Of a DNA stretch of 64,000 nt, positions 1-64,000 are shown one piece after another. How positions within the stretch are numbered: position 1 is the stretch's first letter; every line of letters starts with the position of its first letter. Source of the stretch: an uncultured Planctomycetota bacterium (GTDB lineage: Bacteria > Planctomycetota > Brocadiia > CAIUPP01); NCBI GenBank assembly GCA_903901045.1, contig CAIUPP010000120.1:1-64000 (forward strand), given 5' to 3'. A model generated the notes under the pieces. The model had not been told where the DNA came from and did no database searches. It saw only the letters and a list, made by a program, of their open reading frames with translations. The position numbers and the translations under genes are program-made.

Positions 1-540
1 CGCAGGGTCGAGGCCGTGGACACCATGGCCGCCATGACCGCGAGGACGACGAGCGGCAGCCAGAGGGCGTCCAGCGGAGCCCCTCGCACCATCACGCCGC
101 GCGCCACCTTGATGAAGTACGTGAGCGGCAACAGGTAGCCGATCCAGCGCACGCCCCAGGGCATCGAGTACAGCGGGAAGAAGAGGCCGCTGAGCAGGAA
201 CTGCGGCAGAAGCGTCATCATCGCCAGCTGGATGGCCTGCCCCTGGGTCTGAGAGACCGTGGAGATGAGCACGCCGATGCCCAGGGTGGTGAAGAGGAAG
301 AGGGCGGCTCCCAGGGCGAACACGGCCGGCGAGCCGCGAAACGGCACGTGGAAGAGGAGCATGCCGGCGCCGACCACGATCACCATGTCGATGGCGGCGA
401 TGACGAAGTACGGCGCGATCTTGCCGATGAAGACGTCGCGGGGGCGGAACGGCATCACGGCGAGCTGCTCCATCGTGCCGGCCTGCCGCTCACGCACCAC
501 GCCGAGCGCCGTGGCGACCGTGCCCACGAACACCAGCGCC
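1..540 (-). pseudogene. ABC-2 type transporter permease, truncated at both ends
   Basis: The minus strand encodes the C-terminal half of an ABC-2 family permease (YhhJ/YbhR-like export system). Reading down from about 540 there is a hydrophobic segment, then the family signature LGVVRERQAGTMEQL, a membrane-proximal FIGKIAPYF, and three or four further hydrophobic stretches ending at the window edge. The protein would form the membrane pore of an ABC exporter. The 3' end lies outside the window. The 5' end is abnormal: just upstream of ALVFVGTV the frame stays open but becomes Ala/Pro-rich sequence with no family resemblance, because it is antisense to the tail of another gene. There is no start codon. 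The gene is broken or artificially joined at about 540. Confidence 0.75.
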
Positions 541-612
541 GCGGGTGCGAAGCCGGCAGCCGGCGCGAAGCCTGCCGCCGCCAAGCCCGAAGCAAAGGGC
601 GGAAAGAAGTAA
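541..612 (+). pseudogene. C-terminal tail of an unidentified Ala/Lys/Pro-rich protein
   Basis: From about 541 the plus strand reads AGAKPAAGAKPAAAKPEAKG and ends in GKK and TAA at 610-612. A near-perfect intrinsic terminator follows 20 bases later. Low-complexity A/K/P tails like this are common on ribosomal and other nucleic-acid-binding proteins, so this looks like the true 3' end of a gene whose body is missing. The same frame continues upstream to an ATG at 259, but that part is antisense to the permease and looks like noise. The parent protein cannot be identified. The abrupt change fits an assembly chimera or a genomic rearrangement. Confidence 0.5.
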
Positions 613-631
613 TCTGCCGTTCGCTCTGTTG

Positions 632-670
632 GAGAGGGAAGCACCGCACGTGCTTCCCTCTCGCTTTTTT
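632..670 (+). terminator. Rho-independent terminator
   Basis: A 13-bp perfect stem (632-644 with 650-662, GAGAGGGAAGCAC and its complement) encloses a 5-base loop and is followed by GC and six T residues. It lies 20 bases after the stop codon of the A/K/P-rich tail, which supports that tail being a real gene end. Confidence 0.9.
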
Positions 671-748
671 GAGACGGCAAAGCGGGCAGCGGGTCGCAAG
701 CGCCGCAGAGCGGCGAGCGCAGCGCAAATGGTCCGCCGCCCGCGCGCA

Positions 749-777
749 TTGGCAACGCGCGCGCGGGCTGTTATAAT
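749..777 (+). promoter_or_regulatory. Sigma-70 type promoter for the class I aminotransferase
   Basis: TTGGCA at 749-754 and TATAAT at 772-777 are separated by 17 bases. The start codon at 832 follows with a 5' leader of about 50 bases. The preceding gene is closed by a terminator, so a new transcript is expected here. Confidence 0.75.
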
Positions 778-831
778 CGCGCGCTGACGGCTTCTATGCT
801 TCCCGGCTCGCCCTGAAGGAGGACTTTCCCC

Positions 832-1947
832 ATGATTGCGAAGCGGATGGCCAAACTCGACTCATCAGGCATTCGCAAGGTCTTCGACCTCGCCGCCGCC
901 ATGAAGAACCCGATCAACCTCTCCATCGGCCAGCCGGACTTCGATGTGCCCGAACCGGTCAAAGAGGCGGCCATCGAGGCGATTCGCGCGGGGCAGAACC
1001 GCTACACCGTCACGCAGGGCATCCCGAAACTCCATGAGGCGCTCCGCCGCCGGATCATCAGGGACAAGGGAGTCGAGCCGGAAAATATTCTGGTCACCTC
1101 AGGCGTCTCCGGCGCGCTCATGCTCGCCGTCCTGGTGCTCGTCAACGAGGGGGATGAGGTCATCATTCCCGACCCGTACTTTGTCATGTACAAGCATCTG
1201 GTCAACCTGTGCGCCGGAACGCCGGTGTTTGTGGACACCTACCCGGACTTCCGCGTCACCGCGGAACGGATTGCGAAGAAAATCACCCCCAAGACCAAGC
1301 TGCTCCTGTTGAACAGTCCGGCCAACCCGACCGGCGCGGTGATGGATGATGCGGAGCTTCCCAAGATCGCCGCCCTGGCCAGGAAGCATAACCTGGTGGT
1401 GATCTCCGACGAGATCTACGACTTCTTCAGCTACGAGGGGGGGAGCAAGAGCATCGCCGCGCTCTATCCCAACACGCTGCTGATGGGAGGCTTCTCCAAG
1501 TCGCACGCGATGACCGGCTGGCGGCTGGGGTATGTCGCCGGGCCGAAAGAGATCATCGGCGAGATGACCAAGTTGCAGCAGTTCAGCTTCGTTTGCGCCC
1601 CCTCCTTCGCGCAGGTGGCCGGCGTCACGGCGCTGGAAACCGATACGACGCCCTTCCGCGAGCAGTACCGCGCCAAGCGCGATCTGATCTACAATGGTCT
1701 GCGCGACGCGGGGTACGAGGTTCAGAAGCCCGGCGGCGCGTTCTACATCTTCCCGAAGGCCCCCTGGGGGACCGATCAGGAGTTCGTGGCTGAGGCGATC
1801 CGCAACAAACTGCTCATCATCCCCGGCTCCGTCTTTTCCGAGCGCGCCACTCACCTGCGCATTTCCTATGCCGCGACCGACGAGACCATCCGCCGCGGGC
1901 TGGAGGTGCTGCGCCGGATCGCCAAACCGGGGCCGCGGAAAGCGTGA
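832..1947 (+). CDS. Class I/II PLP-dependent aminotransferase
   Basis: A 371-residue fold-type I aminotransferase, probably acting on aspartate, aromatic or a similar amino acid with 2-oxoglutarate in the cytoplasm. The N-terminus carries the IGQPDFDVP signature, the middle has SPANPTGAV and SDEIYDFF, and the PLP lysine is Lys223 in FSKSHAMTGWRLGY. HLRISYA near the C-terminus matches the substrate-carboxylate arginine region. The length is slightly short for the aspartate aminotransferase group (about 380-400) but all motifs are present. An AGGAGG-like site lies 8-13 bases before ATG 832. It is monocistronic: it has its own promoter, and a palindromic repeat begins right after its stop codon. 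The substrate cannot be assigned from sequence. Confidence 0.9.
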   Translation: MIAKRMAKLDSSGIRKVFDLAAAMKNPINLSIGQPDFDVPEPVKEAAIEAIRAGQNRYTVTQGIPKLHEALRRRIIRDKGVEPENILVTSGVSGALMLAVLVLVNEGDEVIIPDPYFVMYKHLVNLCAGTPVFVDTYPDFRVTAERIAKKITPKTKLLLLNSPANPTGAVMDDAELPKIAALARKHNLVVISDEIYDFFSYEGGSKSIAALYPNTLLMGGFSKSHAMTGWRLGYVAGPKEIIGEMTKLQQFSFVCAPSFAQVAGVTALETDTTPFREQYRAKRDLIYNGLRDAGYEVQKPGGAFYIFPKAPWGTDQEFVAEAIRNKLLIIPGSVFSERATHLRISYAATDETIRRGLEVLRRIAKPGPRKA

Positions 1948-1948
1948 C

Positions 1949-2078
1949 TATGGAGTGCGCCGCCGATGGCGGCGCTTTGGCTTCGGATGGGCGCGGTTTC
2001 CCATTACGGCAGCGCCCGCGTACTGAGCCTCTCGGCCGCGACGAGCCAAAGCGGCGTCGTTGACGCCGCAGTCCATAA
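1949..2078. repeat. MITE-like palindromic element, copy 1
   Basis: The ends are inverted repeats of about 34 bases: TATGGAGTGCGCCGCC...GGCGCTTTGGCT on the left and AGCCAAAGCGGCGTC...GCAGTCCATA on the right. Each arm has its own internal GC-rich palindrome. A second copy lies at 3120-3243 with conserved ends and an unrelated centre. This one starts directly after the aminotransferase stop codon. No transposase is encoded. Confidence 0.75.
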
Positions 2079-2160
2079 GACGCCGCGCGACCTTGTGGAT
2101 GCTCACGCTTATCATACCGCGCAGATTGCGCGACGTTAGCGGTCGAAGGAGGGAGGGACG

Positions 2161-2634
2161 TTGGAAACGATTCGCCCTCTGAAGCGCGAAGATCTGGACG
2201 ACCTCGCGTCGCTCTGTTTTCCCGAGCTTCCCATTGAGGAACTTCGGGAGCGCGTCGAGGAGGAGTTGGCGGCTCAGGCGCGCGGCGAAGGGGTGACCCT
2301 CGTGGCCGAGGAAGGGGGGCGCGTGGGGGTGACGGCCCGCCTTGTGCCCAGCGGCGAGGTCGGCTGGCTGTTCAACATCTCCTCCCATCCCGATTTCCGC
2401 GGACGTGGCATTCTTCAGCGGCTGCTCGGCCGAATGGAGGAAATTGCCCGTGAGCGAGGGCTGACGCGGCTGGCGATCCACGTGCGCGAGGACAACTCCC
2501 GGGCCTGCCGCGCGTACGAAAAGGCGGGTTTCAAGCGCGTCGGGGCCGAAGGGATGCACGGGACGCAGTTGCGGTACGAGAAGAAGCTGACCGGTGGAGC
2601 CGGCTGTCCCCAGTCGGCTGACATCGTTGGCTAA
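2161..2634 (+). CDS. GNAT family N-acetyltransferase
   Basis: A 157-residue single-domain GNAT enzyme, transferring an acetyl group from acetyl-CoA to an amine. The acetyl-CoA signature is visible in SSHPDFRGRGILQRLLGRM, and motif B-like sequence continues in AIHVREDNSRACRAYEKAGF, typical of RimI-like GNATs. The start is TTG at 2161, chosen because a strong GGAGGGAGGG purine tract sits just upstream and the homology-like region begins at once (ETIRPLKREDL). The last dozen residues (GAGCPQSADIVG) look read out from a short palindromic repeat and may be a late extension. The substrate is unknown. It converges with thioredoxin. Confidence 0.8.
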   Translation: METIRPLKREDLDDLASLCFPELPIEELRERVEEELAAQARGEGVTLVAEEGGRVGVTARLVPSGEVGWLFNISSHPDFRGRGILQRLLGRMEEIARERGLTRLAIHVREDNSRACRAYEKAGFKRVGAEGMHGTQLRYEKKLTGGAGCPQSADIVG

Positions 2635-2654
2635 GCGCGCTGGGACAGCGCGCT
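2634..2654. terminator. Bidirectional hairpin between convergent genes
   Basis: AGCGCGCTG and CAGCGCGCT form a perfect 9-bp stem with a 3-base loop in the 30-base gap between the GNAT stop codon and the thioredoxin stop codon. There is no strong T-tract. A similar GCGCTGGGGACAGCGCGC palindrome recurs at 5587-5607, so it may be a dispersed repeat used as a terminator. Confidence 0.5.
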
Positions 2655-2664
2655 CCACCAAACA

Positions 2665-2985
2665 TCACGCTCCGGCTTTGGCCAGCAGCGTATCCAGTCC
2701 CTTCTCGCTTTGCAGTCCCACCGCGCGCCCGGCCTCTTTGCCCGCCTTGAAGACCAGCAGCGTGGGGATGCTCATCACCCCGTACTTGGAGGCCACCGCG
2801 GTCGCCGTGTCCACGTTCAGCTTGACCACCTCCACCTGCGCCTGGCGCGCGGCGGCCCATTTCTCAAGGATGGGGGTCTGCTGCATGCAGGGGCCGCACC
2901 AGGTGGCGTAGAAGTCCACCAAGACGGGTTTGGTTGCCTTCAGGACCGTCGCGTCAAAATCGCTCTCGCTGATTTCCTTAGCCAT
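2665..2985 (-). CDS. trxA: Thioredoxin
   Basis: A 106-residue classical thioredoxin, a cytoplasmic disulfide reductase that donates electrons to ribonucleotide reductase, peroxiredoxins and other partners. The redox motif WCGPC is at residues 29-33 within VDFYATWCGPC, and the cis-proline is Pro74 in MSIPT. The length matches E. coli TrxA (about 108). There is no signal peptide, so it is cytoplasmic. The residue after the active site is Met-Gln-Gln rather than the common Lys/Arg. ATG 2985 has a GGAGG-type site upstream and a promoter at 3037-3065. It stands alone, facing the GNAT gene. Confidence 0.95.
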   Translation of the reverse strand: MAKEISESDFDATVLKATKPVLVDFYATWCGPCMQQTPILEKWAAARQAQVEVVKLNVDTATAVASKYGVMSIPTLLVFKAGKEAGRAVGLQSEKGLDTLLAKAGA

Positions 2986-3036
2986 GACGGCCTCCTCAAT
3001 GTTCCGGGGAACGCCAGTACGTTCGTTTCAATCACC

Positions 3037-3065
3037 ATCATAATCCATCGTTGCCGAACAGGCAA
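3037..3065 (-). promoter_or_regulatory. Promoter for thioredoxin
   Basis: On the minus strand TTGCCT (3065-3060) and TATGAT (3042-3037) are 17 bases apart. The predicted start lies about 45 bases before the thioredoxin ATG. Confidence 0.6.
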
Positions 3066-3119
3066 GGTTCAAATTCAGGCAGGCATTGCAGATGTGGCAA
3101 GAGCGGAGCGCGGCGGGCT

Positions 3120-3243
3120 TTGGAGTGCGCCGCCGCTGGCGGCGCTTTGGCTTGTGATCGACGCGCTATGCCGGATGTCCGGTACTCTGCGCAAATCAGT
3201 CCTCGCCAAGCCAAAGCGGCGTCGTTGCCGCCGCACTCCATAA
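3120..3243. repeat. MITE-like palindromic element, copy 2
   Basis: The termini match the element at 1949-2078: TGGAGTGCGCCGCCGCTGG on the left and CCAAAGCGGCGTCGTTGCC...GCACTCCATAA on the right. The central 50 bases differ. It lies between the thioredoxin promoter and the tRNA terminator. It is non-coding and presumably mobilised in trans. Confidence 0.75.
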
Positions 3244-3282
3244 AACAACGCGCCCGCTCAGGCGAGTGGCCGTGAGCGGGCG
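3242..3282 (-). terminator. Rho-independent terminator of tRNA-Val
   Basis: On the minus strand a 10-bp stem (CGCCCGCTCA with TGAGCGGGCG, 3251-3260 and 3273-3282) follows the tRNA by 12 bases and is followed by the T-rich GCGTTGTTTTA. Confidence 0.85.
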
Positions 3283-3294
3283 CATCGGTGCGAA

Positions 3295-3371
3295 TGGTGG
3301 GCGATACTGGACTCGAACCAGTGACCTCATGGGTGTGATCCATGCGCTCTAGCCAACTGAGCTAAACGCCC
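3295..3371 (-). tRNA. tRNA-Val (anticodon CAC), CCA encoded
   Basis: Read on the minus strand, the cloverleaf is complete: acceptor GGGCGTT with ATCGCCC (one U-U mismatch at pair 6-67), D stem GCTC/GAGC, anticodon stem CATGG/CCATG around loop ATCACAC, and T arm ACTGG-TTCGAGT-CCAGT. Position 33 is T and the anticodon CAC reads GUG valine codons. The discriminator A is followed by a genomically encoded CCA at 3297-3295. The gene has its own consensus promoter and intrinsic terminator. Confidence 0.95.
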
Positions 3372-3391
3372 ATATCTCAAGATCAGGAACG

Positions 3392-3420
3392 ATTATATCG
3401 CCCCCGCGGGGAACAGTCAA
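3392..3420 (-). promoter_or_regulatory. Promoter of tRNA-Val
   Basis: On the minus strand TTGACT (3420-3415) and TATAAT (3397-3392) are separated by 17 bases. The -10 lies about 20 bases before the mature 5' end. The GCGGGGGCGA stretch between -10 and -35 is GC-rich. Confidence 0.85.
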
Positions 3421-3522
3421 ACTTGCGACGATCCCCGATAGAGCGGCGGAGGGTCAATGTGAGGCGGACCTCCGGATTACAACGACTTGACATCACACGG
3501 GACTAGAGCGATAAGAAATGAT

Positions 3523-3647
3523 GAAGATTGCCGCGTCGTCCCGCCACGTCGGGACTCCTCGCAATGACCGTTCAATTTGTCTGCGTTCATCTGCGGTTGC
3601 CTCGTTGTTGTCCATTCATTTTCGCGCCTTTCGCGTGTTTCGTAGTT
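3523..3647. repeat. Direct repeat, left copy flanking a methyltransferase gene
   Basis: The block begins GAAGATTGCCGCGTCGTCCC, continues through CCACGTCGGGACTCCTCGCA and ends TTTCGCGTGTTTCGTAGTT. It matches 4397-4529 at both ends and through most of its first 75 bases. The two copies bracket the gene at 3661-4344. The first 40 bases are themselves palindromic. Confidence 0.75.
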
Positions 3648-3660
3648 AAGAGAACCACAG

Positions 3661-4344
3661 ATGGCCTTTACGCTCGAAAAAGTCGTCCCGTGGGGCAGGT
3701 CGTACGAGGAATATGTTGCCATGTTCGGCCTCACCGGGGCCGACCTGAAGCGGCGCATCCTCGGCTGCGGAGATGGTCCGGCCGGCTTCAATACGGAGTT
3801 GACGAGGCGCGGCGGGCGCATCACGTCGGTCGATCCGATCTACGCCTTTGACGCCGGGCAGATCAGGCAGCGCATCTCCGAAAGCTACGACACGGTGCTG
3901 GCGCAGACGCGCGCGAACCATGACAATTATGTCTGGGACTCCATTCCCTCGGTCGAGGCGCTTGGGCGCGTGCGGATGGAGACGATGAACGCATTCCTGG
4001 CGGACTTCGACGCGGGGAAGAGGGAAGGGCGGTACGTCGCGGGAGAGTTGCCGTCATTGCCTTTTGAGGCCGGGGCGTTCGACATCGCCCTGTCATCGCA
4101 TTTCCTCTTCCTGTACAGCGCGCACTTCTCGGCGGAGTTTCATCTCCGCGCGCTGCGGGAGATGCTGCGCGTGGCTCGGGAAGCGCGCATCTTCCCGCTG
4201 CTCACGCTCGACGGCACCCCGTCGCCCCATGTCGATTGGGTGCGCAGGCAGCTTGAGGCCCTCGGCTTCAGCGCGGAGATCAGGCGCGTGTCGTACGAGT
4301 TTCAGCGAGGCGGCAACGAAATGCTGGTCGTCGGGCCGGGCTGA
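3661..4344 (+). CDS. Class I SAM-dependent methyltransferase-like protein
   Basis: A 227-residue soluble protein with a Rossmann-type methyltransferase layout. Motif I is ILGCGDGPAGF at residues 33-43, and the acidic end of strand 2 is in TSVDPIYAF. A later ELPSLPFEAGAFDIALSSHF stretch matches motif IV/post-motif of small-molecule methyltransferases. The C-terminal EMLVVG strand completes the sheet. The substrate is unknown. It has no operon partner and lies between two copies of a 125-133 bp direct repeat, so it may have been carried in as a unit. ATG 3661 sits only 14 bases after the left repeat and has no strong ribosome-binding site. An in-frame start at a later Met (3721) is possible but would cost part of the N-terminus. 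Confidence 0.75.
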   Translation: MAFTLEKVVPWGRSYEEYVAMFGLTGADLKRRILGCGDGPAGFNTELTRRGGRITSVDPIYAFDAGQIRQRISESYDTVLAQTRANHDNYVWDSIPSVEALGRVRMETMNAFLADFDAGKREGRYVAGELPSLPFEAGAFDIALSSHFLFLYSAHFSAEFHLRALREMLRVAREARIFPLLTLDGTPSPHVDWVRRQLEALGFSAEIRRVSYEFQRGGNEMLVVGPG

Positions 4345-4396
4345 TCTCACAGCGAGCGTCCATTTCGCGCACCTGCGAACGGCCAACGGATAACAG

Positions 4397-4529
4397 GAAG
4401 ATTGCCGCGTCGTCCCGCCACGGCGGGACTCCTCGCAATGACCGCTTAATATATCCGCGTTCATCCGCGGCTGGAAATCCGTTCTCCGTTCGTGACGCTG
4501 TTTTCGCGCCTTTCGCGTGTTTCGTAGTT
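4397..4529. repeat. Direct repeat, right copy flanking the methyltransferase gene
   Basis: Second copy of the 3523-3647 repeat, with GAAGATTGCCGCGTCGTCCC at its start and TTTCGCGTGTTTCGTAGTT at its end. It abuts the 3' end of the leftward SIS-isomerase gene. Related fragments of the palindromic core occur near 13268 and 42551. Confidence 0.75.
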
Positions 4530-4545
4530 GCTCCCGTCCGTCTCC

Positions 4546-5565
4546 TCAGGGAACCAGCGCATTTCCCACCTTCCGCGCGCGCTCGGCTTTGTCGAGGTTT
4601 ACGCCCAGGGCGAGGCCGATCTCAATCAGCAGGTTCCAGCCCGCCGCCAGGCGGACGTACTCTTCCAGTCCCTCGACGGACGGAATCTGGATCGTCGGGA
4701 AGCGCGTCTGCCGCGAGGAGATCGCCACCACCGTCAGCCCGACCCCCTTCACCAGCACCTCCTCGAACTTCGCCTCCTCCGCCTCGAACGGCTCGAGCAC
4801 GATCACGGCGTCATCGGCGGACATCACTTCCTCAATGCCGTGGACGGCGTAGGTGCCTTCCAGGTACGCCGAACGCTTGCGGGTGATCTCGTTGGTCTTG
4901 AGGGTCAGTTCCTCCGCCGCGCCCGCGTTGCGCCCGGACCAGTGGAGCGTCTTCGCCCCCGCGAGCTTCTTGAGGATGGCGGGGGGGACGGGGAGGGAGA
5001 GCGCCTGCTGGAACGCGGCGGCGAGCGCCTTGCCCTTCGCGGGGAGGGCGTTTGCGCCGGTCGCGCGGTCGAGAATCGCGTGATAGAACAGCGCCTGCTC
5101 CACCACGCTCTTGGTCGCGGCGACAGCCTTCTCCTTGCCGCAGGAGAGGACGTACGCGGCGGTGCTGGCCTGACCCAGCGGCGTGTCGGCGAAGGCGGAC
5201 AGCGAGAAGAGCGCCTTGTGCCCCTTGGCCTGCAGGTCGCGCAGGAGGAGGACGACCTCCTTGGTCTGCCCGGAGTTGGAGGCCGCGAAGACGGCGAAGT
5301 CGGAAAGGTCATACTCCATCGCCTGCCGCGATCCTTCCGTGGCCGCCTGGATCTTTGCGCCGCTGCGCATCGCCTGGTACATGAACTGCTTGGCGGGGAA
5401 GATGCGGCTCGATCCTTCCCCGGTGAAGAACGCCTTCTTGCGCTTGAGCACGCCCTTCTCCGCCTCGGGCGCCTGGGCGAAGTTGAACTTCTCGATGATC
5501 GCGGGGGTCTCCATCATCTCACTGCTCAAAGCGAACTTCGTGTATCGTTGCTCTTTGCGATTCAT
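4546..5565 (-). CDS. Double SIS-domain sugar isomerase/deaminase, GlmS C-terminal-like
   Basis: A 339-residue protein with two SIS (sugar isomerase) domains and no glutaminase domain. The first phosphosugar loop is FTGEGSSRIF (residues 48-56), the second is ASNSGQTKE (95-103), and VAATKS followed by a second lobe resembles the isomerase half of GlmS. The C-terminal tail RKVGNALVP is placed like the C-terminal loop of GlmS. Such stand-alone proteins act as ketose/aldose isomerases or amino-sugar-phosphate deaminases (AgaS/FrlB type). It lies 44 bases after the PPi-type phosphofructokinase gene on the same strand, with a GAGGAG site at its ATG. This suggests it feeds fructose-6-phosphate to that kinase. 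The exact substrate is not determined. Confidence 0.8.
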   Translation of the reverse strand: MNRKEQRYTKFALSSEMMETPAIIEKFNFAQAPEAEKGVLKRKKAFFTGEGSSRIFPAKQFMYQAMRSGAKIQAATEGSRQAMEYDLSDFAVFAASNSGQTKEVVLLLRDLQAKGHKALFSLSAFADTPLGQASTAAYVLSCGKEKAVAATKSVVEQALFYHAILDRATGANALPAKGKALAAAFQQALSLPVPPAILKKLAGAKTLHWSGRNAGAAEELTLKTNEITRKRSAYLEGTYAVHGIEEVMSADDAVIVLEPFEAEEAKFEEVLVKGVGLTVVAISSRQTRFPTIQIPSVEGLEEYVRLAAGWNLLIEIGLALGVNLDKAERARKVGNALVP

Positions 5566-5586
5566 GTCTTCTCCTCTTCTGTTTGC

Positions 5587-5607
5587 GCGCTGGGGACAGC
5601 GCGCACC
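5587..5607. repeat. Short palindrome between PFK and SIS genes
   Basis: GCGCGCTGGGGACAGCGCGC forms a near-perfect hairpin just after the PFK stop codon. It resembles the palindrome at 2634-2654. It may attenuate expression of the downstream isomerase or be a dispersed repeat. Confidence 0.45.
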
Positions 5608-5609
5608 AC

Positions 5610-6812
5610 CTAGAGTGCCTTTGGCTTCACCATCTTAACGGTTCCGTAATTCTCCAGCTTCCCGATGAGCGGCCGCGCGTAATCGGTGAACTCCTGCGTC
5701 GGGAAATTCCCCTCCGCGTTCAGAAAGTGCTCCGGCATCGGCTTGGCGTGGACGGCCACCTCCGAGAGGGGCACCGTGCCAAGCGTCGTCCGGTAAGCGC
5801 CTTCGGGCCGCACGAGCGAGACCATGACGCCGGTCACCCCTTTGAGGGCCAGGCGGACCGCCTCGCCGCCGCAGAGGTAAGCTTCCTCGATATCGAGGGG
5901 GCTCACGCGGTCGGAGGCGCACATCTGCAGCGACTCCGGCACCTGGAATTCCCCGCGCACCTTGAGCGAATCGGAGATCATGCGGTGGATCATCATCGCT
6001 GCGCTGGTGCCTCCCATCGCGCCGAACTCGATGTTGGCGAATCCATCGCGCGTGTTCGAGGCGGAGACGGGGGTGCCGTCGGCATACTTCGTCCCCTCGC
6101 CGCAGACGATGGAGCAGAAACCGTGCTTGTCGATGCAGCGCTGGACGTCCGCGAGGCAGCGTTCGCGGTCAAAGGGCTTCTCCGGAACGTAGATGAGATG
6201 CGGTGCCTGCGACTCCTCCTTCTTCGCCAGCGCCGCCGCCGCGGCAAGCCATCCGGCGTCGCGGCCGACGGTCTGGAAGACGACGAACTTGTCCACCTTC
6301 TGCATGTCGCGCGCGAGGACGCCCGCCTGCGCGACGGATCGCGCCACGTAGGTCGCCGCGCTTCCGAAGCCGGGGGTGTGGTCCGTTCCGTACAGATCGT
6401 TATCCACCGTCTTGGGGATGCCCACGCCGCGCAGTTCGTATCCCTCGCGCCGGCAGAACGCCTCGACGCGATGAATCGTGTCCATCGAGTCGTTGCCGCC
6501 GACGAGGAAGAAGTAGCGGATATCGTACTTCTTCAACATCTCCAGGATGCGCGGCAGTTCCTCATCCTTCAACTTGTGGCGGCAGGAGCCCAGTGCGCTG
6601 GAGGGAGTTTTTCGGAGCTTCCGGAGACGCGCGGGCGACTGCGCCCCCAAGTCCACCAGGGCGCCCTGAAGGAAGCCCTCGATGGCAAAGCGCATCCCGT
6701 AAATTCCGGTGATATCAGGCACGCCCCGCGCTGCATCAACCGCGCCCACGAGGCTGGCGTTGATGACGCTGGTCGGCCCGCCGGACTGTCCAATGATCGC
6801 ATTTCCTCTCAT
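5610..6812 (-). CDS. 6-phosphofructokinase, PPi-dependent type
   Basis: A 400-residue phosphofructokinase converting fructose-6-phosphate to fructose-1,6-bisphosphate in glycolysis. The N-terminal nucleotide loop is IGQSGGPTSVIN (residues 7-18). At the phosphoryl-donor site it reads GGND (105-108) and PKTVDND (133-139). ATP-dependent enzymes have Gly at the position of Asp108 and Gly at the position of Lys134. The Asp/Lys pair is the known signature of pyrophosphate-dependent enzymes, so this enzyme is predicted to be PPi-dependent and reversible. ATG 6812 has a GGAGAGG site. It is the middle gene of a leftward set, 12 bases after the amidotransferase-like gene and 44 before the SIS isomerase. 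Confidence 0.9.
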   Translation of the reverse strand: MRGNAIIGQSGGPTSVINASLVGAVDAARGVPDITGIYGMRFAIEGFLQGALVDLGAQSPARLRKLRKTPSSALGSCRHKLKDEELPRILEMLKKYDIRYFFLVGGNDSMDTIHRVEAFCRREGYELRGVGIPKTVDNDLYGTDHTPGFGSAATYVARSVAQAGVLARDMQKVDKFVVFQTVGRDAGWLAAAAALAKKEESQAPHLIYVPEKPFDRERCLADVQRCIDKHGFCSIVCGEGTKYADGTPVSASNTRDGFANIEFGAMGGTSAAMMIHRMISDSLKVRGEFQVPESLQMCASDRVSPLDIEEAYLCGGEAVRLALKGVTGVMVSLVRPEGAYRTTLGTVPLSEVAVHAKPMPEHFLNAEGNFPTQEFTDYARPLIGKLENYGTVKMVKPKAL

Positions 6813-6824
6813 CGTTCCTCTCCT

Positions 6825-7581
6825 TCAGCCAAGAGTCCAAGTCAACAGGTTGCGAAAGAACTCGGCGTACCACGCGCCCACCTCGATGAAATCCGCTCCC
6901 ATGCGCACGGTGAGTCGCTCGTCCCCCCAGTCGACGAACCCGCCGACCCAATGCGGCGCGACATCGGTGGCCAGACACGCCCGCCGCCCGGCTCCGCGCG
7001 GGCCGCGCTTCTTTTCCTCCACGACCAGCAACGGGAAGCGGCCTTCCGCCGTGAAGGCGGCCGGCCCCTCGGCGCAGTGGATGCGATAGCGTTCCCCCTC
7101 AAGAATCGCTGTGGCGGAGGGCCTCGCCTGAAATTCATTATAGCCGCCGATTCCGGGGGGGCGGTCGAACGGGAGCGCCGCCAGGATGGGAATGCTCCAG
7201 GCGCTTTCGCACCAGGATCAACTGCGGCCAGTTGCGCCGATCATCCCTGCTGGAGATGACCACCGGCAGCAATTCCGCCAGGGGGGTGGCGTCATAATCC
7301 CCGCCGAGTCCGTGATAGCTTTCCCATCCGCCCAGCATCAGCAGCCCCGCTCCGTCGCGGACGCGCTCGCACAGCCGCCTCATGCTGTCGGCGGGAATGC
7401 GCACGGAGGGGTAATCGCTGAGGATGTAGAGGCCCACACCTTCCGCAAAGGCCTCCTCCGGCGGGGGGGCCTCCGGCGGGACATGCAGGAAGGGAAGGCC
7501 GTAGTGGGTCATGATCCCGGCAAGATAGCTTGCCGGCCCGGGCAGGGGGCTGTCGCCCAGATAGGCAATGCGCGGCCTCAT
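6825..7581 (-). pseudogene. Glutamine-amidotransferase-like protein, single-base frameshift
   Basis: Two adjacent minus-strand frames make one protein of about 250 residues. The N-terminal part (from ATG 7581) reads RIAYLGDSPLPGPASYLAG and GLLMLGGWESYHGLGGDYD, typical of flavodoxin-like class I amidotransferase-like domains found beside sugar genes. In that frame the protein ends at 7138 in low-quality sequence after VRKRLEHS. Removing one base of the T run at 7191-7192 (plus-strand A) restores EHPILAALPFDRPPGIGGYN, the expected continuation, which then runs to the stop at 6825. No catalytic Cys-His pair is evident. The change is either a sequencing indel or a real mutation. It heads the PFK-SIS operon. 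Confidence 0.75.
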
Positions 7582-7820
7582 CGAGTCCCTTCTCCGAAAA
7601 CGCCTTCAGACTCCTGACCCGGGACTCCCCGGATCAGGGAGGGCTCGCGCGCATCGCAAGCCTTGAAGGAACCATTTTACCTTCCGCGGGCGATTCCGCA
7701 AGCCGGAATGGCATGGCTTCCCGCCGCTCTGCCTCTGCCCACCGCTTGATTCCTTCCCCCCGCTCTGTCAAAATCGCCCGCCAGGATACTTCCCTGCATT
7801 TCTTGGATGCTCGGCACCAC

Positions 7821-9095
7821 ATGGACAGCGATCCGGCCCTCAAGGAGCAGATCCGCCAAGCGCGCGGTAATTTCGTTGCCATGGCGGCGACGTACTCGCT
7901 GGGGGTCTTCAACGACAATTTCTTCAGGCAGGCGATTCTGCTGCTGGCGGCGGGTGCGGGGCTTCAGCGCATCCAGGGGTATGCCACGATCATCTTCGCC
8001 GCCCCCTTCATCCTCTTCGCGGCGTATGCGGGCTGGCTGGCGGACGAGCACTCCAAGCGCAACGTCACCATCGGCTCCAAAGTGCTGGAGCTTGCCGCCA
8101 TGATCTGCGGCGCGCTGGGAATCTGGCTGGGGAGCATCCCGCTGATGCTCGTGATGCTGGGGACCATGGCCACGCAGGCGACGATCTTCAGCCCCGCGCT
8201 GAACGGCTCCATCCCCGAACTCTACCCCGAGGCCTATGTCATCACCGCCAACGCCATCCTGAAAGTGGCTGTGACGGCCTCCATTCTGCTGGGGATTGCG
8301 ATCTCGGGGGTTGTGCTGGATCTGGACAGGAAATTCGCGCCGGTGTGGGGCGTCGCGGCGGGGCGGTTCGCCATCGGCGTTGGAGTGATTGCGATATCGC
8401 TGCTGGGGCTGCTCGCGAGCCTGGGGGTGCCGTACCGGCGCGCCGCCGCGCCGGGCAAGCCCTTCCCCTGGGCCGGGCCGTGGCGCACGATCAAGGACCT
8501 TTACGAGTTGCGCAAGGATTTCCTCCTGGCGCTGGTCATTTTCCTGAATCTGTACGTCTGGTTCGTGGGCACGCTGCTGACGCTGGTGGTCAACGCCCTG
8601 GGAGTGACCGAGCATCAATGGAGCAACACGCGCACGAGCCTGATGCTGGTCGCTGAACTCGGCGGCATCGCCGTGGGCGGGCTGATCGCCAGCCGCATCG
8701 CGAAGGGGGCGCGCTGGTACAAAGTGCTTGCGCCCGCGGGGGCGGTCATGTCGCTTTGCCTGCTCATGGTGCCGTTCGCTTCGAGCATCAGCCCGGCGGG
8801 AGCGCTCCCCTGGTATCTCGTCATGTTCGCGGGAGTCGGCATTGCGGGGGGCATCATCGTGATCCCCTGCGAGGCGTTCATCCAGGTCCGGCCGCGGCTG
8901 GAAGACAAGGGGACGATTATCGCCGCCGCGAACTGCGCCGCATTTATCGGCATTCTCCTCGCCGGACCCACGGCCAACCTGCTCATGGACACCCTTGCGA
9001 TGGCCCCCTCGCGCACTTTCTTTGTCACCGGCAGCCTCAGCCTAGCCGTCAGCTTACTGGCCTGGGCGCTGCTGACTTGGAAGGAGCCGGCATGA
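7821..9095 (+). CDS. LplT-like major facilitator superfamily transporter
   Basis: A 424-residue MFS protein with about twelve hydrophobic segments. The N-terminal SLGVFNDNFFRQAILLLA and the later ADEHSKRNV loop (MFS motif A position) resemble lysophospholipid transporter LplT and related two-domain MFS proteins. In E. coli, LplT flips lyso-phosphatidylethanolamine inward for re-acylation by Aas. Here the stop codon overlaps the start of a PlsC-ACP-AMP-ligase gene (ATGA), the same functional pairing. I chose ATG 7821 because the membrane region begins soon after it. An upstream in-frame start at 7530 would add sequence with no resemblance, and TTG 7803 is an alternative. Lysophospholipid transport is inferred from family and neighbour. 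Confidence 0.8.
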   Translation: MDSDPALKEQIRQARGNFVAMAATYSLGVFNDNFFRQAILLLAAGAGLQRIQGYATIIFAAPFILFAAYAGWLADEHSKRNVTIGSKVLELAAMICGALGIWLGSIPLMLVMLGTMATQATIFSPALNGSIPELYPEAYVITANAILKVAVTASILLGIAISGVVLDLDRKFAPVWGVAAGRFAIGVGVIAISLLGLLASLGVPYRRAAAPGKPFPWAGPWRTIKDLYELRKDFLLALVIFLNLYVWFVGTLLTLVVNALGVTEHQWSNTRTSLMLVAELGGIAVGGLIASRIAKGARWYKVLAPAGAVMSLCLLMVPFASSISPAGALPWYLVMFAGVGIAGGIIVIPCEAFIQVRPRLEDKGTIIAAANCAAFIGILLAGPTANLLMDTLAMAPSRTFFVTGSLSLAVSLLAWALLTWKEPA

Positions 9096-11722
9096 TCCTC
9101 GCGCTGGTTCGGGGATGGGTGCGCGCGACGCTCTGGCTGCGCTACCGGATTCGCGTCACCGGACTCGATAAGGTCGCCGCGCGAGGCCGGAGCGGAATCC
9201 TCTTCCTGCCGACGCACCCTGCGCTGATCGATCCGGTCATGCTCGCCACGCTGCTGGGCAAGCAGTTCGCGCCGCGATTCCTCGCCGACCGCGACCAAGT
9301 GGATCGCTTCCTCATTCGGAACATGGCGCGGCGCATGGGAGTGCGCACAATTCCCGACGCGTCGAAACTCGGCGGCAGGGCGCGCGAGGAGATTGACCGC
9401 GCGCTGGCGGAGTCGGCCGAAGGGTTGAAGCGCGGAGAGAACCTGCTGATCTATCCCGCCGGCCATATTCTGCACAGCCGGCTGGAGGAAGTGGGGGGGA
9501 ACAGCGGAGTGGAAAGCGTTCTCCGGGGCGCGCCGAACGCGCGCGTGGTGCTTGTCCGCACGCGCGGCCTGTGGGGGAGCGGGTTCGGGTGGGCTCAGGG
9601 CGCGCCCAACGTCGGGAAACTGCTCCGGCGCGGCTTCTTCTCGATCCTGGCGAACTTCCTCTTCTTCACGCCGCGGCGGCTGGTCACCATCGAGTTCGTC
9701 GAACCGGAGGATTTCCCGCGCGGCGTCGGGCGCGAGGTGCTGAACCCGTACCTGGAGCGTTTCTACAACGCCGATCCGCCCGGGAATACGTACGTCCCTT
9801 ATACGATCTGGGAACGCGGAGGCGTGCGGCAGTTGCCGGAGCCGCAGCGGCAGGGGATCGAGGGAGACGCCACGAAAGTCCCCCCGGCGACGCGCGCCAT
9901 GGTGATCGAGCATCTTCGCGAGGCCACCGGCGCGGCGACGATCCCCGACGAGGCACACCTCGCGAAGGATTTGGGGATGGACAGTCTGGCGCGCGCCGAC
10001 GTGGGGGTCTGGATTGAGCAGGAATTCGGCTTCCCGCTCTCCGACGGCGATGCACTGCAGACGGTGAAGGATGTTCTCCTGGCCGCCGTCGGTCAGGCGG
10101 TCTCGGCGGCACACGTCGACTTGAAGCCGGTTCCGCGCGGCTGGTTTGCGCTGCCGGAAGATGATTCGACTGTGTCCCTTCCCGAAGGGGCGCGGACCAT
10201 CGCCGAAGCGTTCCTGCGGCAGGCCGAACGCGCGCCGGGTCGCACGGTGATCGCCGATCAGACCAGCGGGGGACGCACGTATCGCGACCTTGTCACCGCC
10301 ATCCTTCTGCTCAAGCCGCGCATCGAAGCGCTGCCGGGCGAGCGCGTGGGAATCATGATGCCCGCCTCTGTGGCCGCCGATGTCCTCTACCTCGCCGTCC
10401 TGTTCGCGGGAAAGACCCCCGTCATGGTCAACTGGACCGTCGGCGTGCGCAATATGACCCATTCGCTCGACCTCGTCGGCGTGCAACGGGTCCTCACCGC
10501 CGAAGCGCTCCTGGTGCGTCTCCGCAGGCAGGGGGGCGACCTGGTGTCGCTGAGCGACCGCTTCGTGCGACTGGAGGAATTGGGACGCGGAATGGGGCGC
10601 TGGGAGAAGCTGCGGGCGGCCGCCGCGGCGCGGCTCTCCTGGGTGCCGCTGCGCCGCGCGCGCATCAGCGATACCGCCGCGATCCTGTTCACGAGCGGCT
10701 CGGAAAGCCTCCCCAAGGCGGTTCCGCTGAGCCATCGGAACGTCCTGTCGAACATCGCCGACGTCCTCAACGTCGTCACCATTCGCCGCAGCGACCGGAT
10801 GATCGGCTTCCTGCCGCCTTTCCACTCCTTCGGGCTGGCAGAGACGATGGTGCTGCCGCTGTGCCTGGGGATGCGCGTGGTGTACCACCCGAACCCGACC
10901 GACGCGCAGGTGATCGCTCGGCTCATCGAGGCGTACCGCGCGACGCTGCTGATCGGCACCCCCACGTTTCTGCACGGGATCGTCCGCGCCTCGCAGGAGA
11001 AGACGCTCTCCTCCCTGCGGCTCGCCGTCACCGGCGCGGAGAAATGCTCCGAGCGCGTTTACTCCGCCATTGTCGAGCGCTGCCCGCAGGCGGTCGTTCT
11101 GGAAGGATATGGCGTCACGGAATGCTCGCCGATCATCTCGGTCAACCCGGAGCGCAACCCGAGACCGTTCACAGTCGGCAAAGTGCTGCCGTCGCTGGAG
11201 TACGTGCGCCTGGCCCCGGAGAGCCGCGAGCGCGCGCCGAAGGAGATGCCGGGAATGCTCCTGGTGCGCGGGCCGAGCATCTTCGGCGGATACCTCGGAG
11301 ACGCGCCGTCGCCCTTCGTCGAATTCGAAGGGAAGAATTACTACCGCACCGGCGACCTGGTCACGGAGGACGCGGAGGGGGTGCTCACCTTTGCCGGGCG
11401 GCTCAAGCGTTTCATCAAGCTCGGCGGCGAGATGGTCAGCCTGCCCGCCATCGAGGCCGCGCTGGAGCCGCACTACGTCTCCGACGCCGACAAAGGTCCG
11501 GTGATCGCCGTCGAGGCGACCCCGGACGAGGAGCATCCGGAGATCGTCCTGTTCACCACGCTGGAGCTTGAACGCGAGGTGGTGAACCACCAGCTTCGCG
11601 ACGCCGGCCTCTCGCCGATATACAACATCCGGCGCGTCCAGCGCCTGCCCGAGATGCCGCTGCTGGGCACCGGCAAGACGGACTACCGCGCGTTGAAGGG
11701 AATGCTGGCGGGGAAGCCGTGA
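9092..11722 (+). CDS. PlsC acyltransferase - acyl carrier protein - AMP ligase fusion (Aas-like)
   Basis: An 876-residue three-part protein. Residues 1-230 are a PlsC-type acyltransferase with the HX4D motif His42-Asp47 (THPALIDP) and YPAGH at 121-125. Residues about 260-340 are an acyl carrier domain with phosphopantetheine Ser298 in LGMDSLA. Residues about 360-876 are an adenylate-forming ligase with TSGSES (534-539), YGVTECSP (673-680), YRTGD (751-755) and a C-terminal GTGKTDYRA containing the catalytic lysine. E. coli Aas has only the first and last domains and uses free ACP. Here ACP is built in, suggesting that fatty acid is activated, loaded on the internal carrier and passed to a lysophospholipid. 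It overlaps the transporter by 4 bases. Confidence 0.88.
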   Translation: MILALVRGWVRATLWLRYRIRVTGLDKVAARGRSGILFLPTHPALIDPVMLATLLGKQFAPRFLADRDQVDRFLIRNMARRMGVRTIPDASKLGGRAREEIDRALAESAEGLKRGENLLIYPAGHILHSRLEEVGGNSGVESVLRGAPNARVVLVRTRGLWGSGFGWAQGAPNVGKLLRRGFFSILANFLFFTPRRLVTIEFVEPEDFPRGVGREVLNPYLERFYNADPPGNTYVPYTIWERGGVRQLPEPQRQGIEGDATKVPPATRAMVIEHLREATGAATIPDEAHLAKDLGMDSLARADVGVWIEQEFGFPLSDGDALQTVKDVLLAAVGQAVSAAHVDLKPVPRGWFALPEDDSTVSLPEGARTIAEAFLRQAERAPGRTVIADQTSGGRTYRDLVTAILLLKPRIEALPGERVGIMMPASVAADVLYLAVLFAGKTPVMVNWTVGVRNMTHSLDLVGVQRVLTAEALLVRLRRQGGDLVSLSDRFVRLEELGRGMGRWEKLRAAAAARLSWVPLRRARISDTAAILFTSGSESLPKAVPLSHRNVLSNIADVLNVVTIRRSDRMIGFLPPFHSFGLAETMVLPLCLGMRVVYHPNPTDAQVIARLIEAYRATLLIGTPTFLHGIVRASQEKTLSSLRLAVTGAEKCSERVYSAIVERCPQAVVLEGYGVTECSPIISVNPERNPRPFTVGKVLPSLEYVRLAPESRERAPKEMPGMLLVRGPSIFGGYLGDAPSPFVEFEGKNYYRTGDLVTEDAEGVLTFAGRLKRFIKLGGEMVSLPAIEAALEPHYVSDADKGPVIAVEATPDEEHPEIVLFTTLELEREVVNHQLRDAGLSPIYNIRRVQRLPEMPLLGTGKTDYRALKGMLAGKP

Positions 11723-11773
11723 CAATGGGGTCGTTGCAGTATTCTATGGGTATATACGTGATGGCGGGGAAAG

Positions 11774-12289
11774 ATGAAGAACTTTGCTAATTTGCTTGCC
11801 GTGATTGCTCTGGCGCTGGGCCTTTCAGTTGTTGTCCTTGCGGCGTCAGGGCGTACGACGAAAGGGTCTCTTGTCGGGACTTGGGTCAAGGAACGGGTCC
11901 AAGTGGAGGACGGTTCCTATCCCGACGATGAACGCCTGGAACTTTCCGTGGTCTATCAGGCTGACGGACGATTCATGTGGAATGCGAAGAGAAAAAGCCT
12001 GCCGGTTGCGGGAGAGAAGCCCTCCGAAGAAGTGCGCTGGACCGATGAATCCGCGAGCGGGACGTATTCAGTCGAAGGCGCCATCATTACGTACAACTTC
12101 GACAAGCCTTCCCCCGAAGCACTGAAGCGCTTGCCTGAATTCTTTTCTTTCTGGCCGTCGAAGCGTCGGGGGCAACACGAATTCTGGTTCGAGGACGGAC
12201 GCCTGCATTTGAAGACTTCGATGACCTTCATTCACCTGAATCCGGAGAAGCCGAAGGATGTCGAACAACGGGATGGAGAGAAAAACTGA
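11774..12289 (+). CDS. Secreted protein of unknown function
   Basis: A 171-residue protein with a signal peptide (Lys-Asn followed by the hydrophobic LLAVIALALGLSVVVLA) and a mature part rich in beta-strand-like alternation. The segment LVGTWVKERVQVEDGSY, followed by FMWNAKRK and GTYSVEGAIITYNF, resembles the layout of small lipocalin-like extracytoplasmic proteins, but I do not recognise the family. No lipobox cysteine is present, so it would be periplasmic rather than a lipoprotein. It follows the Aas-like gene by 51 bases, and its stop codon shares a base with the start of the GDT1 family gene, so translational coupling is likely. Confidence 0.6.
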   Translation: MKNFANLLAVIALALGLSVVVLAASGRTTKGSLVGTWVKERVQVEDGSYPDDERLELSVVYQADGRFMWNAKRKSLPVAGEKPSEEVRWTDESASGTYSVEGAIITYNFDKPSPEALKRLPEFFSFWPSKRRGQHEFWFEDGRLHLKTSMTFIHLNPEKPKDVEQRDGEKN

Positions 12290-13020
12290 TGCTGACGGCC
12301 TTTGCGATTGCGGTCTTTGCGGTCTTCCTCGCGGAAATGGGGGATAAGACCCAGTTGCTGGCGGTGGCTTTCTCCACCCGGTACCGCTGGTACACCGTCC
12401 TCTGGGCGGTGGCCGTCGCCACGGCGCTCAATCACCTCCTCGCGGTCGTCGCGGGCAACATGATCACCAGCGTCATTCCGATCGACTGGATCAAGCTGCT
12501 GGCGGCGCTCTCATTCCTGCTGTTCGGACTCTGGACGCTTCACGACGACACCAGCCCGGACGCTGCGGACCGGGCCGGGGCAAGCCCCTTCTTCACCGTC
12601 GGCCTGGCCTTCTTCATCGCGGAGATGGGAGACAAGACGCAGATCATGACGCTGACGCTGGCGGCGGACCAGGCTGCCAAGGTCGGCGGGCACGGCCTCA
12701 TGGCCAAGGCGCAGCAGGTAATCCCGATCTGGTGCGGCACCACCGCCGGCATGATCCTGGCGGACGGCGTCGGCATTGTGGCGGGGGTGGTCCTGCATAA
12801 GCGCATCCCGACGCACGTGGTGAAGTGGATCGCCGCGGCGACGTTTGCCATCTTCGGATTGATCGGAATGCACGAAAGCCTCGATGCGGTGCTGCCGGAG
12901 GGGACCACCGTGCACCACCTCGTCCTGATTGCCCTGATACCGGTCATGGCGGCGCTGATGGTGCTGGTCGCTCGCCGAAGCGCGAGGAGGGCAGCGTGCG
13001 AGGAGAAGGCTGAGAGCTGA
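12289..13020 (+). CDS. GDT1/TMEM165 (UPF0016) family cation transporter
   Basis: A 243-residue integral membrane protein with six predicted helices in two homologous halves. Each half carries the family signature E-x-G-D-K-T: EMGDKT at residues 16-21 and again at 111-116. Family members transport Mn2+ or Ca2+, usually with proton exchange, across the inner membrane, and several bacterial ones export manganese. The length is typical. Its ATG overlaps the preceding secreted protein's stop by one base. No manganese riboswitch is visible upstream, and since it is embedded in a transcript with lipid genes, regulation by Mn cannot be read here. Confidence 0.85.
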   Translation: MLTAFAIAVFAVFLAEMGDKTQLLAVAFSTRYRWYTVLWAVAVATALNHLLAVVAGNMITSVIPIDWIKLLAALSFLLFGLWTLHDDTSPDAADRAGASPFFTVGLAFFIAEMGDKTQIMTLTLAADQAAKVGGHGLMAKAQQVIPIWCGTTAGMILADGVGIVAGVVLHKRIPTHVVKWIAAATFAIFGLIGMHESLDAVLPEGTTVHHLVLIALIPVMAALMVLVARRSARRAACEEKAES

Positions 13021-13509
13021 AAACGCCTTGCAGAAAAGGGTAGGGCTCTTTTTCGCGGCAGCCCGATGGCATAGGCTCGGCATTGAATTGGTAGTCATCG
13101 CGAGCCGTTCGACGTTGCTCACGGCCCTGAGTTCATCGAAGGGTGAGCGCCGCGGAGAACCATGTTGGCGCGCAGCAGGTCATCGGCGCGAACGTGGCGA
13201 TCTTCCTTTTTATCAACCCGTGCGAGGGCCGGGTAGTCCCTCCGCGCCAAGGAGGGGGGGAAGACCGGAAGATTGCCGCAGTCGGCGCGGTTGCCGGAGT
13301 GACCGCTCACCCTCCCGCGACGCGCCTCCCCCTTCGGCAAGCTCAGGGCCGTGAGCAACGTCGAACGGTTCGCAATGACGCCACAGGGAACGCTGCCGCA
13401 TGGTTCTTTGCCCCGGCATGATTTCTACGGAACAAGCTGAGAACCGAAAGAACGGCCGTGCATTCCCGCCCTGGTTGCCGTTCAATCGCGGCTCATCAAC
13501 GTTCAATCA
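13021..13509. repeat. Intergenic region with a dispersed inverted repeat
   Basis: This 489-base gap between convergent genes holds no credible gene. GCCGTTCGACGTTGCTCACG at about 13104-13123 recurs inverted at about 13352-13372 within larger arms (13094-13146 and 13322-13380). The arms share TCATnGCGAnCCGTTCG and ...CCCTGAG...CGAAGG. The interior includes a GAAGATTGCCGCAGTCGG fragment related to the repeats at 3523 and 4397. Such arms often give spurious ORFs on both strands. Confidence 0.65.
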
Positions 13510-15294
13510 TCACTTGCCGTTATCCGCTTCCCCCCAGTTGGCCAGGCAGATCATCCCGCGATGGCCGACGAGCTCGCGCGCGACGATCTTGATGTTCGGG
13601 GGCAACTGATCGACGAACACGGCCACCTGCTGCTCATCGCTGACGACGGCGATTTTTCCGCCGTGCGCAAAGGTCTTGTTCAGAAGCGCCAGCACCTGCG
13701 CATTGCGATCTTCCTTCTTGTGATCCCGAGGCTTCGCGGCCTGGCTGCTGTTCGAACGGTCGATCTCAAGAAGGGGAATGTCCAACATCCCCGTGTAAAG
13801 GTTGATCACTCCGGAATAGTCGTGGGCGAAGAGGTACTTTTCATCCGCCGCATTCAGGTAAGGAAGAATGCGCTGACCGAAGAGCTTGCTGGATTTCACC
13901 GGGTTGATCTTCGGCACAAAGACCAGGTCCATGACCAGTGAGAAGGTGAGAATGATCCCGATGGAAATGCCGATCAGCCAGCTCGATCGGGCGCGGCCGA
14001 TCGCCAGCCCCGCCAGACTGGCGGCCAGAATCAGGATGCCCAAGGGCAGCAGAATCCCGAGGCCGAAGGAGGCGGAAATCGCCAGCCCCCTCTCAAGCAT
14101 CTCGGGGTCGCCGCTCAAGGCCACCTTCAACAGAGAGTTCCCGATGATGGGGAAGAGAATGAACACGCAGCCGAGCAGTGCAAAAATGCCGTAGACCGCC
14201 GTCGCGAACCAGCGGTGAAGACGGGGCCAGGGGAAGCCGTTCTTGGCGGTCAGCATGAAGTACCGCGCGCACAACAGGCCCGCCGCCGGCATGAGCGGCA
14301 GCAGGTAGCGCTCGCGCTTGGCCGTGACCGCCGTGAAAAACGCCAGCGTGCAGAGGAACCAGAGCGACAGGAATGCGGCCTCGCGGTCCCCTTTTCTGCG
14401 CCAGTCCTGGATCGCCTGCACGAGCGCCAGTACGAAGACGAACGCCCAGGGGAGCAGATAGAAGGGGAGTTGCATGAAGTAGTAATGGGGCCCGTGCGCA
14501 TGGCTGACCACCCGGTTGACCGTGTACGAGCCGGTCTGGCCCAGAAGCGCCCGCTTGTATTCCGGCCCCCCCTGGCTCATGGCCGGGAGCAGCCATGAGC
14601 AGAAAATGACCGCCATCAGCGCCACGCCGGCCAGGTGCATCCAACCGCCGGATGAAACGCTCTTCCGGTTGAACAGCGCAAAAACCAGTATGAGGAGGCC
14701 CGGCAGCACGAAGCCCACCGGTCCCTTGGCCAGCATGGCCAAGCCGCAGAACGCGTAGAACGCCAGCCACCACAACCGCGAACGCGAGGCGCTGCCCGTC
14801 AGCGCACAGTACCCCGTCAGGATGGCCGCGGTCTCCAGGAACGTCAGCACGGGGTCGATCACCCCCGTCTTCATCAAGCCGAAGAAGAGCAGCGTGGTCG
14901 CTGTAATGAACGCCGCCAGCAGTCCCGCGCGCGCGCTGAATTTCCGCCGTCCGAACGCATAGATCATCAGCAGAGTGCCGATCATCGCCATCCCGGCGAC
15001 CGTCCGGCCCGAGAGATTACCGAGCCCCAGGTTGTACAGCCCCGCGGCCAGCCAGAAGAACATCGGCGGCTTGTCCGGGTAATAGATGTTGTCCAGATGA
15101 GGCACCACGTAATCGCCGCGCACCACCATCTCGCGGGCGACTTCCATGTACCGCGGTTCGTCCGGGTTCCACAGGTCGCGCGAGAAGAAGGAGGGGACGA
15201 TGATCAGCACCCCGAGAAGAATGATCAGGGCGATGTGGAGCGCCTTGTGGCGCCCCTGCGATTCGGGCAGGCACTCGTTTGATTCGGTCGGCAT
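13510..15294 (-). CDS. ArnT-like glycosyltransferase (GT39/GT83 superfamily)
   Basis: A 594-residue polytopic membrane protein with about twelve hydrophobic segments. The first periplasmic loop has the catalytic acidic motif DLWNPDEPRYMEVAREM (Asp45-Glu46) and KPPMFF at 75-80, as in ArnT and other GT-C enzymes that use polyprenyl-phosphate sugars. These proteins transfer a sugar onto lipid A, protein or another acceptor on the outer face of the inner membrane. The C-terminal soluble tail (residues about 500-594) is moderately long. It diverges from an LpxL-like acyltransferase, and both have promoters in the shared gap, so a role in outer-membrane glycolipid modification is likely. The acceptor is unknown. 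Confidence 0.85.
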   Translation of the reverse strand: MPTESNECLPESQGRHKALHIALIILLGVLIIVPSFFSRDLWNPDEPRYMEVAREMVVRGDYVVPHLDNIYYPDKPPMFFWLAAGLYNLGLGNLSGRTVAGMAMIGTLLMIYAFGRRKFSARAGLLAAFITATTLLFFGLMKTGVIDPVLTFLETAAILTGYCALTGSASRSRLWWLAFYAFCGLAMLAKGPVGFVLPGLLILVFALFNRKSVSSGGWMHLAGVALMAVIFCSWLLPAMSQGGPEYKRALLGQTGSYTVNRVVSHAHGPHYYFMQLPFYLLPWAFVFVLALVQAIQDWRRKGDREAAFLSLWFLCTLAFFTAVTAKRERYLLPLMPAAGLLCARYFMLTAKNGFPWPRLHRWFATAVYGIFALLGCVFILFPIIGNSLLKVALSGDPEMLERGLAISASFGLGILLPLGILILAASLAGLAIGRARSSWLIGISIGIILTFSLVMDLVFVPKINPVKSSKLFGQRILPYLNAADEKYLFAHDYSGVINLYTGMLDIPLLEIDRSNSSQAAKPRDHKKEDRNAQVLALLNKTFAHGGKIAVVSDEQQVAVFVDQLPPNIKIVARELVGHRGMICLANWGEADNGK

Positions 15295-15365
15295 TGGGGA
15301 ACTCTCCTGAGACAGTAAATCGGGCTTTCCCGGCTTCCACGACGATCAGTGAACCGAACCCCCGT

Positions 15366-15394
15366 ATCATAGGCCATCCGGCTGCCACGCGCAA
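15366..15394 (-). promoter_or_regulatory. Promoter for the ArnT-like gene
   Basis: On the minus strand TTGCGC (15394-15389) and TATGAT (15371-15366) are 17 bases apart, about 70 bases before ATG 15294. Confidence 0.55.
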
Positions 15395-15417
15395 CCATCG
15401 CGCCGGCGGGACTTCGC

Positions 15418-15446
15418 TTTGCAGAATCATTGGAAAACGCTAGAAT
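15418..15446 (+). promoter_or_regulatory. Promoter for the LpxL-like acyltransferase
   Basis: TTTGCA (15418-15423) and TAGAAT (15441-15446) are separated by 17 bases. ATG 15509 follows about 55 bases after the expected start. It diverges from the ArnT-like promoter. Confidence 0.6.
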
Positions 15447-15508
15447 ACGGCAACGATTTGGCGAGGGGCGTGTCGGCATTCCGCAGGTAAACAGCGAGTC
15501 CATATTCC

Positions 15509-16438
15509 ATGAAAAGTCCCCTGAGGCGCGCCAAGGACGCACTGACGGTGCCGCTGTTCGCGGGGGTGCGCGCCACGCAACCGCTGCCGGGGGTGCAGCG
15601 CGCCATGCTGGCGGGGGCGCTGGCCTCGCTGAAACTCTGGTACCGGCTCCCCGGCAGTCGCGTCCAGAAGACCATGAGCGACTTCTGCCGGGTGGTTGGG
15701 CGGAAGGACCCTGCAAAGGTCTTTGCCGAGTCAGTGCGCAAGCTCCAATGCGCAGCGCGGATGTACGGCGAGCTGATGCGGCATGGGCCGGAGAGGCTGG
15801 CCGGACAGGTGGAGTTCAGCGCGGAAGTCCTGGCCTCTTGCGAAGCGGTCAAGAAGGAGCATGGCGGAGGCATCATTGTGATGCCGCATTGCATCGGGGC
15901 GGTTCCGGTGGCGGTCGGCTTTGCGAGGCGATTTCCTTCGCTGCTGCTCGTGACCGAGTCGCGCGGCGCCATGCGCAGCGACCTCGTGCATCGCTGCTTC
16001 GACAAGATGCAGGTGGAAGTGACTTTTGTGCGGCGCGGCGACCCCGCCGCCGCCGCCCGCAGCATCCTCAAGGGGTTGCACGATGGAAAGTTCATCGTCG
16101 GCACCACCGACCTGCTGCGGCGCACGAAGGACAGCGTGCAGGTGACCATGTTCGGCCAACCGGCGCATCTGCCCGGCTGGCCGGCCCGTTTCAGCGCCCG
16201 CCGCAACACGCCGATCATCCCCGGCTTTGTGCATCTGGATGGGGAACGCATTCTTCCCTCGGTGGGGACGCCCTTCATCGAGCAGGACCTGGCCGTCGCC
16301 ACGCAGAAGTGGGCCGCGTTCTTCGAAGAGAACTTTCGCAGGCACCCGTCGGAGTGGATCTTCCTGTACGAGAAGCGGTGGTCGCAGTTGATCGCGCAGG
16401 CTGCGGAATCCTCCCCCGTTGCGGCGTCCGTCCCGTGA
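15509..16438 (+). CDS. LpxL/HtrB-like lysophospholipid or lipid A acyltransferase, atypical active site
   Basis: A 309-residue protein resembling the LpxL/HtrB acyltransferase family. Supporting sequence includes the phosphate/acyl-binding region TMFGQPAHLPGWPARFS, NTPIIPGF, and the C-terminal PSEWIFLYEKRW that parallels the QWLW...RRW end of LpxL proteins. The family's catalytic dyad is His-X4-Asp/Glu. Here the matching region is MPHCIGAVPV with His127 but Val at position 132, so the acid is missing. A weak hydrophobic N-terminus could associate with the membrane. The next gene (VTT membrane protein) starts 25 bases later. It may be a divergent acyltransferase using another acid, or a non-catalytic homologue. 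Confidence 0.65.
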   Translation: MKSPLRRAKDALTVPLFAGVRATQPLPGVQRAMLAGALASLKLWYRLPGSRVQKTMSDFCRVVGRKDPAKVFAESVRKLQCAARMYGELMRHGPERLAGQVEFSAEVLASCEAVKKEHGGGIIVMPHCIGAVPVAVGFARRFPSLLLVTESRGAMRSDLVHRCFDKMQVEVTFVRRGDPAAAARSILKGLHDGKFIVGTTDLLRRTKDSVQVTMFGQPAHLPGWPARFSARRNTPIIPGFVHLDGERILPSVGTPFIEQDLAVATQKWAAFFEENFRRHPSEWIFLYEKRWSQLIAQAAESSPVAASVP

Positions 16439-16463
16439 TGCCGAAGTGAAGGAACCGAGCAAT

Positions 16464-17222
16464 ATGAATGCGTCCATCGAATCCACGCCGCCGGGGGAAC
16501 CCCTTCCGCGCAAAACCTCGCGCTTCCTGAAGCTCAGCCTCCTCGTGCTCCTGGTCGTGGCCATCATCGCGCTGTTCCACTTCACCCCGTTCGGAAAGTA
16601 CCAGGCCGAATGGAACAAGGCGATGCTTTACATGCAAAACCACCAGCTTGGCTGGCTCGTGCCGGTTGCGTTCGTCGCGCTGGCGGCATCTTTCGTTATG
16701 GTGGGAATGCCGCGGCTCGCGGTTTGCGCGGCGGGAGGGGCGGCGTTCGGCTTCTTCTGGGGAATGCTCTGGGCGGAGATCGGGACGGTGCTGGGTTCTT
16801 ATGCCCTTTTCCTGTTCGCGCGCCGGACCGGGCGCGAAAGAATCCTGCGGCGCTGGCCTGCGTTGGAGCGGTACAGCCTGGCGCTCACGCAGGGCGGCAT
16901 CGGAACGGTGGTGATCGCGCGCCAACTGCCCATCAACGGCTTCTTCGTATCGGTCACCCTGGCGCTGACGCAACTGACGCACAGCCAGTACTTGATCGGG
17001 ACGGCGCTGGGGTACATCCCGCAGGCAATCCCCGTCACGCTCATGGGCGCGGGGGTCGGGCAAAGCATGTCGTTCGCCCGCAGCGCGTCGTACGTGCTCA
17101 TCGCCGTCTGCTGGCTGATCGTCGTCGGGATATTCCTGAAGCGTTTCCGCAACCTTCCCGGCGCGAAGGGCGAGGGAACCCCGGCTCAAGCGCCGACCAG
17201 TGCGAACCCGCCCGAGGGTTGA
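16464..17222 (+). CDS. TVP38/TMEM64 (VTT domain, DedA-like) membrane protein
   Basis: A 252-residue inner-membrane protein with five or six hydrophobic segments and a VTT/SNARE-associated domain. The signature half-helix region MVGMPRLAVCAAGGAAFGFFWG and later ARQLPINGFFVS match the TVP38/TMEM64 family, which is linked to lipid scrambling or undecaprenyl-phosphate translocation. I chose ATG 16464, which has GTGAAGGAACC upstream. The in-frame ATG at 16419 lies inside the acyltransferase gene. The pairing with an LpxL-like enzyme points to envelope lipid handling. The C-terminus ends in an Ala/Pro-rich tail. Confidence 0.8.
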   Translation: MNASIESTPPGEPLPRKTSRFLKLSLLVLLVVAIIALFHFTPFGKYQAEWNKAMLYMQNHQLGWLVPVAFVALAASFVMVGMPRLAVCAAGGAAFGFFWGMLWAEIGTVLGSYALFLFARRTGRERILRRWPALERYSLALTQGGIGTVVIARQLPINGFFVSVTLALTQLTHSQYLIGTALGYIPQAIPVTLMGAGVGQSMSFARSASYVLIAVCWLIVVGIFLKRFRNLPGAKGEGTPAQAPTSANPPEG

Positions 17223-17243
17223 CGAGACGGCATTGTTGTCATG

Positions 17244-17320
17244 TTGAGCGAAGCGAAACATCGACTCTCGCGTGCTGCTCTGAGGTCATGCGCGCGTAAA
17301 GATTCTTCGCTGCGCTCAGA
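17244..17320. repeat. Imperfect palindromic repeat
   Basis: TTGAGCGAAGCGAAACATC on the left and GATTCTTCGCTGCGCTCAGA on the right form imperfect arms. The right arm resembles the TGAGCG...GCGAAGAATC arms of the palindrome at 63612-63754. It lies between convergent genes and is probably a dispersed non-coding element. Confidence 0.5.
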
Positions 17321-17340
17321 AGGACTTCTTTAGCGGCCTG

Positions 17341-18213
17341 CTAGAGCTTCAACAGCCTCGTGGCGTTCTTATGCGCGATTTTCTCCCACGCGTCGCGGCT
17401 GAGCTTCTTCTCTGCGAGCAGTTGCGGGAAGAAATCGACGATGCGCACTTCCTTTCTCGTGGAACTGCGCAGGCAGCAATCGGTCCCGAAGAGCAGTTTG
17501 TCCTGGAACTTCTCCATGAACGCCGGGCCGAAGGAGGGGTCGCGCGACAGGGCGCCGTAACCGCTGCCGGCGGAAATGTCCGCCCAGAGGTTGGGATACT
17601 TCGCCATCAGCCGCGGCACCGCGCCGCCGGGGCGCACCGGTCCCGTGGGGTAGCCGAGGCGCTCGACGACGGAGACTCCGCCGGATATCTCCGCCCAGAA
17701 GGTGGGGCCATGCCCGACAATCACCGTCTCCGGGCATTGCTGCAGCGTCCGCTCCAGGCGCGGCAGGCCCGGGTCGTCGCGCAAACCGTAGTAAATGGGA
17801 TTGTCGTTCATGTCAATAATGATCGGCATTCCGAACTTGCCGACCTGCCGGAAAAGGTTGAGGCAGCGCGGGTCGTCTATCGGAAGCTTGGGCAGCATCT
17901 CTCCCATGCCGCGGCAGCCGCGCGCCACATATTCTTCGAGCAGCCAGCCGAAGTCCATCTTGGGATCGTTCAGCCCGAAGCGCGGATCGATCAGGCAGAA
18001 GGGGATCAGCCGCGTCGGAAAGTGCGAGCATTCGCGGATCACGTCATCCGTGTCGGACTCCATGTACTCCGCTTCCGGAGTTTCGCTCAGACCGAGCACG
18101 CAGGTCCGGTCGATCCCCCACTCATCCATCTTCTTGACGAGTTCGGGGCCGTCCAGCATCTCCTTGCGGTCCTTGACGACCCGCCCGATATGCCCGTGCA
18201 CGTCAATCAGCAT
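17341..18213 (-). CDS. Amidohydrolase family 2 (TIM barrel) protein
   Basis: A 290-residue metal-dependent hydrolase or decarboxylase of the amidohydrolase_2 type (ACMSD/gamma-resorcylate decarboxylase relatives). The first metal motif is DVHGHIG with His6 and His8. A later VGHGPTFWAEI supplies another histidine, and LLFGTDCC gives the terminal aspartate. It is the last gene of the leftward seven-gene operon, 13 bases after the TIM-barrel isomerase gene. It is a clear paralogue of the product at 21369-22262: both share GPV.PGG followed by NLW.D.SAGSG and SRDP blocks. Family members act on cyclic or unsaturated acids and lactones. The substrate here is unknown. Confidence 0.8.
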   Translation of the reverse strand: MLIDVHGHIGRVVKDRKEMLDGPELVKKMDEWGIDRTCVLGLSETPEAEYMESDTDDVIRECSHFPTRLIPFCLIDPRFGLNDPKMDFGWLLEEYVARGCRGMGEMLPKLPIDDPRCLNLFRQVGKFGMPIIIDMNDNPIYYGLRDDPGLPRLERTLQQCPETVIVGHGPTFWAEISGGVSVVERLGYPTGPVRPGGAVPRLMAKYPNLWADISAGSGYGALSRDPSFGPAFMEKFQDKLLFGTDCCLRSSTRKEVRIVDFFPQLLAEKKLSRDAWEKIAHKNATRLLKL

Positions 18214-18226
18214 GAGAGATCCCCTT

Positions 18227-19099
18227 TCAGATGTCCTTCATCACCGAGCGGACGTAAGCCAGGTCCTGGCGGGCGAACCACTCGCGGTCGCCGGGGCGGG
18301 GGGCCTCGACGCAGACCGGCCCGCTGAAGCCCGCGTCCTTGAGGAGGCGGAGGAACTGCCGGTTGTTGACCTCGCCCTCTTCGAGCGCCGTGGCGAATTT
18401 GCCTGCGCCGGGAACGGAGATGCAGTTCTTGAGATGGACGTAGTACAGCCGGTCTCCCGCCAGGGCAACCGCCTCCTTCAAAGTCGGAAACGTGGGGAAG
18501 TACACCTGGTTCACATAGTCGATGTTGATGCCGACGGCCGGGCTGCCGATGCGGTCCACAAGCTGGCGGGCGGCCTGGACGGTGTCGTGCAGGTAATTCA
18601 TGTGCGTCTCGAATGCGAGGCGCACGCCCAGTTTCTCCACTTCGCTCGCGATGATCCGGTACCCCTCGACCGCCCACTCCCATTGCTGGGGCGTGGCGCA
18701 GCCGGAGCCGTGCTTGTCGTACGCGTCCGATGCGACCTTCTTGTCCGGGTTCATCATTGGCCCGGCGAAGCAATTGGAGCAGGCGAACCGGGCGCCGAGC
18801 CGCTCCTTGGCCAGGCGGTAGAAGCGGACGCTCCGCGCCGCCTCCTCCGCGCGGGCGGCGGCATCCGGCACGTTGAAATTCGACAGCGGGTGGCCGAAGA
18901 GGGCGAACTTCAGCCCCGCCGCTTTCATGGAGCTGGTGATCACGTCGAGGTACTCCTCGGCCGACTGCTTCACGCCGTCGAGGCGCGCGCCGCGGAACTC
19001 GATGCCGTCGAATCCCCACGCCGCCGCCTTTTTGCAGAGCTCGGGGAAGCTCTGCCCTTGTTCACAGTAGTTGATGTGCATAATGACCGGATTGTTCAT
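18227..19099 (-). CDS. Sugar phosphate isomerase/epimerase (xylose isomerase-like TIM barrel)
   Basis: A 290-residue AP_endonuc_2/xylose-isomerase-like barrel. The N-terminal IMHINYCEQGQSFPELCKKA and GFDGIEFRG match the start of the family (IolE, IolI, hydroxypyruvate isomerase), and a late VCVEAPRPGDREWFARQDLAY supplies a C-terminal Glu. Such enzymes isomerise, epimerise or dehydrate ketoses and inososes using a divalent metal. I chose ATG 19099 because it precedes the conserved first strand; the longer in-frame start at 19144 adds poor sequence. It lies between the DegT aminotransferase and the amidohydrolase in the operon. With Gfo/Idh and DegT neighbours, an inosose- or ketose-type substrate is plausible. 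Confidence 0.8.
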   Translation of the reverse strand: MNNPVIMHINYCEQGQSFPELCKKAAAWGFDGIEFRGARLDGVKQSAEEYLDVITSSMKAAGLKFALFGHPLSNFNVPDAAARAEEAARSVRFYRLAKERLGARFACSNCFAGPMMNPDKKVASDAYDKHGSGCATPQQWEWAVEGYRIIASEVEKLGVRLAFETHMNYLHDTVQAARQLVDRIGSPAVGINIDYVNQVYFPTFPTLKEAVALAGDRLYYVHLKNCISVPGAGKFATALEEGEVNNRQFLRLLKDAGFSGPVCVEAPRPGDREWFARQDLAYVRSVMKDI

Positions 19100-19115
19100 G
19101 AAGATTCTTCTTTCT

Positions 19116-20471
19116 TTACCGGTGTGCGAAGAAATGCCATCCACCGAGCGACGGCCCGTCTCCCTTGTCGCCCTTCAGAAGCGCCTTGTAATTCTCGGCG
19201 ACCTTGCGGAAAGCGTTGGCGTGTTCCTCGATCACGTTGGGGTAGAACTTCTTGAACCAGGGAATGCTGTAGCTGTGCGACATGATCTTCTCGCTGGCCG
19301 GCAGGCTTCCTTCCGGCTGGCGCAGATCGCGGTCGCTGAAGGCGATGCGCGTGGGACGGTGGTCGCCGTAGATGTCGGCGCTGTTGAACAACGCGTGCAG
19401 ATGCAGCGGCTTGTTGGCGCCCGGTGTGCAGGGGAAGCCTTCGGCGGTGACCGCTTCGGCGAAGCGCGTCACGGACAACCCGCCCAACTCCTCGGGGACG
19501 TACAGCCCGTGCGGAGCGTACCAGCCGCCCATCGTCATCTTAGGGTTCTTGGGGTCGGGGCGATGGGCCCGGATGCCCGGCACTCCTTCCAGCAGGTCCC
19601 AGAAGTGGTTCATCGACTTGAGGATCTCGCGGCAGCGCTCGTCGTAATGCTTCAACTGAACGCGCCCCACGGCGGAACTCAACTGGTGCATCCGGTACTT
19701 GTGCCCGCCCAGGGGCAGGCCCGCCAGCGGCTTGAGGTCGGCGGCTTCCACGGAAGCCGGATTCGAGAAACGCTCGTAGTGTCCCCACGCGGCGCAGCGG
19801 TCGAATATCTCGCGGTCGTCGGTGACCAGGATGCCCGCCTCACCGATGGCGAGGGACTTGCCGCTCATGAGGGACATGGCCGCGACGTCGCCGAAGGTGC
19901 CGACCTTGCGCCCCTTGTACAGGCCTCCCTGGGCGTGCGAAACGTCCTCGATCACCTTGATCTTGCGCTTCTTCGCGATGGCCATGATCGGGTCCATGTC
20001 CGCCGGGTAGCCGAGGTAATGCACCACCATGATCGCCTTCGTGCGCGGGGAGATGCGCTTCTCGATGTCCGCCGGGTCGATGCAGAGCGTTTGCGGGTCC
20101 ACCTCGGCAAACACCACGGTCCCGCCCAGATTGTAGACCTGCAGGCAGGAGGCCCAGTAGGTGACGCTGGGGCAGATGATCTCGTCGCCGCGGCGCACGC
20201 CGCACGCGTACATGGCCGCTTCCAGCGCGGCCGTGCCGGTGCTGTGAGCGAGGGCGTATCGCCGGCCCTGCCATTCGGCGAACTCCTTCTCGAATGCCTT
20301 CGTCACGTCCAGGTCGGACATGGCGCCGCGCCGAAGCACATCCAGCACCGCCTCTTCATCCTCGCGCGTGATGATGGGCCACTTGAAGGCGTCCTTGGGG
20401 TCGCTCTGGATGGCTTTCGGCCCGCCCAGAAGGGCCGGGGAGAGAGTGGACTTTTTCACGATTTCCTCCAA
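19116..20471 (-). CDS. DegT/DnrJ/EryC1/StrS family aminotransferase (first paralogue)
   Basis: A 451-residue PLP enzyme of the sugar aminotransferase family, which swaps a keto group on a sugar or cyclitol for an amine. The cofactor-binding HSTGTAALEAA is at residues 77-87, the PLP-ring aspartate is Asp176 in VIEDVSHA, and the internal aldimine lysine is Lys205 in LMSGKSLAIGEAG. The length is longer than the usual 370-400. It lies 19 bases after the Gfo/Idh gene and 16 before the isomerase gene. A second DegT gene starts the same operon. StrS/StsC-type members aminate inososes, so an aminocyclitol link is possible but not shown. Confidence 0.88.
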   Translation of the reverse strand: MEEIVKKSTLSPALLGGPKAIQSDPKDAFKWPIITREDEEAVLDVLRRGAMSDLDVTKAFEKEFAEWQGRRYALAHSTGTAALEAAMYACGVRRGDEIICPSVTYWASCLQVYNLGGTVVFAEVDPQTLCIDPADIEKRISPRTKAIMVVHYLGYPADMDPIMAIAKKRKIKVIEDVSHAQGGLYKGRKVGTFGDVAAMSLMSGKSLAIGEAGILVTDDREIFDRCAAWGHYERFSNPASVEAADLKPLAGLPLGGHKYRMHQLSSAVGRVQLKHYDERCREILKSMNHFWDLLEGVPGIRAHRPDPKNPKMTMGGWYAPHGLYVPEELGGLSVTRFAEAVTAEGFPCTPGANKPLHLHALFNSADIYGDHRPTRIAFSDRDLRQPEGSLPASEKIMSHSYSIPWFKKFYPNVIEEHANAFRKVAENYKALLKGDKGDGPSLGGWHFFAHR

Positions 20472-20490
20472 TTCCTGAATTCTGCCAATG

Positions 20491-21348
20491 TTACAGACGC
20501 ACCTTTACAGTTCTTCCATTCTTCATCGAGCTTTCCATCGCGGCGAGCACCGCTATTGGGGCCAGCATGCGTTCCTGGCTGAACGCGCTCTTTTTCTCTT
20601 CCACGAAGCGCACTATCAATTGGGCGCTGGTTGTGTAGGGGTCGCTGTCGCGCACGTCGGCGTGTGTCATGGCCTTCTTCTCCGTGCAGGCCATCCAGTA
20701 GAAGGCTGCAGGGCCGGCGAGGCAGTTGAGCGTGGCCCATCGGTTGCCGCTGTACCGCACGACGACGATGCCGTTCGGCCCCCGGCGCTCCATCGTGACG
20801 CTCTCCACCTCGGTCCCCATCAGTTCCACCATGGCGTCCACTTGGTGGATCCCGTAGAAGAAAATGCCGCCGTACGGGCTGTCGATGTCGGCAGGGCCGG
20901 TCGAGTTCAGCGTCCGCACCCCGCCCTCCTTCGCCACGTCCGCTTTGAACGCCTGAAAGGCCGTTTGCATCGGGATGGAACTGAAAGTCGTCACCGGCGC
21001 CTTCTTCGATTCGCCGAGCTTCAGCAGCCGCTTCGCGTCCTTGACGGTCGCGGTCATGGGCTTGTCCACGAAGGTCGGCACACCGTTCTTGATGAAGAAC
21101 TCCGCCGGCTCGTAATGGTACTTGGCATCGCGATGGTCGATCATGACCACGTCCACCTGGCCGAGCAACTCGCGCCAGTCCTGGACTATCTTGGGGATGG
21201 AGCCTTTCTCGGCGGCAACCTTGGCGAATTCCGCCGTCTCCCCCCAGATGGCCGTCACGCTCATCGGGACAGCCTTTTTAACGTTGCATAAGTTGCCCAT
21301 TGAGTAACTGTGTGAATTCTCCGCGCCGATAATTCCCAAACGAATCAT
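20491..21348 (-). CDS. Gfo/Idh/MocA family oxidoreductase
   Basis: A 285-residue NAD(P)-dependent dehydrogenase-type protein. It has an N-terminal Rossmann fold (IRLGIIGAENSHSY) and the family's catalytic lysine in TFVDKPMTATVKDAKRLL, where DKP replaces the usual EKP. The first glycine loop is GAENSHS instead of GxGxxG, a variant shared in spirit with the two paralogues at 37919 and 41503. I chose ATG 21348, preceded by GGAGGAGCACAG. Members oxidise or reduce hydroxyls of sugars, inositols and related acids. It is in the middle of the leftward operon between the amidohydrolase and DegT genes. Confidence 0.85.
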   Translation of the reverse strand: MIRLGIIGAENSHSYSMGNLCNVKKAVPMSVTAIWGETAEFAKVAAEKGSIPKIVQDWRELLGQVDVVMIDHRDAKYHYEPAEFFIKNGVPTFVDKPMTATVKDAKRLLKLGESKKAPVTTFSSIPMQTAFQAFKADVAKEGGVRTLNSTGPADIDSPYGGIFFYGIHQVDAMVELMGTEVESVTMERRGPNGIVVVRYSGNRWATLNCLAGPAAFYWMACTEKKAMTHADVRDSDPYTTSAQLIVRFVEEKKSAFSQERMLAPIAVLAAMESSMKNGRTVKVRL

Positions 21349-21368
21349 CTGTGCTCCTCCATTGGGTC

Positions 21369-22262
21369 TCAAGAAAGTTGCAGCAAAGCCATGGCATTAT
21401 ACCCCATGATCTTCCCGTACGCTCGCTCACTGATGCGCTTGGCTTTCACGGCTTCGCGCAGGTAGCCCACCAGTTCGCAGGCGTCGTTGGTGGGGACGCA
21501 AATATCGAGCCCCATGAGCAGGCGGTCCTGGAACTCTTCCAGGAAGCGATAGCCCCACTCCGGGTCGCGGCTGACGGCGTTGAACCCGCTCCCCGCGGAG
21601 AGATCTCCCCAGAGGTTCTTGTGGCGGCGCATCAACTCCGTTACGCGGCCCCCGGGCAGTACGGGGCCCTTGGGGTATCCGTCCCGGTCCTCCAGCGAGG
21701 GGTTCGCCCCCACCTCGGCCCACCACGTCTGGGAATGGGCCAGGAATTGCAGGCGCGGGTACTTCTGCAGCGCCTGCTCCAACTCGATCAGCCCCGCGCT
21801 GGTCACCAGGCCGTAGCTGTGGTCGGGGCGCACTCCGAGGTGGAACAGGAAGGGCAGTTCCGCCTTTTCGCAGGCGGCCAGGAGTCGCTGCACGCGCAGT
21901 TCTTCCCATCGCAGGGGGGCGGTGACTTCCCCGATGCCGCAGGCGCCAAGGCCCTTGTAGTACTCGAGCGCCGGGGCGAAGTCATATTCAATCGTATGCG
22001 CCTCCGTCCGCGGGTCGATGTTGCAGAACTTGATGAACCGCTCCGGGTATTGATCGCATGCCTCGAACGCCTCCTCCACGGACTGGGAGTAGAAAGGCTC
22101 GGGCGAGCAGATGGGCAGGGCGACCATCCGGTCGATCCCCTGCTTGTCCATGATGGCGACCAGCTCCGACGCGGTGGTGCAGCCCGCTTTGCGGACGGGA
22201 TGAACGAATCCGCGCCGGGGAATCACATGCTCGTGGATGTCTATGACGGGCGGCTTCTTCAT
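21369..22262 (-). CDS. Amidohydrolase family 2 (TIM barrel) protein, paralogue
   Basis: A 297-residue paralogue of the product at 17341-18213. The metal motif is VIDIHEHV with His10 and His12. The shared middle block reads GPVLPGG, then NLWGDLSAGSGFNAVSRDP, and the last metal-side aspartate is in LLMGLDICV. I chose ATG 22262 at MKKPPVIDIHEH, because the upstream in-frame extension to 22349 is Arg/Pro-rich and unlike the family. The gene lies 20 bases before the Gfo/Idh gene and 46 after the M55 gene. The hydrolase or decarboxylase role follows from the family; the substrate is unknown. Confidence 0.8.
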   Translation of the reverse strand: MKKPPVIDIHEHVIPRRGFVHPVRKAGCTTASELVAIMDKQGIDRMVALPICSPEPFYSQSVEEAFEACDQYPERFIKFCNIDPRTEAHTIEYDFAPALEYYKGLGACGIGEVTAPLRWEELRVQRLLAACEKAELPFLFHLGVRPDHSYGLVTSAGLIELEQALQKYPRLQFLAHSQTWWAEVGANPSLEDRDGYPKGPVLPGGRVTELMRRHKNLWGDLSAGSGFNAVSRDPEWGYRFLEEFQDRLLMGLDICVPTNDACELVGYLREAVKAKRISERAYGKIMGYNAMALLQLS

Positions 22263-22308
22263 GTCACTCTGTCCTTTGGTCAAAATGTGGGGGGGATGCC
22301 GGTCCGGC

Positions 22309-23163
22309 CTATAGCGCGGCCTTATCCGGGGAGGCCTCCCCCATGTCATGGTAGGGGCCGGATTGGTTTAGCAGGGCGATCACGCTGCTGGGGTGTTCAT
22401 CCACTCGCACGCGCGGTGGGAACAGGTCACTGCTCCGCAGGAGGGTGACGCGGCGGAAGGGGGCCTGGAGCGTAATATGCCCGAACGGCTCGCGTCGGGC
22501 GCGCTCCAGAGCGCGCTGGCTGCCGGCGCGGATGCGGCGGCGCGCCTCCTCCGGCACCAGGTGGATGGCGGAGGCGTTGTGGCGCTGGTACGCCATTTCA
22601 GGGAGGTGGTGCCCCGGCTTGGTCTGCTGGCCGCGCTTGACGGCAACCGTCTCGATCCCGGGCAGGAGCGCCTGAGCCTCGCGCGTGAAAGCCTCGCATC
22701 CGGCGGCGAAGATGACCCGCGTCCCCAGTTCCGAGCCACACAGGCATATCTCGCCGAACTCGCCGACGGAAAGGCCGTTGATGGAGACGTCGCGCACGAT
22801 CATCGAGCCGGTGTGGCAGAGGTGCCCGCCCAACGTGCCGGCCTTGGGGTGCTGGCCGATGGAGCACATGAAGTCGAAACGCCGACTGTCGAGCGAGAAG
22901 GGGTACGCGCTGCCGGCGGGCCAGTGGCGGGCCAGTTCGGCGGCGGAGTGGAGCAGTGCGGGATTGATGCCGCCGTAGCCATGCCCGTCGGCCACCAATA
23001 TCTCGGTGGCACCGGCGGCGAGGAAGCCTTCCACGGCGGCGTTCACCTCCCGCGTCAGGAACTCCCTCCCCAAATCGTAATACCGCGACGCCGGCTCGCA
23101 CCAGTCCTCGAAGTTCAGGATGCCGGCGACCCCTTCCATATCCGTCATAATGTACACGCGCAT
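22309..23163 (-). CDS. M55 family metallopeptidase (DppA-like)
   Basis: A 284-residue member of the M55 family, whose known member DppA is a zinc D-aminopeptidase forming a decamer. The N-terminal metal-binding motif is TDMEGVAG (Asp8, Glu10), followed by VADGHGYGGIN with His61, and GGHLCHTGSM supplies a further histidine, all at the positions expected from DppA. I chose ATG 23163 with GGAGTAACG upstream. It lies between the first DegT gene and an amidohydrolase gene in the leftward operon. An amide- or peptide-like bond in the pathway substrate would explain its presence together with three amidohydrolases. Confidence 0.85.
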   Translation of the reverse strand: MRVYIMTDMEGVAGILNFEDWCEPASRYYDLGREFLTREVNAAVEGFLAAGATEILVADGHGYGGINPALLHSAAELARHWPAGSAYPFSLDSRRFDFMCSIGQHPKAGTLGGHLCHTGSMIVRDVSINGLSVGEFGEICLCGSELGTRVIFAAGCEAFTREAQALLPGIETVAVKRGQQTKPGHHLPEMAYQRHNASAIHLVPEEARRRIRAGSQRALERARREPFGHITLQAPFRRVTLLRSSDLFPPRVRVDEHPSSVIALLNQSGPYHDMGEASPDKAAL

Positions 23164-23182
23164 AAGCGTTACTCCATTGCCA

Positions 23183-24439
23183 TCAGGCAAGATAGGCCTG
23201 TTCCACTTTCTTGATCGCGTTCAGCGCCTGGCGCGCCACGACCGGGGTGACGCGCTCGTTCCAGAAAAGCTGGAAGCTGTACTTGTCCGTAGCGCGGACG
23301 TTGGGAATCGGATACTCGCGCGTCGGATCACCCTTGTACAGCGGGGCGGTCCAGGGATACGTGGTCCCTTCGAAGACGTTGCGGTTCCTGTACCAGTCAT
23401 GGTCCGCAAAGACGTGAAGATAGGTCGTTCCGCAGGGCAGTCCTTCGGCGGACAGCGCCTTCACGAATGTCTCCTTGTTCACGCGCAACTTCGTCAGGTC
23501 AAGCTGGCCAATCAGGAACCAGTAGACCCCTTCGCTTCCGTGGGCCGCGTCCACGATCCGCACCGACTTCAATTTCTCACGGCAGGAGGCGATGAGCCAA
23601 CGGGCCGACTTCTGCCGCGCGGCGACGATCCGGGGGAGCTTCCTGAGCTGGACCCGCCCAATGCAGGCGGACAATTCGTTGAGGTTCATGTTGTGCGCGG
23701 CGAGCACATTCCCGTGCGTCCCGGTCAGGTTGAAGGGCTTGCCGCGATCCGCGCAGCGGCGGATCTGCCAGTAGGTCTCTTCGCTCTTGCTGAACACCAC
23801 GCCTCCCTGGCCGCCGGTGCAATGGTGTTTGCCGGACATGGTCGAAAAGGCGCCGATATCCCCGAGCGAGCCGACACGCTTCCCCCGATAAAGGGCGCCG
23901 TGGGCCTGGGCGCAATCCTCGATGACCGGAATTCCCTTGGCTTTGGCCAGGTCCAGGATCGGTTCCATCTCCGCAGGCAGGCCGGCGATATGCGTGACGA
24001 CGATGGCGCCGGTGTGTTTGGTGATCCGCTGGGCAAGCGACTTTGGGCTCATATTAAAGGAACCGGGCTCCGCATCGGCGGGCACCGGAATGCAGCCGGC
24101 CAGTGCGATAGGCATGAACCCGCCCGGATCGGAGATCGGGCCACAGATGACTTCCGAAAACGCCTTGACCTTCATCGCGCGCAGCGCGACATAGACGGCG
24201 CTCGATCCGGAGTTCACGCCATCGGCGTAACCGCCCCCCATGAATGCGGAGAACTCCTTGCAGTAGTTCTCTTCTTCCGCTCCGTTGTAGCCGATCGCAT
24301 TGCCGGACTCAATGGCCTGATCGAACAGCGCCACAACCGCCTGCTTTTCCTTTGCGTCAATCAAGCCGCGGGTCGGCCACTTGGGGACTGCCTTCGCTCC
24401 TCCATCCAACGCAAGAGTTGAGAGCTTCTTGAGAGCCAT
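23183..24439 (-). CDS. DegT/DnrJ/EryC1/StrS family aminotransferase (second paralogue)
   Basis: A 418-residue PLP-dependent aminotransferase-like protein, first gene of the leftward operon. The cofactor region NSGSSAVYVALRA is at residues 77-89, the ring aspartate is Asp175 in VIEDCAQAH, and the PLP lysine is Lys204 in STMSGKHHCTGGQGGVVF. I chose ATG 24439 because it has GGAGAG upstream and family-like sequence starts there. The in-frame start at 24553 would run through the promoter. The leader of about 105 bases between the promoter and ATG carries two GGACTA half-sites. It probably forms or consumes an amino sugar or aminocyclitol together with the other DegT enzyme. Confidence 0.88.
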   Translation of the reverse strand: MALKKLSTLALDGGAKAVPKWPTRGLIDAKEKQAVVALFDQAIESGNAIGYNGAEEENYCKEFSAFMGGGYADGVNSGSSAVYVALRAMKVKAFSEVICGPISDPGGFMPIALAGCIPVPADAEPGSFNMSPKSLAQRITKHTGAIVVTHIAGLPAEMEPILDLAKAKGIPVIEDCAQAHGALYRGKRVGSLGDIGAFSTMSGKHHCTGGQGGVVFSKSEETYWQIRRCADRGKPFNLTGTHGNVLAAHNMNLNELSACIGRVQLRKLPRIVAARQKSARWLIASCREKLKSVRIVDAAHGSEGVYWFLIGQLDLTKLRVNKETFVKALSAEGLPCGTTYLHVFADHDWYRNRNVFEGTTYPWTAPLYKGDPTREYPIPNVRATDKYSFQLFWNERVTPVVARQALNAIKKVEQAYLA

Positions 24440-24519
24440 CTTCTTCTCTCCTTCGTCAAATATGAGACGGTTACAGGGAAACGAACCCGCCACTTCTTTC
24501 CACACATCCGCAGGCGTGA

Positions 24520-24537
24520 GGACTACAATTGGACTAT
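24520..24537. promoter_or_regulatory. GGACTA direct repeat, candidate operator for the leftward operon
   Basis: GGACTA at 24520-24525 and again at 24531-24536 (as TGGACTAT, 24530-24537) are 11 bases apart, one helical turn. They lie just downstream of the leftward promoter's -10. The same TGGACTAT is one arm of the palindrome at 24617-24644. Confidence 0.5.
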
Positions 24538-24551
24538 CATTATCCTGAGAC

Positions 24552-24579
24552 ATTATATCAGTTGAGCCAGCAATGTCAA
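24552..24579 (-). promoter_or_regulatory. Consensus promoter of the leftward operon
   Basis: On the minus strand TTGACA (24579-24574) and TATAAT (24557-24552) are separated by 16 bases, both perfect hexamers. It would drive the seven genes from 24439 down to 17341. Confidence 0.8.
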
Positions 24580-24597
24580 ACCATGCAACGCATCAAC

Positions 24598-24627
24598 TTG
24601 ACAATCCACGGTAGTATGGACTATTAT
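24598..24627 (+). promoter_or_regulatory. Promoter of the first GntR-LacI regulator
   Basis: TTGACA (24598-24603) and TATTAT (24622-24627) are 18 bases apart. The -10 overlaps the left arm of the TGGACTAT palindrome, so the regulator probably represses itself. Confidence 0.7.
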
Positions 24628-24644
24628 ATCCGTGCGATAGTCCA
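24617..24644. promoter_or_regulatory. Palindromic operator TGGACTAT-N12-ATAGTCCA
   Basis: Two perfect 8-base arms (24617-24624 and 24637-24644) cover the -10 and start region of the regulator promoter. The symmetric form suits a dimeric GntR-type winged helix. Further half-sites at 24520-24537 flank the divergent leftward promoter. Confidence 0.65.
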
Positions 24645-24672
24645 CCTTGCTTTTTCCCGTGAGACAGTGGTT

Positions 24673-25821
24673 ATGGCGAGCAAGAAGCCGGTAGCCGGCC
24701 CGGTTGTGCAGCGGTTGGCGCATCTGCTGCGGCAGCGGGTCATTCACGGTCAATACCCGCCAGGGGAGTTCCTGCCCTCCGAGCGCGCACTGGCGGAGGA
24801 ACTGCGGGTCAGCCGTATGTCCATCTCGCGGGCGCTGGAGCAGTTGGCGCGCGAAGGGGTCGTCAAGCAGCACCTCGGGACGGGGACGCGCGTCCTGCCC
24901 GATGCGGGAAAGCGCCTTCCTCCGGGAACTATTGCAATCCTGCACCGCGTCTTCGAAGGGGCGCCTGCGCCCGAACCTGAACTGATTCTTCAGGGGATCG
25001 TGGACGCCCTGGCGCGCGAGCGCTTTGCGTACGAGATGTTCCCCGTCCTGTCCGGCGATTACGTGGGCCTGGTCGAGAAGGCGGTCAAGGTCGGGGAGAT
25101 TCTTTCATTGCGCGACCGCTACGGCGGATGGCTCTTTGTCGAGACCTGCGCTCCCGAGCAGACCGTGGCACTCCATCGCCTGCACGCGCCGGTGGTGGTC
25201 GCGAACCTTGAATCCGAACTGGAAGTGAGCGCCACCTGGGTGGATCACAAGCGCATCGCCGGCGCAGCGGTCCAGATCCTTGCCGCGCTGGGGCATCGCC
25301 GCATCGGCCTGGTGGCCACGCAGGCCAATAGCGCCTTCTACAAGAAGACGATTGAGGGATACCGGGAATCCATGACGCGGCTCAATCTGCCCATGGACGC
25401 CCGCTGGATTTCGCTCTGCGCGAGCAGCAACTCGCTGGACGCGTACGCGGCGGCGAGAACTCTTCTGCGCGTGGAGCCGCGGCCCACCGCCATTGTCGCC
25501 GGGCGCGACCTGCATGCCGAGGCGGTCTGCCGCGTGGCGTCGGAAACGGGGCTGGAGATCGGCCGCGACCTGTCCGTCATCGGCTTCGACAACGTCACCT
25601 GGCGTCGGGAGCCATCTGTTCTGACGACGTTCCACGAGCCCTGTTACGAGTTGGGCGCGGAGGCCGCGCGGATGCTGATCGAGCGGATGCACAAGGGAAG
25701 CGACGAGATCGAGAAGCGGGAGATCGCCGCCCCCCTGATCCTGCGTCGTTCCGCCGGCCCGCCCGCCGGCGTCGAGCCGGATTCGCAGTCCATTTCGGTG
25801 CGGCTGCGCGCGGAGGTGTGA
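24673..25821 (+). CDS. GntR-LacI hybrid transcriptional regulator (AraR-like), first
   Basis: A 382-residue regulator. Residues about 5-75 form a GntR winged helix (GEFLPSERALAEELRVSRMS, then ISRALEQLAREGVVKQH). Residues about 85-365 form a periplasmic-binding-protein-like sensor of the LacI type, with LGHRRIGLVAT, PTAIVAGRD and LSVIGFDN as in LacI/GalR and AraR. Such hybrids bind palindromes and release them on binding a sugar-like ligand. I chose ATG 24673 because the upstream in-frame region contains the promoter and operator. It sits between the leftward operon and the second regulator, so it most likely controls both directions in response to the pathway substrate. Confidence 0.88.
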   Translation: MASKKPVAGPVVQRLAHLLRQRVIHGQYPPGEFLPSERALAEELRVSRMSISRALEQLAREGVVKQHLGTGTRVLPDAGKRLPPGTIAILHRVFEGAPAPEPELILQGIVDALARERFAYEMFPVLSGDYVGLVEKAVKVGEILSLRDRYGGWLFVETCAPEQTVALHRLHAPVVVANLESELEVSATWVDHKRIAGAAVQILAALGHRRIGLVATQANSAFYKKTIEGYRESMTRLNLPMDARWISLCASSNSLDAYAAARTLLRVEPRPTAIVAGRDLHAEAVCRVASETGLEIGRDLSVIGFDNVTWRREPSVLTTFHEPCYELGAEAARMLIERMHKGSDEIEKREIAAPLILRRSAGPPAGVEPDSQSISVRLRAEV

Positions 25822-25923
25822 GGCGTCCCGCCTGCCCCGCGGCCCAACGTCATATGGACAACCACGACAGGCCCGCACTCCATCGATAGCCCCCTTGGAA
25901 TTCGCCATTCGTCATTTCTGGAA

Positions 25924-25960
25924 AAGTTGTCTTGACAACTTACGCGCGCCGAGGTATGGT
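25924..25960 (+). promoter_or_regulatory. Promoter with AAGTTGTC-TT-GACAACTT operator
   Basis: A perfect 8+2+8 palindrome (25924-25941) overlaps the -35 TTGACA (25932-25937). The -10 TATGGT (25955-25960) follows after 17 bases. The palindrome has the TTGTC/GACAA form usual for GntR-family sites. It lies 55 bases before the second regulator. Confidence 0.7.
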
Positions 25961-25996
25961 ACAGGGGCTTAGCTTCAAGGTCCCTGGAGAGCCGTC

Positions 25997-27082
25997 GTGA
26001 CGCCACTCGCACGAGCGCCGAAGCATGCGCAAATCGCCGAGAATATCCGGCGTTTGATCCGTCAGGGGAAGGTGCCCGTCGGCGAGGCGATCCCCACGGA
26101 ACACGCCCTTTGCAAGATGTTCAATTGCAGCCGGGGCACCGTGCGGCGCGCGCTGGACACGCTGGTGCAGGAGGGGATCGTCCGACGGAAGCACGGCTCG
26201 GGGCATTATGCGGCCAAGCGCACCGGCTCGCGTCAGATGCTCCTGGGGCTGATCGTCCCGAACATCCTCAATGCCGAAGTGCTGCGCATCGCGCAACTGC
26301 TCACCCTCGAAGCGGGGCGCATGGGGTACGGCATCGTCCTGAGCATGACCAATGAGCAGTCCGCCGTCGAGCGCCAGTTCATCCGCGAGCTTTCCCGGCT
26401 GAAGGCCGCCGGGGTGATCAAGTTCCCCACGCTGCCGGAGACCGCCGGCTTCGAATCGGATATCCGGTCGCAATTGCGCACCCTCGCGCTGCCGTGCGTC
26501 ATCATCAACGACTTCTGGACCGACACCGCCCACGATCATCACGTTGCCTTCGACGAAGGAGCGGCGCTGGAGATGGCCGTGGAGCACCTCACGGCGCTGG
26601 GGCACAAGCGGATCGGGTGGGTGGACGGTTCGGACGGTCCGCGGCGCTCGGCGTTGCGCGCCCTGCGCGAGGCGCTCGCAAGGCGGAAGCTGACTCTTCC
26701 GGACAAGCAGGTCCTCTTCTGCCCGCCGTATGACACGCCTCCCGTCGAGCGGCTCTGGCCCGGCAAACAGCCCGGGCCGACCGCCCTCATCACCCCGTAC
26801 GACGGAATGGCCGTGCGCCTCGTTGAAACGCTTCCGCGGACCGGGCGCAGGGTGCCCCAGGATGTCTCGGTAGTCAACCTGAACGGCCAATCGTTCTATT
26901 CCACGCAGGGACTCGACCTGACCACGGCGGTTCCGCCGTACGACCGGATTGTCGAGAAGGCGCTGGAGATCCTTACACAGGGAGATCGCGACCTGGGGGT
27001 CTGTCATTGCATTTTCCGTCCGAGCTTCCACGCCGGAAGCAGCAGCGGGCCGGCGCGGCGGCAGGACCTTAGGCAAACGTAG
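25997..27082 (+). CDS. GntR-LacI hybrid transcriptional regulator, second
   Basis: A 361-residue regulator of the same architecture as its upstream neighbour but divergent in sequence. The GntR winged helix covers residues about 8-72 (GEAIPTEHALCKMFNCSRGT, then VRRALDTLVQEGIVRRKHGSG). The LacI-like ligand domain has LLGLIVPNILNAE, LGHKRIGWVDGSDG and DVSVVNLNG. The start is GTG 25997 with CTGGAG upstream. The MttB-like gene begins 10 bases after its stop, so regulator and structural genes share a transcript. The overlapping operator suggests autorepression of the whole rightward block. Having a second, different sensor suggests two inducers or two metabolic inputs. Confidence 0.88.
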   Translation: MTPLARAPKHAQIAENIRRLIRQGKVPVGEAIPTEHALCKMFNCSRGTVRRALDTLVQEGIVRRKHGSGHYAAKRTGSRQMLLGLIVPNILNAEVLRIAQLLTLEAGRMGYGIVLSMTNEQSAVERQFIRELSRLKAAGVIKFPTLPETAGFESDIRSQLRTLALPCVIINDFWTDTAHDHHVAFDEGAALEMAVEHLTALGHKRIGWVDGSDGPRRSALRALREALARRKLTLPDKQVLFCPPYDTPPVERLWPGKQPGPTALITPYDGMAVRLVETLPRTGRRVPQDVSVVNLNGQSFYSTQGLDLTTAVPPYDRIVEKALEILTQGDRDLGVCHCIFRPSFHAGSSSGPARRQDLRQT

Positions 27083-27092
27083 AGGTGGAATT

Positions 27093-28583
27093 ATGCTGAA
27101 ATCATCGGCGGTTGAAGCGCTGTCGTCGAAAGTGTTGAAGCTCTTGTCTGAAGTGGGGGTGTTGGTTGAGAACGACGAGATGGTCAAGCTCTGCCTGGCC
27201 AAAGGATGCACGGCCGGCCCGGACCATCGCCTGCGCATCCCGCCGCAGCTGATCGCCGAAATGGTGGCGTTCCAGCAGAAAAGCCAGAAGCAGGAGGCGC
27301 GCGACGAGGAACTGGTCGAGACCTGCGGCCCCGACTGGGCGCACCACCTGGCCTGGACCGGCACAGGCGAGAAGTTCCGCAAGACGCTCAAGAAGAAGTT
27401 CCTCATGCAGGCGTTCGATTGCGGCCCGACCACTTTCTACGATTACCAGGCCGGCAAGGTCCGTCCGGTGAACACGGAAGTGTTCGACAATATGATGAAA
27501 TTCGCCGAGGCGACCCCCGAGATCGGCTACACCAGCATGTGGTACCGGCAGGACATGCCGCCCCAGATCGAGCGCATCGCCTCGCTTCGCCGCAGCATGG
27601 ACCTCACCTCGAAGTTCGCCGGCATCGAAGCGATCTACCCGGAGGTGATCAAGTACCTCAAGGAAGCCAGCGTGGTGCTCACCGGCGACCCGAATTCCTC
27701 CGCCTACCTGGCCGGCTCCGAGTGCATGACGATGCCGCTGATCCTGGAGAAGCGCTCGGCCGAGGACATCCTCGAGCGCAAGCGCTGCGGCGTGCGTCGC
27801 TACCACGTCGCCAGCATGCCGACGATGGGCGTCAGCACTCCCTCGACGCTGGCCGGCTCGATCGTCATGGGCGCCGCCGAACTGCTCGGCGGCATGGCCG
27901 TCTGCTGGTGCGTGGACCCGGAGAGCGACATCACGGCGCGCATGATCACCCTCATCGCCGACATGCGCAACGGCAACTCCACCACCTTCGGCCCCTATTA
28001 CTGCCAGTACGATAACGCCGTGCGCCAGATGTTCGACAAGCTGTGGGGCGGGCACTGCATGGTGGAGGTGTTCTTCAGCCCCACCAGCCGCAAGCCGGGC
28101 TTGCAGACGGTGTTCGAGAACTACTACGGAACCACCTGCCGGCGGCGCTGGGACAAGGACGCGGACATTCCCTACGCGGGGATGGGGACGCTCTTCAACG
28201 GCGGCGTCGGCTCGCCGACGCAGTTCATGCTGGACATGGAAATCCGCAAGGCGGAGTGGGCCTATGGCAGGCCCATTCAGGTCAACGACGAGACGCTGAA
28301 TTTCGATGAAATCGTCTCCGTCACGAAAGCGCACAGCAACTTCTTCATGAGCGACCACACCGTGCGGCATTGCCGCGGGATGTGGAACAGCGAATACTTC
28401 CGCTCCGACGATCCGTACAGCGGCCAGGCGTGGGACGGCTCCGAGAAGGCGATTCTCGACCGCTGCGACGAGGCATGGCGTGCGAACCTGGCGAAGTGGC
28501 AGCCGCCGACTTTCCCGGCGGAGCAGATTCGGGCGATTGACCAGTTGGTGGCGCGGGCCAAAAAAGAATTTGGAATTCAGTAA
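27093..28583 (+). CDS. MttB-like (trimethylamine methyltransferase family) protein, first
   Basis: A 496-residue protein of the MttB superfamily without pyrrolysine: the frame is open with no internal TAG. The N-terminal helix pair LKLLSEVGVLVENDEMVKLC followed by LRIPPQLIAEMV matches the family start, and the TIM-barrel part has SNFFMSDHTVRH near the end. Known non-pyrrolysine members (such as MtgB for glycine betaine) move a methyl group from a quaternary amine to a corrinoid protein. No corrinoid protein or activase is nearby. I chose ATG 27093 with AGAGGTGG upstream. It is the first structural gene after the second regulator and 14 bases before the transketolase gene. Confidence 0.8.
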   Translation: MLKSSAVEALSSKVLKLLSEVGVLVENDEMVKLCLAKGCTAGPDHRLRIPPQLIAEMVAFQQKSQKQEARDEELVETCGPDWAHHLAWTGTGEKFRKTLKKKFLMQAFDCGPTTFYDYQAGKVRPVNTEVFDNMMKFAEATPEIGYTSMWYRQDMPPQIERIASLRRSMDLTSKFAGIEAIYPEVIKYLKEASVVLTGDPNSSAYLAGSECMTMPLILEKRSAEDILERKRCGVRRYHVASMPTMGVSTPSTLAGSIVMGAAELLGGMAVCWCVDPESDITARMITLIADMRNGNSTTFGPYYCQYDNAVRQMFDKLWGGHCMVEVFFSPTSRKPGLQTVFENYYGTTCRRRWDKDADIPYAGMGTLFNGGVGSPTQFMLDMEIRKAEWAYGRPIQVNDETLNFDEIVSVTKAHSNFFMSDHTVRHCRGMWNSEYFRSDDPYSGQAWDGSEKAILDRCDEAWRANLAKWQPPTFPAEQIRAIDQLVARAKKEFGIQ

Positions 28584-28597
28584 CAGGAGCTCCGGCT

Positions 28598-29425
28598 ATG
28601 GCGAAATCGAACGCATGGGTGGAGGAGTGCAACGATCTGGCGCTGAAGGTGCGCGAACACTGCCTGCGGATGACGCACCGCGGCAAGAGCGGGCACGTCG
28701 GCAGCATGTTGAGCATGGCGGAGATTCTCTCCGTGCTTTACAAGCGCGTCCTCAAAGTGGACCCGAAGCAGCCGAAATGGGCGGGTCGCGACCGCTTCAT
28801 CCTCAGCAAGGGGCATGGCGGCGGCGCGGTGTACGCGGTCCTCACCGAACTGGGCTTCTTCCCCGAGGACTGGCTTCAGGGCTATTACCGCGATGAGGGG
28901 CGGCTGATGGGCCACATCAGCCATTACGTCCCCGGCGTGGAGTTCTCGACCGGCTCGCTCGGCCACGGCCTGCCCGTTGCGGTCGGCATGGCCCTGGCCG
29001 CCAAGGTCGCCGGCAAGAAGCACCGCGTGATCTGCCTGATGAGCGACGGCGATTGCGACGAAGGATCGAGCTGGGAGGCGCTGATGTTCGCCGCGCAGCA
29101 CCACCTCGACAACCTCACCGTCGTGGTGGACTACAACAAGGTGCAGGCGCTGGGGCATTCCAAGGATGTGATCGACCTCGAACCGTTCGCCAAGAAGATG
29201 GAGGACTTCCACTGGGCGGCGAAGGAAGTGGACGGCCACGACGTGGTGGCCATCGACGCGGCGCTCAAGAAGCTGCCCTTCGAGAAGGGCAAGCCCTCCT
29301 GGCTGATCTGCCACACCATCAAGGGGAAGGGAGTCAGTTGGATGGAGGACACCGTTTCCTGCCACTACGGTTGCGTCAACGACGCCCAGTTGGCGAAGGC
29401 CCTGAAAGAATTGGGGGTGGAATAA
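28598..29425 (+). CDS. Transketolase-like N-terminal subunit (TPP-binding)
   Basis: A 275-residue split transketolase half. It has MTHRGKSGHVGSMLSM at the N-terminus, SKGHGGGAVY, GSLGHGLPVAVGMA, and the thiamine-pyrophosphate/Mg motif SDGDCDEGSSWE ending in VVVDYNK. It needs the C-terminal subunit encoded one base downstream. Full transketolases are about 660 residues; split forms occur in many anaerobes and in specialised pathways such as apulose-4-phosphate cleavage. The cluster context suggests it cleaves or builds a pathway-specific ketose rather than serving the pentose phosphate pathway. Two-carbon transfer is inferred from the family. Confidence 0.88.
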   Translation: MAKSNAWVEECNDLALKVREHCLRMTHRGKSGHVGSMLSMAEILSVLYKRVLKVDPKQPKWAGRDRFILSKGHGGGAVYAVLTELGFFPEDWLQGYYRDEGRLMGHISHYVPGVEFSTGSLGHGLPVAVGMALAAKVAGKKHRVICLMSDGDCDEGSSWEALMFAAQHHLDNLTVVVDYNKVQALGHSKDVIDLEPFAKKMEDFHWAAKEVDGHDVVAIDAALKKLPFEKGKPSWLICHTIKGKGVSWMEDTVSCHYGCVNDAQLAKALKELGVE

Positions 29426-29426
29426 C

Positions 29427-30350
29427 ATGAGAACACTCTTCAACAAAGTGCTGGTCGAGCGCGCGAAGAAAGACAAGCGGATCTACATGATCCTGGCGGA
29501 CATCGGCTACGGGGAGATCGAGCCGTTCCGCGAGGCCTTCCCGGAGCGCTGGTACAACTGCGGCGTGGCCGAGCAGAACATGACGGGGGTGGCCTGCGGC
29601 GTGGCGATGGAGGGAAACATCGCGATCACGTACAGCATCGCCAATTTCCCCACCCTGCGCTGCCTGGAGCAGATCCGCAACGACGTCTGCTACCACAACG
29701 TCAACGTCAAGGTGGTCATCATCGGCGGTGGCCTGGCCTACGGCGCGCTGGGCGTCAGCCATCAGGCCACGGAGGACATCGCGATCATGCGCGCCCTGCC
29801 GAACATGGTGGTCTTCTGCCCCTGCGACTTCGCCGAAGCCGAAGCGGGCGTCCACGCCATGCTCGACTACGACGGGCCGTTCTATTACCGCTGCGGCTAC
29901 AAGAAGGAGCCGCCTGTCCACGATGGGCCGATCAAGCTCAAGCTGGGCAAGTCCATCCAGGTGCGCGATGGGAACGACGCGACCATCATCTTCGCCGGCA
30001 CCATCGGCAACCAGGTCACCCCGGCCGCCGAAGCGCTGGCGCTCCAGGGGATCAACTGCCGCGTGATCAGCATGCACACCGTCAAGCCGATTGACCGCAA
30101 GGCGATTGTCGCCGCCGCGAAGGAGACCGGCGCCATCATCACCGTCGAAGAGCACCAGCTCAACGGCGGCCTCGGCGGCGCTGTGTCGGAAGTGCTGTGC
30201 GACGAATGCGTCGCCCCGGGGAAATTCCTGCGCCTCGGTCTGCCCGATAAGTACATCAGCAAGGTCGGCGGCCACGAGTGGCTCCTCGATCAGTACGGGC
30301 TTTCCGCGCCGAAGATCGAGAAGACCGTGCGGAATCTGCTGACGAAATAG
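29427..30350 (+). CDS. Transketolase-like C-terminal subunit
   Basis: A 307-residue partner of the preceding gene, with the pyrimidine-binding domain and C-terminal domain of transketolase. The activating glutamate lies in NCGVAEQNMTGVACG, the cofactor-pocket region in VIIGGGLAYGALGVSHQATEDIA, and the C-terminal domain has ISMHTVKPIDRKAIV and TVEEHQLNGGLGGAVSE. It starts one base after the previous stop, so coupled translation is expected. Together the two subunits total about 582 residues, within the range of split transketolases. A palindrome-containing gap of 125 bases separates it from the next gene. Confidence 0.88.
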   Translation: MRTLFNKVLVERAKKDKRIYMILADIGYGEIEPFREAFPERWYNCGVAEQNMTGVACGVAMEGNIAITYSIANFPTLRCLEQIRNDVCYHNVNVKVVIIGGGLAYGALGVSHQATEDIAIMRALPNMVVFCPCDFAEAEAGVHAMLDYDGPFYYRCGYKKEPPVHDGPIKLKLGKSIQVRDGNDATIIFAGTIGNQVTPAAEALALQGINCRVISMHTVKPIDRKAIVAAAKETGAIITVEEHQLNGGLGGAVSEVLCDECVAPGKFLRLGLPDKYISKVGGHEWLLDQYGLSAPKIEKTVRNLLTK

Positions 30351-30390
30351 CGGAGGGTGGTCTGAGGCGTCCGCGCTTTGACCGCGGGCA

Positions 30391-30412
30391 GGGGCAAGGC
30401 ATGCCTTGCCCC
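30391..30412. repeat. Palindrome GGGGCAAGGCATGCCTTGCC in the transketolase/URO-D gap
   Basis: A fully self-complementary 22-base sequence in the only gap over 100 bases in the rightward block. It resembles the GGGGCGCAGCATGCTGCGCC palindromes at 44714 and 45613. It may be an intercistronic attenuator or a dispersed repeat. Confidence 0.5.
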
Positions 30413-30475
30413 TACAACGGACGTAGGTTCCGAGCCTGCTTCTCGAATAGCTCGACTTTTTCGGAGTGCCTTGAT

Positions 30476-31534
30476 ATGAACTCACGCGAACGCGTCCTTG
30501 CGACGTTGAGCCACCGCCAGGCCGACCGTGTGCCGATCGCGGAGATGTGGATCGACCCGAAGATCGTCCGGGCGATCCTTCCGGGGGCGACCAACTCGAA
30601 TGAGCTGGTCGAGCATCTGGGGACGGACATGGTCACCGTCCTCACCATGATCTACGACGCCGACGAGGTGGAGTGGGTGGACCGGGAGAAGCGCATCTTC
30701 CGCGATAAGTGGGGCGCGTTGCAGCACCTCACGCAGGAGGCCATCCCCGTCCCGACCACCCCGGCGCGCATCGAGTCGCCGGAGGACCTGGCCCGCTACA
30801 CCCCGCCCGACCCGGCCAAGTCGCCGGTGATCGAGAAGGTGCGGCGGTTGAAGGCGCGTTACCCGGATAAAGCCGTGGCGGTGGTGGGGGAATCCGGTTG
30901 GGCCCCCGCGGCCTTCATGCGCGGCGGCATCGAGCATCTCTTCCTCGATCTCGCGATGCGCCCGGAATTCGCCAAGGACCTGATGGGCGTCGGCGCGGAC
31001 TATTACGCCGGCCTCTTCCCGCTGGTCGTCAAAGCCGGCGCTGATGTGATCTTCCTCGGCGACGACTACTCCGACAAGAACGGCCCCATGATGTCCCCCA
31101 AGATGTTCGAGGAGATTATCCTTCCGCACGACACCAAGGTCGTCGCCTCCATCAAGAAAGCGGGGGCGTTCTGCATCAAGCACACCGACGGCGACATCCG
31201 CAAAATCATGGACTGGTTGGTGGGCACGGGGCTCGACGCCTTCGGCCCGCTGGAGGATGTGCCGGGGATGGAGTTGGAGAAGATATTCGCCAGGTATCCC
31301 GGGAAGATCACCGTGATGGGCAACCTCAGCGTGGACCTGCTCGGGCGCGGCTCGGTCGAAGAGGTGATCGCCGGCACCAAGCACCTCCTGCGCACAGTTT
31401 CCTCCAAAGGGCCGCACATCATGTCCTCCGGCAACACCATCGCCTCCTGCGTGAAGCCGGAGAACTACGTGGCTATGGTGCGCACCGTCCAGGAGTTCGG
31501 CAAGTACCCGATTGATCTGGCGAGGCTGAAGTAA
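30476..31534 (+). CDS. Uroporphyrinogen decarboxylase family (URO-D/MtaA-like) protein, first
   Basis: A 352-residue TIM barrel of the URO-D superfamily, which includes HemE and the methylcobamide:CoM methyltransferases MtaA/MtbA. Recognised by MNSRERVLATLSHRQADRVP at the start, FMRGGIEHLFLDLAM in the middle, and the late FGPLEDVPGMELEKI. It lacks the invariant substrate-pocket sequence of HemE, so heme synthesis is unlikely. I chose ATG 30476 because family sequence begins there. With MttB-like neighbours it could be a methyl-accepting partner. Many such proteins in sugar clusters have no assigned role. It lies 21 bases before the SDR gene. Confidence 0.82.
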   Translation: MNSRERVLATLSHRQADRVPIAEMWIDPKIVRAILPGATNSNELVEHLGTDMVTVLTMIYDADEVEWVDREKRIFRDKWGALQHLTQEAIPVPTTPARIESPEDLARYTPPDPAKSPVIEKVRRLKARYPDKAVAVVGESGWAPAAFMRGGIEHLFLDLAMRPEFAKDLMGVGADYYAGLFPLVVKAGADVIFLGDDYSDKNGPMMSPKMFEEIILPHDTKVVASIKKAGAFCIKHTDGDIRKIMDWLVGTGLDAFGPLEDVPGMELEKIFARYPGKITVMGNLSVDLLGRGSVEEVIAGTKHLLRTVSSKGPHIMSSGNTIASCVKPENYVAMVRTVQEFGKYPIDLARLK

Positions 31535-31555
31535 CCCGAGTCACGGAGACAGGAT

Positions 31556-32329
31556 ATGCGACTCAAAGGCAAAGTGGCCGTCATCACCGGCGCGGGCCGG
31601 GGCATCGGCTTCTCCGGTGCGGAGGCCTTCGTCCGCGAGGGGGCCAAGGTCGTGATCGCCGAAGTCTCCGAGGAGTCCGGGCGGGCAGCCGAAGCGAAGC
31701 TGCGCGCCGCCGGCGGCGATGCGATGTTCGTCAGGACGGACTGCTCCCGCAGCGCGGACGTCCAGGCGCTCATGGCCGCCGTCGAAAAGCGCTACGGCGC
31801 GCTTCACGTCCTGTACAATAACGCCGCGATTTTTCTTCCCCGCGCCGATGGCCCGGTGACGGAACTTGCCGAGGAAACTTGGACGAGAATCCTGTCGATC
31901 AACCTGACCGGGGTTTTCCTCTGCTGCAAGTATGGAATCCCCCTCATCGTCAAGAGCGGCGGCGGAGCCGTCATCAACACCGGATCGAGCGCCAGCGTGA
32001 TGGGCATCCCCGGCTGCGACGCCTACACCGCCACGAAGGGGGCCGCGGTCTCCCTCACGCGCTCCATGGCCGTGGAATATGGCAAGAAGGGAGTGCGGGT
32101 GAACTGCATCTGCCCCGCGGGGATCGAGACGGAGATGGTCAAGGCCAGCAGCACGGACAATGCGGACTTCGACGCGGCGTACTTCTTCAAGCGCGCGCCG
32201 CTGAGCCGCCTCGGCCGCCCCGAGGAGGTGGCCAACCTGGCCGTCTTCCTGGCCTCCGACGAGTCCTCCTATATCAACGGTGCGATCATCCGCGCGGACG
32301 GCGGGATCACCGTGACGCCCATTTCCTGA
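31556..32329 (+). CDS. Short-chain dehydrogenase/reductase (SDR)
   Basis: A 257-residue classical SDR. The cofactor glycine motif is TGAGRGIG (residues 11-18), the NNA motif is in LYNNAAIF, and the catalytic set is Ser144, Tyr157 and Lys161 (YTATK). The C-terminal SSYINGAIIRADGGI is typical. The residue after strand 2 is EVSEE (no clear NADP arginine), which favours NAD. It would oxidise a secondary alcohol or reduce a ketone of the pathway intermediate. It is flanked by the two URO-D-like genes with gaps of 21 and 18 bases. Confidence 0.92.
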   Translation: MRLKGKVAVITGAGRGIGFSGAEAFVREGAKVVIAEVSEESGRAAEAKLRAAGGDAMFVRTDCSRSADVQALMAAVEKRYGALHVLYNNAAIFLPRADGPVTELAEETWTRILSINLTGVFLCCKYGIPLIVKSGGGAVINTGSSASVMGIPGCDAYTATKGAAVSLTRSMAVEYGKKGVRVNCICPAGIETEMVKASSTDNADFDAAYFFKRAPLSRLGRPEEVANLAVFLASDESSYINGAIIRADGGITVTPIS

Positions 32330-32347
32330 GCGAACAAGGGAACGCGC

Positions 32348-33394
32348 ATGGCTTACAAAGGCGTGGCAAAGGACTTCAGAGCCTGCATCGAATTGCGCCC
32401 GCCGGGGCGGCTGCCGGTGTTCGCCCTCGGGCTGGAACTCGACATGCGCGTGTCGGGTTTGAACCACGAGGAGCAGCGCACGGACGTCGGCAAGGCCGTC
32501 CGGGGAATTGTGGACGCCGTGCGCCGGTTCGACTACGACTGGGGCATGGTCTTCCCGGACGACTACATCGAATTTGAGCCCCTCGGGATGAAGATGCGCC
32601 TGCAGTCGGACGGTCCGGCCATGGTGGCGGAGTACCTGCCGCTGACGCGCGACACTCTGCGGAAGTTCCGCATTCCCGACGCGGGCAGGGAAATGCGCCT
32701 GCCGATCCACCTGGAGATGATCCGCTGCCTCAAGGAAGCCCTCGGCGACACCGTCTGCATCACGGGGCGCATCGCCGCTCCCTTTACCGCCCCGGCGCTG
32801 ATCTATGGCATTGACAAGTGGCTGATGGCGATGCTGGAGGAGCCGGGGTTGGTGCGCGACAACGTCGAGTTCTTCGTGGACCACCAGAGCGCCTTCGGCA
32901 AAGCGCAGCTCGACGCGGGCGCGGACACTCTCTGGCTGGGCGATTGCGTCGCGGATTCGCATTTCATGCGGACGGAACATTACATGAAGTTCGCCTACGA
33001 GCCGGCCGCCCGGGTCATCGAGTCGATGAACAAGGCGGGGGGGATGATCATTTACCACAGCGGGGAGACCTCGCTGCCGCACCTGAAGCAGCAGGCTCAA
33101 TTGCCCCCGTGCGCCATCAACGTCGGCGAAGGCCCGAGCATCGCCGCAGTTCAAAGGGGCCTTGGCGTGAAGAAGTGCCTGACGGGGAACTTCGACCCGA
33201 AGTTCCTCCGCGATTCCGAGGCGGAGCAGGTCGCCGACGCGACGGAAGAGATGATCCGCGAGAACACCCCGGGGGGCAGTTACATCTTCAATACCGGCGA
33301 GGGGGTCATGTACACCACCCCGCCCGAGAACGTGGAAGCGATGATGCGCGCCGCCAGGAAGACGGTGGCCTCGATGACGGCGTCCGGACGCTGA
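32348..33394 (+). CDS. Uroporphyrinogen decarboxylase family (URO-D/MtaA-like) protein, second
   Basis: A 348-residue second URO-D superfamily protein, divergent from the one at 30476. It has ACIELRPPGRLPVFALGLELD at the start, GRIAAPFTAPALIYG in the middle and the late AINVGEGPSIAAVQRGL, LTGNFDP and SYIFNTGEGV, the pattern of barrel-end motifs in MtaA/CmuA-like methyltransferases. Possible metal ligands are in HSGETSLPHL and Cys residues nearby. It lies between the SDR gene and the E1-alpha gene. If the cluster transfers methyl groups, this and its partner are the best acceptor candidates. Otherwise a decarboxylase or lyase is possible. Confidence 0.8.
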   Translation: MAYKGVAKDFRACIELRPPGRLPVFALGLELDMRVSGLNHEEQRTDVGKAVRGIVDAVRRFDYDWGMVFPDDYIEFEPLGMKMRLQSDGPAMVAEYLPLTRDTLRKFRIPDAGREMRLPIHLEMIRCLKEALGDTVCITGRIAAPFTAPALIYGIDKWLMAMLEEPGLVRDNVEFFVDHQSAFGKAQLDAGADTLWLGDCVADSHFMRTEHYMKFAYEPAARVIESMNKAGGMIIYHSGETSLPHLKQQAQLPPCAINVGEGPSIAAVQRGLGVKKCLTGNFDPKFLRDSEAEQVADATEEMIRENTPGGSYIFNTGEGVMYTTPPENVEAMMRAARKTVASMTASGR

Positions 33395-33458
33395 GACGCC
33401 GGCTTGCCGTTCTTTGTGTCTGCCCCTGCTCGTTCGTGCTGAAAGGGTGAGGCCTCAC

Positions 33459-34478
33459 ATGGCAAAGAAGAATCAATCGCCGAACGCCGGCGTCGTGGCG
33501 GCTGAAGTTCCCAAAGAGCTCAAGCTCCACATGCTGCGGCAGATGATCAGCCTCCGCCGCTTCGAGGAGGAGGTCAAGCGCCTCTACTGCGCTGGTGAGA
33601 TCACCGGGGCGATCCATCTCTACGTCGGGCAGGAGGCCGTTGCCGTCGGCGCGTGCGCTTGCCTGCGCGACGACGATTACGCCACGAGCGGCCACCGCCC
33701 GCATGGCCATTGCCTGGCGAAGGTCTTCGACCTGAACCGCACCATGGCCGAGATGATGGGGCGCGAGACCGGTCTGTCGCGCGGGCGCGGCGGCTCCATG
33801 CACCAGTTCGACAAGGCCAAGGGCTTCCTCGGGGGCAATGGGATCGTCGCCGGCGGCGTCGGCATCGCCCTGGGCGCGGCCTTTGCCTCGAAGTACCGCG
33901 GGACGGACCAGGTGACCGTCTGCTTCTTCAGCGACGGCGCATCCAACCAGGGGGTCGTGCATGAGGCGATGAACATCGCGTCGCTCTGGAAGCTCCCCGT
34001 GATCTGGCTCTGCGAGAACAACCAGATCGCCGCTACGACCACCGTCGCCCGAAGCACCTGCACCCCCGACATCGCCCCGCGCGCCGAGGCGTACTGCATC
34101 CCCTGGGCGATCTGCGACGGCAACGCCGTCCTGGACGTCTATCGCACCGTGGGGGAGGCCGTCGCGCGCGCCCGGCGCGGCGAAGGCAGCACGTTCATCG
34201 AGTGCAAGACCTACCGGCTTGAACCGCATTGCGGCATCATCGCCGACCAGCGGCCCAAGGAGGAGCTGGCCCTCTGGCGCAGTCCGAAGAAGGACTGCAT
34301 CAAGCGCTTCGAAGCGCTCCTCGTTGGCGACAAGACCTTCACGCCTCAGGAGATCGAAGCGATGCACCGCCGGGTGGAGCAGGAGATCGCCGGAGCGGTC
34401 GAGTTCGCGCGCAAGAGTTCCTTCCCCGCGCCGGAGACCCTCTACGACAACGTTTGGGCGGAGGGAGCGAAGTCATGA
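33459..34478 (+). CDS. 2-oxoacid dehydrogenase E1 component, alpha subunit-like
   Basis: A 339-residue thiamine enzyme subunit of the PDH/acetoin dehydrogenase (AcoA) type. It has GAIHLYVGQEAVAVG, SGHRPHGHCLAK and GGSMHQF near the N-terminus, and the TPP motif SDGASNQG ending in WLCENNQIAATT. The first residue of the motif is Ser rather than Gly. I chose ATG 33459, where family-like helices follow; the frame is open from 33414. The stop codon overlaps the beta subunit start. No E2 or E3 gene is in the cluster, so the pair must borrow them or act as a lyase or decarboxylase without a lipoyl partner. Confidence 0.9.
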   Translation: MAKKNQSPNAGVVAAEVPKELKLHMLRQMISLRRFEEEVKRLYCAGEITGAIHLYVGQEAVAVGACACLRDDDYATSGHRPHGHCLAKVFDLNRTMAEMMGRETGLSRGRGGSMHQFDKAKGFLGGNGIVAGGVGIALGAAFASKYRGTDQVTVCFFSDGASNQGVVHEAMNIASLWKLPVIWLCENNQIAATTTVARSTCTPDIAPRAEAYCIPWAICDGNAVLDVYRTVGEAVARARRGEGSTFIECKTYRLEPHCGIIADQRPKEELALWRSPKKDCIKRFEALLVGDKTFTPQEIEAMHRRVEQEIAGAVEFARKSSFPAPETLYDNVWAEGAKS

Positions 34479-35449
34479 GAAAACTGACCTACGCGGCGGC
34501 CATCTGCGAAGCGCAATGCGAGGAAATGGCGCGAGACGACCGCGTCTTCGTCGTCGGCGAGGATGTGGACATCGCCGGCGGCGTGTACAAGCTCACCTGC
34601 GGCATCCGGGAGAAATTCGGCGAGAAGCGGCTCGTCGGCACGCCGATCTCCGAGGAGGCTTTCTGCGGCCTGGCCGTCGGCGCTGCGATGGCCGGCCTGC
34701 GCCCCATCGTCGAGATCATGTACATCGATTTCATCCTGATGGCGATGGACCCCGTCGTGAACCAGATGGCGAAAGTCCAGTTCATGTCCGGCGGGCAGTT
34801 CCGAATGCCCGTGACCATCCGCGCTCAGGCCGGCGCGGGCACCGCCGAGGCGGCGCAGCACTCGCAGAGCTTTGAGGCCTGGTTCGCCCACACTCCGGGG
34901 TTCAAGGTCTGCATGCCCGCTACCGTCTACGACGCTAAGGGGCTTCTCAAGTCCGCCATCCGCGACGACAACCCCGTGCTCGTCATCGAGAACCGCGTGC
35001 TGTTCTTCGATGAGGAGGAGGTTCCGGAAGGGGAGTGGACCGTGCCGCTGGGCAAGGCGGATGTCGCGCGCGAAGGAAAGGACATCACCCTGGTCGCCAC
35101 CGGCATCATGCGGCGGAAGGCGCTGGCGGCCGCGAAGGCGCTCGAAGGGAAGGTCAGCGTCGAAGTGATCGACCCGCGCACCATCGTGCCGCTCGACATG
35201 GAAACGATCCTCGCCTCGGTTGGCAAGACCGGGCGGCTGCTCGTCGTGCACGAGTCGCCGACGCGCAACGGCATCGGCGCGGAGATCGTGCGCCGCGTCG
35301 TCGCGGAGGGGTTCGATTATCTGGACGCGCCGCCGAAGGTGTTCGCCGGCTCCGACACGCCGATCCCCTTCAGCAGCACGCTGGAGAAAGCCGCGCTGCC
35401 GCAGGAAGAGACCATCGTTCGCGCCGTGAAGGAAATGGTGGGCGCATAG
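34475..35449 (+). CDS. 2-oxoacid dehydrogenase E1 component, beta subunit-like
   Basis: A 324-residue transketolase-fold beta subunit with VFVVGEDVDIAGGVYKLTCG, the cofactor-activating glutamate region TPISEEAFCGLAVGAAMAGL, and a C-terminal domain with ATGIMRRKALAAAKAL and VIDPRTIVPLDMETI. The ATG overlaps the alpha-subunit stop (ATGA), so they form one heterotetrameric enzyme. The length matches AcoB/PdhB (about 325). The next gene starts one base after its stop. The reaction would be decarboxylation of a 2-oxo acid or cleavage of an acyloin produced in the pathway; the substrate is unknown. Confidence 0.9.
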   Translation: MRKLTYAAAICEAQCEEMARDDRVFVVGEDVDIAGGVYKLTCGIREKFGEKRLVGTPISEEAFCGLAVGAAMAGLRPIVEIMYIDFILMAMDPVVNQMAKVQFMSGGQFRMPVTIRAQAGAGTAEAAQHSQSFEAWFAHTPGFKVCMPATVYDAKGLLKSAIRDDNPVLVIENRVLFFDEEEVPEGEWTVPLGKADVAREGKDITLVATGIMRRKALAAAKALEGKVSVEVIDPRTIVPLDMETILASVGKTGRLLVVHESPTRNGIGAEIVRRVVAEGFDYLDAPPKVFAGSDTPIPFSSTLEKAALPQEETIVRAVKEMVGA

Positions 35450-35450
35450 A

Positions 35451-36542
35451 ATGGCCGAAATGGTGAATGGCGTTGCCTCTTATTGCGACCACGTGGGCCT
35501 CTGGCGCGACGAGCTGCGCCGGTGGGTTCCCCGCCGGCTCTTCGATGCCCACGTGCATCTCCATCCACCGGCGGCGATGGGCCCGCTCAGCCCGGAGCGC
35601 CTCCGCGAAGCGCTGGGCACCTTCACCAGCCTGGAATGGGAAACCTGCGTCGCGCTGTACGGGCAACTCTTCAGCGGCAAGGAGATTGCAGGGCTGTTCG
35701 CTTTTCCACTCCCATTGCGGGAGGCCCGGCAGATCGCCGCGAACGACTACCTCATCGAGATCATGAAGCGCGACCGGCGCGTCCATGGCTTCTTCCTGGC
35801 CCATCCGACCGACCCGCGCCCCTCCATCGCCGCGTACGAGCGCTCGCTGGCGACCGGCGTGCCGTTCGTTGGCGCCAAACCGTATTCCGACCTCATCGGA
35901 AAGAACAACTTCAAATGCGTTATGACGGAGTTCATCCCCGAGGGGCTCCTGGAGTTCATGGAGGCGAAAAAGCTGATTCTGATGCTCCACACCTCCGGCA
36001 TGGGCGTGGGCGATGCGGAGGTGCGGCGGTACCTGCGATGGATGGCCGGACGCTTCCCGAGCGTCAAGGTGGTCCTCGCGCACATGGGCCGCTACGTGCG
36101 GGCCGAGCAGTTCTTCGATTTTCTGGACTCCGGCCTGTTGGAGGAGTTCCCGAACTTCTTTCTCGACATCTCCTCGGCCAGCGCGCCGGAAGTCCACGAG
36201 CGCTTCCTGCGTCGCGAGAGCCTCTGGCCGCGCCTCCTCTTCGCCTCCGATCTTCCCTTCGGCCTCATCACCGGAGTCGAGCGCTGGTCGGAGACGCACG
36301 GGGCGATTTTCGTTTCGCGCGACCACTACCCCTGGTCGGACCCCGCGATGGAAGCGCAGTTCGCCGAGGAGCGCCGGCGCCTCACCTACAACGTTTACCA
36401 CTGCATCAAGGCTCTCAAAGAGGCCGTCGAGCGCCTGGGAATTTCCGGCGCGCAGGCTGAGCGACTGAAGGAAGACATTTTTTCCCGCAACGCCCTGAGC
36501 GGGGTACTCGGGCAACCTGAACAGAAAGGAGCCGCCGCATGA
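35451..36542 (+). CDS. Amidohydrolase family 2 protein, third
   Basis: A 363-residue TIM-barrel amidohydrolase, more distant from the other two. The metal motif is FDAHVHLHP (His34, His36), followed by LMLHTSGMG, VVLAHMGR and the late metal aspartate in LLFASDLPFG. It is longer than its relatives by an N-terminal extension of about 25 residues and a C-terminal helix. It starts one base after the E1-beta stop, and its own stop overlaps the next ATG. It would hydrolyse or decarboxylate a ring-opened or amide intermediate. The family is secure; the specificity is not. Confidence 0.8.
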   Translation: MAEMVNGVASYCDHVGLWRDELRRWVPRRLFDAHVHLHPPAAMGPLSPERLREALGTFTSLEWETCVALYGQLFSGKEIAGLFAFPLPLREARQIAANDYLIEIMKRDRRVHGFFLAHPTDPRPSIAAYERSLATGVPFVGAKPYSDLIGKNNFKCVMTEFIPEGLLEFMEAKKLILMLHTSGMGVGDAEVRRYLRWMAGRFPSVKVVLAHMGRYVRAEQFFDFLDSGLLEEFPNFFLDISSASAPEVHERFLRRESLWPRLLFASDLPFGLITGVERWSETHGAIFVSRDHYPWSDPAMEAQFAEERRRLTYNVYHCIKALKEAVERLGISGAQAERLKEDIFSRNALSGVLGQPEQKGAAA

Positions 36543-37885
36543 GCACCAAGGGACTCAGCGAAAAGGAAATCGCCAGACTCAAGGAGGACGCGGTCAAATA
36601 CATCATTCCGCATTTCGCCAGCAACGCGGAACTGGCCAAGGATCCCAAAATCTTCGAGCGCGGCGAAGGCTGCTTCGTCTACGACGTCCACGGGCGGAAG
36701 TACTTCGACTCCTTCGCGACGCTGCTCACGACGGTCTGCGGCCACTGCCGGCCGGAAGTCACCAAAGCGGTGACGGAGCAGATGGAGCGGCTGGAGTTCT
36801 TCCCGAACTACGTGGACAGCTTCACCGTTCCGCTGATTCAACTGGCGCGGAAACTGGTCGAGATCATGCCGGGGGACCTTTCGGTGAGCTTCTTCGTCAA
36901 CAGCGGTTCCGAAGCGAATGAAACGGCGCTGAAGATGGCGCGGCAGTACCACATCGAGCGCGGGCAGCGCACGCGGTTCAAGTTCATCGCCCGGCGCGAC
37001 TCCTACCATGCCACCACGCTCGGCGGCGGGGCGGTGACGGGACTGAAATGGTTCCGCGAGTATTTCGAGCCGCTGATGCCCGGCTGCCTCTTCGTCAGCG
37101 CGGCGCGCGACTGCGACCGGCCCAAGGGCGTCTCCTCGCGCGCCTACACCGCGCAACTTTTGAAGGAGATCGAGGCCCTCATCCGCGACGAAGGCGCCGA
37201 AAGCATCGCGGGCTTCATCATGGACCCGCTTCCCGGCTCCAACACCGGCTATCCTCTCCCGCCCGAAGGCTACCTCCAGGGGGTGCGCGACCTCTGCGAC
37301 AAGCATGGCATCCTGCTCATCTTCGACGAAGTGCAGACCGGCTTCGGCAAGACCGGCAAATGGTTCTTCTGCGACCACTACAAGGTCGTGCCGGACATCA
37401 TGACCATCGGCAAGGGGTTCACCGGCGGCTTCATCCCGCTGGGCGCGGCTGTCACCACCCCGAAGGTCGCTCAGGTCTTCCAGCAGGGGCCCGGCCACGA
37501 ATTCCGCTCCGGCAGCACCTACGGCGGGCACACCGTCGCTTGCGCCGCCACGCTGGCCAACATCGGCATCATCGAACGCGAGAACCTGGTTGAGAACGCC
37601 CGCGTGATGGGCGCGTACATCCGCAAGCGCATCGAAACCATGCACAACCCGCTGATCGACAAAGTCAGCGGCGTCGGCCTGCTCCTGGCCGTCACGCTCA
37701 AGGCGGACGCCAAGGTCGGCACCTGGATTCGCCAGTGGTGCTGGGAGAACGGCATGATCCTGCGCAACAACGGGAACATCCTCGTGCTGGCGCCGTCGCT
37801 GATCATCACGAAGAAGGAAGCGGACTTCATGCTCGACCTGATCGAACGCGCGCTGGCCGGTGCGGCAAAACAGTTCAAACTGTGA
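36539..37885 (+). CDS. Class III aminotransferase (omega-aminotransferase type)
   Basis: A 448-residue PLP enzyme of the class III group (taurine-, beta-alanine-, GABA- or glyoxylate-linked transaminases). Signatures are FFVNSGSEANETALKMAR, the ring aspartate in LLIFDEVQTGFGKTG, and the PLP lysine Lys292 in TIGKGFTGGFIPLGA. STYGGHTVACAA follows as in the family. The length is typical. The start overlaps the amidohydrolase stop. It removes or adds a terminal amine, possibly recycling the nitrogen handled by the DegT enzymes. It is the third aminotransferase in the 25-kb locus. Confidence 0.9.
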   Translation: MSTKGLSEKEIARLKEDAVKYIIPHFASNAELAKDPKIFERGEGCFVYDVHGRKYFDSFATLLTTVCGHCRPEVTKAVTEQMERLEFFPNYVDSFTVPLIQLARKLVEIMPGDLSVSFFVNSGSEANETALKMARQYHIERGQRTRFKFIARRDSYHATTLGGGAVTGLKWFREYFEPLMPGCLFVSAARDCDRPKGVSSRAYTAQLLKEIEALIRDEGAESIAGFIMDPLPGSNTGYPLPPEGYLQGVRDLCDKHGILLIFDEVQTGFGKTGKWFFCDHYKVVPDIMTIGKGFTGGFIPLGAAVTTPKVAQVFQQGPGHEFRSGSTYGGHTVACAATLANIGIIERENLVENARVMGAYIRKRIETMHNPLIDKVSGVGLLLAVTLKADAKVGTWIRQWCWENGMILRNNGNILVLAPSLIITKKEADFMLDLIERALAGAAKQFKL

Positions 37886-37918
37886 CCCACGAACCTCTTG
37901 ACGGCAAGGAGAACATCG

Positions 37919-38995
37919 ATGGCGGCGGTGAAACAGAAGAAGATACGTCTGGGGCTCGTGCGTTGCAGCGACATCCACGGCTATTACTACGGCGTGATGA
38001 TCGCCCCCTGCGACCCGATGCTGCTGCTGGAGAAGTACTACATCGTCCATTACTACGCGAGCAACATCTACGACCCGCGGAAACTCACCATCCCGAAGGT
38101 GGACGGCTTCGAACTGGTGAACGTCTGGGACCCCGACGTCAGCCGGGCGAAGACCTTCGCTGAAGTGTTCATGAACAAGCCGCGCGTCTGCGAACGGCTT
38201 GAAGACGTGGCCGAGGGGGTGGACGCCATCTTCATCTCGAACGGCGAGCGGGACGGCTCGGATCATCTGAAACTGGCGGCCCCCTTCCTGAAGAAGGGCC
38301 TTCCCACCTTCGTGGACAAGCCTTTCTCCTCCAACGTCAAGGACGCGCAGGAGATCGTGAGGCTGGCCGAGAAGCACAAGGCGCTGCTCTTCAACGCCTC
38401 CATCCTGACCCACGTGCCGATGGCGGAATGCTTCAAGAAGCGCTTCGCGGAGATCGACCACACGTACTACCCGGTGCCCGACGACGTGCCGATCATCCCC
38501 GTGGGGCTGGGCGTGGTCAAGGGGGTCGGCGGTACCTTCTCGCAGGAACTGGCCGGGAAGGGGGTCTCCGGCGGCCTGGAGGATCGCATGGCGTATCTCA
38601 TTCACGGCGTCTCGCTCGCGGTCAATCTCTTCGGCGGGGACGTGGAATCGGTCGAGGCGATGGGGGATGCGCCGCTGGAGTACGTGCATCTGCACATGAA
38701 GAGCGGACGGGAAGTCATGATCATCAACACCTCGACGAAGATCTTCCCCGAAGCCTGCAACTTTTACGCCTCGGCCTTCAGCAAGTACGGCGCGGTCCAC
38801 TCGGAAGCGATCGGCGACCCGCAGTTCATCGGCGGCGGGAAGCGAATCCTGGAAATCTTCCGGGACATGGTTCTCACCGGCAAGCCGCCGACGCCGTATC
38901 GCGAGTTCGTGCGGAACATCGCCGTGATCGAGGCGGGCGTGCTCGCGCAGAAGAGCCGGAAGCCGGTGAAGCTGGCGGAAGTCTGGAACGGCTGA
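37919..38995 (+). CDS. Gfo/Idh/MocA-like oxidoreductase with atypical N-terminus
   Basis: A 358-residue protein of the Gfo/Idh/MocA family. The first strand LGLVRCSDIHGYYYGVM lacks the GxGxxG nucleotide loop. An insertion of about 45 residues follows before the next Rossmann strand (GFELVNVWDPD). The catalytic-lysine motif is TFVDKPFSSNVKDA (DKP in place of EKP). The C-terminal beta-sheet domain has MAYLIHGVSLAVNLFGGDVESV. I chose ATG 37919 because AAGGAG sits 8 bases upstream. It is closely related to the protein at 41503. Cofactor binding in the usual way is uncertain. Confidence 0.82.
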   Translation: MAAVKQKKIRLGLVRCSDIHGYYYGVMIAPCDPMLLLEKYYIVHYYASNIYDPRKLTIPKVDGFELVNVWDPDVSRAKTFAEVFMNKPRVCERLEDVAEGVDAIFISNGERDGSDHLKLAAPFLKKGLPTFVDKPFSSNVKDAQEIVRLAEKHKALLFNASILTHVPMAECFKKRFAEIDHTYYPVPDDVPIIPVGLGVVKGVGGTFSQELAGKGVSGGLEDRMAYLIHGVSLAVNLFGGDVESVEAMGDAPLEYVHLHMKSGREVMIINTSTKIFPEACNFYASAFSKYGAVHSEAIGDPQFIGGGKRILEIFRDMVLTGKPPTPYREFVRNIAVIEAGVLAQKSRKPVKLAEVWNG

Positions 38996-39032
38996 AACGG
39001 CACAAGGCGGCAAACCGGGAAGGGGAGAGAAC

Positions 39033-40016
39033 GTGATACGAATCGGGATAGCGGGGACCGGCGGCATGGCCGGCCAGCGGGCGCGCGCCTTCGCCGGCAT
39101 GCCCGAGGCTGGTGTGGCGGCCATCTGTTCGCGGTCCAGAGAGCGCTCGCAGCCCTTGTGCGCTGAAGTGGGAGCGCAGCCTTGCGAGGACTATGAGGCC
39201 ATGCTTCAAGGGGTGGATGCCGTCCTCCTCTGCCTGCCCAACCACCTTCACGCATCCTTCGCGCAGAAGGCGCTTGAGCGCGGGAAGCACGTCCTGGTGG
39301 AGTATCCCCTCTGCCTGACCGAACAGGAGGCGTCGGCGCTCTCGCGCGCGGCGGAACGCGCCAATCGCGTGCTCATGGTCGGCAACACGATCATCCGGGA
39401 GCGCATGTTCACATACGTGACCGAGCATCTCAGCCGGCTCGGCAGCCGCGTGAGCGCCGCTTCGCGCGTGGCTTTCTACGATCCGAACATCGCAGGCGCG
39501 TGGTACATGGACCGCGCGCAGAGCGGCTCCTGCTTCACGGCGTTCCATTACCACCACATTGAGTACTATCGCCGTCTGCTCGGCGAGGTGACCTGGGTGC
39601 TTGCCAGGGATGAGAGCCGGTCCGACGCGGGCCGTCCCGGTTTCCTCTCGCTCGCCGGCGGTACGCTGACGATGGGCCACCAGGGCGGGGCGACCAGTTG
39701 CATTCAATGGTACCTTGTCGCCGCCGGGCAGGGATTGGCGCGCGGCTTCTGGCTGAACGGCGCTGAGGGGACCCTCGCCATTTTCTCCGCTTCCGGGGCC
39801 GAGGATGCCTCCACCGCCCTCTGGAACGGGGGAGGCGCGGAGAACACCGAGCGCTTTGCGAATGAGTGGGGGGTGGGGGGCTCTTGCGCGGACTTCCTGG
39901 ACGCCGTCGCAGGTCGCCTCGATCACCGTGAACGCCTGGCATCGGACATGGCTACGCTGCGAGTTGGATTCGCCGCTGCGCGATCCGCACTCTCCGGCCG
40001 GCCGGAATCACTTTAG
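39033..40016 (+). CDS. Gfo/Idh/MocA-like oxidoreductase with EYP in place of EKP
   Basis: A 327-residue protein with a canonical nucleotide loop, IGIAGTGGMAGQRA, and a standard Rossmann fold (LLCLPNHLHASFAQKAL). At the catalytic-lysine position it reads VLVEYPLCLT, with Tyr instead of Lys, a change also known in biliverdin reductase. The C-terminal domain has SGSCFTAFHYHHIEYYR, rich in histidine. It starts at GTG 39033 after a GGGGAGAG site. It may reduce rather than oxidise, or bind without turnover. It lies between the atypical Gfo/Idh gene and the second MttB-like gene. Confidence 0.82.
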   Translation: MIRIGIAGTGGMAGQRARAFAGMPEAGVAAICSRSRERSQPLCAEVGAQPCEDYEAMLQGVDAVLLCLPNHLHASFAQKALERGKHVLVEYPLCLTEQEASALSRAAERANRVLMVGNTIIRERMFTYVTEHLSRLGSRVSAASRVAFYDPNIAGAWYMDRAQSGSCFTAFHYHHIEYYRRLLGEVTWVLARDESRSDAGRPGFLSLAGGTLTMGHQGGATSCIQWYLVAAGQGLARGFWLNGAEGTLAIFSASGAEDASTALWNGGGAENTERFANEWGVGGSCADFLDAVAGRLDHRERLASDMATLRVGFAAARSALSGRPESL

Positions 40017-40030
40017 GAAAGAGGAGAACT

Positions 40031-41491
40031 GTGCGGTATCGCTATCCGGAGTACAACGTCGATTTGACCCCCGAGTTGCTTGGGAAATGCCGTGATGTCG
40101 CCCAGCGCCTCCTGGAGGAGGTCGGGCTGAAAGTGCGGAATCCCGGTTTCGTCAAGACTCTGCAAGGCCAGAAGGGCGTCCGAGTGGAGGGAGAGCGCGT
40201 CCACTTGTCGCGTCCGCTGACCGACAGGTTCATGGAGGAGTATATCGGGCAGACCCGCGCGGCGTTGATCAAGAGCGACGGCGAGCAAAAGCCCGGCCTG
40301 GAGTGGACGCTTCGGTGCAACGGCTTCTCCATCATGGTCATTGACGTGGAGACGGACGAGGCGCGTCCCGCCACCTGCCGCGACCTGCGCGACCTGATCC
40401 GCCTCGTGCGCTCTTTCGGCATGAGCGGTTCATATCCCTGCACCCCGCAGGATGTTCCTCCGCTCATGCGCGCGCTGGCCTGTTTCAAAATCTGCTGGCA
40501 GGAGAGCGACAACATCCGCCCCTTCGATTACATGGACGTCCGCCAGACCCCGTATCTGCTCGAAATGCACCGCGTCATGGGGAAGCCCTTCACGATCAAC
40601 GTCAACGTCCCGCAGGCCATGACCGTCTCCGAGCATGACATCGACATCTTCATGAAGTACTACCCGGTCTGGAAGCGCAACCACTCGGAGATAGCGTTCT
40701 ACAGCATCTGCGACTATCCGATGCTCGGCGTGAGCAAGCCGATCACGGCCACCGGGTCGCTGACCTCCTACCTTTCGCAGTCCTTCGGGACATACATGCT
40801 GTTCAAACTCTTCGATCCGGACGTGGAGATGCTGCCGCGCCTCTCGGCGGGCTTCCCGGTCGACTTGCAGACCCTGTGCTGGGCGTACGGCTCGCCGCGC
40901 AGGCATCTTTACGATTTCCTCAATTCGCGCGCGCTGCCGGCGCTTTGCGGCTTGCGCCCGGAGGAGTACGCGCCGTCCGCCGGCTCGCTGGATACCGGCT
41001 CCTGCGCCGTGGACGTTCGCGCCGGGATTGAGAAAACCTCCTCGGCCCTGGTGAGCGCGCTGCAGGGCGCTCGGTATTTCACCGGCGCGGGCAACCTGGC
41101 GGTGGACGACCTTTTCAGCGGCGTCCAACTGGTCATCGACGTCGAGATATTCGAGTACGTCAAAGAGCTCGTGCAATCCTTCTCGCCCCACCCGGACCTC
41201 GTGACCATGGACGGGGTGTACGAGGTGCTCCAGGATGTGGCGATGGGAACGGACGAGTTCTATTCCCATCCCGACACGGCCGCGAAAGTGCGGCATCTGC
41301 TGCCGGTCTCCAAGCGACGCCCTGCGGAAAAACTCCGGGCTTGGATGGCCCATCGTCAGAACCTCAAGGAACGCGCCCGCGAAGAATGCATCGAGCGCAT
41401 CCGAACGCAGCCACCGTTCCAGCTGGCCGCCAAACAAAGCGCGGAACTGGAAACTATTTATGCCCGCGCGGAACGTGAACTGGCCGGGTAA
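40031..41491 (+). CDS. MttB-like (trimethylamine methyltransferase family) protein, second
   Basis: A 486-residue second MttB superfamily member, distinct from the one at 27093. The N-terminal pair DVAQRLLEEVGLKVRNPGFV is in the expected place. The barrel half includes GKPFTINVNVPQAMTVSE, PITATGSLTSYLSQSFG and AGNLAVDDLFSGVQLVID, which match the conserved late barrel strands of the family. There is no internal TAG. It starts at GTG 40031 after AGAGGAG. Why the block needs two MttB-like proteins and no corrinoid protein is unclear. They may act on different methylated positions, or have lost methyl transfer. Confidence 0.8.
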   Translation: MRYRYPEYNVDLTPELLGKCRDVAQRLLEEVGLKVRNPGFVKTLQGQKGVRVEGERVHLSRPLTDRFMEEYIGQTRAALIKSDGEQKPGLEWTLRCNGFSIMVIDVETDEARPATCRDLRDLIRLVRSFGMSGSYPCTPQDVPPLMRALACFKICWQESDNIRPFDYMDVRQTPYLLEMHRVMGKPFTINVNVPQAMTVSEHDIDIFMKYYPVWKRNHSEIAFYSICDYPMLGVSKPITATGSLTSYLSQSFGTYMLFKLFDPDVEMLPRLSAGFPVDLQTLCWAYGSPRRHLYDFLNSRALPALCGLRPEEYAPSAGSLDTGSCAVDVRAGIEKTSSALVSALQGARYFTGAGNLAVDDLFSGVQLVIDVEIFEYVKELVQSFSPHPDLVTMDGVYEVLQDVAMGTDEFYSHPDTAAKVRHLLPVSKRRPAEKLRAWMAHRQNLKERAREECIERIRTQPPFQLAAKQSAELETIYARAERELAG

Positions 41492-41502
41492 TTGGAGAAG
41501 AC

Positions 41503-42531
41503 ATGAAGACGATTCGAGTCGGACTGATGCGTTGCGACACGCACGGAGCCTACTACGCCGCGTTGATGGACAAGCATGACCCGCTTCTCCTGCGCGACCC
41601 CTCCAGCCTCGGCCTCACCGACCGGGGGGACAGTTGGATGCGCGGCGGCGCTTACTTCTACCATTACACGCATTACTCCGACTCCCGGCTGATGACCGTC
41701 CCCTTTGTGAACGGCTTCCGCATCACGAAGATGTGGGACCCGAACCCGGTCGCCTCCACCATGCTGTCGAAAATCTTCTACGGCAAAGCCCAGGTCTGCA
41801 AGCGGCCGGAGGAGGCCTCCGACGACGTGGACATGGTCTTCCTTGCCGACTGCAACGGCGATGGCTCGGACCATCGGAAGCTGGCCGAGCCGGGGCTGCG
41901 CAAGGGAGTGCCGACGTTCGTCGACAAGCCCTTCGCCTGCGACGTCAAGGACGCCGTGGCGATGGTGGACCTTGCGCGCAAGCGCAGGACGCCTCTGATG
42001 TCCCTCTCGATCCTGCGGACAGTTCCCCATTTCACCCGCTTCCGGGCGCGCTTCGCTGAATTGGGCGCACTGCATTTCGGCAGCGTCGAAGGGGGCGGAA
42101 CCACATTCGCCGGCCAGATCCACACCATCAACATAGCGCAGCACCTCTTCGGCTCCGGGGTAGTCTCAGTCCAAAGCATGGGGAAGGAGCCGATGTCTTA
42201 CATGCATCTGGACTACGGCGGGCGCAAGGATCGCCCACTCCAGGGCGTAACGCTCAACTGTCTCATCGGGACCACCCCGCACTGCGCGTTTTACGCGAGC
42301 GCCTATGGCCCCGAAGGGGCCGTGCATTCCCCGCCCATCGGAGATTTCCAGTTCCCCTGGGGCGCTGCGCGGAACCTCGAACTGGCCCGCCAGATGGTTC
42401 AGACCAGGAAGCCGGTCGTCCCCTACGAGGAGATGATCGAGAACGTGGCCGTCGCCACGGCGGCGCGGCTCTCCCACAAGCGGGGCCGGGCGGTCAAACT
42501 CAGCGAAGTGTGGCGCGGGGCGAAGCGATAG
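41503..42531 (+). CDS. Gfo/Idh/MocA-like oxidoreductase with atypical N-terminus, paralogue
   Basis: A 342-residue paralogue of the protein at 37919. The first strand VGLMRCDTHGAYYAALMD again lacks GxGxxG, and the inserted segment (residues about 25-65) is Gly/Tyr-rich. The lysine motif is TFVDKPFACDVKDAVAMV. The C-terminal half has FAGQIHTINIAQHLFGSGVVSVQSM. It is the last gene of the rightward block, followed by a strong hairpin. Its position at the end, with a paralogue four genes earlier, suggests duplication inside the cluster. Confidence 0.82.
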   Translation: MKTIRVGLMRCDTHGAYYAALMDKHDPLLLRDPSSLGLTDRGDSWMRGGAYFYHYTHYSDSRLMTVPFVNGFRITKMWDPNPVASTMLSKIFYGKAQVCKRPEEASDDVDMVFLADCNGDGSDHRKLAEPGLRKGVPTFVDKPFACDVKDAVAMVDLARKRRTPLMSLSILRTVPHFTRFRARFAELGALHFGSVEGGGTTFAGQIHTINIAQHLFGSGVVSVQSMGKEPMSYMHLDYGGRKDRPLQGVTLNCLIGTTPHCAFYASAYGPEGAVHSPPIGDFQFPWGAARNLELARQMVQTRKPVVPYEEMIENVAVATAARLSHKRGRAVKLSEVWRGAKR

Positions 42532-42550
42532 CGGCTCACTCGCGCGTATC

Positions 42551-42590
42551 GTCATTGCGAGGAGCGCAGCGACGAAGCAAGGCTACGTCG
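42551..42590. repeat. Fragment of a dispersed GTCATTGCGAGGAG-type repeat
   Basis: GTCATTGCGAGGAGCGCAGC followed by GACGAAGCAA is related to the reverse of the repeats at 3523 and 4397 (TCCTCGCAATGAC). It lies between the cluster's last stop codon and its terminator. Confidence 0.45.
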
Positions 42591-42623
42591 AAGCGAACCG
42601 CGGCCGGCGGAGCGGAAAACGAA

Positions 42624-42649
42624 GCGGCGCCCGTAACGACGGGCGCCGC
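42624..42649. terminator. Terminator between convergent operons
   Basis: GCGGCGCCCGT and ACGGGCGCCGC form a perfect 11-bp stem around AACG, followed by TTGCGTT on the plus strand. It ends the 16.5-kb rightward block and may also serve the leftward pseudopilin gene. Confidence 0.8.
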
Positions 42650-42676
42650 TTGCGTTAACAGCCCAACGGTGCGAAC

Positions 42677-43900
42677 TCAGAGATCGAGACCCGCCATGGT
42701 GTCGAAGAGATGCCAGAGAAGGAACCCCTCGGTGCCGGTGTTGTTGTTCGAAACGCTGGGGCAGCAATGCCCCATGCTCTGCATCGCCGTAACCGCGCCT
42801 AAGGACCAGTTGTCGTCCGAGGCGAGGCTGGCGCTGCAATAGGCGTCATCCTTGGCAACGGAGGGGCTGTCCCCCGTGGCGGCGTTCCAATACATCACGC
42901 TCTGCTGCGGGTCGCCCTGGAACTTCGCATGCCAGTCGCCGTACAGAACGTTGTATCCGTCGCGATGCGCATAGAAGCCGAAACCGCGGCTGACCTCGGC
43001 GGTGACGGAGCCGCCTATCGGATGGTCATACTTGGAGAAGGTGTCCGCCGCGATGGCGCGGTCTCCCAACAACTTGCCCGACTTGAACTGCGGGCAGCCG
43101 ACTTTGACGCTCACGCCCGGCTTGGTGATGGGCGCGATGCTGGGGCTGAACACGTCCGTCATGCCGTCCATCAGGTTGCTGCACAGCAGGGGAACGGAGC
43201 GGTAGTTGTAATGCGACTGAAAACCGTAAGTGTTCGTGACGCCCATCCAGGTCTTGCCCAGAGCGGCCCAGTTCCCCTGGGTCATGGACTTGGCGTCGAA
43301 CCCGCCCAATAGCTTGAGGTCGGCGGCGCTGCAGGCCGCGCCAATGGCGCCGTAATCGGCGCGCATATTGCTGGCCGACGGGCACAGCAGCGTCTTGGTA
43401 TCCGCCAGATAGCCGCTGGTCACTAGGCTGCCCAGACCGACCGGGCCGACCTTCAGCGCCGTCGTGCTGCCGGTTCCGAAGAAGGCGGTGCGATAGAAGC
43501 TGACGCCCTCCGGTCCCCAATCGCCGCTGGTTGTCGTGTCGGGCGCGTCCTTCTTCGACGCCGTGCCGGGGATGGCGAGATTCATCTGGATCTGCGCCAG
43601 GGTCCCGGCGACCATTTCCTTGTACAGCACAGGCGTCTTGGCGGTGGCATTATGCGGATTCACGCCGTAACCGGGATAGGAGAAGAAGTAGCCGGAGTAG
43701 TCGCCGGTGTAGCTCTCCAGCGCCTTGGCGAACTGATTGAGGTTGTTGATGCAGGCGGTGCGCCGCGCCTTCTCGCGCGCCGCGGCCAGCGCCGGCAGGA
43801 GCATCCCGGCGAGAATGGCTATGATGGCTATCACCACCAGAAGCTCGATCAACGTAAAGGCTTTGAACCGCCGCAGAAGACGTTTGGTAAGACGTTTCAT
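42677..43900 (-). CDS. H-X9-DG-type pseudopilin (type II secretion-like)
   Basis: A 407-residue exported protein with a class III prepilin leader: basic [13 protein letters not shown], then [17 protein letters not shown], with Glu19 at +5 of the mature protein. The residue before the cleavage site is Ala14 instead of the usual Gly. A helical shaft ([21 protein letters not shown]) leads to a large C-terminal domain with [16 protein letters not shown], a variant of the H-X9-DG motif (DW where DG is usual). Such proteins are very abundant in Planctomycetota and relatives and their function is poorly known. I chose ATG 43900 right at the leader; the open frame continues upstream without pilin character. 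Confidence 0.88.
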
Positions 43901-43973
43901 GATTGACCTGCCTTTGTATAATGTGAGCGTCAGGAAACACTGGATTCCCGCAGTATGAAACGGTCTGGCGGGA

Positions 43974-44459
43974 TCACCCCGCTGCGACGATGGGGGCGGG
44001 AGGGGCGCGTTCACGCGGGGTCCCTTTCGCCGGGTTCTCCCGCGCGCGTTCCGATGACGTTCCATGGAACAAGCTCACCGGACCGGTGAAGGGGAAGCCG
44101 GGGCCCTTGCCGATGTCGGCCAGGCCCGGCCGCTCGTTGCCCGGAACGCAGGCGCAGGGATGCGCGACCTGTATGACGGGGGGCGTGGAGATGGGGGGGG
44201 CGTCCTTCAGATGGACGCGCTTGCGCTCCATCTCCTTCATGTACTTCTCGGTGTTCGCGAGAAACGTCTTGGCGCATTCATTGCAGCAGAAGAAAATGCG
44301 CTTCCCCTGAAAGTCCACGAAGCAGTCGGCATTGGGAGCCATCCCCATGACGGGACAGCTCTCCTGGGGCGGCTCCGAAGCCGACGGACTTTTCGGCCCG
44401 CAGCCGGCGAGCGTGAGCGCTGCCAACGCCAGCCAGACCACTATGTGCGCGCTTCTCAT
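43974..44459 (-). CDS. Lipoprotein with YHS/TRASH-like metal-binding domain
   Basis: A 161-residue predicted lipoprotein. The signal peptide [16 protein letters not shown] contains a lipobox (LAGC). After a short Ser/Pro linker comes a YHS-like domain: SCPVMGM, then [18 protein letters not shown] and YMKEM, with four cysteines suited to copper, zinc or another soft metal. The C-terminal 60 residues are Pro/Ala-rich and disordered-looking, with [10 protein letters not shown] adding two cysteines. I chose ATG 44459, with GGGAGC upstream, over an earlier in-frame start at 44534. YHS domains often accompany metal efflux or storage; no such gene is adjacent. Confidence 0.75.
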
Positions 44460-44851
44460 CGCCCCCGCTCCCTTGAGACTGTTCACAACCATCCTCTTGT
44501 CGATGATATGCAGGCTGAAACGTATCCAACTCAACTTACCTTTTCTAACCCGAACTAGGTTCGTAAACCATCGGGCCTACTCCCGCACTGGGCCTAGGGG
44601 AGAGGCCTGAGGCGTAAACGAAGCAAAGCAATAGCGAATAGGGAATGGGCAATAGCGAATTGAGAATGAACGGAAACTGCATTTACGCGCGTGACGCGGT
44701 CAGGTCCTTTGCAGGGGCGCAGCATGCTGCGCCCACATTGCCAATTGGCAATTGCTCATTGTCCATTGACCATTGCGCCGTTCCTTGACGCCGCGTCGAA
44801 CAGGCGGTATTGTGACGCCAGAAGGTGGACTCATAGGCAGGAGGGGATGTC
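44460..44851. other. Intergenic region without a gene
   Basis: About 390 bases between two divergent genes. It holds the first 63-base direct repeat (44713-44775) and AT-richer sequence around 44520-44570, which is where promoters for the lipoprotein or the pilin-like gene would be expected. No convincing -35/-10 pair stands out, and no RNA gene is visible. Confidence 0.6.
44713..44775. repeat. 63-bp direct repeat, left copy
   Basis: AGGGGCGCAGCATGCTGCGC, then a TTGCCAATTGGCAA palindrome and TCATTGTCCATTGACCATTG. It matches 45612-45674 at 60 of 63 positions. The two copies bracket the pilin-like gene at 44852-45613. Confidence 0.85.
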
Positions 44852-45613
44852 ATGCGGCGGATGCGAGGGCTGACGCGGATAGAAGCAGTTGTGCTCGTCG
44901 CGATCGTGGTGATCGCCGTCGGCGTTCTTGTGCCTTTGATTGTCCAAACCCACGAGCCTGCGAGGCAAAGGCAGTGTAACTCGTACCTTGGCCCAATTGT
45001 CAAGGCATGCACGACCTATCAGGAACCAAACGGGGATTTCTTTCCCGCGCAATCGCAATACATCGCTGGGACAATGGATACTTTTCTCCCGATGCCGTCG
45101 CTGGCGATACTCTATCCGGAGTTCGTTGATGATCCCCATGTGTTTGGATGCCCGCACACTGAGGATCGCCCGATGATAACCATCCAGTATCTCCCAGTCG
45201 GTGGAAATCCCAAGGCCATTCGGCACGTGGACTTCGGCCCTGTCAGCGGCAACGCGAAGTGCAGTTATTTCTACGATGAGCGCTCCAACTTCCACACCAT
45301 CGCTCCGGGGCAGGCGATGGCCTGCGATGCGGATGGGATGTTCTGGCTCGACGCAAAGGACAAGTATCCGGCCTACGATGCCAACTGGACGCGCCAGCCG
45401 CGCAAGCCGAACCACGAAAACGGCATGAACGTCATGTACTTCGACGGCCACGTGCGGTGGGCCGACATGGTCTACGCCAGCGATAACCCGAAGGACAACA
45501 TCTTCTGCCCCAACGGCGGCTCCGCGGATGGCTCCGGTCAGTGGGGCGCGGATACCGATGCGTACCTCTGGGACGGCGTCAACGCGCGCGCAACGCAACT
45601 GGACGCCCCGTAG
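44852..45613 (+). CDS. H-X9-DG-type pseudopilin-like protein, divergent leader
   Basis: A 253-residue protein with a short prepilin-like leader MRRMRG|LTRIEAVVLVAIVVIAVG. Gly6 is before the cut and Glu11 at +5, but Leu replaces Phe at +1. The shaft is short, and the C-terminal HENGMNVMYFDGHVRWADM has the H-X9-DG motif exactly. Cysteines are spread through the middle (CNSYL, FGCPHTED). It lies between two 63-bp direct repeats; the right copy starts just before its stop codon, so its last residues come from near the repeat edge. It may have been duplicated or moved with them. Confidence 0.75.
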   Translation: MRRMRGLTRIEAVVLVAIVVIAVGVLVPLIVQTHEPARQRQCNSYLGPIVKACTTYQEPNGDFFPAQSQYIAGTMDTFLPMPSLAILYPEFVDDPHVFGCPHTEDRPMITIQYLPVGGNPKAIRHVDFGPVSGNAKCSYFYDERSNFHTIAPGQAMACDADGMFWLDAKDKYPAYDANWTRQPRKPNHENGMNVMYFDGHVRWADMVYASDNPKDNIFCPNGGSADGSGQWGADTDAYLWDGVNARATQLDAP

Positions 45614-45674
45614 GGGCGCAGCATGCTGCGCCCTCGTTGCCAATTGGCAATTGCCCATTGTCCATTGACCATTG
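45612..45674. repeat. 63-bp direct repeat, right copy
   Basis: Second copy of 44713-44775, with three mismatches. It begins inside the stop codon of the pilin-like gene. The first 22 bases are a palindrome centred on GCATGC. Confidence 0.85.
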
Positions 45675-45743
45675 ATTCCTCCCCGCCTATAATGTTTTCA
45701 CTGTCAAGGTACGTCCCGGTTCACATAGGTCTGAGGAGGTTTA

Positions 45744-46067
45744 ATGGCGCACACCTACGAAGAGCTCAAGGGCATGACGGTCGCCCAGCTTCGCGAAATC
45801 GCCCAGGGGGTCCAGAGCGACGCCGTGCAGGGCTACAGCACCATGCACAAGGACCACCTGCTGCCGGCGCTGTGCAAGGCGCTGGGGATCGAGGCGCACG
45901 TCCACCACGTCGCCGCCCTTGCCGCGAAGACCGAAGTCAAGAAACAGATTCGCGCCCTCAAGGCCAAGCGAGACGAAATGGTGAAGGCGCATGACCATAA
46001 GAACCTCACAGACGTCCGCCACCAGATTCGCAGCCTCAAACGCAAACTGCGCAAGGCGGCGAGATAG
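45744..46067 (+). CDS. Small basic protein with Rho N-terminal/SAP-like helix-extended fold
   Basis: A 107-residue protein. Residues 3-50 (TYEELKGMTVAQLREIAQGV, then HKDHLLPALCKALGI) match the LEM/SAP-like fold seen at the N-terminus of Rho and in small nucleic-acid-binding proteins. Residues 58-107 are a highly charged helix (KKQIRALKAKRDEMVKAHD...RSLKRKLRKAAR), likely coiled coil or RNA/DNA-binding. Histidines are unusually frequent (HVHHVAAL). ATG 45744 has a strong GAGGAGG site and the gene ends at a hairpin, so it is well expressed and monocistronic. A nucleoid- or RNA-associated role is inferred. Confidence 0.7.
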   Translation: MAHTYEELKGMTVAQLREIAQGVQSDAVQGYSTMHKDHLLPALCKALGIEAHVHHVAALAAKTEVKKQIRALKAKRDEMVKAHDHKNLTDVRHQIRSLKRKLRKAAR

Positions 46068-46095
46068 TTCAACCTTCGCAATGGACGTTGAATAG

Positions 46096-46123
46096 AGCGG
46101 GCGGCGCCAACGCGTCGCCCGCT
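46096..46123 (+). terminator. Hairpin after the small basic protein gene
   Basis: AGCGGGCG (46096-46103) pairs with CGCCCGCT (46116-46123) around a 12-base loop, followed by GATATTTAA. It starts 28 bases after the stop codon. The T-tract is short. Confidence 0.6.
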
Positions 46124-46287
46124 GATATTTAAGCCGTTGTTTCTTTCGTCATTCGTCATTCGGGTTTCGTCATTATTCCTCTATTGATTGCCCCCGCCTC
46201 CGCCCTTAGAATCGAACGGGATGGAAGAGATGACGCAGGGACTCTTTCACCCGCAGCGCTTCACATTTCAAGGGAAGGGAGTCTGAC

Positions 46288-46905
46288 ATGACCAGAGTCC
46301 AGGTCATCTTCTACAGCATGTACGGCCACGTGTACCAGATGGCGGAGGCGGTGGCGGCGGGGGCGCGCGAAACGCCCGGCGCGGAAGTGAAGCTGTTCCA
46401 GGTCCCGGAACTGGTGCCCGAGGAGGCGCTGGTCAAGAGCGGCGCGAAAGCGGCGCGGGACGTCTTCAAGAATATCCCCTTCGCCGTGCCCGAGCAGATG
46501 GCCGAAGCGGACGCGATTCTCTTCGGCACCCCCACGCGCTTCGGGAACATGTGCGCCCAGATGCGCAACTTCATGGACCGCACCACCAAGCTCTGGCTCG
46601 CCGGCGCGCTGGCCGGCAAGGTTGGCAGCGTCTTCGTCTCCACCGCTACTCAGCATGGCGGGCAGGAGACCACCGTCACGAGTTTCCACAGCACGCTCCT
46701 GCACCACGGAATGGTCATCGTCGGGGTCCCTTACACCGAGGCGCGGCTGATGAATATGAAGGAGATCACCGGCGGCAGTCCCTACGGCGCGTCCACGCTG
46801 GCGGATGTGGACGGCTCGCGCAAGCCCTCGGAGAATGAACTGGCCATCGCCCGTTTCCAGGGACGGCACGTCGCGGACATCGCCCGGAGGCTCTTCGGAA
46901 GGTGA
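46288..46905 (+). CDS. wrbA: NAD(P)H:quinone oxidoreductase, WrbA type
   Basis: A 205-residue flavodoxin-like FMN enzyme that reduces quinones by two electrons in the cytoplasm. The FMN phosphate loop is [14 protein letters not shown] near the N-terminus, followed by [18 protein letters not shown] and [12 protein letters not shown], all hallmark WrbA blocks. The length is typical (about 198-205). There is no signal peptide. It stands alone, with a GGGAAGG site before ATG 46288. A role in oxidative-stress defence is known for the family. Confidence 0.93.
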
Positions 46906-47032
46906 GCCGGGCGGGCTGTTGTCGGCGGAAGTTCGAGCGGATTCCTTTCGTCAGACACTCTTCCCGGCATAATGCGGAAAAGCAACCGGGGGGGAGTTTT
47001 GCATTTTCTTGTCAGCGTGAGGCCGTGAGATT

Positions 47033-48169
47033 ATGGACTCCAGTGAGTACGTCACCCGCTTTGCGCCGCCGGAGCGCGCGCAGGCGGATCTTCTCGAGCG
47101 TCAAGTGCGGCTGTTCGCCGAGAATTCCGTGCTGACGCAGTTGTACGACGCCGTCACGGAGATCGTGCTCATCCTCAACGCGCAGCGGCAGATCGTCTTC
47201 TGCAACCGCCACTTTGCGGAAATGCTCGGGCGCGGCGGTCGGGAGTCCGTCTATGGGCTGCGCCCCGGCGAGGCGCTCGGCTGCGTGCACGCCGCCCAGA
47301 CCCCCGGCGGGTGCGGGACGACGGAGTTCTGCGCCACCTGCGGCGCGGTGAACGCATTGCTTCACGCCGGGCAGGGGAGGGTGGATACCCAGGAATGCAG
47401 TATTCTCCGCGAGGCGGACGCGGACGCCCTGGAACTCATGGTGCGATCGAGCCCGCTCATGCTGGATGGCAAGCTCTTCACCATCGTGGCGCTCGTCGAC
47501 ATCAGCCATGAGAAGCGGCGGCGCGTCCTGGAACGCATCTTCTTCCACGACCTGATGAACACGGCCATCGGGCTGCAAATCCTGTCGCGCGCGCTGGCGA
47601 AGACGACGGGGGAGCGCGCCGCGGCGATGGGGGGCAATATCGCTCGGGGGCTGAATACGCTCGTGGATGAGATCGAGGGGCAGCGCGACCTGCTGGCCGC
47701 CGAGACGCACGAATTGCGCGTCCATCCCGGCCCGGCGGACTCCGCCGAATTGCTCGAAGAACTGCGCGCGGGGTATGCGCACTTCGCGCAGGAGCGGGAC
47801 TGCTCGCTCCTCATGGACCCGGCCTCGGACCGCGTGAGTTTCGTCAGCGACCGGAAGATTCTCCTGCGCGTCCTGCGCAATATGCTGAAGAACGCCATCG
47901 AGGCCTCCTATCATGACGAAACCGTCACCCTGGGCTGCCGCCAGGAGGATGGCCGCGTCCAATTCTGGGTTCACAACTGCGCGTTCATCCCCCGCACGCA
48001 GCAGCTTCAGATATTTCAGCGCTCCTTCTCGACACACGGGGCCGGGCGCGGCCTGGGCACCTACAGCGTGAAGCTGCTCACCGAGCGATACCTGAAGGGC
48101 TCGGTATCCTTTAGCTCCTCCGAGTCCGCCGGAACCAGGTTTGTCGTCAGCGTGCCCTGCGCGCTCTGA
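47033..48169 (+). CDS. Sensor histidine kinase with Cys-rich PAS region
   Basis: A 378-residue cytoplasmic kinase. Residues about 30-155 form a PAS-like domain (YDAVTEIVLILNAQRQIVFC) that contains GCVHAAQTPGGCGTTEFC and ATCG: cysteines 84, 94, 100 and 103, a likely metal or iron-sulfur site. The dimerisation/phosphoacceptor helix has FFHDLMNT with His172. The ATPase domain has RNMLKNAIEAS (N box) and a G region in GAGRGLGTYSVKLL. There is no transmembrane segment, so it senses a cytoplasmic signal such as redox or metal. No response regulator is adjacent. The G1 box is poorly conserved, so activity should not be assumed. Confidence 0.85.
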   Translation: MDSSEYVTRFAPPERAQADLLERQVRLFAENSVLTQLYDAVTEIVLILNAQRQIVFCNRHFAEMLGRGGRESVYGLRPGEALGCVHAAQTPGGCGTTEFCATCGAVNALLHAGQGRVDTQECSILREADADALELMVRSSPLMLDGKLFTIVALVDISHEKRRRVLERIFFHDLMNTAIGLQILSRALAKTTGERAAAMGGNIARGLNTLVDEIEGQRDLLAAETHELRVHPGPADSAELLEELRAGYAHFAQERDCSLLMDPASDRVSFVSDRKILLRVLRNMLKNAIEASYHDETVTLGCRQEDGRVQFWVHNCAFIPRTQQLQIFQRSFSTHGAGRGLGTYSVKLLTERYLKGSVSFSSSESAGTRFVVSVPCAL

Positions 48170-48237
48170 CCATTCCGCCCACCCACCGCATATTTGCCGG
48201 GCGGGCGCGGCCGGTGGTAAGATAATCAGCCACAGCA

Positions 48238-50670
48238 ATGAGCGCCCCGATCATCCCTTGGACGGTCACTATGCGAAGGCTTGCTGACGGACAGTTGTCA
48301 TATATTTCACGTGCCCTGCTGGTTGTGGTCCTGTTCGCATGCGCGGCGGCGCTGGTCCTGCCGTTTGATCATGCCGTATCGGGGAGCATCAACAAGGACA
48401 GCTTGGAGGAGATGGACTCTCCAATGCGCGTCATCACCGGCCTGGGCGAGGGGGTGGTTCCGGTCCTGCTATTCCTGCTGCTGGTGGTCTTCCTGGACGA
48501 GCAGCGGCTTGCGGTGGTTGGTTGTTCCACGCTGGCGGCGACGGGGCTGCTCGTGCAAGCCGGCAAGTTCCTGGCGCACCGCGCCCGCCCGAACATGGGC
48601 GATTACGCTTCTTTCCCCTCGGGGCATGCGGCCGTTGCCTTTGCGGCGGCGGTGTTGCTTGCCCGCCGCTATCCTCGCTGGAAGTGGCTCTTCTACGGGT
48701 GCGCGGCTCTCATCAGCGCGTCGCGCGTTCCGCTGAGAATGCACTATCCGTCGGACGTTCTTGCGGGGGCGGGGCTGGGAATACTGACAGCCTCCGCCGC
48801 GTGCTTGATTGCGGGGCGTCTTGAAACGGTACACCCGCAGAAATGGGCCGGGGCGGGGGCGATCGTCTGCGCGGTCGGGATATGCGTCGGAATGATTGCG
48901 GCGCTTCCGAATGACAATCTGATGGCCGTCGGCGGACCCGTGCTGCTGCTGGTCGTTGCGCGTCTGACGTACATCCGCACCGCCTCGTTCTGGGAGGGGT
49001 TGTCGGGGCGAAGCCGGCAAATGGCCGCCGCGGCGCTCGTGACGGGGTGCGCCCTCCTCGCGTTCCTTCCGGGTCTCGGGCGCGTCGTGCTCTTCGACCG
49101 CGATGAGCCGCGCTTCGCCGAAGCCGCCCGCCAGATGATGCTGCGCGGCGACTACCTCGTCCCCTATTTCAACGATGAACCGCGCCTGCACAAACCCCCT
49201 CTGAGCAACTGGATCGCGACGGCCGCCTACCGGGTGGTCGGGGTCAATGAGTGGGGGGCGCGCCTCGGTTCCGCGCTGGCCGGCGTTCTGACCTGCCTGC
49301 TGGTATTCCTGTTTGCCCGCTCCGCCTTCAACCTGCGCACCGGCCTCCTCGCGGGGATTATCACGGCCACGACGCTGCAAATCGTTGTGATGGGCCGAAC
49401 CGGAACGGCGGACTCCATGCAATTGCTGACGGTGGTCGCCTGTTTCTTCGGAGTCTGGAAAGTCCTTGAAGGAGACCGACGGTTTCGCTGGTACGCGCTC
49501 ATCTATGGCAGCGTGCTGGCGGGGGGGCTGCTCAAGGGGCCCGTTGTGGCGGCAATCCTGATCCTGGCGGCGCTCCTCCTTGCCCTGCTACGGCGAGACC
49601 GCCAGGTGCTCACGCGGCTCCATCTGGTCGGCGGCATGCTGGCGGCGATTGCGCTTGCCTGCATCTGGTTCATCCCCGCCAACCGGGCAACGCATGGGGC
49701 TTTTCTGGAGGTCGGAATCGGCCACCACATTATCGAACGCGCGTTCTCCACCGCCATGGACGGGCATAAGGGTCCCTTCTTCTACTACCTTGCGCTCCTG
49801 CCGGTCGCCTTCTTCCCATGGATTGCGCTGCTCCCCTCGTCGGCCGTGGCGCTATGGCGCGAGCGGGAAGAGTGGCGGCGCAGCGCCTTCTTCATCGCCT
49901 GGGCGCTGGCACCCTTCCTCCTGTTCTCGTTCTTGAAAACCAAACTACCGCACTATGTCCTGCCGGCATATCCGGCGCTGGCGATCATTGCAGCCTGGGG
50001 CCTTGACCGAGCGATGACCGGGGCGGAGCGCATGAGCCGCTCGTGGGCGAAATGGCTCGGCATCGGCCTGTTCGGCCTCGTGGCGCTTGCGATAATAACG
50101 GCGCTCGCCGTGGTGGTCCCGTACCGCGATTTCGAGAAGATGGAGGTGAGCGCCCTGTCGGCGGCGACGCTGCTCTTCGTCATGGGCTGGTTTGCGATTG
50201 CCGACATAGTGAATCGAAAAGAGAATCTGCTAGTGGTGAACTTCGGCTGCGGCATGCTCCTGTTCACGCTGGTGGTTGGCTTGTTCTGCCTGCCGGAGTT
50301 CAACCGCTACTCCATCACTCCCGCATTGGCGAAGGCGGTGCGACAGGCCGCGCCGGAGGGAGAAGAGGTCCTGGCGCTCGGCTACCAGGAGCCCTCTCTG
50401 GTATTCTATTCGCGCCGCCACGTGGAAATCATCCCGAGGTGGGGCGTCGTGGCCGAGCGCCTGAAAGCGGGCCGGCCCTTCCTCTGCGTCGTGGATGAGA
50501 AGCATGTCGGCAAGATGCCGGAGGATATCAAGGCGGAGCTGTACGAGGTCGGGACGGTCGACGGAGTCATGCCGTCGAATGCGCAGTGGGGCGAGTTGAA
50601 GCTTTTCGTGCCCAGGGAGGAGCGGGGCGCGCCGGCGGATGCGCCGCCCGCGCACGCCGGCCCCTCGTGA
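48238..50670 (+). CDS. Fusion of PAP2 lipid phosphatase and ArnT-like glycosyltransferase
   Basis: An 810-residue membrane protein made of two enzymes. Residues about 25-200 are a PAP2 phosphatase with the full signature: Lys110 to Arg117-Pro118 (KFLAHRARP), PSGH (127-130), and Arg163...His169...Asp173 (SRVPLRMHYPSD). Residues about 275-810 are a GT-C glycosyltransferase with FDRDEPRFAEAARQM (Asp289-Glu290) and KPPLSNW, as in ArnT, ending in a soluble domain. PAP2 enzymes dephosphorylate lipid phosphates including undecaprenyl pyrophosphate, and ArnT uses undecaprenyl-phosphate sugars. Fusion implies coupling of carrier recycling to sugar transfer. The start at ATG 48238 is tentative; ATG 48271 is possible. 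Confidence 0.88.
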   Translation: MSAPIIPWTVTMRRLADGQLSYISRALLVVVLFACAAALVLPFDHAVSGSINKDSLEEMDSPMRVITGLGEGVVPVLLFLLLVVFLDEQRLAVVGCSTLAATGLLVQAGKFLAHRARPNMGDYASFPSGHAAVAFAAAVLLARRYPRWKWLFYGCAALISASRVPLRMHYPSDVLAGAGLGILTASAACLIAGRLETVHPQKWAGAGAIVCAVGICVGMIAALPNDNLMAVGGPVLLLVVARLTYIRTASFWEGLSGRSRQMAAAALVTGCALLAFLPGLGRVVLFDRDEPRFAEAARQMMLRGDYLVPYFNDEPRLHKPPLSNWIATAAYRVVGVNEWGARLGSALAGVLTCLLVFLFARSAFNLRTGLLAGIITATTLQIVVMGRTGTADSMQLLTVVACFFGVWKVLEGDRRFRWYALIYGSVLAGGLLKGPVVAAILILAALLLALLRRDRQVLTRLHLVGGMLAAIALACIWFIPANRATHGAFLEVGIGHHIIERAFSTAMDGHKGPFFYYLALLPVAFFPWIALLPSSAVALWREREEWRRSAFFIAWALAPFLLFSFLKTKLPHYVLPAYPALAIIAAWGLDRAMTGAERMSRSWAKWLGIGLFGLVALAIITALAVVVPYRDFEKMEVSALSAATLLFVMGWFAIADIVNRKENLLVVNFGCGMLLFTLVVGLFCLPEFNRYSITPALAKAVRQAAPEGEEVLALGYQEPSLVFYSRRHVEIIPRWGVVAERLKAGRPFLCVVDEKHVGKMPEDIKAELYEVGTVDGVMPSNAQWGELKLFVPREERGAPADAPPAHAGPS

Positions 50671-50697
50671 ACTTCTCGCACAGGAGGAAAGGCCGTG

Positions 50698-51150
50698 ATG
50701 ATCCAGGAGTTCAAGAAATTCATCGCTCGCGGCAACGTCATTGACCTGGCGGTGGCCGTCATCATTGGCGCGGCGTTCGGGAAGATCGTCAACTCCCTGG
50801 TCGAGGGCGTCATCCTGCCCCCGCTCGGGCTCGTGCTGGGGAAAGTGGACTTCTCCAGCCTCTTCTACACCCTGGACCGCAGCCACGGCCTCCCCGGCTC
50901 GCTGGTCGAGGCCAGGGCCAAGGGGATCCCGGTCCTCGCCTACGGCGCGTTCATCAACGACGTGGTCAACTTCGTGATCATCGCCGCCGTCGTGTTCCTC
51001 CTGGTGCGGATGGTGAACCGCATCGAGCACCGGAAGGAAATGGCCCCGCCGCCCCCGGCGACGAAAGAGTGCCCCTATTGCCTCTCCGCGATTCCCGTGA
51101 AAGCCACCCGTTGCGCGCATTGCACCTCGAACCTGCCGGGGGTGGGTTGA
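50698..51150 (+). CDS. mscL: Large-conductance mechanosensitive channel with zinc-ribbon tail
   Basis: A 150-residue MscL. The N-terminal helix and TM1 read FIARGNVIDLAVAVIIGAAF, followed by FGKIVNSLVEGVILPPLG, the hallmark gate region, and TM2 is NDVVNFVIIAAVVFLLVRMV. It opens under membrane tension to release solutes in osmotic downshock. The tail is unusual: after APPPPA come CPYC and CAHC, a four-cysteine zinc ribbon (residues about 124-143), where E. coli has a short amphipathic helix. AGGAGG lies at 50682-50687. GTG 50695 and ATG 50698 are both possible starts; I favour ATG. Confidence 0.92.
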   Translation: MIQEFKKFIARGNVIDLAVAVIIGAAFGKIVNSLVEGVILPPLGLVLGKVDFSSLFYTLDRSHGLPGSLVEARAKGIPVLAYGAFINDVVNFVIIAAVVFLLVRMVNRIEHRKEMAPPPPATKECPYCLSAIPVKATRCAHCTSNLPGVG

Positions 51151-51184
51151 GGCGGCGCCTGTCAGATTGATGGAGGAAAACGCC

Positions 51185-51748
51185 ATGTTCCGAAAACTGT
51201 CTTGCCGAAGGATGCTCGGGTTCGGGCTCATCGAGGTCATGGCCGTCAGCGCCATCATGACCAGCCTGAGCAGTCAGGGGGGGTATCAGTATGCCATCAA
51301 CCAGGCGAACGAGACCAAGGGGGTCAACAACCTCAAGCAGATTTACCAGTTGCTGCTGATGGAGGACATGGGAGGCGGGTTGCCCAAGGCGGCCTTCTAT
51401 CCCGACGGGGATCCGAAGAAGAACCCCAAGTCCATACTGAACCTGCTTCCCGGCTCCGAAAGCGCGCTGTTCGTCTCTCCTTTCGCGCCGGAGGGACTGA
51501 AGAGCAAAGGGCTGACCTTCGCCTGGAACGACGCCGTGAACGGCAAGACGATAGACAGCCTCCCCAAGGACACCTGGCTGCTCGTGGACCTTGCCGCCTT
51601 CATCGCGGACCCCTCCATCCCGAAGCCGACGCGCTACCTGATCCTCTATTCAGACGGGCGCGCGCTTGCCGTGGCCGAACTCCCGGGGGATATCAAGAAG
51701 GCCGTCGCCGACGCGCAGGCGAAATCGAAGGCGCAGGAACAGAAATAG
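51185..51748 (+). CDS. Pseudopilin-like protein with poor transmembrane helix
   Basis: A 187-residue protein with a prepilin-type leader: MFRKLSCRRMLG|FGLIEVMAVSAIMTS, with Gly12 at -1 and Glu17 at +5. The following helix is interrupted by SSQGG, so the usual long hydrophobic stretch is short. The remainder is soluble (FVSPFAPEGLKSKGLTFAW), with a Lys/Ala/Gln-rich C-terminus. There is no H-X9-DG motif. I chose ATG 51185 because GGAGG lies 8 bases before it; 51167 is also in frame. Function is unknown; assembly into a secretion pseudopilus is the family expectation. Confidence 0.6.
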   Translation: MFRKLSCRRMLGFGLIEVMAVSAIMTSLSSQGGYQYAINQANETKGVNNLKQIYQLLLMEDMGGGLPKAAFYPDGDPKKNPKSILNLLPGSESALFVSPFAPEGLKSKGLTFAWNDAVNGKTIDSLPKDTWLLVDLAAFIADPSIPKPTRYLILYSDGRALAVAELPGDIKKAVADAQAKSKAQEQK

Positions 51749-51833
51749 AAGTTGTCTTGCCGGGGCAAAGAGTCGTGCGGCCGCGTTGGATTGGCCCTCT
51801 TGGCGAAGGAGGCGCAAACGGGCATTCCATCCC

Positions 51834-53225
51834 TCACTCCGCCGCGTCGGCTTCCTCTCTCCTGCGATTTCGCGCGCGGTAGAGTATCCGCAGCGGAATC
51901 TCCGGGAAGGGGAGGTTGCGGCGCAGGAAATTCGCCAGGAACCGCGTGTACTGATCGGAGATCAGGTGGGGGTGGCTGGCGAAGATAAGGAACGTGGGGG
52001 GGGCCACGGCGATCTGCGTCCCGTACAGCAGGTTGGGGCGCTTGCCGCGCGCGACATCCGGCGACCGCGTCTGCGCCGCAAGCTGGATGATCGCATTCAA
52101 CTGCGCCGTCGGCACCTGGTGGCGCGCCTGATTCTGAAGCGACTGCGCCAGTTGCAGCGTCTCGTCGACGTTCATCTCCTCCTGCGCGCAGATGAAGCTG
52201 ACCGGCGCGAAGGAAAGCCCGGACAGGTGGGCGTTCAGGTACTTGATGTACTCCTCGGTCGTGAACTTCCCGTTCGCCAGGTCCCACTTGTTGACGGTGA
52301 TGATGCACGGCTTGCAGTCCGCCTCGATGGTCGAGGCCAGTTGCTTGTCCACGCGCGAGATCTCGGCGGTCACGTCCACCATGAGCAGCGCCACGTCGCA
52401 CCGCTTGATGGCGCGCGCCGCGCGGGCCAGCGCATAGAATTCCACCGAATCGGCCAGCTTGGACTTCCGCTTCAACCCCGCGGTGTCCACCGCCAGATAG
52501 CTCTTGCCGTTGCGCTCGAACCGCACGTCCACCGCATCGCGCGTGGTGCCGGGCAAAGCGCTGACGATCACCCGCTTCTCGCCCACCAGCGTGTTGGTCA
52601 GCGTGGACTTGCCGACGTTCTGCCGCCCCACGATCGCCAGCCGCAGCAGCGGCTCCGCAGGCGCGGTGACTTCCCCCGCCGGCAGCAGCGACACGAGAAG
52701 GTCCATCAGGTCCGTGCGCCCGTAGCTGTTCTTGGCGCTGACGTTCGCCACATTCTCGAAGCCGAGCTTCCCGAACTCCGCCGCGATCAGCGCGTGCTTC
52801 GCGTGCTCCACCTTGTTGGCGACCAGCACCACGGGGCGGCCGATCCGGCGCAGACGGTTGGCGATTTCGCCATCCAGCGGCACCATCCCCTGCTGGGCGT
52901 CCACCACAAAAAGGACCAGGTCCGCGCGCACGATGGCGGTTTCGATCTGCGTTTCCACCTCGGCGGCCAGGTCGTCGGGCGTGCCGATTCCGCCGGTATC
53001 CCAAAGCTCGATCAGGTGCGTTCCGTACTGGACCAGCGCGCTGATGCGGTCGCGCGTCACCCCGGCCATGGGGTCCACGATGGAGATGCGCTTGCGCGCC
53101 AGGCAATTGAGCAACGAGGACTTGCCGACGTTCGGCCGGCCGACGATGACCACCGACGGAATGGTCCCGGCTGGGCGTTCACCCAGCCCGGATATCTCAG
53201 GAAAAGCAATGTCGCGACGCGCCAC
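51834..53225 (-). CDS. der: Ribosome-biogenesis GTPase Der
   Basis: A 463-residue double GTPase (EngA/Der) that supports maturation of the 50S subunit. Domain 1 has GRPNVGKS (residues 29-36), WDTGG and NKVE (137-140). Domain 2 has GRQNVGKS, VDTAGLKRKSK and NKWD. The C-terminal KH-like domain ends in the expected RNxLPFPEIPLRI region. The first G4 box has Glu where NKxD is normal, a conservative change. The N-terminus is extended by about 20 residues. It lies alone on the minus strand, with an upstream membrane protein gene in the same direction. Confidence 0.93.
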   Translation of the reverse strand: MARRDIAFPEISGLGERPAGTIPSVVIVGRPNVGKSSLLNCLARKRISIVDPMAGVTRDRISALVQYGTHLIELWDTGGIGTPDDLAAEVETQIETAIVRADLVLFVVDAQQGMVPLDGEIANRLRRIGRPVVLVANKVEHAKHALIAAEFGKLGFENVANVSAKNSYGRTDLMDLLVSLLPAGEVTAPAEPLLRLAIVGRQNVGKSTLTNTLVGEKRVIVSALPGTTRDAVDVRFERNGKSYLAVDTAGLKRKSKLADSVEFYALARAARAIKRCDVALLMVDVTAEISRVDKQLASTIEADCKPCIITVNKWDLANGKFTTEEYIKYLNAHLSGLSFAPVSFICAQEEMNVDETLQLAQSLQNQARHQVPTAQLNAIIQLAAQTRSPDVARGKRPNLLYGTQIAVAPPTFLIFASHPHLISDQYTRFLANFLRRNLPFPEIPLRILYRARNRRREEADAAE

Positions 53226-53352
53226 GGGAACGTCTCCTGAATAAGAGCGGAGAAAAAGGGAGGGAACGGACGATTTGCGATCACTGATTTGCGATTAGCA
53301 ATTTCTGAATCTGCGAAATTCCGGCGCGCCGGTGCGTCGTTCAAATCGCCAA

Positions 53353-54414
53353 TCAGTCGTTCTTCTCGGCCTCCGGCAGATACGCCTCGCTCATGTCCGT
53401 GCCGTCCACGTCGCGGCGGATGATGGCATAAATCACGGTGTACGCCGAAATCTTGAGGCTCACAATGTACCCCAGGAACAGCCCGCCGGCCAGGATCAGC
53501 AGCGTCCGCACCAGCACCATGGCGAACAGCATGGAGGCCTGCGTGCCATCCGGCGGAATGCCCGTGCAAATGAAATCGTTCAGCGCCTTGAAGTCCGCTG
53601 GCGCCATCCCGGCGCCCACGCTCACTCGGGCGATCCGCAACATGCAGAGCAGGAAGCAAGCCACGAAAACGGTCGTCACCGTCCCGTAAACCAGCCCGAC
53701 CAGCCAGCACCAGATCGTCTTCCAGGGGCGGGCGAAGAGGTAGTTGAAGGAACGGCTCACGGCATCGAAGGCGTCGGTCCCTTCCATGGCGATCGTCGGC
53801 CACAGGAAGAGGCCCCCGAACAGCGTTCCGATCAGCAGAATGAGGACGAAGAAACTGCTCAGCACCGCCAGGAAGAAGAAGATCCCCAGCAGAATGGGCC
53901 CGACCCACGGGATGCACCCGGCCAGGCCGAGCACGTAGTTGCACAGAAGGAAGAGCGCGGCAAAGAAGAGCGGCGCGATCGGCGCCCAGAAGAAGGAGCC
54001 GAATTTCCGGCAGGCGAAGTTCGTAGCGTCGGCGATGTCGATGCGCTTGCCCTTGGTGAACTCAACCGCCGCCAGGCGCGCGATGGCCCCGCCGAAGAAG
54101 GACCAGATGGAGAGCATAAGGACCAGGGCGACCCCCAGGAAGGCCGCATGGCGGAACGTCATACCGCAATGCGCTTTGCACCAGTCGGTTGTCGTCACAT
54201 GGCTCCACAGCGCGTGCGCGCTCTGGGCGGGGTTGCGCAGCGCATCCTGAAACGCCAGTTGGGTCTCCGGCGCGCAGGAGGAGGCCAGGAGCAGCAGGTA
54301 GATCACCAGAAGGGAGACGTACACCCCCAGCGTGCCCAGGACGATCTTGCGCGCATCAAGCGCCAACCGGAAGCAGGAGAAGATGTCCCGCCAGCTCTGT
54401 TTGTGTTCCAGCAT
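53353..54414 (-). CDS. Polytopic membrane protein of unknown function
   Basis: A 353-residue protein with six or seven hydrophobic helices: LGTLGVYVSLLVIYLLLLAS, FLGVALVLMLSIWSFFGGAI, LFFAALFLLCNYVLGLAG, a long FFFLAVLSSFFVLILLIGTL, VGLVYGTVTTVFVACFLLC and a final helix before the tail. It has the general layout of DUF4013/YIP1-like proteins but no motif I can name. I chose ATG 54414 at MLEHKQSWRDIFSCF; the in-frame extension to 54450 is Arg/Pro-rich. It precedes der by 127 bases on the same strand. Without a known family I assign no role. Confidence 0.65.
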   Translation of the reverse strand: MLEHKQSWRDIFSCFRLALDARKIVLGTLGVYVSLLVIYLLLLASSCAPETQLAFQDALRNPAQSAHALWSHVTTTDWCKAHCGMTFRHAAFLGVALVLMLSIWSFFGGAIARLAAVEFTKGKRIDIADATNFACRKFGSFFWAPIAPLFFAALFLLCNYVLGLAGCIPWVGPILLGIFFFLAVLSSFFVLILLIGTLFGGLFLWPTIAMEGTDAFDAVSRSFNYLFARPWKTIWCWLVGLVYGTVTTVFVACFLLCMLRIARVSVGAGMAPADFKALNDFICTGIPPDGTQASMLFAMVLVRTLLILAGGLFLGYIVSLKISAYTVIYAIIRRDVDGTDMSEAYLPEAEKND

Positions 54415-54525
54415 GATTCTTAGCCTCCGTGAAGGGAGTGGAGGGGGCAAAAGCGCGTCCGCAACAATGAGTCCGAGTATAGGGGCGCAACCCCGCTTGT
54501 GTCAAGGCGTTTCGCGCGGTGGAAC

Positions 54526-54658
54526 GGATTCAACGTTCAACATCCAACGTCCTACGTCCAACCTTCCACTAACGACAATGGCCAACTATCGCGCATGACG
54601 TCCATCCGTTGTTCTTTGAACGTTGAAAGTTGGACGTCGGATGTCGAACGTTGAATCC
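54526..54658. repeat. Inverted repeat with 40-bp arms
   Basis: The left arm GGATTCAACGTTCAACATCC, continuing AACGTCCTACGTCCAACCTT (54526-54565), is matched in inverse by GAACGTTGAAAGTTGGACGT, continuing CGGATGTCGAACGTTGAATCC, at 54618-54658. The arms are built from repeated ACGTT/CAACGT units. It lies in the gap after yacG; on transcription it would form a long hairpin that could end the yacG transcript. Confidence 0.7.
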
Positions 54659-54664
54659 GTTAGA

Positions 54665-54865
54665 TCACTCGCGATGGGGCGGCGCTCCGTCGTTGGCCTC
54701 ATCCTCTTCAGCCGGCTTCTCTCCGGGCATGCGGTGCTCCTCGTTGAACCATTTCCCCAGGTCGACCAGTTTGCAGCGTTTGCTGCAGAAGGGGAAATAG
54801 GGCAGGTCCTTGATCTGCTCGTACTGAAGCGCCTTTCCGCAGCGCCGGCATGCGATGATGGGCAT
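54665..54865 (-). CDS. yacG: DNA gyrase inhibitor/zinc protein YacG-like
   Basis: A 66-residue protein of the YacG (DUF329) family. Four cysteines bind zinc: Cys6 and Cys9 (CRRC) and Cys27 and Cys31 (FCSKRC), followed by VDLGKWFNEEHRMPG, the family's second signature. E. coli YacG binds GyrB and inhibits gyrase. The C-terminus is acidic. ATG 54865 lies 7 bases after the FmdB-like gene's stop codon, so they are co-transcribed with grpE-dnaJ upstream. Confidence 0.88.
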   Translation of the reverse strand: MPIIACRRCGKALQYEQIKDLPYFPFCSKRCKLVDLGKWFNEEHRMPGEKPAEEDEANDGAPPHRE

Positions 54866-54872
54866 ATGCGGC

Positions 54873-55148
54873 TCAGTCCTTCTTGGCGTTCGGGCAGCCC
54901 TTGCACTTCGACTCGCACGGAGTGCTGCTCGACTCCGCCTTCGCCTTGTCGGAGCTGTAGCTCTTCGAGCGGTAATCGGTCTGGTAGAAACCGTTCCCCT
55001 TGAACAGCACGGCCCCGCCGCTGCCGATCTTCCGCCGCAGCTTGCGCTTCTTGCACTTCGGGCAGGTGCGCAGGGGGGCATCGTTCATCTGCTGGAACTC
55101 TTCGAATTCGTGATGGCACGCCTCGCACTCGTACTCATAAGTCGGCAC
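54873..55148 (-). CDS. FmdB family zinc-ribbon protein
   Basis: A 91-residue protein of the FmdB/CxxC_CxxC_SSSS family. The start MPTYEYECEACHHEFEEFQQ and CPKCKKRKLRRKIGSG supply two CxxC pairs, followed by FKGNGFYQTDYRS, the conserved end of the domain. The tail is Ser/Cys-rich (CESKCKGC), adding possible metal ligands. FmdB proteins were named as putative regulators of amidase/formamidase genes; their molecular role is unsettled. It lies 11 bases after grpE on the same strand. Confidence 0.88.
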   Translation of the reverse strand: MPTYEYECEACHHEFEEFQQMNDAPLRTCPKCKKRKLRRKIGSGGAVLFKGNGFYQTDYRSKSYSSDKAKAESSSTPCESKCKGCPNAKKD

Positions 55149-55159
55149 GACGCTCTCCT

Positions 55160-55756
55160 TTACTCTGGCTTACCGGCCGGGTCCTCCGGCTTCTTGCTGA
55201 TGACGACGCGCACCGGGCGCAGCAGCCGGTTGTGGATCGTGTATCCCTTCTGCGTCTGGTGCAGCACCTTGTCGGGCTCATGCTCCTGGGACTCCATGAT
55301 CGAGATTGCTTCATGGACATCCGTGTCGAACGGCTCACCGGCGCGCGCCTCGATCTGCCGGATGCCATGCTTGGCGAAGATATCGCGGATCTGCTTCTCG
55401 ACCTGCTCAACCCCCACGATGATCTTCTCGAACGCCTCATGCTCTCTGGCGGCGCGGAGGGCCGCTTCCAGGTTGTCCGCCACCGGGAGAAGCTCGCGGG
55501 CGAAACCTTCCAGCGTGTACTGGGCGCGCTCCTGCATGTCGCGCTCCATGCGCTTCTGCGAGTTGATGAAATCGGCCGTCACGCGCTTCAGACGGTCCAT
55601 CAGCGCGTCGTATTCCGCTGCCTTGCGCCGCAGGTCGGCCAGTTCCGCCGGCGCGGGAGAGGGCGCGGCGGCCTCGGGCGTCCTCCCTTCCTCCGTCGGT
55701 TGCTCGACCTGTGAAGGGGCGTCCTTCGGGCTGTTCGATTCGTTCGTCATGGTCAC
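55160..55756 (-). CDS. grpE: GrpE nucleotide exchange factor
   Basis: A 198-residue GrpE that releases ADP from DnaK. The N-terminal 40 residues are acidic and Pro/Ala-rich, followed by a long helix ([20 protein letters not shown]...[17 protein letters not shown]) and the C-terminal beta domain with [19 protein letters not shown] and [19 protein letters not shown], which are diagnostic. The ATG overlaps the dnaJ stop by 4 bases, giving the order dnaJ-grpE-fmdB-like-yacG. dnaK itself is not in the window. Confidence 0.95.
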
Positions 55757-56880
55757 TCCTTTCCCGCCAGCTCATCCAGGTACGTCTTGGCCTTTTCGAA
55801 GAAGGACTTGCGGCGGGGGGTGACGTTCCGGTCCTCCGTCGCCGCGAACTGGTGCATCAACTCCTCCTGCTCGCGCGTCAGCGTTCGAGGGACTTCGATC
55901 ACCACGCGCACCATCTGGCTGCCGCGTCCGCGCCCGGCGAGGCTGGGAAAACCCTTGCCCGCGAGGCGGAAAACGCGCCCGCTCTGCGTGCCGCGCGGGA
56001 CGTGCAGCGAAGCTTTCCCTTGCAGCGTGGGCACCTCGATCTCTGTTCCCAGCGCGGCCTGCGCGAAGCCGATCGGCACCTCGCACAGCACGTCATCCCC
56101 CTCGCGCTCGAAAATCGAATGCGGCTTGAGGCGGATATCGCAATACAGGTCGCCGCGCGGCGTGCCGTTGGGCCCTGCGTCCCCTTCGCCGCGCGCAATC
56201 AGCCGCTGGCCGTCCGCCACCCCGGCGGGGATGCGCAGCGGCACCTTCACCCGCGCGTTCTCGCGCCCGGAGCCGGAGCATTTCGCGCAGGGATCGCGCA
56301 CCACCTGCCCCGCCCCGCGGCAGTTGGGGCAGGTCTGGCGCATGACGAACATCCCGCGCCGCTGCTCCACCTCGCCATGCCCGTGGCAGTAGGGGCAGGC
56401 GACCGGGCCCGTGCCGCGCTTGGCCCCCGTGCCGCGGCATTCCGCGCACAACTCGTTGCGGTTGATCTCAATCGTCTGCTCCACCCCGCGCATCGCCTCT
56501 TCGAACGTGAGTTCGATCTGGATGCGCCGGTGCGCCCCGCCGCGCTGCGCGCCGCGGCCGAACGCATCCTCGAAGACGCTTCCCCCGAAGATGTCCGCGA
56601 AGTGGCTGAAAATATCATCCACGCCGGTGAAGTGGGGGCCGCCGGCCGCGCCGGAGGACATCCCCGCATGCCCGAACTGGTCGTACCGCGCCTTCTGCTG
56701 CGGGTCGCTGAGCACCTCGTAGGCCTCGGCGGCCTCCTTGAACTTCTGCTCCGCCTCCTTATCGTCCGGGTTGCGGTCGGGATGGTGCTTCAGCGCCGCC
56801 TTGCGAAACGCCTTCTTCATCTCATCCGCCGAGGCGTTCCGGTCCACGCCCAGAACCTCATAGTAGTCGCGTTTCGACAT
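55753..56880 (-). CDS. dnaJ: Chaperone DnaJ (type I Hsp40)
   Basis: A 375-residue type I J protein. The J domain (residues 1-70) has HHPDRN, a Gly/Phe region follows (short, with [15 protein letters not shown]), and the zinc domain has four CxxCxGxG repeats: [24 protein letters not shown] and CAKCSGSG. The C-terminal substrate-binding domain is complete ([20 protein letters not shown] and GKGFPSL). It stimulates DnaK ATPase and delivers clients. It starts the four-gene leftward stress operon with a promoter at 56963-56991. Confidence 0.97.
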
Positions 56881-56962
56881 GCCGTCTCTCTAGGTCAAGC
56901 CAGCCGCGTGCTGTAAAGTTTCGGGGCGCGCCGGGGGAGGAAGCTATGCTCCACGACCCTTC

Positions 56963-56991
56963 ATAATATCATCCCTGTCCAAATCCGGCAA
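56963..56991 (-). promoter_or_regulatory. Candidate promoter of the dnaJ-grpE operon
   Basis: On the minus strand TTGCCG (56991-56986) and TATTAT (56968-56963) are 17 bases apart, about 80 bases before the dnaJ ATG. No CIRCE element is visible near it. Confidence 0.5.
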
Positions 56992-57059
56992 CAAACACGG
57001 CCCGCGTCCAGTCGCGGCGTTCCGCCGGGGCGGGCGCACAGACGTTCCCGGAAGCACGA

Positions 57060-57091
57060 ACGGCCAGCACCCGACTTTGGATGCTGGCCGT
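57060..57091. terminator. Hairpin downstream of groEL1
   Basis: ACGGCCAGCA and TGCTGGCCGT form a perfect 10-bp stem with a 12-base loop, 25 bases after the groEL1 stop codon. There is no T-tract, so it may be an mRNA 3'-end stabiliser or a factor-dependent terminator. Confidence 0.55.
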
Positions 57092-57115
57092 CCTGCGTGA
57101 GTCCTCGATAACTGC

Positions 57116-58801
<1,686 letters not shown>

Positions 58802-58870
58802 TTATTATGAACCGCCGAACGGCCGGCAGCTCATTCGGAGCCGCGGAACTTCGCGACTCCGGCGGCGTCA

Positions 58871-59158
58871 TTACTCGACCTTGGCCAGGACGTCGGACTC
58901 CCGCATGATCAGGAGTTCTTTGCCGTCCACCTTGATCTCCGTGCCGCCGTAGCGGGCGTAGAGGATCATGTCGCCTTTCTTGACGCTCATCGGGGCGCGC
59001 TTGCCGTCGTCCAGCAGCTTGCCTTCGCCGATAGCGACCACTTTGCCCTTCTGCGGCTTTTCCTTGGCGGTATCGGGCAGCACAATGCCGCCGGCCGTCT
59101 TGGTTTCAGCTTCCACCGGCTCGACCACGATTCGATCATCAAGGGGACGCACGTTCAT
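58871..59158 (-). CDS. groES: Co-chaperonin GroES
   Basis: A 95-residue 10-kDa co-chaperonin that caps GroEL. It has [21 protein letters not shown] and [20 protein letters not shown], then [17 protein letters not shown], all typical. The mobile loop is in the [11 protein letters not shown] region. The ATG is preceded by ATAGGAGG. It lies between groEL2 (69 bases upstream) and groEL1, an arrangement that may let one GroES serve both rings. Confidence 0.96.
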
Positions 59159-59227
59159 TGGTAAGACCTCCTATATCTGTTATCTATTACTATACTTGTG
59201 CCAAATTGGGTTCGTTTTGCAGCGGGC

Positions 59228-61413
<2,186 letters not shown>

Positions 61414-61962
61414 TCAGAGGTTGGCGCAGATATCACTGACCGGCAGCACCTTGGCGAACGCGCCATTCAGCGCCGAAAGGAATGCGGCCTGCACATTCCC
61501 GGCAGAGACGACCGCATCGCCAAAGACCAGAGACCGCGTGGCGCACGCGTCATGAGCCAGGAGGCACTGAAAACCAAGGTCGGCGGCGGCGCGAGTGGTC
61601 GTATCGATGCACATGTGGGTCATCATGCCGGCGGTCACCAACTGCCCGATTTCGCGTTGGCGCAGGCACTCAAGAAGCGGCGTCCCGCGAAAGCTGTTCG
61701 GATAGTTCTTCTGGAAGACAGGTTCGCCTTTAATGGGGGCTGCGCTTTCATGGATTTCGACTCCCCGAGTGTTCGGCAGGAAGAAGGTGGCTCCCTGATG
61801 TGTCGAAATATGTTGAATGTGAATGACCAGCAGTGACTTCTTGCGGAAAGCCTGCAACAGCTTCCCTCCCTGAACCCCCGCCTCCGTGCTTCCGGCCAGT
61901 TCCATGGCGCCGCCGGGGAAATAGTCGTTCTGAATGTCGACGAGCACGAGCGCCTGATTCAT
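61414..61962 (-). CDS. Cysteine hydrolase of the isochorismatase family
   Basis: A 182-residue cytoplasmic hydrolase. The catalytic triad is visible: Asp9 (VLVDIQNDYF), Lys86 (FQKNYPNSF) and Cys118 (TAGMMTHMCIDTT). The family includes isochorismatase, nicotinamidase and N-carbamoylsarcosine amidase; GGKLLQAFRKK and DLGFQCLLAHDACAT fit the general form. ATG 61962 has GGAGGAG upstream; the open frame continues to 62091 through repeat sequence. The substrate is unknown. It is downstream of the ESCO-like gene on the same strand, separated by a repeat. Confidence 0.88.
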   Translation of the reverse strand: MNQALVLVDIQNDYFPGGAMELAGSTEAGVQGGKLLQAFRKKSLLVIHIQHISTHQGATFFLPNTRGVEIHESAAPIKGEPVFQKNYPNSFRGTPLLECLRQREIGQLVTAGMMTHMCIDTTTRAAADLGFQCLLAHDACATRSLVFGDAVVSAGNVQAAFLSALNGAFAKVLPVSDICANL

Positions 61963-62041
61963 CGATGACTTCTCCTCCAATATCCGGGACGTTCCGGATC
62001 GTTGTCCCCCGGAACCGACACTGTGACTAAATAGGTTTATG

Positions 62042-62108
62042 TCCCCGGAATATCTCCGGAATATCTGTCCCCGGAATATCCGGAATATCACGGAATATCC
62101 GCAATATG
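62042..62108. repeat. Tandem CCGGAATATC-type repeats
   Basis: GGAATATC recurs five times (as CCCCGGAATATC, CCGGAATATC, GTCCCCGGAATATC, CCGGAATATC, ACGGAATATC) between 62049 and 62100. A related GGATATCCGGATATCTGGG lies near 62746. Such arrays often flank REP-type palindromes. The repeats overlap the last residues of the ESCO-like protein. Confidence 0.6.
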
Positions 62109-62717
62109 AATCCCTTCAGGGCAGACGGCTCTCGCAAGCGCCTCTCCTTCGGGTTCTGTCAACGGTGTAGTCCATCCGAGGCGCGCAGGCGTGATCGTGA
62201 AGTAACGCGCTGCTTCTGCGATCAGTCGTCGAGCGAATCCCATCCTACGCTTGCTTCGAGCGACCCAAGCAAAATTGACTGCCCACTCCGTGGGCGGGTT
62301 GGCAATGTCCCTAAACTCGTGCTCCCTGTATTCCTGCCACGTGCATTCCCATCTCTGCGGCAGTTTGCCGAGTACTACAAGGCCGATGATGAACGTGCCC
62401 TGATATAGCAGAAACATGTGTATGTCGCTGTTGTCGGGACAATCCGATGGTACGTATGCCGGGAAGTCAAAGTGGGTATCGCGGTTGGCGACTGATGAGA
62501 CAAGGTTGGCGCGCGCTTTCTGTGCACGGTGTGACCTGAAGTTCACGGCGGTAATTCGTTCGTTGCCCTCTTGCCATACGATCCTGTCTGTCTTAAGCGG
62601 TCTGGCAGGAAAACGAAGAGTCTGTTTGTTGTGATGCCGACGATGCGAGCGCCTATCTTCCGGGGATTCGGAGACGTAACGCATTCCGCACGCAGGGCAT
62701 AATGCTGTGCACACCAT
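62088..62717 (-). CDS. Eco1/ESCO-like protein: C2H2 zinc finger plus GNAT acetyltransferase
   Basis: A 209-residue protein. Residues 7-29 form a C2H2 finger with Cys7, Cys10, His25 and His29 (C-x2-C-x14-H-x3-H), including ACGMRY and SPED, which match the finger of eukaryotic Eco1/ESCO cohesin acetyltransferases as I remember it (CGMxY...PED...H-x3-H). After a middle region (DRIVWQEGNERITAV), residues about 100-200 are a GNAT domain: IIGLVVLG, AWVARSKRRMGFARRLIAEA (acetyl-CoA site) and WTTPLTEPEGEALA, placed like FSxPTxxGxALA of Eco1. I know of no bacterial cohesin acetylation. The last residues overlap tandem repeats. The role is unknown; N-acetyl transfer is inferred. Confidence 0.75.
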   Translation of the reverse strand: MVCTALCPACGMRYVSESPEDRRSHRRHHNKQTLRFPARPLKTDRIVWQEGNERITAVNFRSHRAQKARANLVSSVANRDTHFDFPAYVPSDCPDNSDIHMFLLYQGTFIIGLVVLGKLPQRWECTWQEYREHEFRDIANPPTEWAVNFAWVARSKRRMGFARRLIAEAARYFTITPARLGWTTPLTEPEGEALARAVCPEGIHIADIP

Positions 62718-62861
62718 GAGATAATGAGACCAATTCTACGGAAAAGGATATCCGGATATCTGGGGGCACACGACCTATTTCCCCTCCACCGAGAATGGGC
62801 CGTGTGTCCCAGTATTTCCGAGAACTCCCGGAACTCTCCAGAACTCGAATGCCGTGTCGAG

Positions 62862-63569
62862 CTATTTCGCCCAGGTCACCTTGAGGATCGGTCCGCCCTT
62901 ATCGGCCGCCTCGCGGCTGGCCCAGCGGCAGATGTTGATCTGGTCGTTCGTGCTGCGCAGCAACCAGCCGACCGTCTTCTGCTGCGCCTTGCGCGCGGCC
63001 TGCACGTGCGCCGTCACGTCCAGTCCCTTCTCCAACGTGCCTGTTGCGCTCGTGCCGGGGAGTTTAATCGCGTCGCCCGCGGCGCTGTCTTCCGCGCCCA
63101 GCGCGCCGGGCAACTGCCAGGCGACCGCCGCGCCATTCGCTTTGTAGTAACGGGCGGTCCAGCTTGCGCCGGAAGACACCCCCTCCGCCACGCGGTCCTT
63201 TCCGCCTTCCACCCAGTCGTTGCGCAGCAAGCGGCGCACTTCCACGCTCGCGATGGTGCCGACCTCGGGGCTGAGCGGCGTTCCCATCACCAACTCCGCC
63301 TTCTGGATGACCGCATCGGCGGGGATGGTGCTCAGGTCGAACTCCATCAGAATGTGGCTCTTCTCTCCGTTGTACTGGGTGTCGATGCTCAGGTAGGGCA
63401 AGTCGCCGAAATTGCGCTCGGAGCGGTCGCCGGGCACACCAGCGTTTTCGTTGGTGATACTGGCGTCCTTCGTCGCCTTGAGGCTATCCGTCGTCGGTTG
63501 GGCGGCGGCCTGCCATGCCACCAGCGCAAGCATCACCAGTCCTGCGGTCATTGCATGCAGCTTCTTCAT
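62862..63569 (-). CDS. Secreted DNRLRE/CBM96-like beta-sandwich protein
   Basis: A 235-residue exported protein. A signal peptide (MKKLHAMTAGLVMLALVAWQ, cleavage near AAA-QP) precedes a single beta-sandwich domain: KDASITNENAG, GDLPYLSIDTQ and HILMEFDLSTIPADAVIQKAEL, the start of the DNRLRE/CBM96-like family that binds polysaccharides or decorates surface proteins. WLLRSTNDQINICRWASRE and a terminal PILKVTW complete it. I chose ATG 63569, with AAGGAT upstream, over an earlier in-frame start at 63599. It stands alone with no enzyme attached, so its role is probably adhesive or structural. Confidence 0.8.
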   Translation of the reverse strand: MKKLHAMTAGLVMLALVAWQAAAQPTTDSLKATKDASITNENAGVPGDRSERNFGDLPYLSIDTQYNGEKSHILMEFDLSTIPADAVIQKAELVMGTPLSPEVGTIASVEVRRLLRNDWVEGGKDRVAEGVSSGASWTARYYKANGAAVAWQLPGALGAEDSAAGDAIKLPGTSATGTLEKGLDVTAHVQAARKAQQKTVGWLLRSTNDQINICRWASREAADKGGPILKVTWAK

Positions 63570-64000
63570 CGCATAATCCTTTTCATGGAGCCATAGCATC
63601 CGGGAGTTCCCGGTAGTGCATCACTTGCGCGCGATGTCATTCTGAGCGTGGCGAAGAATCTTTCGGCAGATCAACCTCCAGCGCTTCGAAAGACCCTTCG
63701 CTGCGCTCAGGGTGACAATTTGCAGGCCCTTCCCGCGCGTAAGTGATGCACTACCAAGTTCCGGGACAACCTGCGGTTCACGACCACCGTGAACCTGCTT
63801 ATCAGTATCATACCTTCCGCGGGTGCAGGAGCAAGAGGCCCTTCGGCAGATTTTGCCGCGATGGCGCGAAAACTCGTCAAGGCAACCGGCGGCTGAATTG
63901 TGGAATTCCGGCGACATACGGCCGATTTCCCCTCTACCGAAGAGGAGTCCTCTGCCCCAGAATCCTGTGGGGGGGGGGGCGAGGTGGGGACAAAACTTTC
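63570..64000. other. Gene-free end of the window with palindrome and G run
   Basis: The region contains the palindromic element at 63612-63754, then about 200 bases with no convincing gene, and TTTCCCCTCTACCGA near 63920 that echoes TTTCCCCTCCACCGA at 62778. An 11-base G run at about 63969-63979 follows, after which the sequence ends; it is a likely assembly break point. Confidence 0.55.
63612..63754. repeat. Long imperfect palindromic element
   Basis: GGTAGTGCATCACTT at 63612 is matched in inverse by AAGTGATGCACTACC ending at 63754. Inside, TGTCATTCTGAGCGTGGCGA and the reverse of TCGCTGCGCTCAGGGTGACA also pair. It resembles the weaker element at 17244-17320. It lies just upstream of the DNRLRE gene and has no ORF. 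Confidence 0.7.

Follow-up and report, generated by a model that had tools for sequence, protein, structure and literature searches.

The window, by which we mean the whole stretch of 64,000 nucleotides that was analysed, encodes on its minus strand a protein of 209 residues (labelled P0003) which is a relative of the cohesin acetyltransferases Eco1/ESCO, the eukaryotic enzymes that secure sister chromosomes to each other, not a member of the ESCO family proper. We hold it very likely that this kinship is one of sequence, of architecture and, through a sister protein from another planctomycete, of fold. On balance we favour the view that the protein is an acetyltransferase which uses acetyl-CoA and belongs to the ESCO/Eco1 GNAT lineage, carried as mobile-element cargo and most likely modifying a lysine or other amine of a host or element protein. 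The features on which this reading is based are the following.

62088..62717, minus strand: coding sequence, 209 aa, ESCO-like zinc finger followed by a GNAT acetyltransferase; ATG start at 62717, stop codon at 62088-62090
62625..62699, minus strand: C2H2 zinc finger (zf-C2H2_3), residues 7-31; PF13878 score 35 bits, cut-off 27
62091..62591, minus strand: GNAT domain, about residues 43-209, from a GNAT-only profile and predicted secondary structure
62337..62339, minus strand: W127, aligned with W623 of the substrate hairpin of xEco2 in a seven-protein alignment
62232..62249, minus strand: RRMGFA, residues 157-162, the R-x-x-G-x-A acetyl-CoA motif of GNATs, aligned with RRKRIA of Esco2
62040..62107, no strand assigned: short GGAATATC repeats at the 3' end of the gene (repeat families D2 and D4)

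Over positions 62088-62717 the plus strand is interrupted by stop codons, and the real open frame is that of the minus strand; the earlier note on this DNA had named no strand. The gene has a GC content of 0.556 and a GC3 of 0.59, against a GC3 of 0.72-0.88 in the neighbouring genes. It is solitary, flanked by an isochorismatase gene, a CBM96 gene and short repeats, in agreement with the earlier note on this DNA, which had placed it apart from operons and beside repeat DNA. The repeats at 62040..62107 form one arm of an imperfect inverted pair (I5) whose other arm lies at 62751-62766, so that the pair brackets the gene; with 81% identity over 16 nt it may be due to chance. Next to the window copy, no gene of a phage or other mobile element was recognised, and PADLOC, PHROGs and NCBIfam gave no match for the protein. 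Elsewhere in the window, a repeat-rich intergenic stretch contains at 63612-63755 a 22-nt inverted repeat (95%) with arms 100 nt apart, possibly a miniature element.

The kinship with ESCO was apparent at the level of single sequences. A phmmer search of all PDB chains with the window protein retrieved mouse Esco2 with an E-value of 7.9e-9 over residues 4-173, and nothing comparable was found among these chains outside ESCO. A profile combining P0003, its sister P0002 and the Streptomyces relative P0001 matched, over positions 4-188, Esco2 with an E-value of 2.1e-12 and ESCO1 with one of 1e-7; the first PDB sequence outside ESCO came at 0.094. Comparison of profile with profile by hhalign gave 96.7% and an E-value of 3.3e-10 for ESCO. 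When the finger was removed, Esco2 was still the best PDB match of the GNAT-only profile (E 1.6e-4), with an aminoglycoside acetyltransferase as runner-up (E 0.016); the corresponding hhalign comparison with ESCO was weak (20%, E 0.0011). An HMM built from ESCO1, Esco2 and xEco2 gave 25.6 bits to the window protein and 24.2 bits to P0002, while the best of 6,000 composition-preserving shuffles reached 8.4 bits. Neither the Streptomyces protein (4.9 bits) nor a fragment from genome G033 (5.9 bits) rose above the shuffles. The match to ESCO is colinear through the finger, the linker, the first strands and the GNAT core. The order of finger and GNAT domain described in the earlier note was thus confirmed, with homology to ESCO along almost all of the protein, and the outcome which that note had considered fatal, no significant match to either ESCO family, was not observed, given the Esco2 match above and a PF13878 score over the cut-off.

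That score, 35 bits with an E-value of 1.3e-8, exceeds the curated cut-off of 27. The finger reads C7-P-A-C10-G-M-R-Y-V-S-E-S-P-E-D-R-R-S-H25-R-R-H-H29, that is C-x2-C-x14-H-x3-H, a spacing identical to that of ESCO1 (CNVCGMLYTASNPEDETQHLLFH) and ESCO2, and both the CGM-x-Y motif (here CGMRY) and the PED motif that had been pointed out are present. All four zinc ligands are kept, C7, C10, H25 and H29 aligning with C386, C389, H404 and H408 of Esco2. In ESCO, the finger supports activity. At a threshold of 1e-4, this genome alone among 294 sampled genomes of the phylum produced a match. The finger is also intact in the sister P0002 (PF13878 29 bits, above the cut-off), which answers the concern that it might be absent in homologues. 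Weak PF13878 matches in two other genomes (G029 and G055) were rejected as unrelated; they correspond to a 174-aa Nudix-like zinc ribbon protein, a 115-aa protein with a CPKCGM stretch and a chance frame.

The two GNAT stretches near the C-terminus were found where they had been claimed, RRMGFA at residues 157-162 and WTTPLTEPEGEALARAVCP at residues 182-200. The first conforms to the R/Q-x-x-G-x-G/A acetyl-CoA motif of the GNAT superfamily (R157-R-M-G160-F-A162), from which we infer that the protein would bind acetyl-CoA. The glycine of this motif is kept in the bacterial proteins and missing in the aligned vertebrate ESCOs. The active site was compared in an alignment of four bacterial and three vertebrate proteins, anchored on the published numbering, with exact agreement for R621, W623, E594 and D677 of xEco2 and for E491, S527, S566 and D567 of Esco2 (PMC5349539, PMC7300003). 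The hairpin tryptophan (W127) was invariant in all seven proteins; its xEco2 counterpart W623 contacts the Smc3 peptide (PMC5349539). The candidate catalytic residues of mouse Esco2 are E491, S527, S566 and D567, the last being a glutamine in yeast Eco1 (PMC7300003). None of the four is kept in the window protein, which has G117, N148, T183 and T184 at these positions. Among the four bacterial proteins, E491 is replaced by G, Q, H and A, and S527 by N, I, D and G; S566 corresponds to T, C, S and E, and D567 to T, S, T and L. Activity is not assured, because the four candidate catalytic residues are replaced and vary among the relatives as well; we nevertheless consider it likely that the protein is catalytically active.

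Family profiles for the acetyltransferase part gave scores below their cut-offs. The window protein reached 16.3 bits with PF13880 (Acetyltransf_13, cut-off 22.8), a search of the genome with this family also giving no match over the cut-off, and 17.6 bits with PF00583 (Acetyltransf_1, cut-off 20.7), a family with which the Streptomyces relative P0001 scored 28.2 bits. Taken by itself, PF13880 was discarded as a marker, because further GNAT-like frames in the phylum also match it with scores close to the cut-off. Of the pair of domains which the earlier note took as defining ESCO, the finger stood with its PF13878 match, whereas the acetyltransferase part fell short of PF13880 and had its catalytic residues replaced.

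Structure models were computed for the window protein and for P0002, each from an alignment of two sequences that left out the Streptomyces and G033 proteins, and the confidence of both models is low because only two sequences were used. In the window protein model (pLDDT 49, pTM 0.40), the predicted secondary structure is, at this low confidence, of the GNAT type. The order of its predicted elements fits ESCO: the finger consists of two strands and one helix, after which come a strand, another strand, a helix and the GNAT core. With this model (pLDDT 49), the best 11 chains retrieved by Foldseek were all ESCO/Eco1 (E 6e-6 to 5e-4), the next one following at 0.017; VIA-align placed ESCO level with HAT1 and MYST at a Z of about 5, without separating them. 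The sister model (pLDDT 55, pTM 0.57) gave a clearer ranking. Ten ESCO chains came first in Foldseek, and in VIA-align six ESCO/Eco1 entries were best, with Z of 12.7-13.9 over 139-145 residues at 18-21% identity, the best other GNAT reaching a Z of 10.2. The earlier note had held that a RimI-like fold would speak against it; the nearest fold of the sister is that of ESCO, and with the model of the window protein itself Foldseek put ESCO first, while VIA-align left it level with the others.

The sister gene comes from the genome of Planctomycetota bacterium isolate KLAP200 (G414), and its product is 32% identical to the window protein over the full length. It lies between the genes for the terminase large subunit and the portal protein; genes for a capsid-protease fusion, for head decoration and for the tail follow (PHROGs), indicating a clear prophage. 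Its GC3 is 0.62 and that of the two adjacent ORFs 0.59-0.62, against 0.83-0.85 in the phage structural genes, which points to a cargo insertion. In both planctomycetes GC3 is lower in the gene than in those around it, and the family is very rare; the gene thus has the look of mobile cargo, which we regard as quite probable. The two ORFs that adjoin the sister gene (L011:8690-9804, minus strand) encode 119 and 231 aa; neither Pfam nor PHROGs gave a match for them, and they are apparently part of one terminase-portal cargo block with it. Near the prophage, a 986-aa ORF of a DEAD-type helicase (L034:7928-10888, minus strand) seems to be interrupted by an insert resembling an intein (start CLDMETEVLTSSGW, end VVGNCGRGFR).

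Other relatives were few. P0001 is encoded on a linear plasmid of Streptomyces; its GNAT domain is clear, its finger is looser (C-x-C-G-M, H-x3-H), and its sole link to the family is the match to the window protein (tblastn E 9e-4, 47 bits). The G033 fragment (L013:4677-5027, minus strand) comprises a GNAT part with the same C-terminal motif (GWELPFTASGCEFVRRISP), is truncated by stops upstream and has no finger; it scores just over the PF13880 cut-off and looks like a decayed relative. As a GNAT fragment without finger, it was dropped as evidence on the finger. Profile sampling of genomes covered the Planctomycetota, in which the family was present in 3 of 392 genomes, one of the three being that of the fragment, in 1 of 337 genomes of the sister's class and in 1 of 370 of its order. 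The gene was absent from the other genomes of the sister's genus and from one family relative of the window host. Viral contigs scanned with single proteins and with alignments, including a vertebrate ESCO alignment, yielded no confirmed relative, and the phage records searched contained none. The plasmids searched provided the Streptomyces record only, and a scan of genome contigs for the finger pattern recovered P0002 only.

Several other explanations were weighed against these data. An ordinary bacterial GNAT might have gained a C2H2 finger independently, the likeness to ESCO being convergence; this is disfavoured and appears improbable to us. It would accommodate the weak GNAT-only hhalign comparison (E 0.0011), the ESCO active site not being conserved, and PF13880 falling below its cut-off here yet matching other GNAT-like frames of the phylum near it. 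However, the finger spacing is identical and the CGM-x-Y...ED pattern is shared, the match runs colinearly from the finger through the GNAT core, ESCO2 still comes first, a hundredfold ahead, when the GNAT part is taken alone, and in the structural ranking of the sister a gap of 2.5 Z units lies between ESCO and every other GNAT. We can hardly credit that the frame is a spurious or decayed ORF without function, since it is open, a second planctomycete has a homologue that is 32% identical to its product over the full length, and both the CoA motif and all four zinc ligands are preserved, even though its solitary position between short repeats, the absence of a clear ribosome-binding site by eye and the truncated relative in G033 would fit such an origin. 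Eco1 acts on cohesin through two Smc3 lysines, and the earlier note had implied a comparable acetylation of SMC. The check for a lysine pair went against this claim. The host SMC is complete (1226 aa), and its loop RRLYRSGESEYFLN (R-R-L-Y-R-S-G-E-S-E-Y-F-L-N) has no lysine at the Smc3 site: with the Smc3 motif taken from the literature (I102, A104, K105, K106, D107, Y109; PMC5349539) and anchored on the tyrosine, S-G-E-S stands against A104-K105-K106-D107 before Y109. Solved bacterial SMC heads have a like loop (RRVYRSGESEF); the host loop is identical in a relative of the same family that has no copy of the gene, and reads TSGESEY in G033 and RDGTSEY in the sister's host. A role at the Smc3-equivalent site is unlikely, as there is no lysine there in the host SMC. 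That the enzyme acetylates the host SMC complex, as a bacterial counterpart of cohesin acetylation, therefore strikes us as very doubtful. The ESCO-like architecture, the conserved hairpin tryptophan, which in xEco2 touches the Smc3 peptide (PMC5349539), and the full SMC of the host would agree with it, but the loop speaks against it, as do the contrast between a near universal SMC and a very rare gene and the replacement of the ESCO catalytic residues. We do not file the protein as an ESCO member, because three tested traits depart from ESCO, namely its PF13880 score, its catalytic residues and the substrate site.

A different question is where the gene came from. We think it possible, though not likely, that a eukaryotic ESCO gene was acquired by a phage or bacterium and then diverged towards a new role. 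ESCO is widespread in eukaryotes and the bacterial family rare in our sample; the patchy distribution (3 of 392 genomes of the phylum, 1 of 370 in the sister's order) and the foreign base composition of the gene would also fit such a transfer. However, the bacterial members are 22-32% identical to the window protein and vertebrate ESCO 18-24%; the bacterial members being about as far from it as vertebrate ESCO, any transfer would be old, not recent. Against it stand also the settings of the members, in a planctomycete chromosome, in a planctomycete prophage and, more remotely, on a Streptomyces plasmid, and the RxxGxA glycine shared by the bacterial proteins and missing in the aligned vertebrate ESCOs. 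More speculatively, phages and other bacterial mobile elements may harbour a diverse family of finger-GNAT acetyltransferases that resemble ESCO and are of old origin, the eukaryotic cohesin acetyltransferase having been recruited from this pool at the origin of eukaryotes; the bacterial substrate would then be the ancestral one and would lie outside SMC.

Our preferred reading remains that of an ESCO-lineage acetyltransferase carried as mobile cargo, probably a bacterial and phage-borne branch of this lineage that acts as a lysine acetyltransferase outside SMC. The C2H2 finger, placed directly before the GNAT fold, would pack on or serve the GNAT domain, and the enzyme would acetylate a lysine, or some other amine, in a protein of the host or of the element, but not the Smc3-like position in the host's SMC. 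That the target is a protein lysine is a guess, towards which we lean. By analogy, the enzyme may serve its element as the phage GNAT Rac modifies the host RNA polymerase. Rac of phiKMV-like phages is likewise a phage-borne GNAT, of a kind known or predicted to modify host proteins, and acetylates RNA polymerase (PMC7824862). The passages on Rac describe neither a zinc finger nor ESCO kinship for it (PMC7824862), the comparison being one of descriptions. MYST histone acetyltransferases also join a zinc finger to a GNAT-related fold, but they stand lower in the fold lists, show no sequence match, and are ranked below all ESCO entries with the sister model. Eco1/Ctf7/ESCO1/ESCO2 (PF13878 with PF13880) share with the window protein the same finger spacing directly before the GNAT domain, a colinear match (E 2e-12) and the hairpin tryptophan, and provide the nearest solved fold for the sister protein. 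In contrast to them, the window protein has no long N-terminal extension, scores below the PF13880 cut-off and has E491, S527, S566 and D567 replaced, and its host has no cohesin-type Smc3 lysine pair.

We know of no cohesin in bacteria, so the family either has to serve another purpose or points to the source of the eukaryotic enzyme. Cohesin has been treated as a eukaryotic invention (PMC12188315). No report of a bacterial ESCO relative was found in the open-access papers searched; Pfam may list bacterial PF13878 sequences without comment. The finger-GNAT architecture of ESCO is not confined to eukaryotes, the same build occurring in bacteria and in a prophage, and the bacterial proteins provide an outgroup for the ESCO family, with a changed active site. 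Two questions thereby become testable, namely what job such an enzyme has where there is no cohesin, and whether bacterial mobile elements were the source or the recipients of Eco1.

As a separate observation, two copies of groEL, separated by a single groES, lie on the minus strand at 57116-60931 of the window, and a glycine-methionine rich tail is present in only one of the two GroEL copies (59228-60931).
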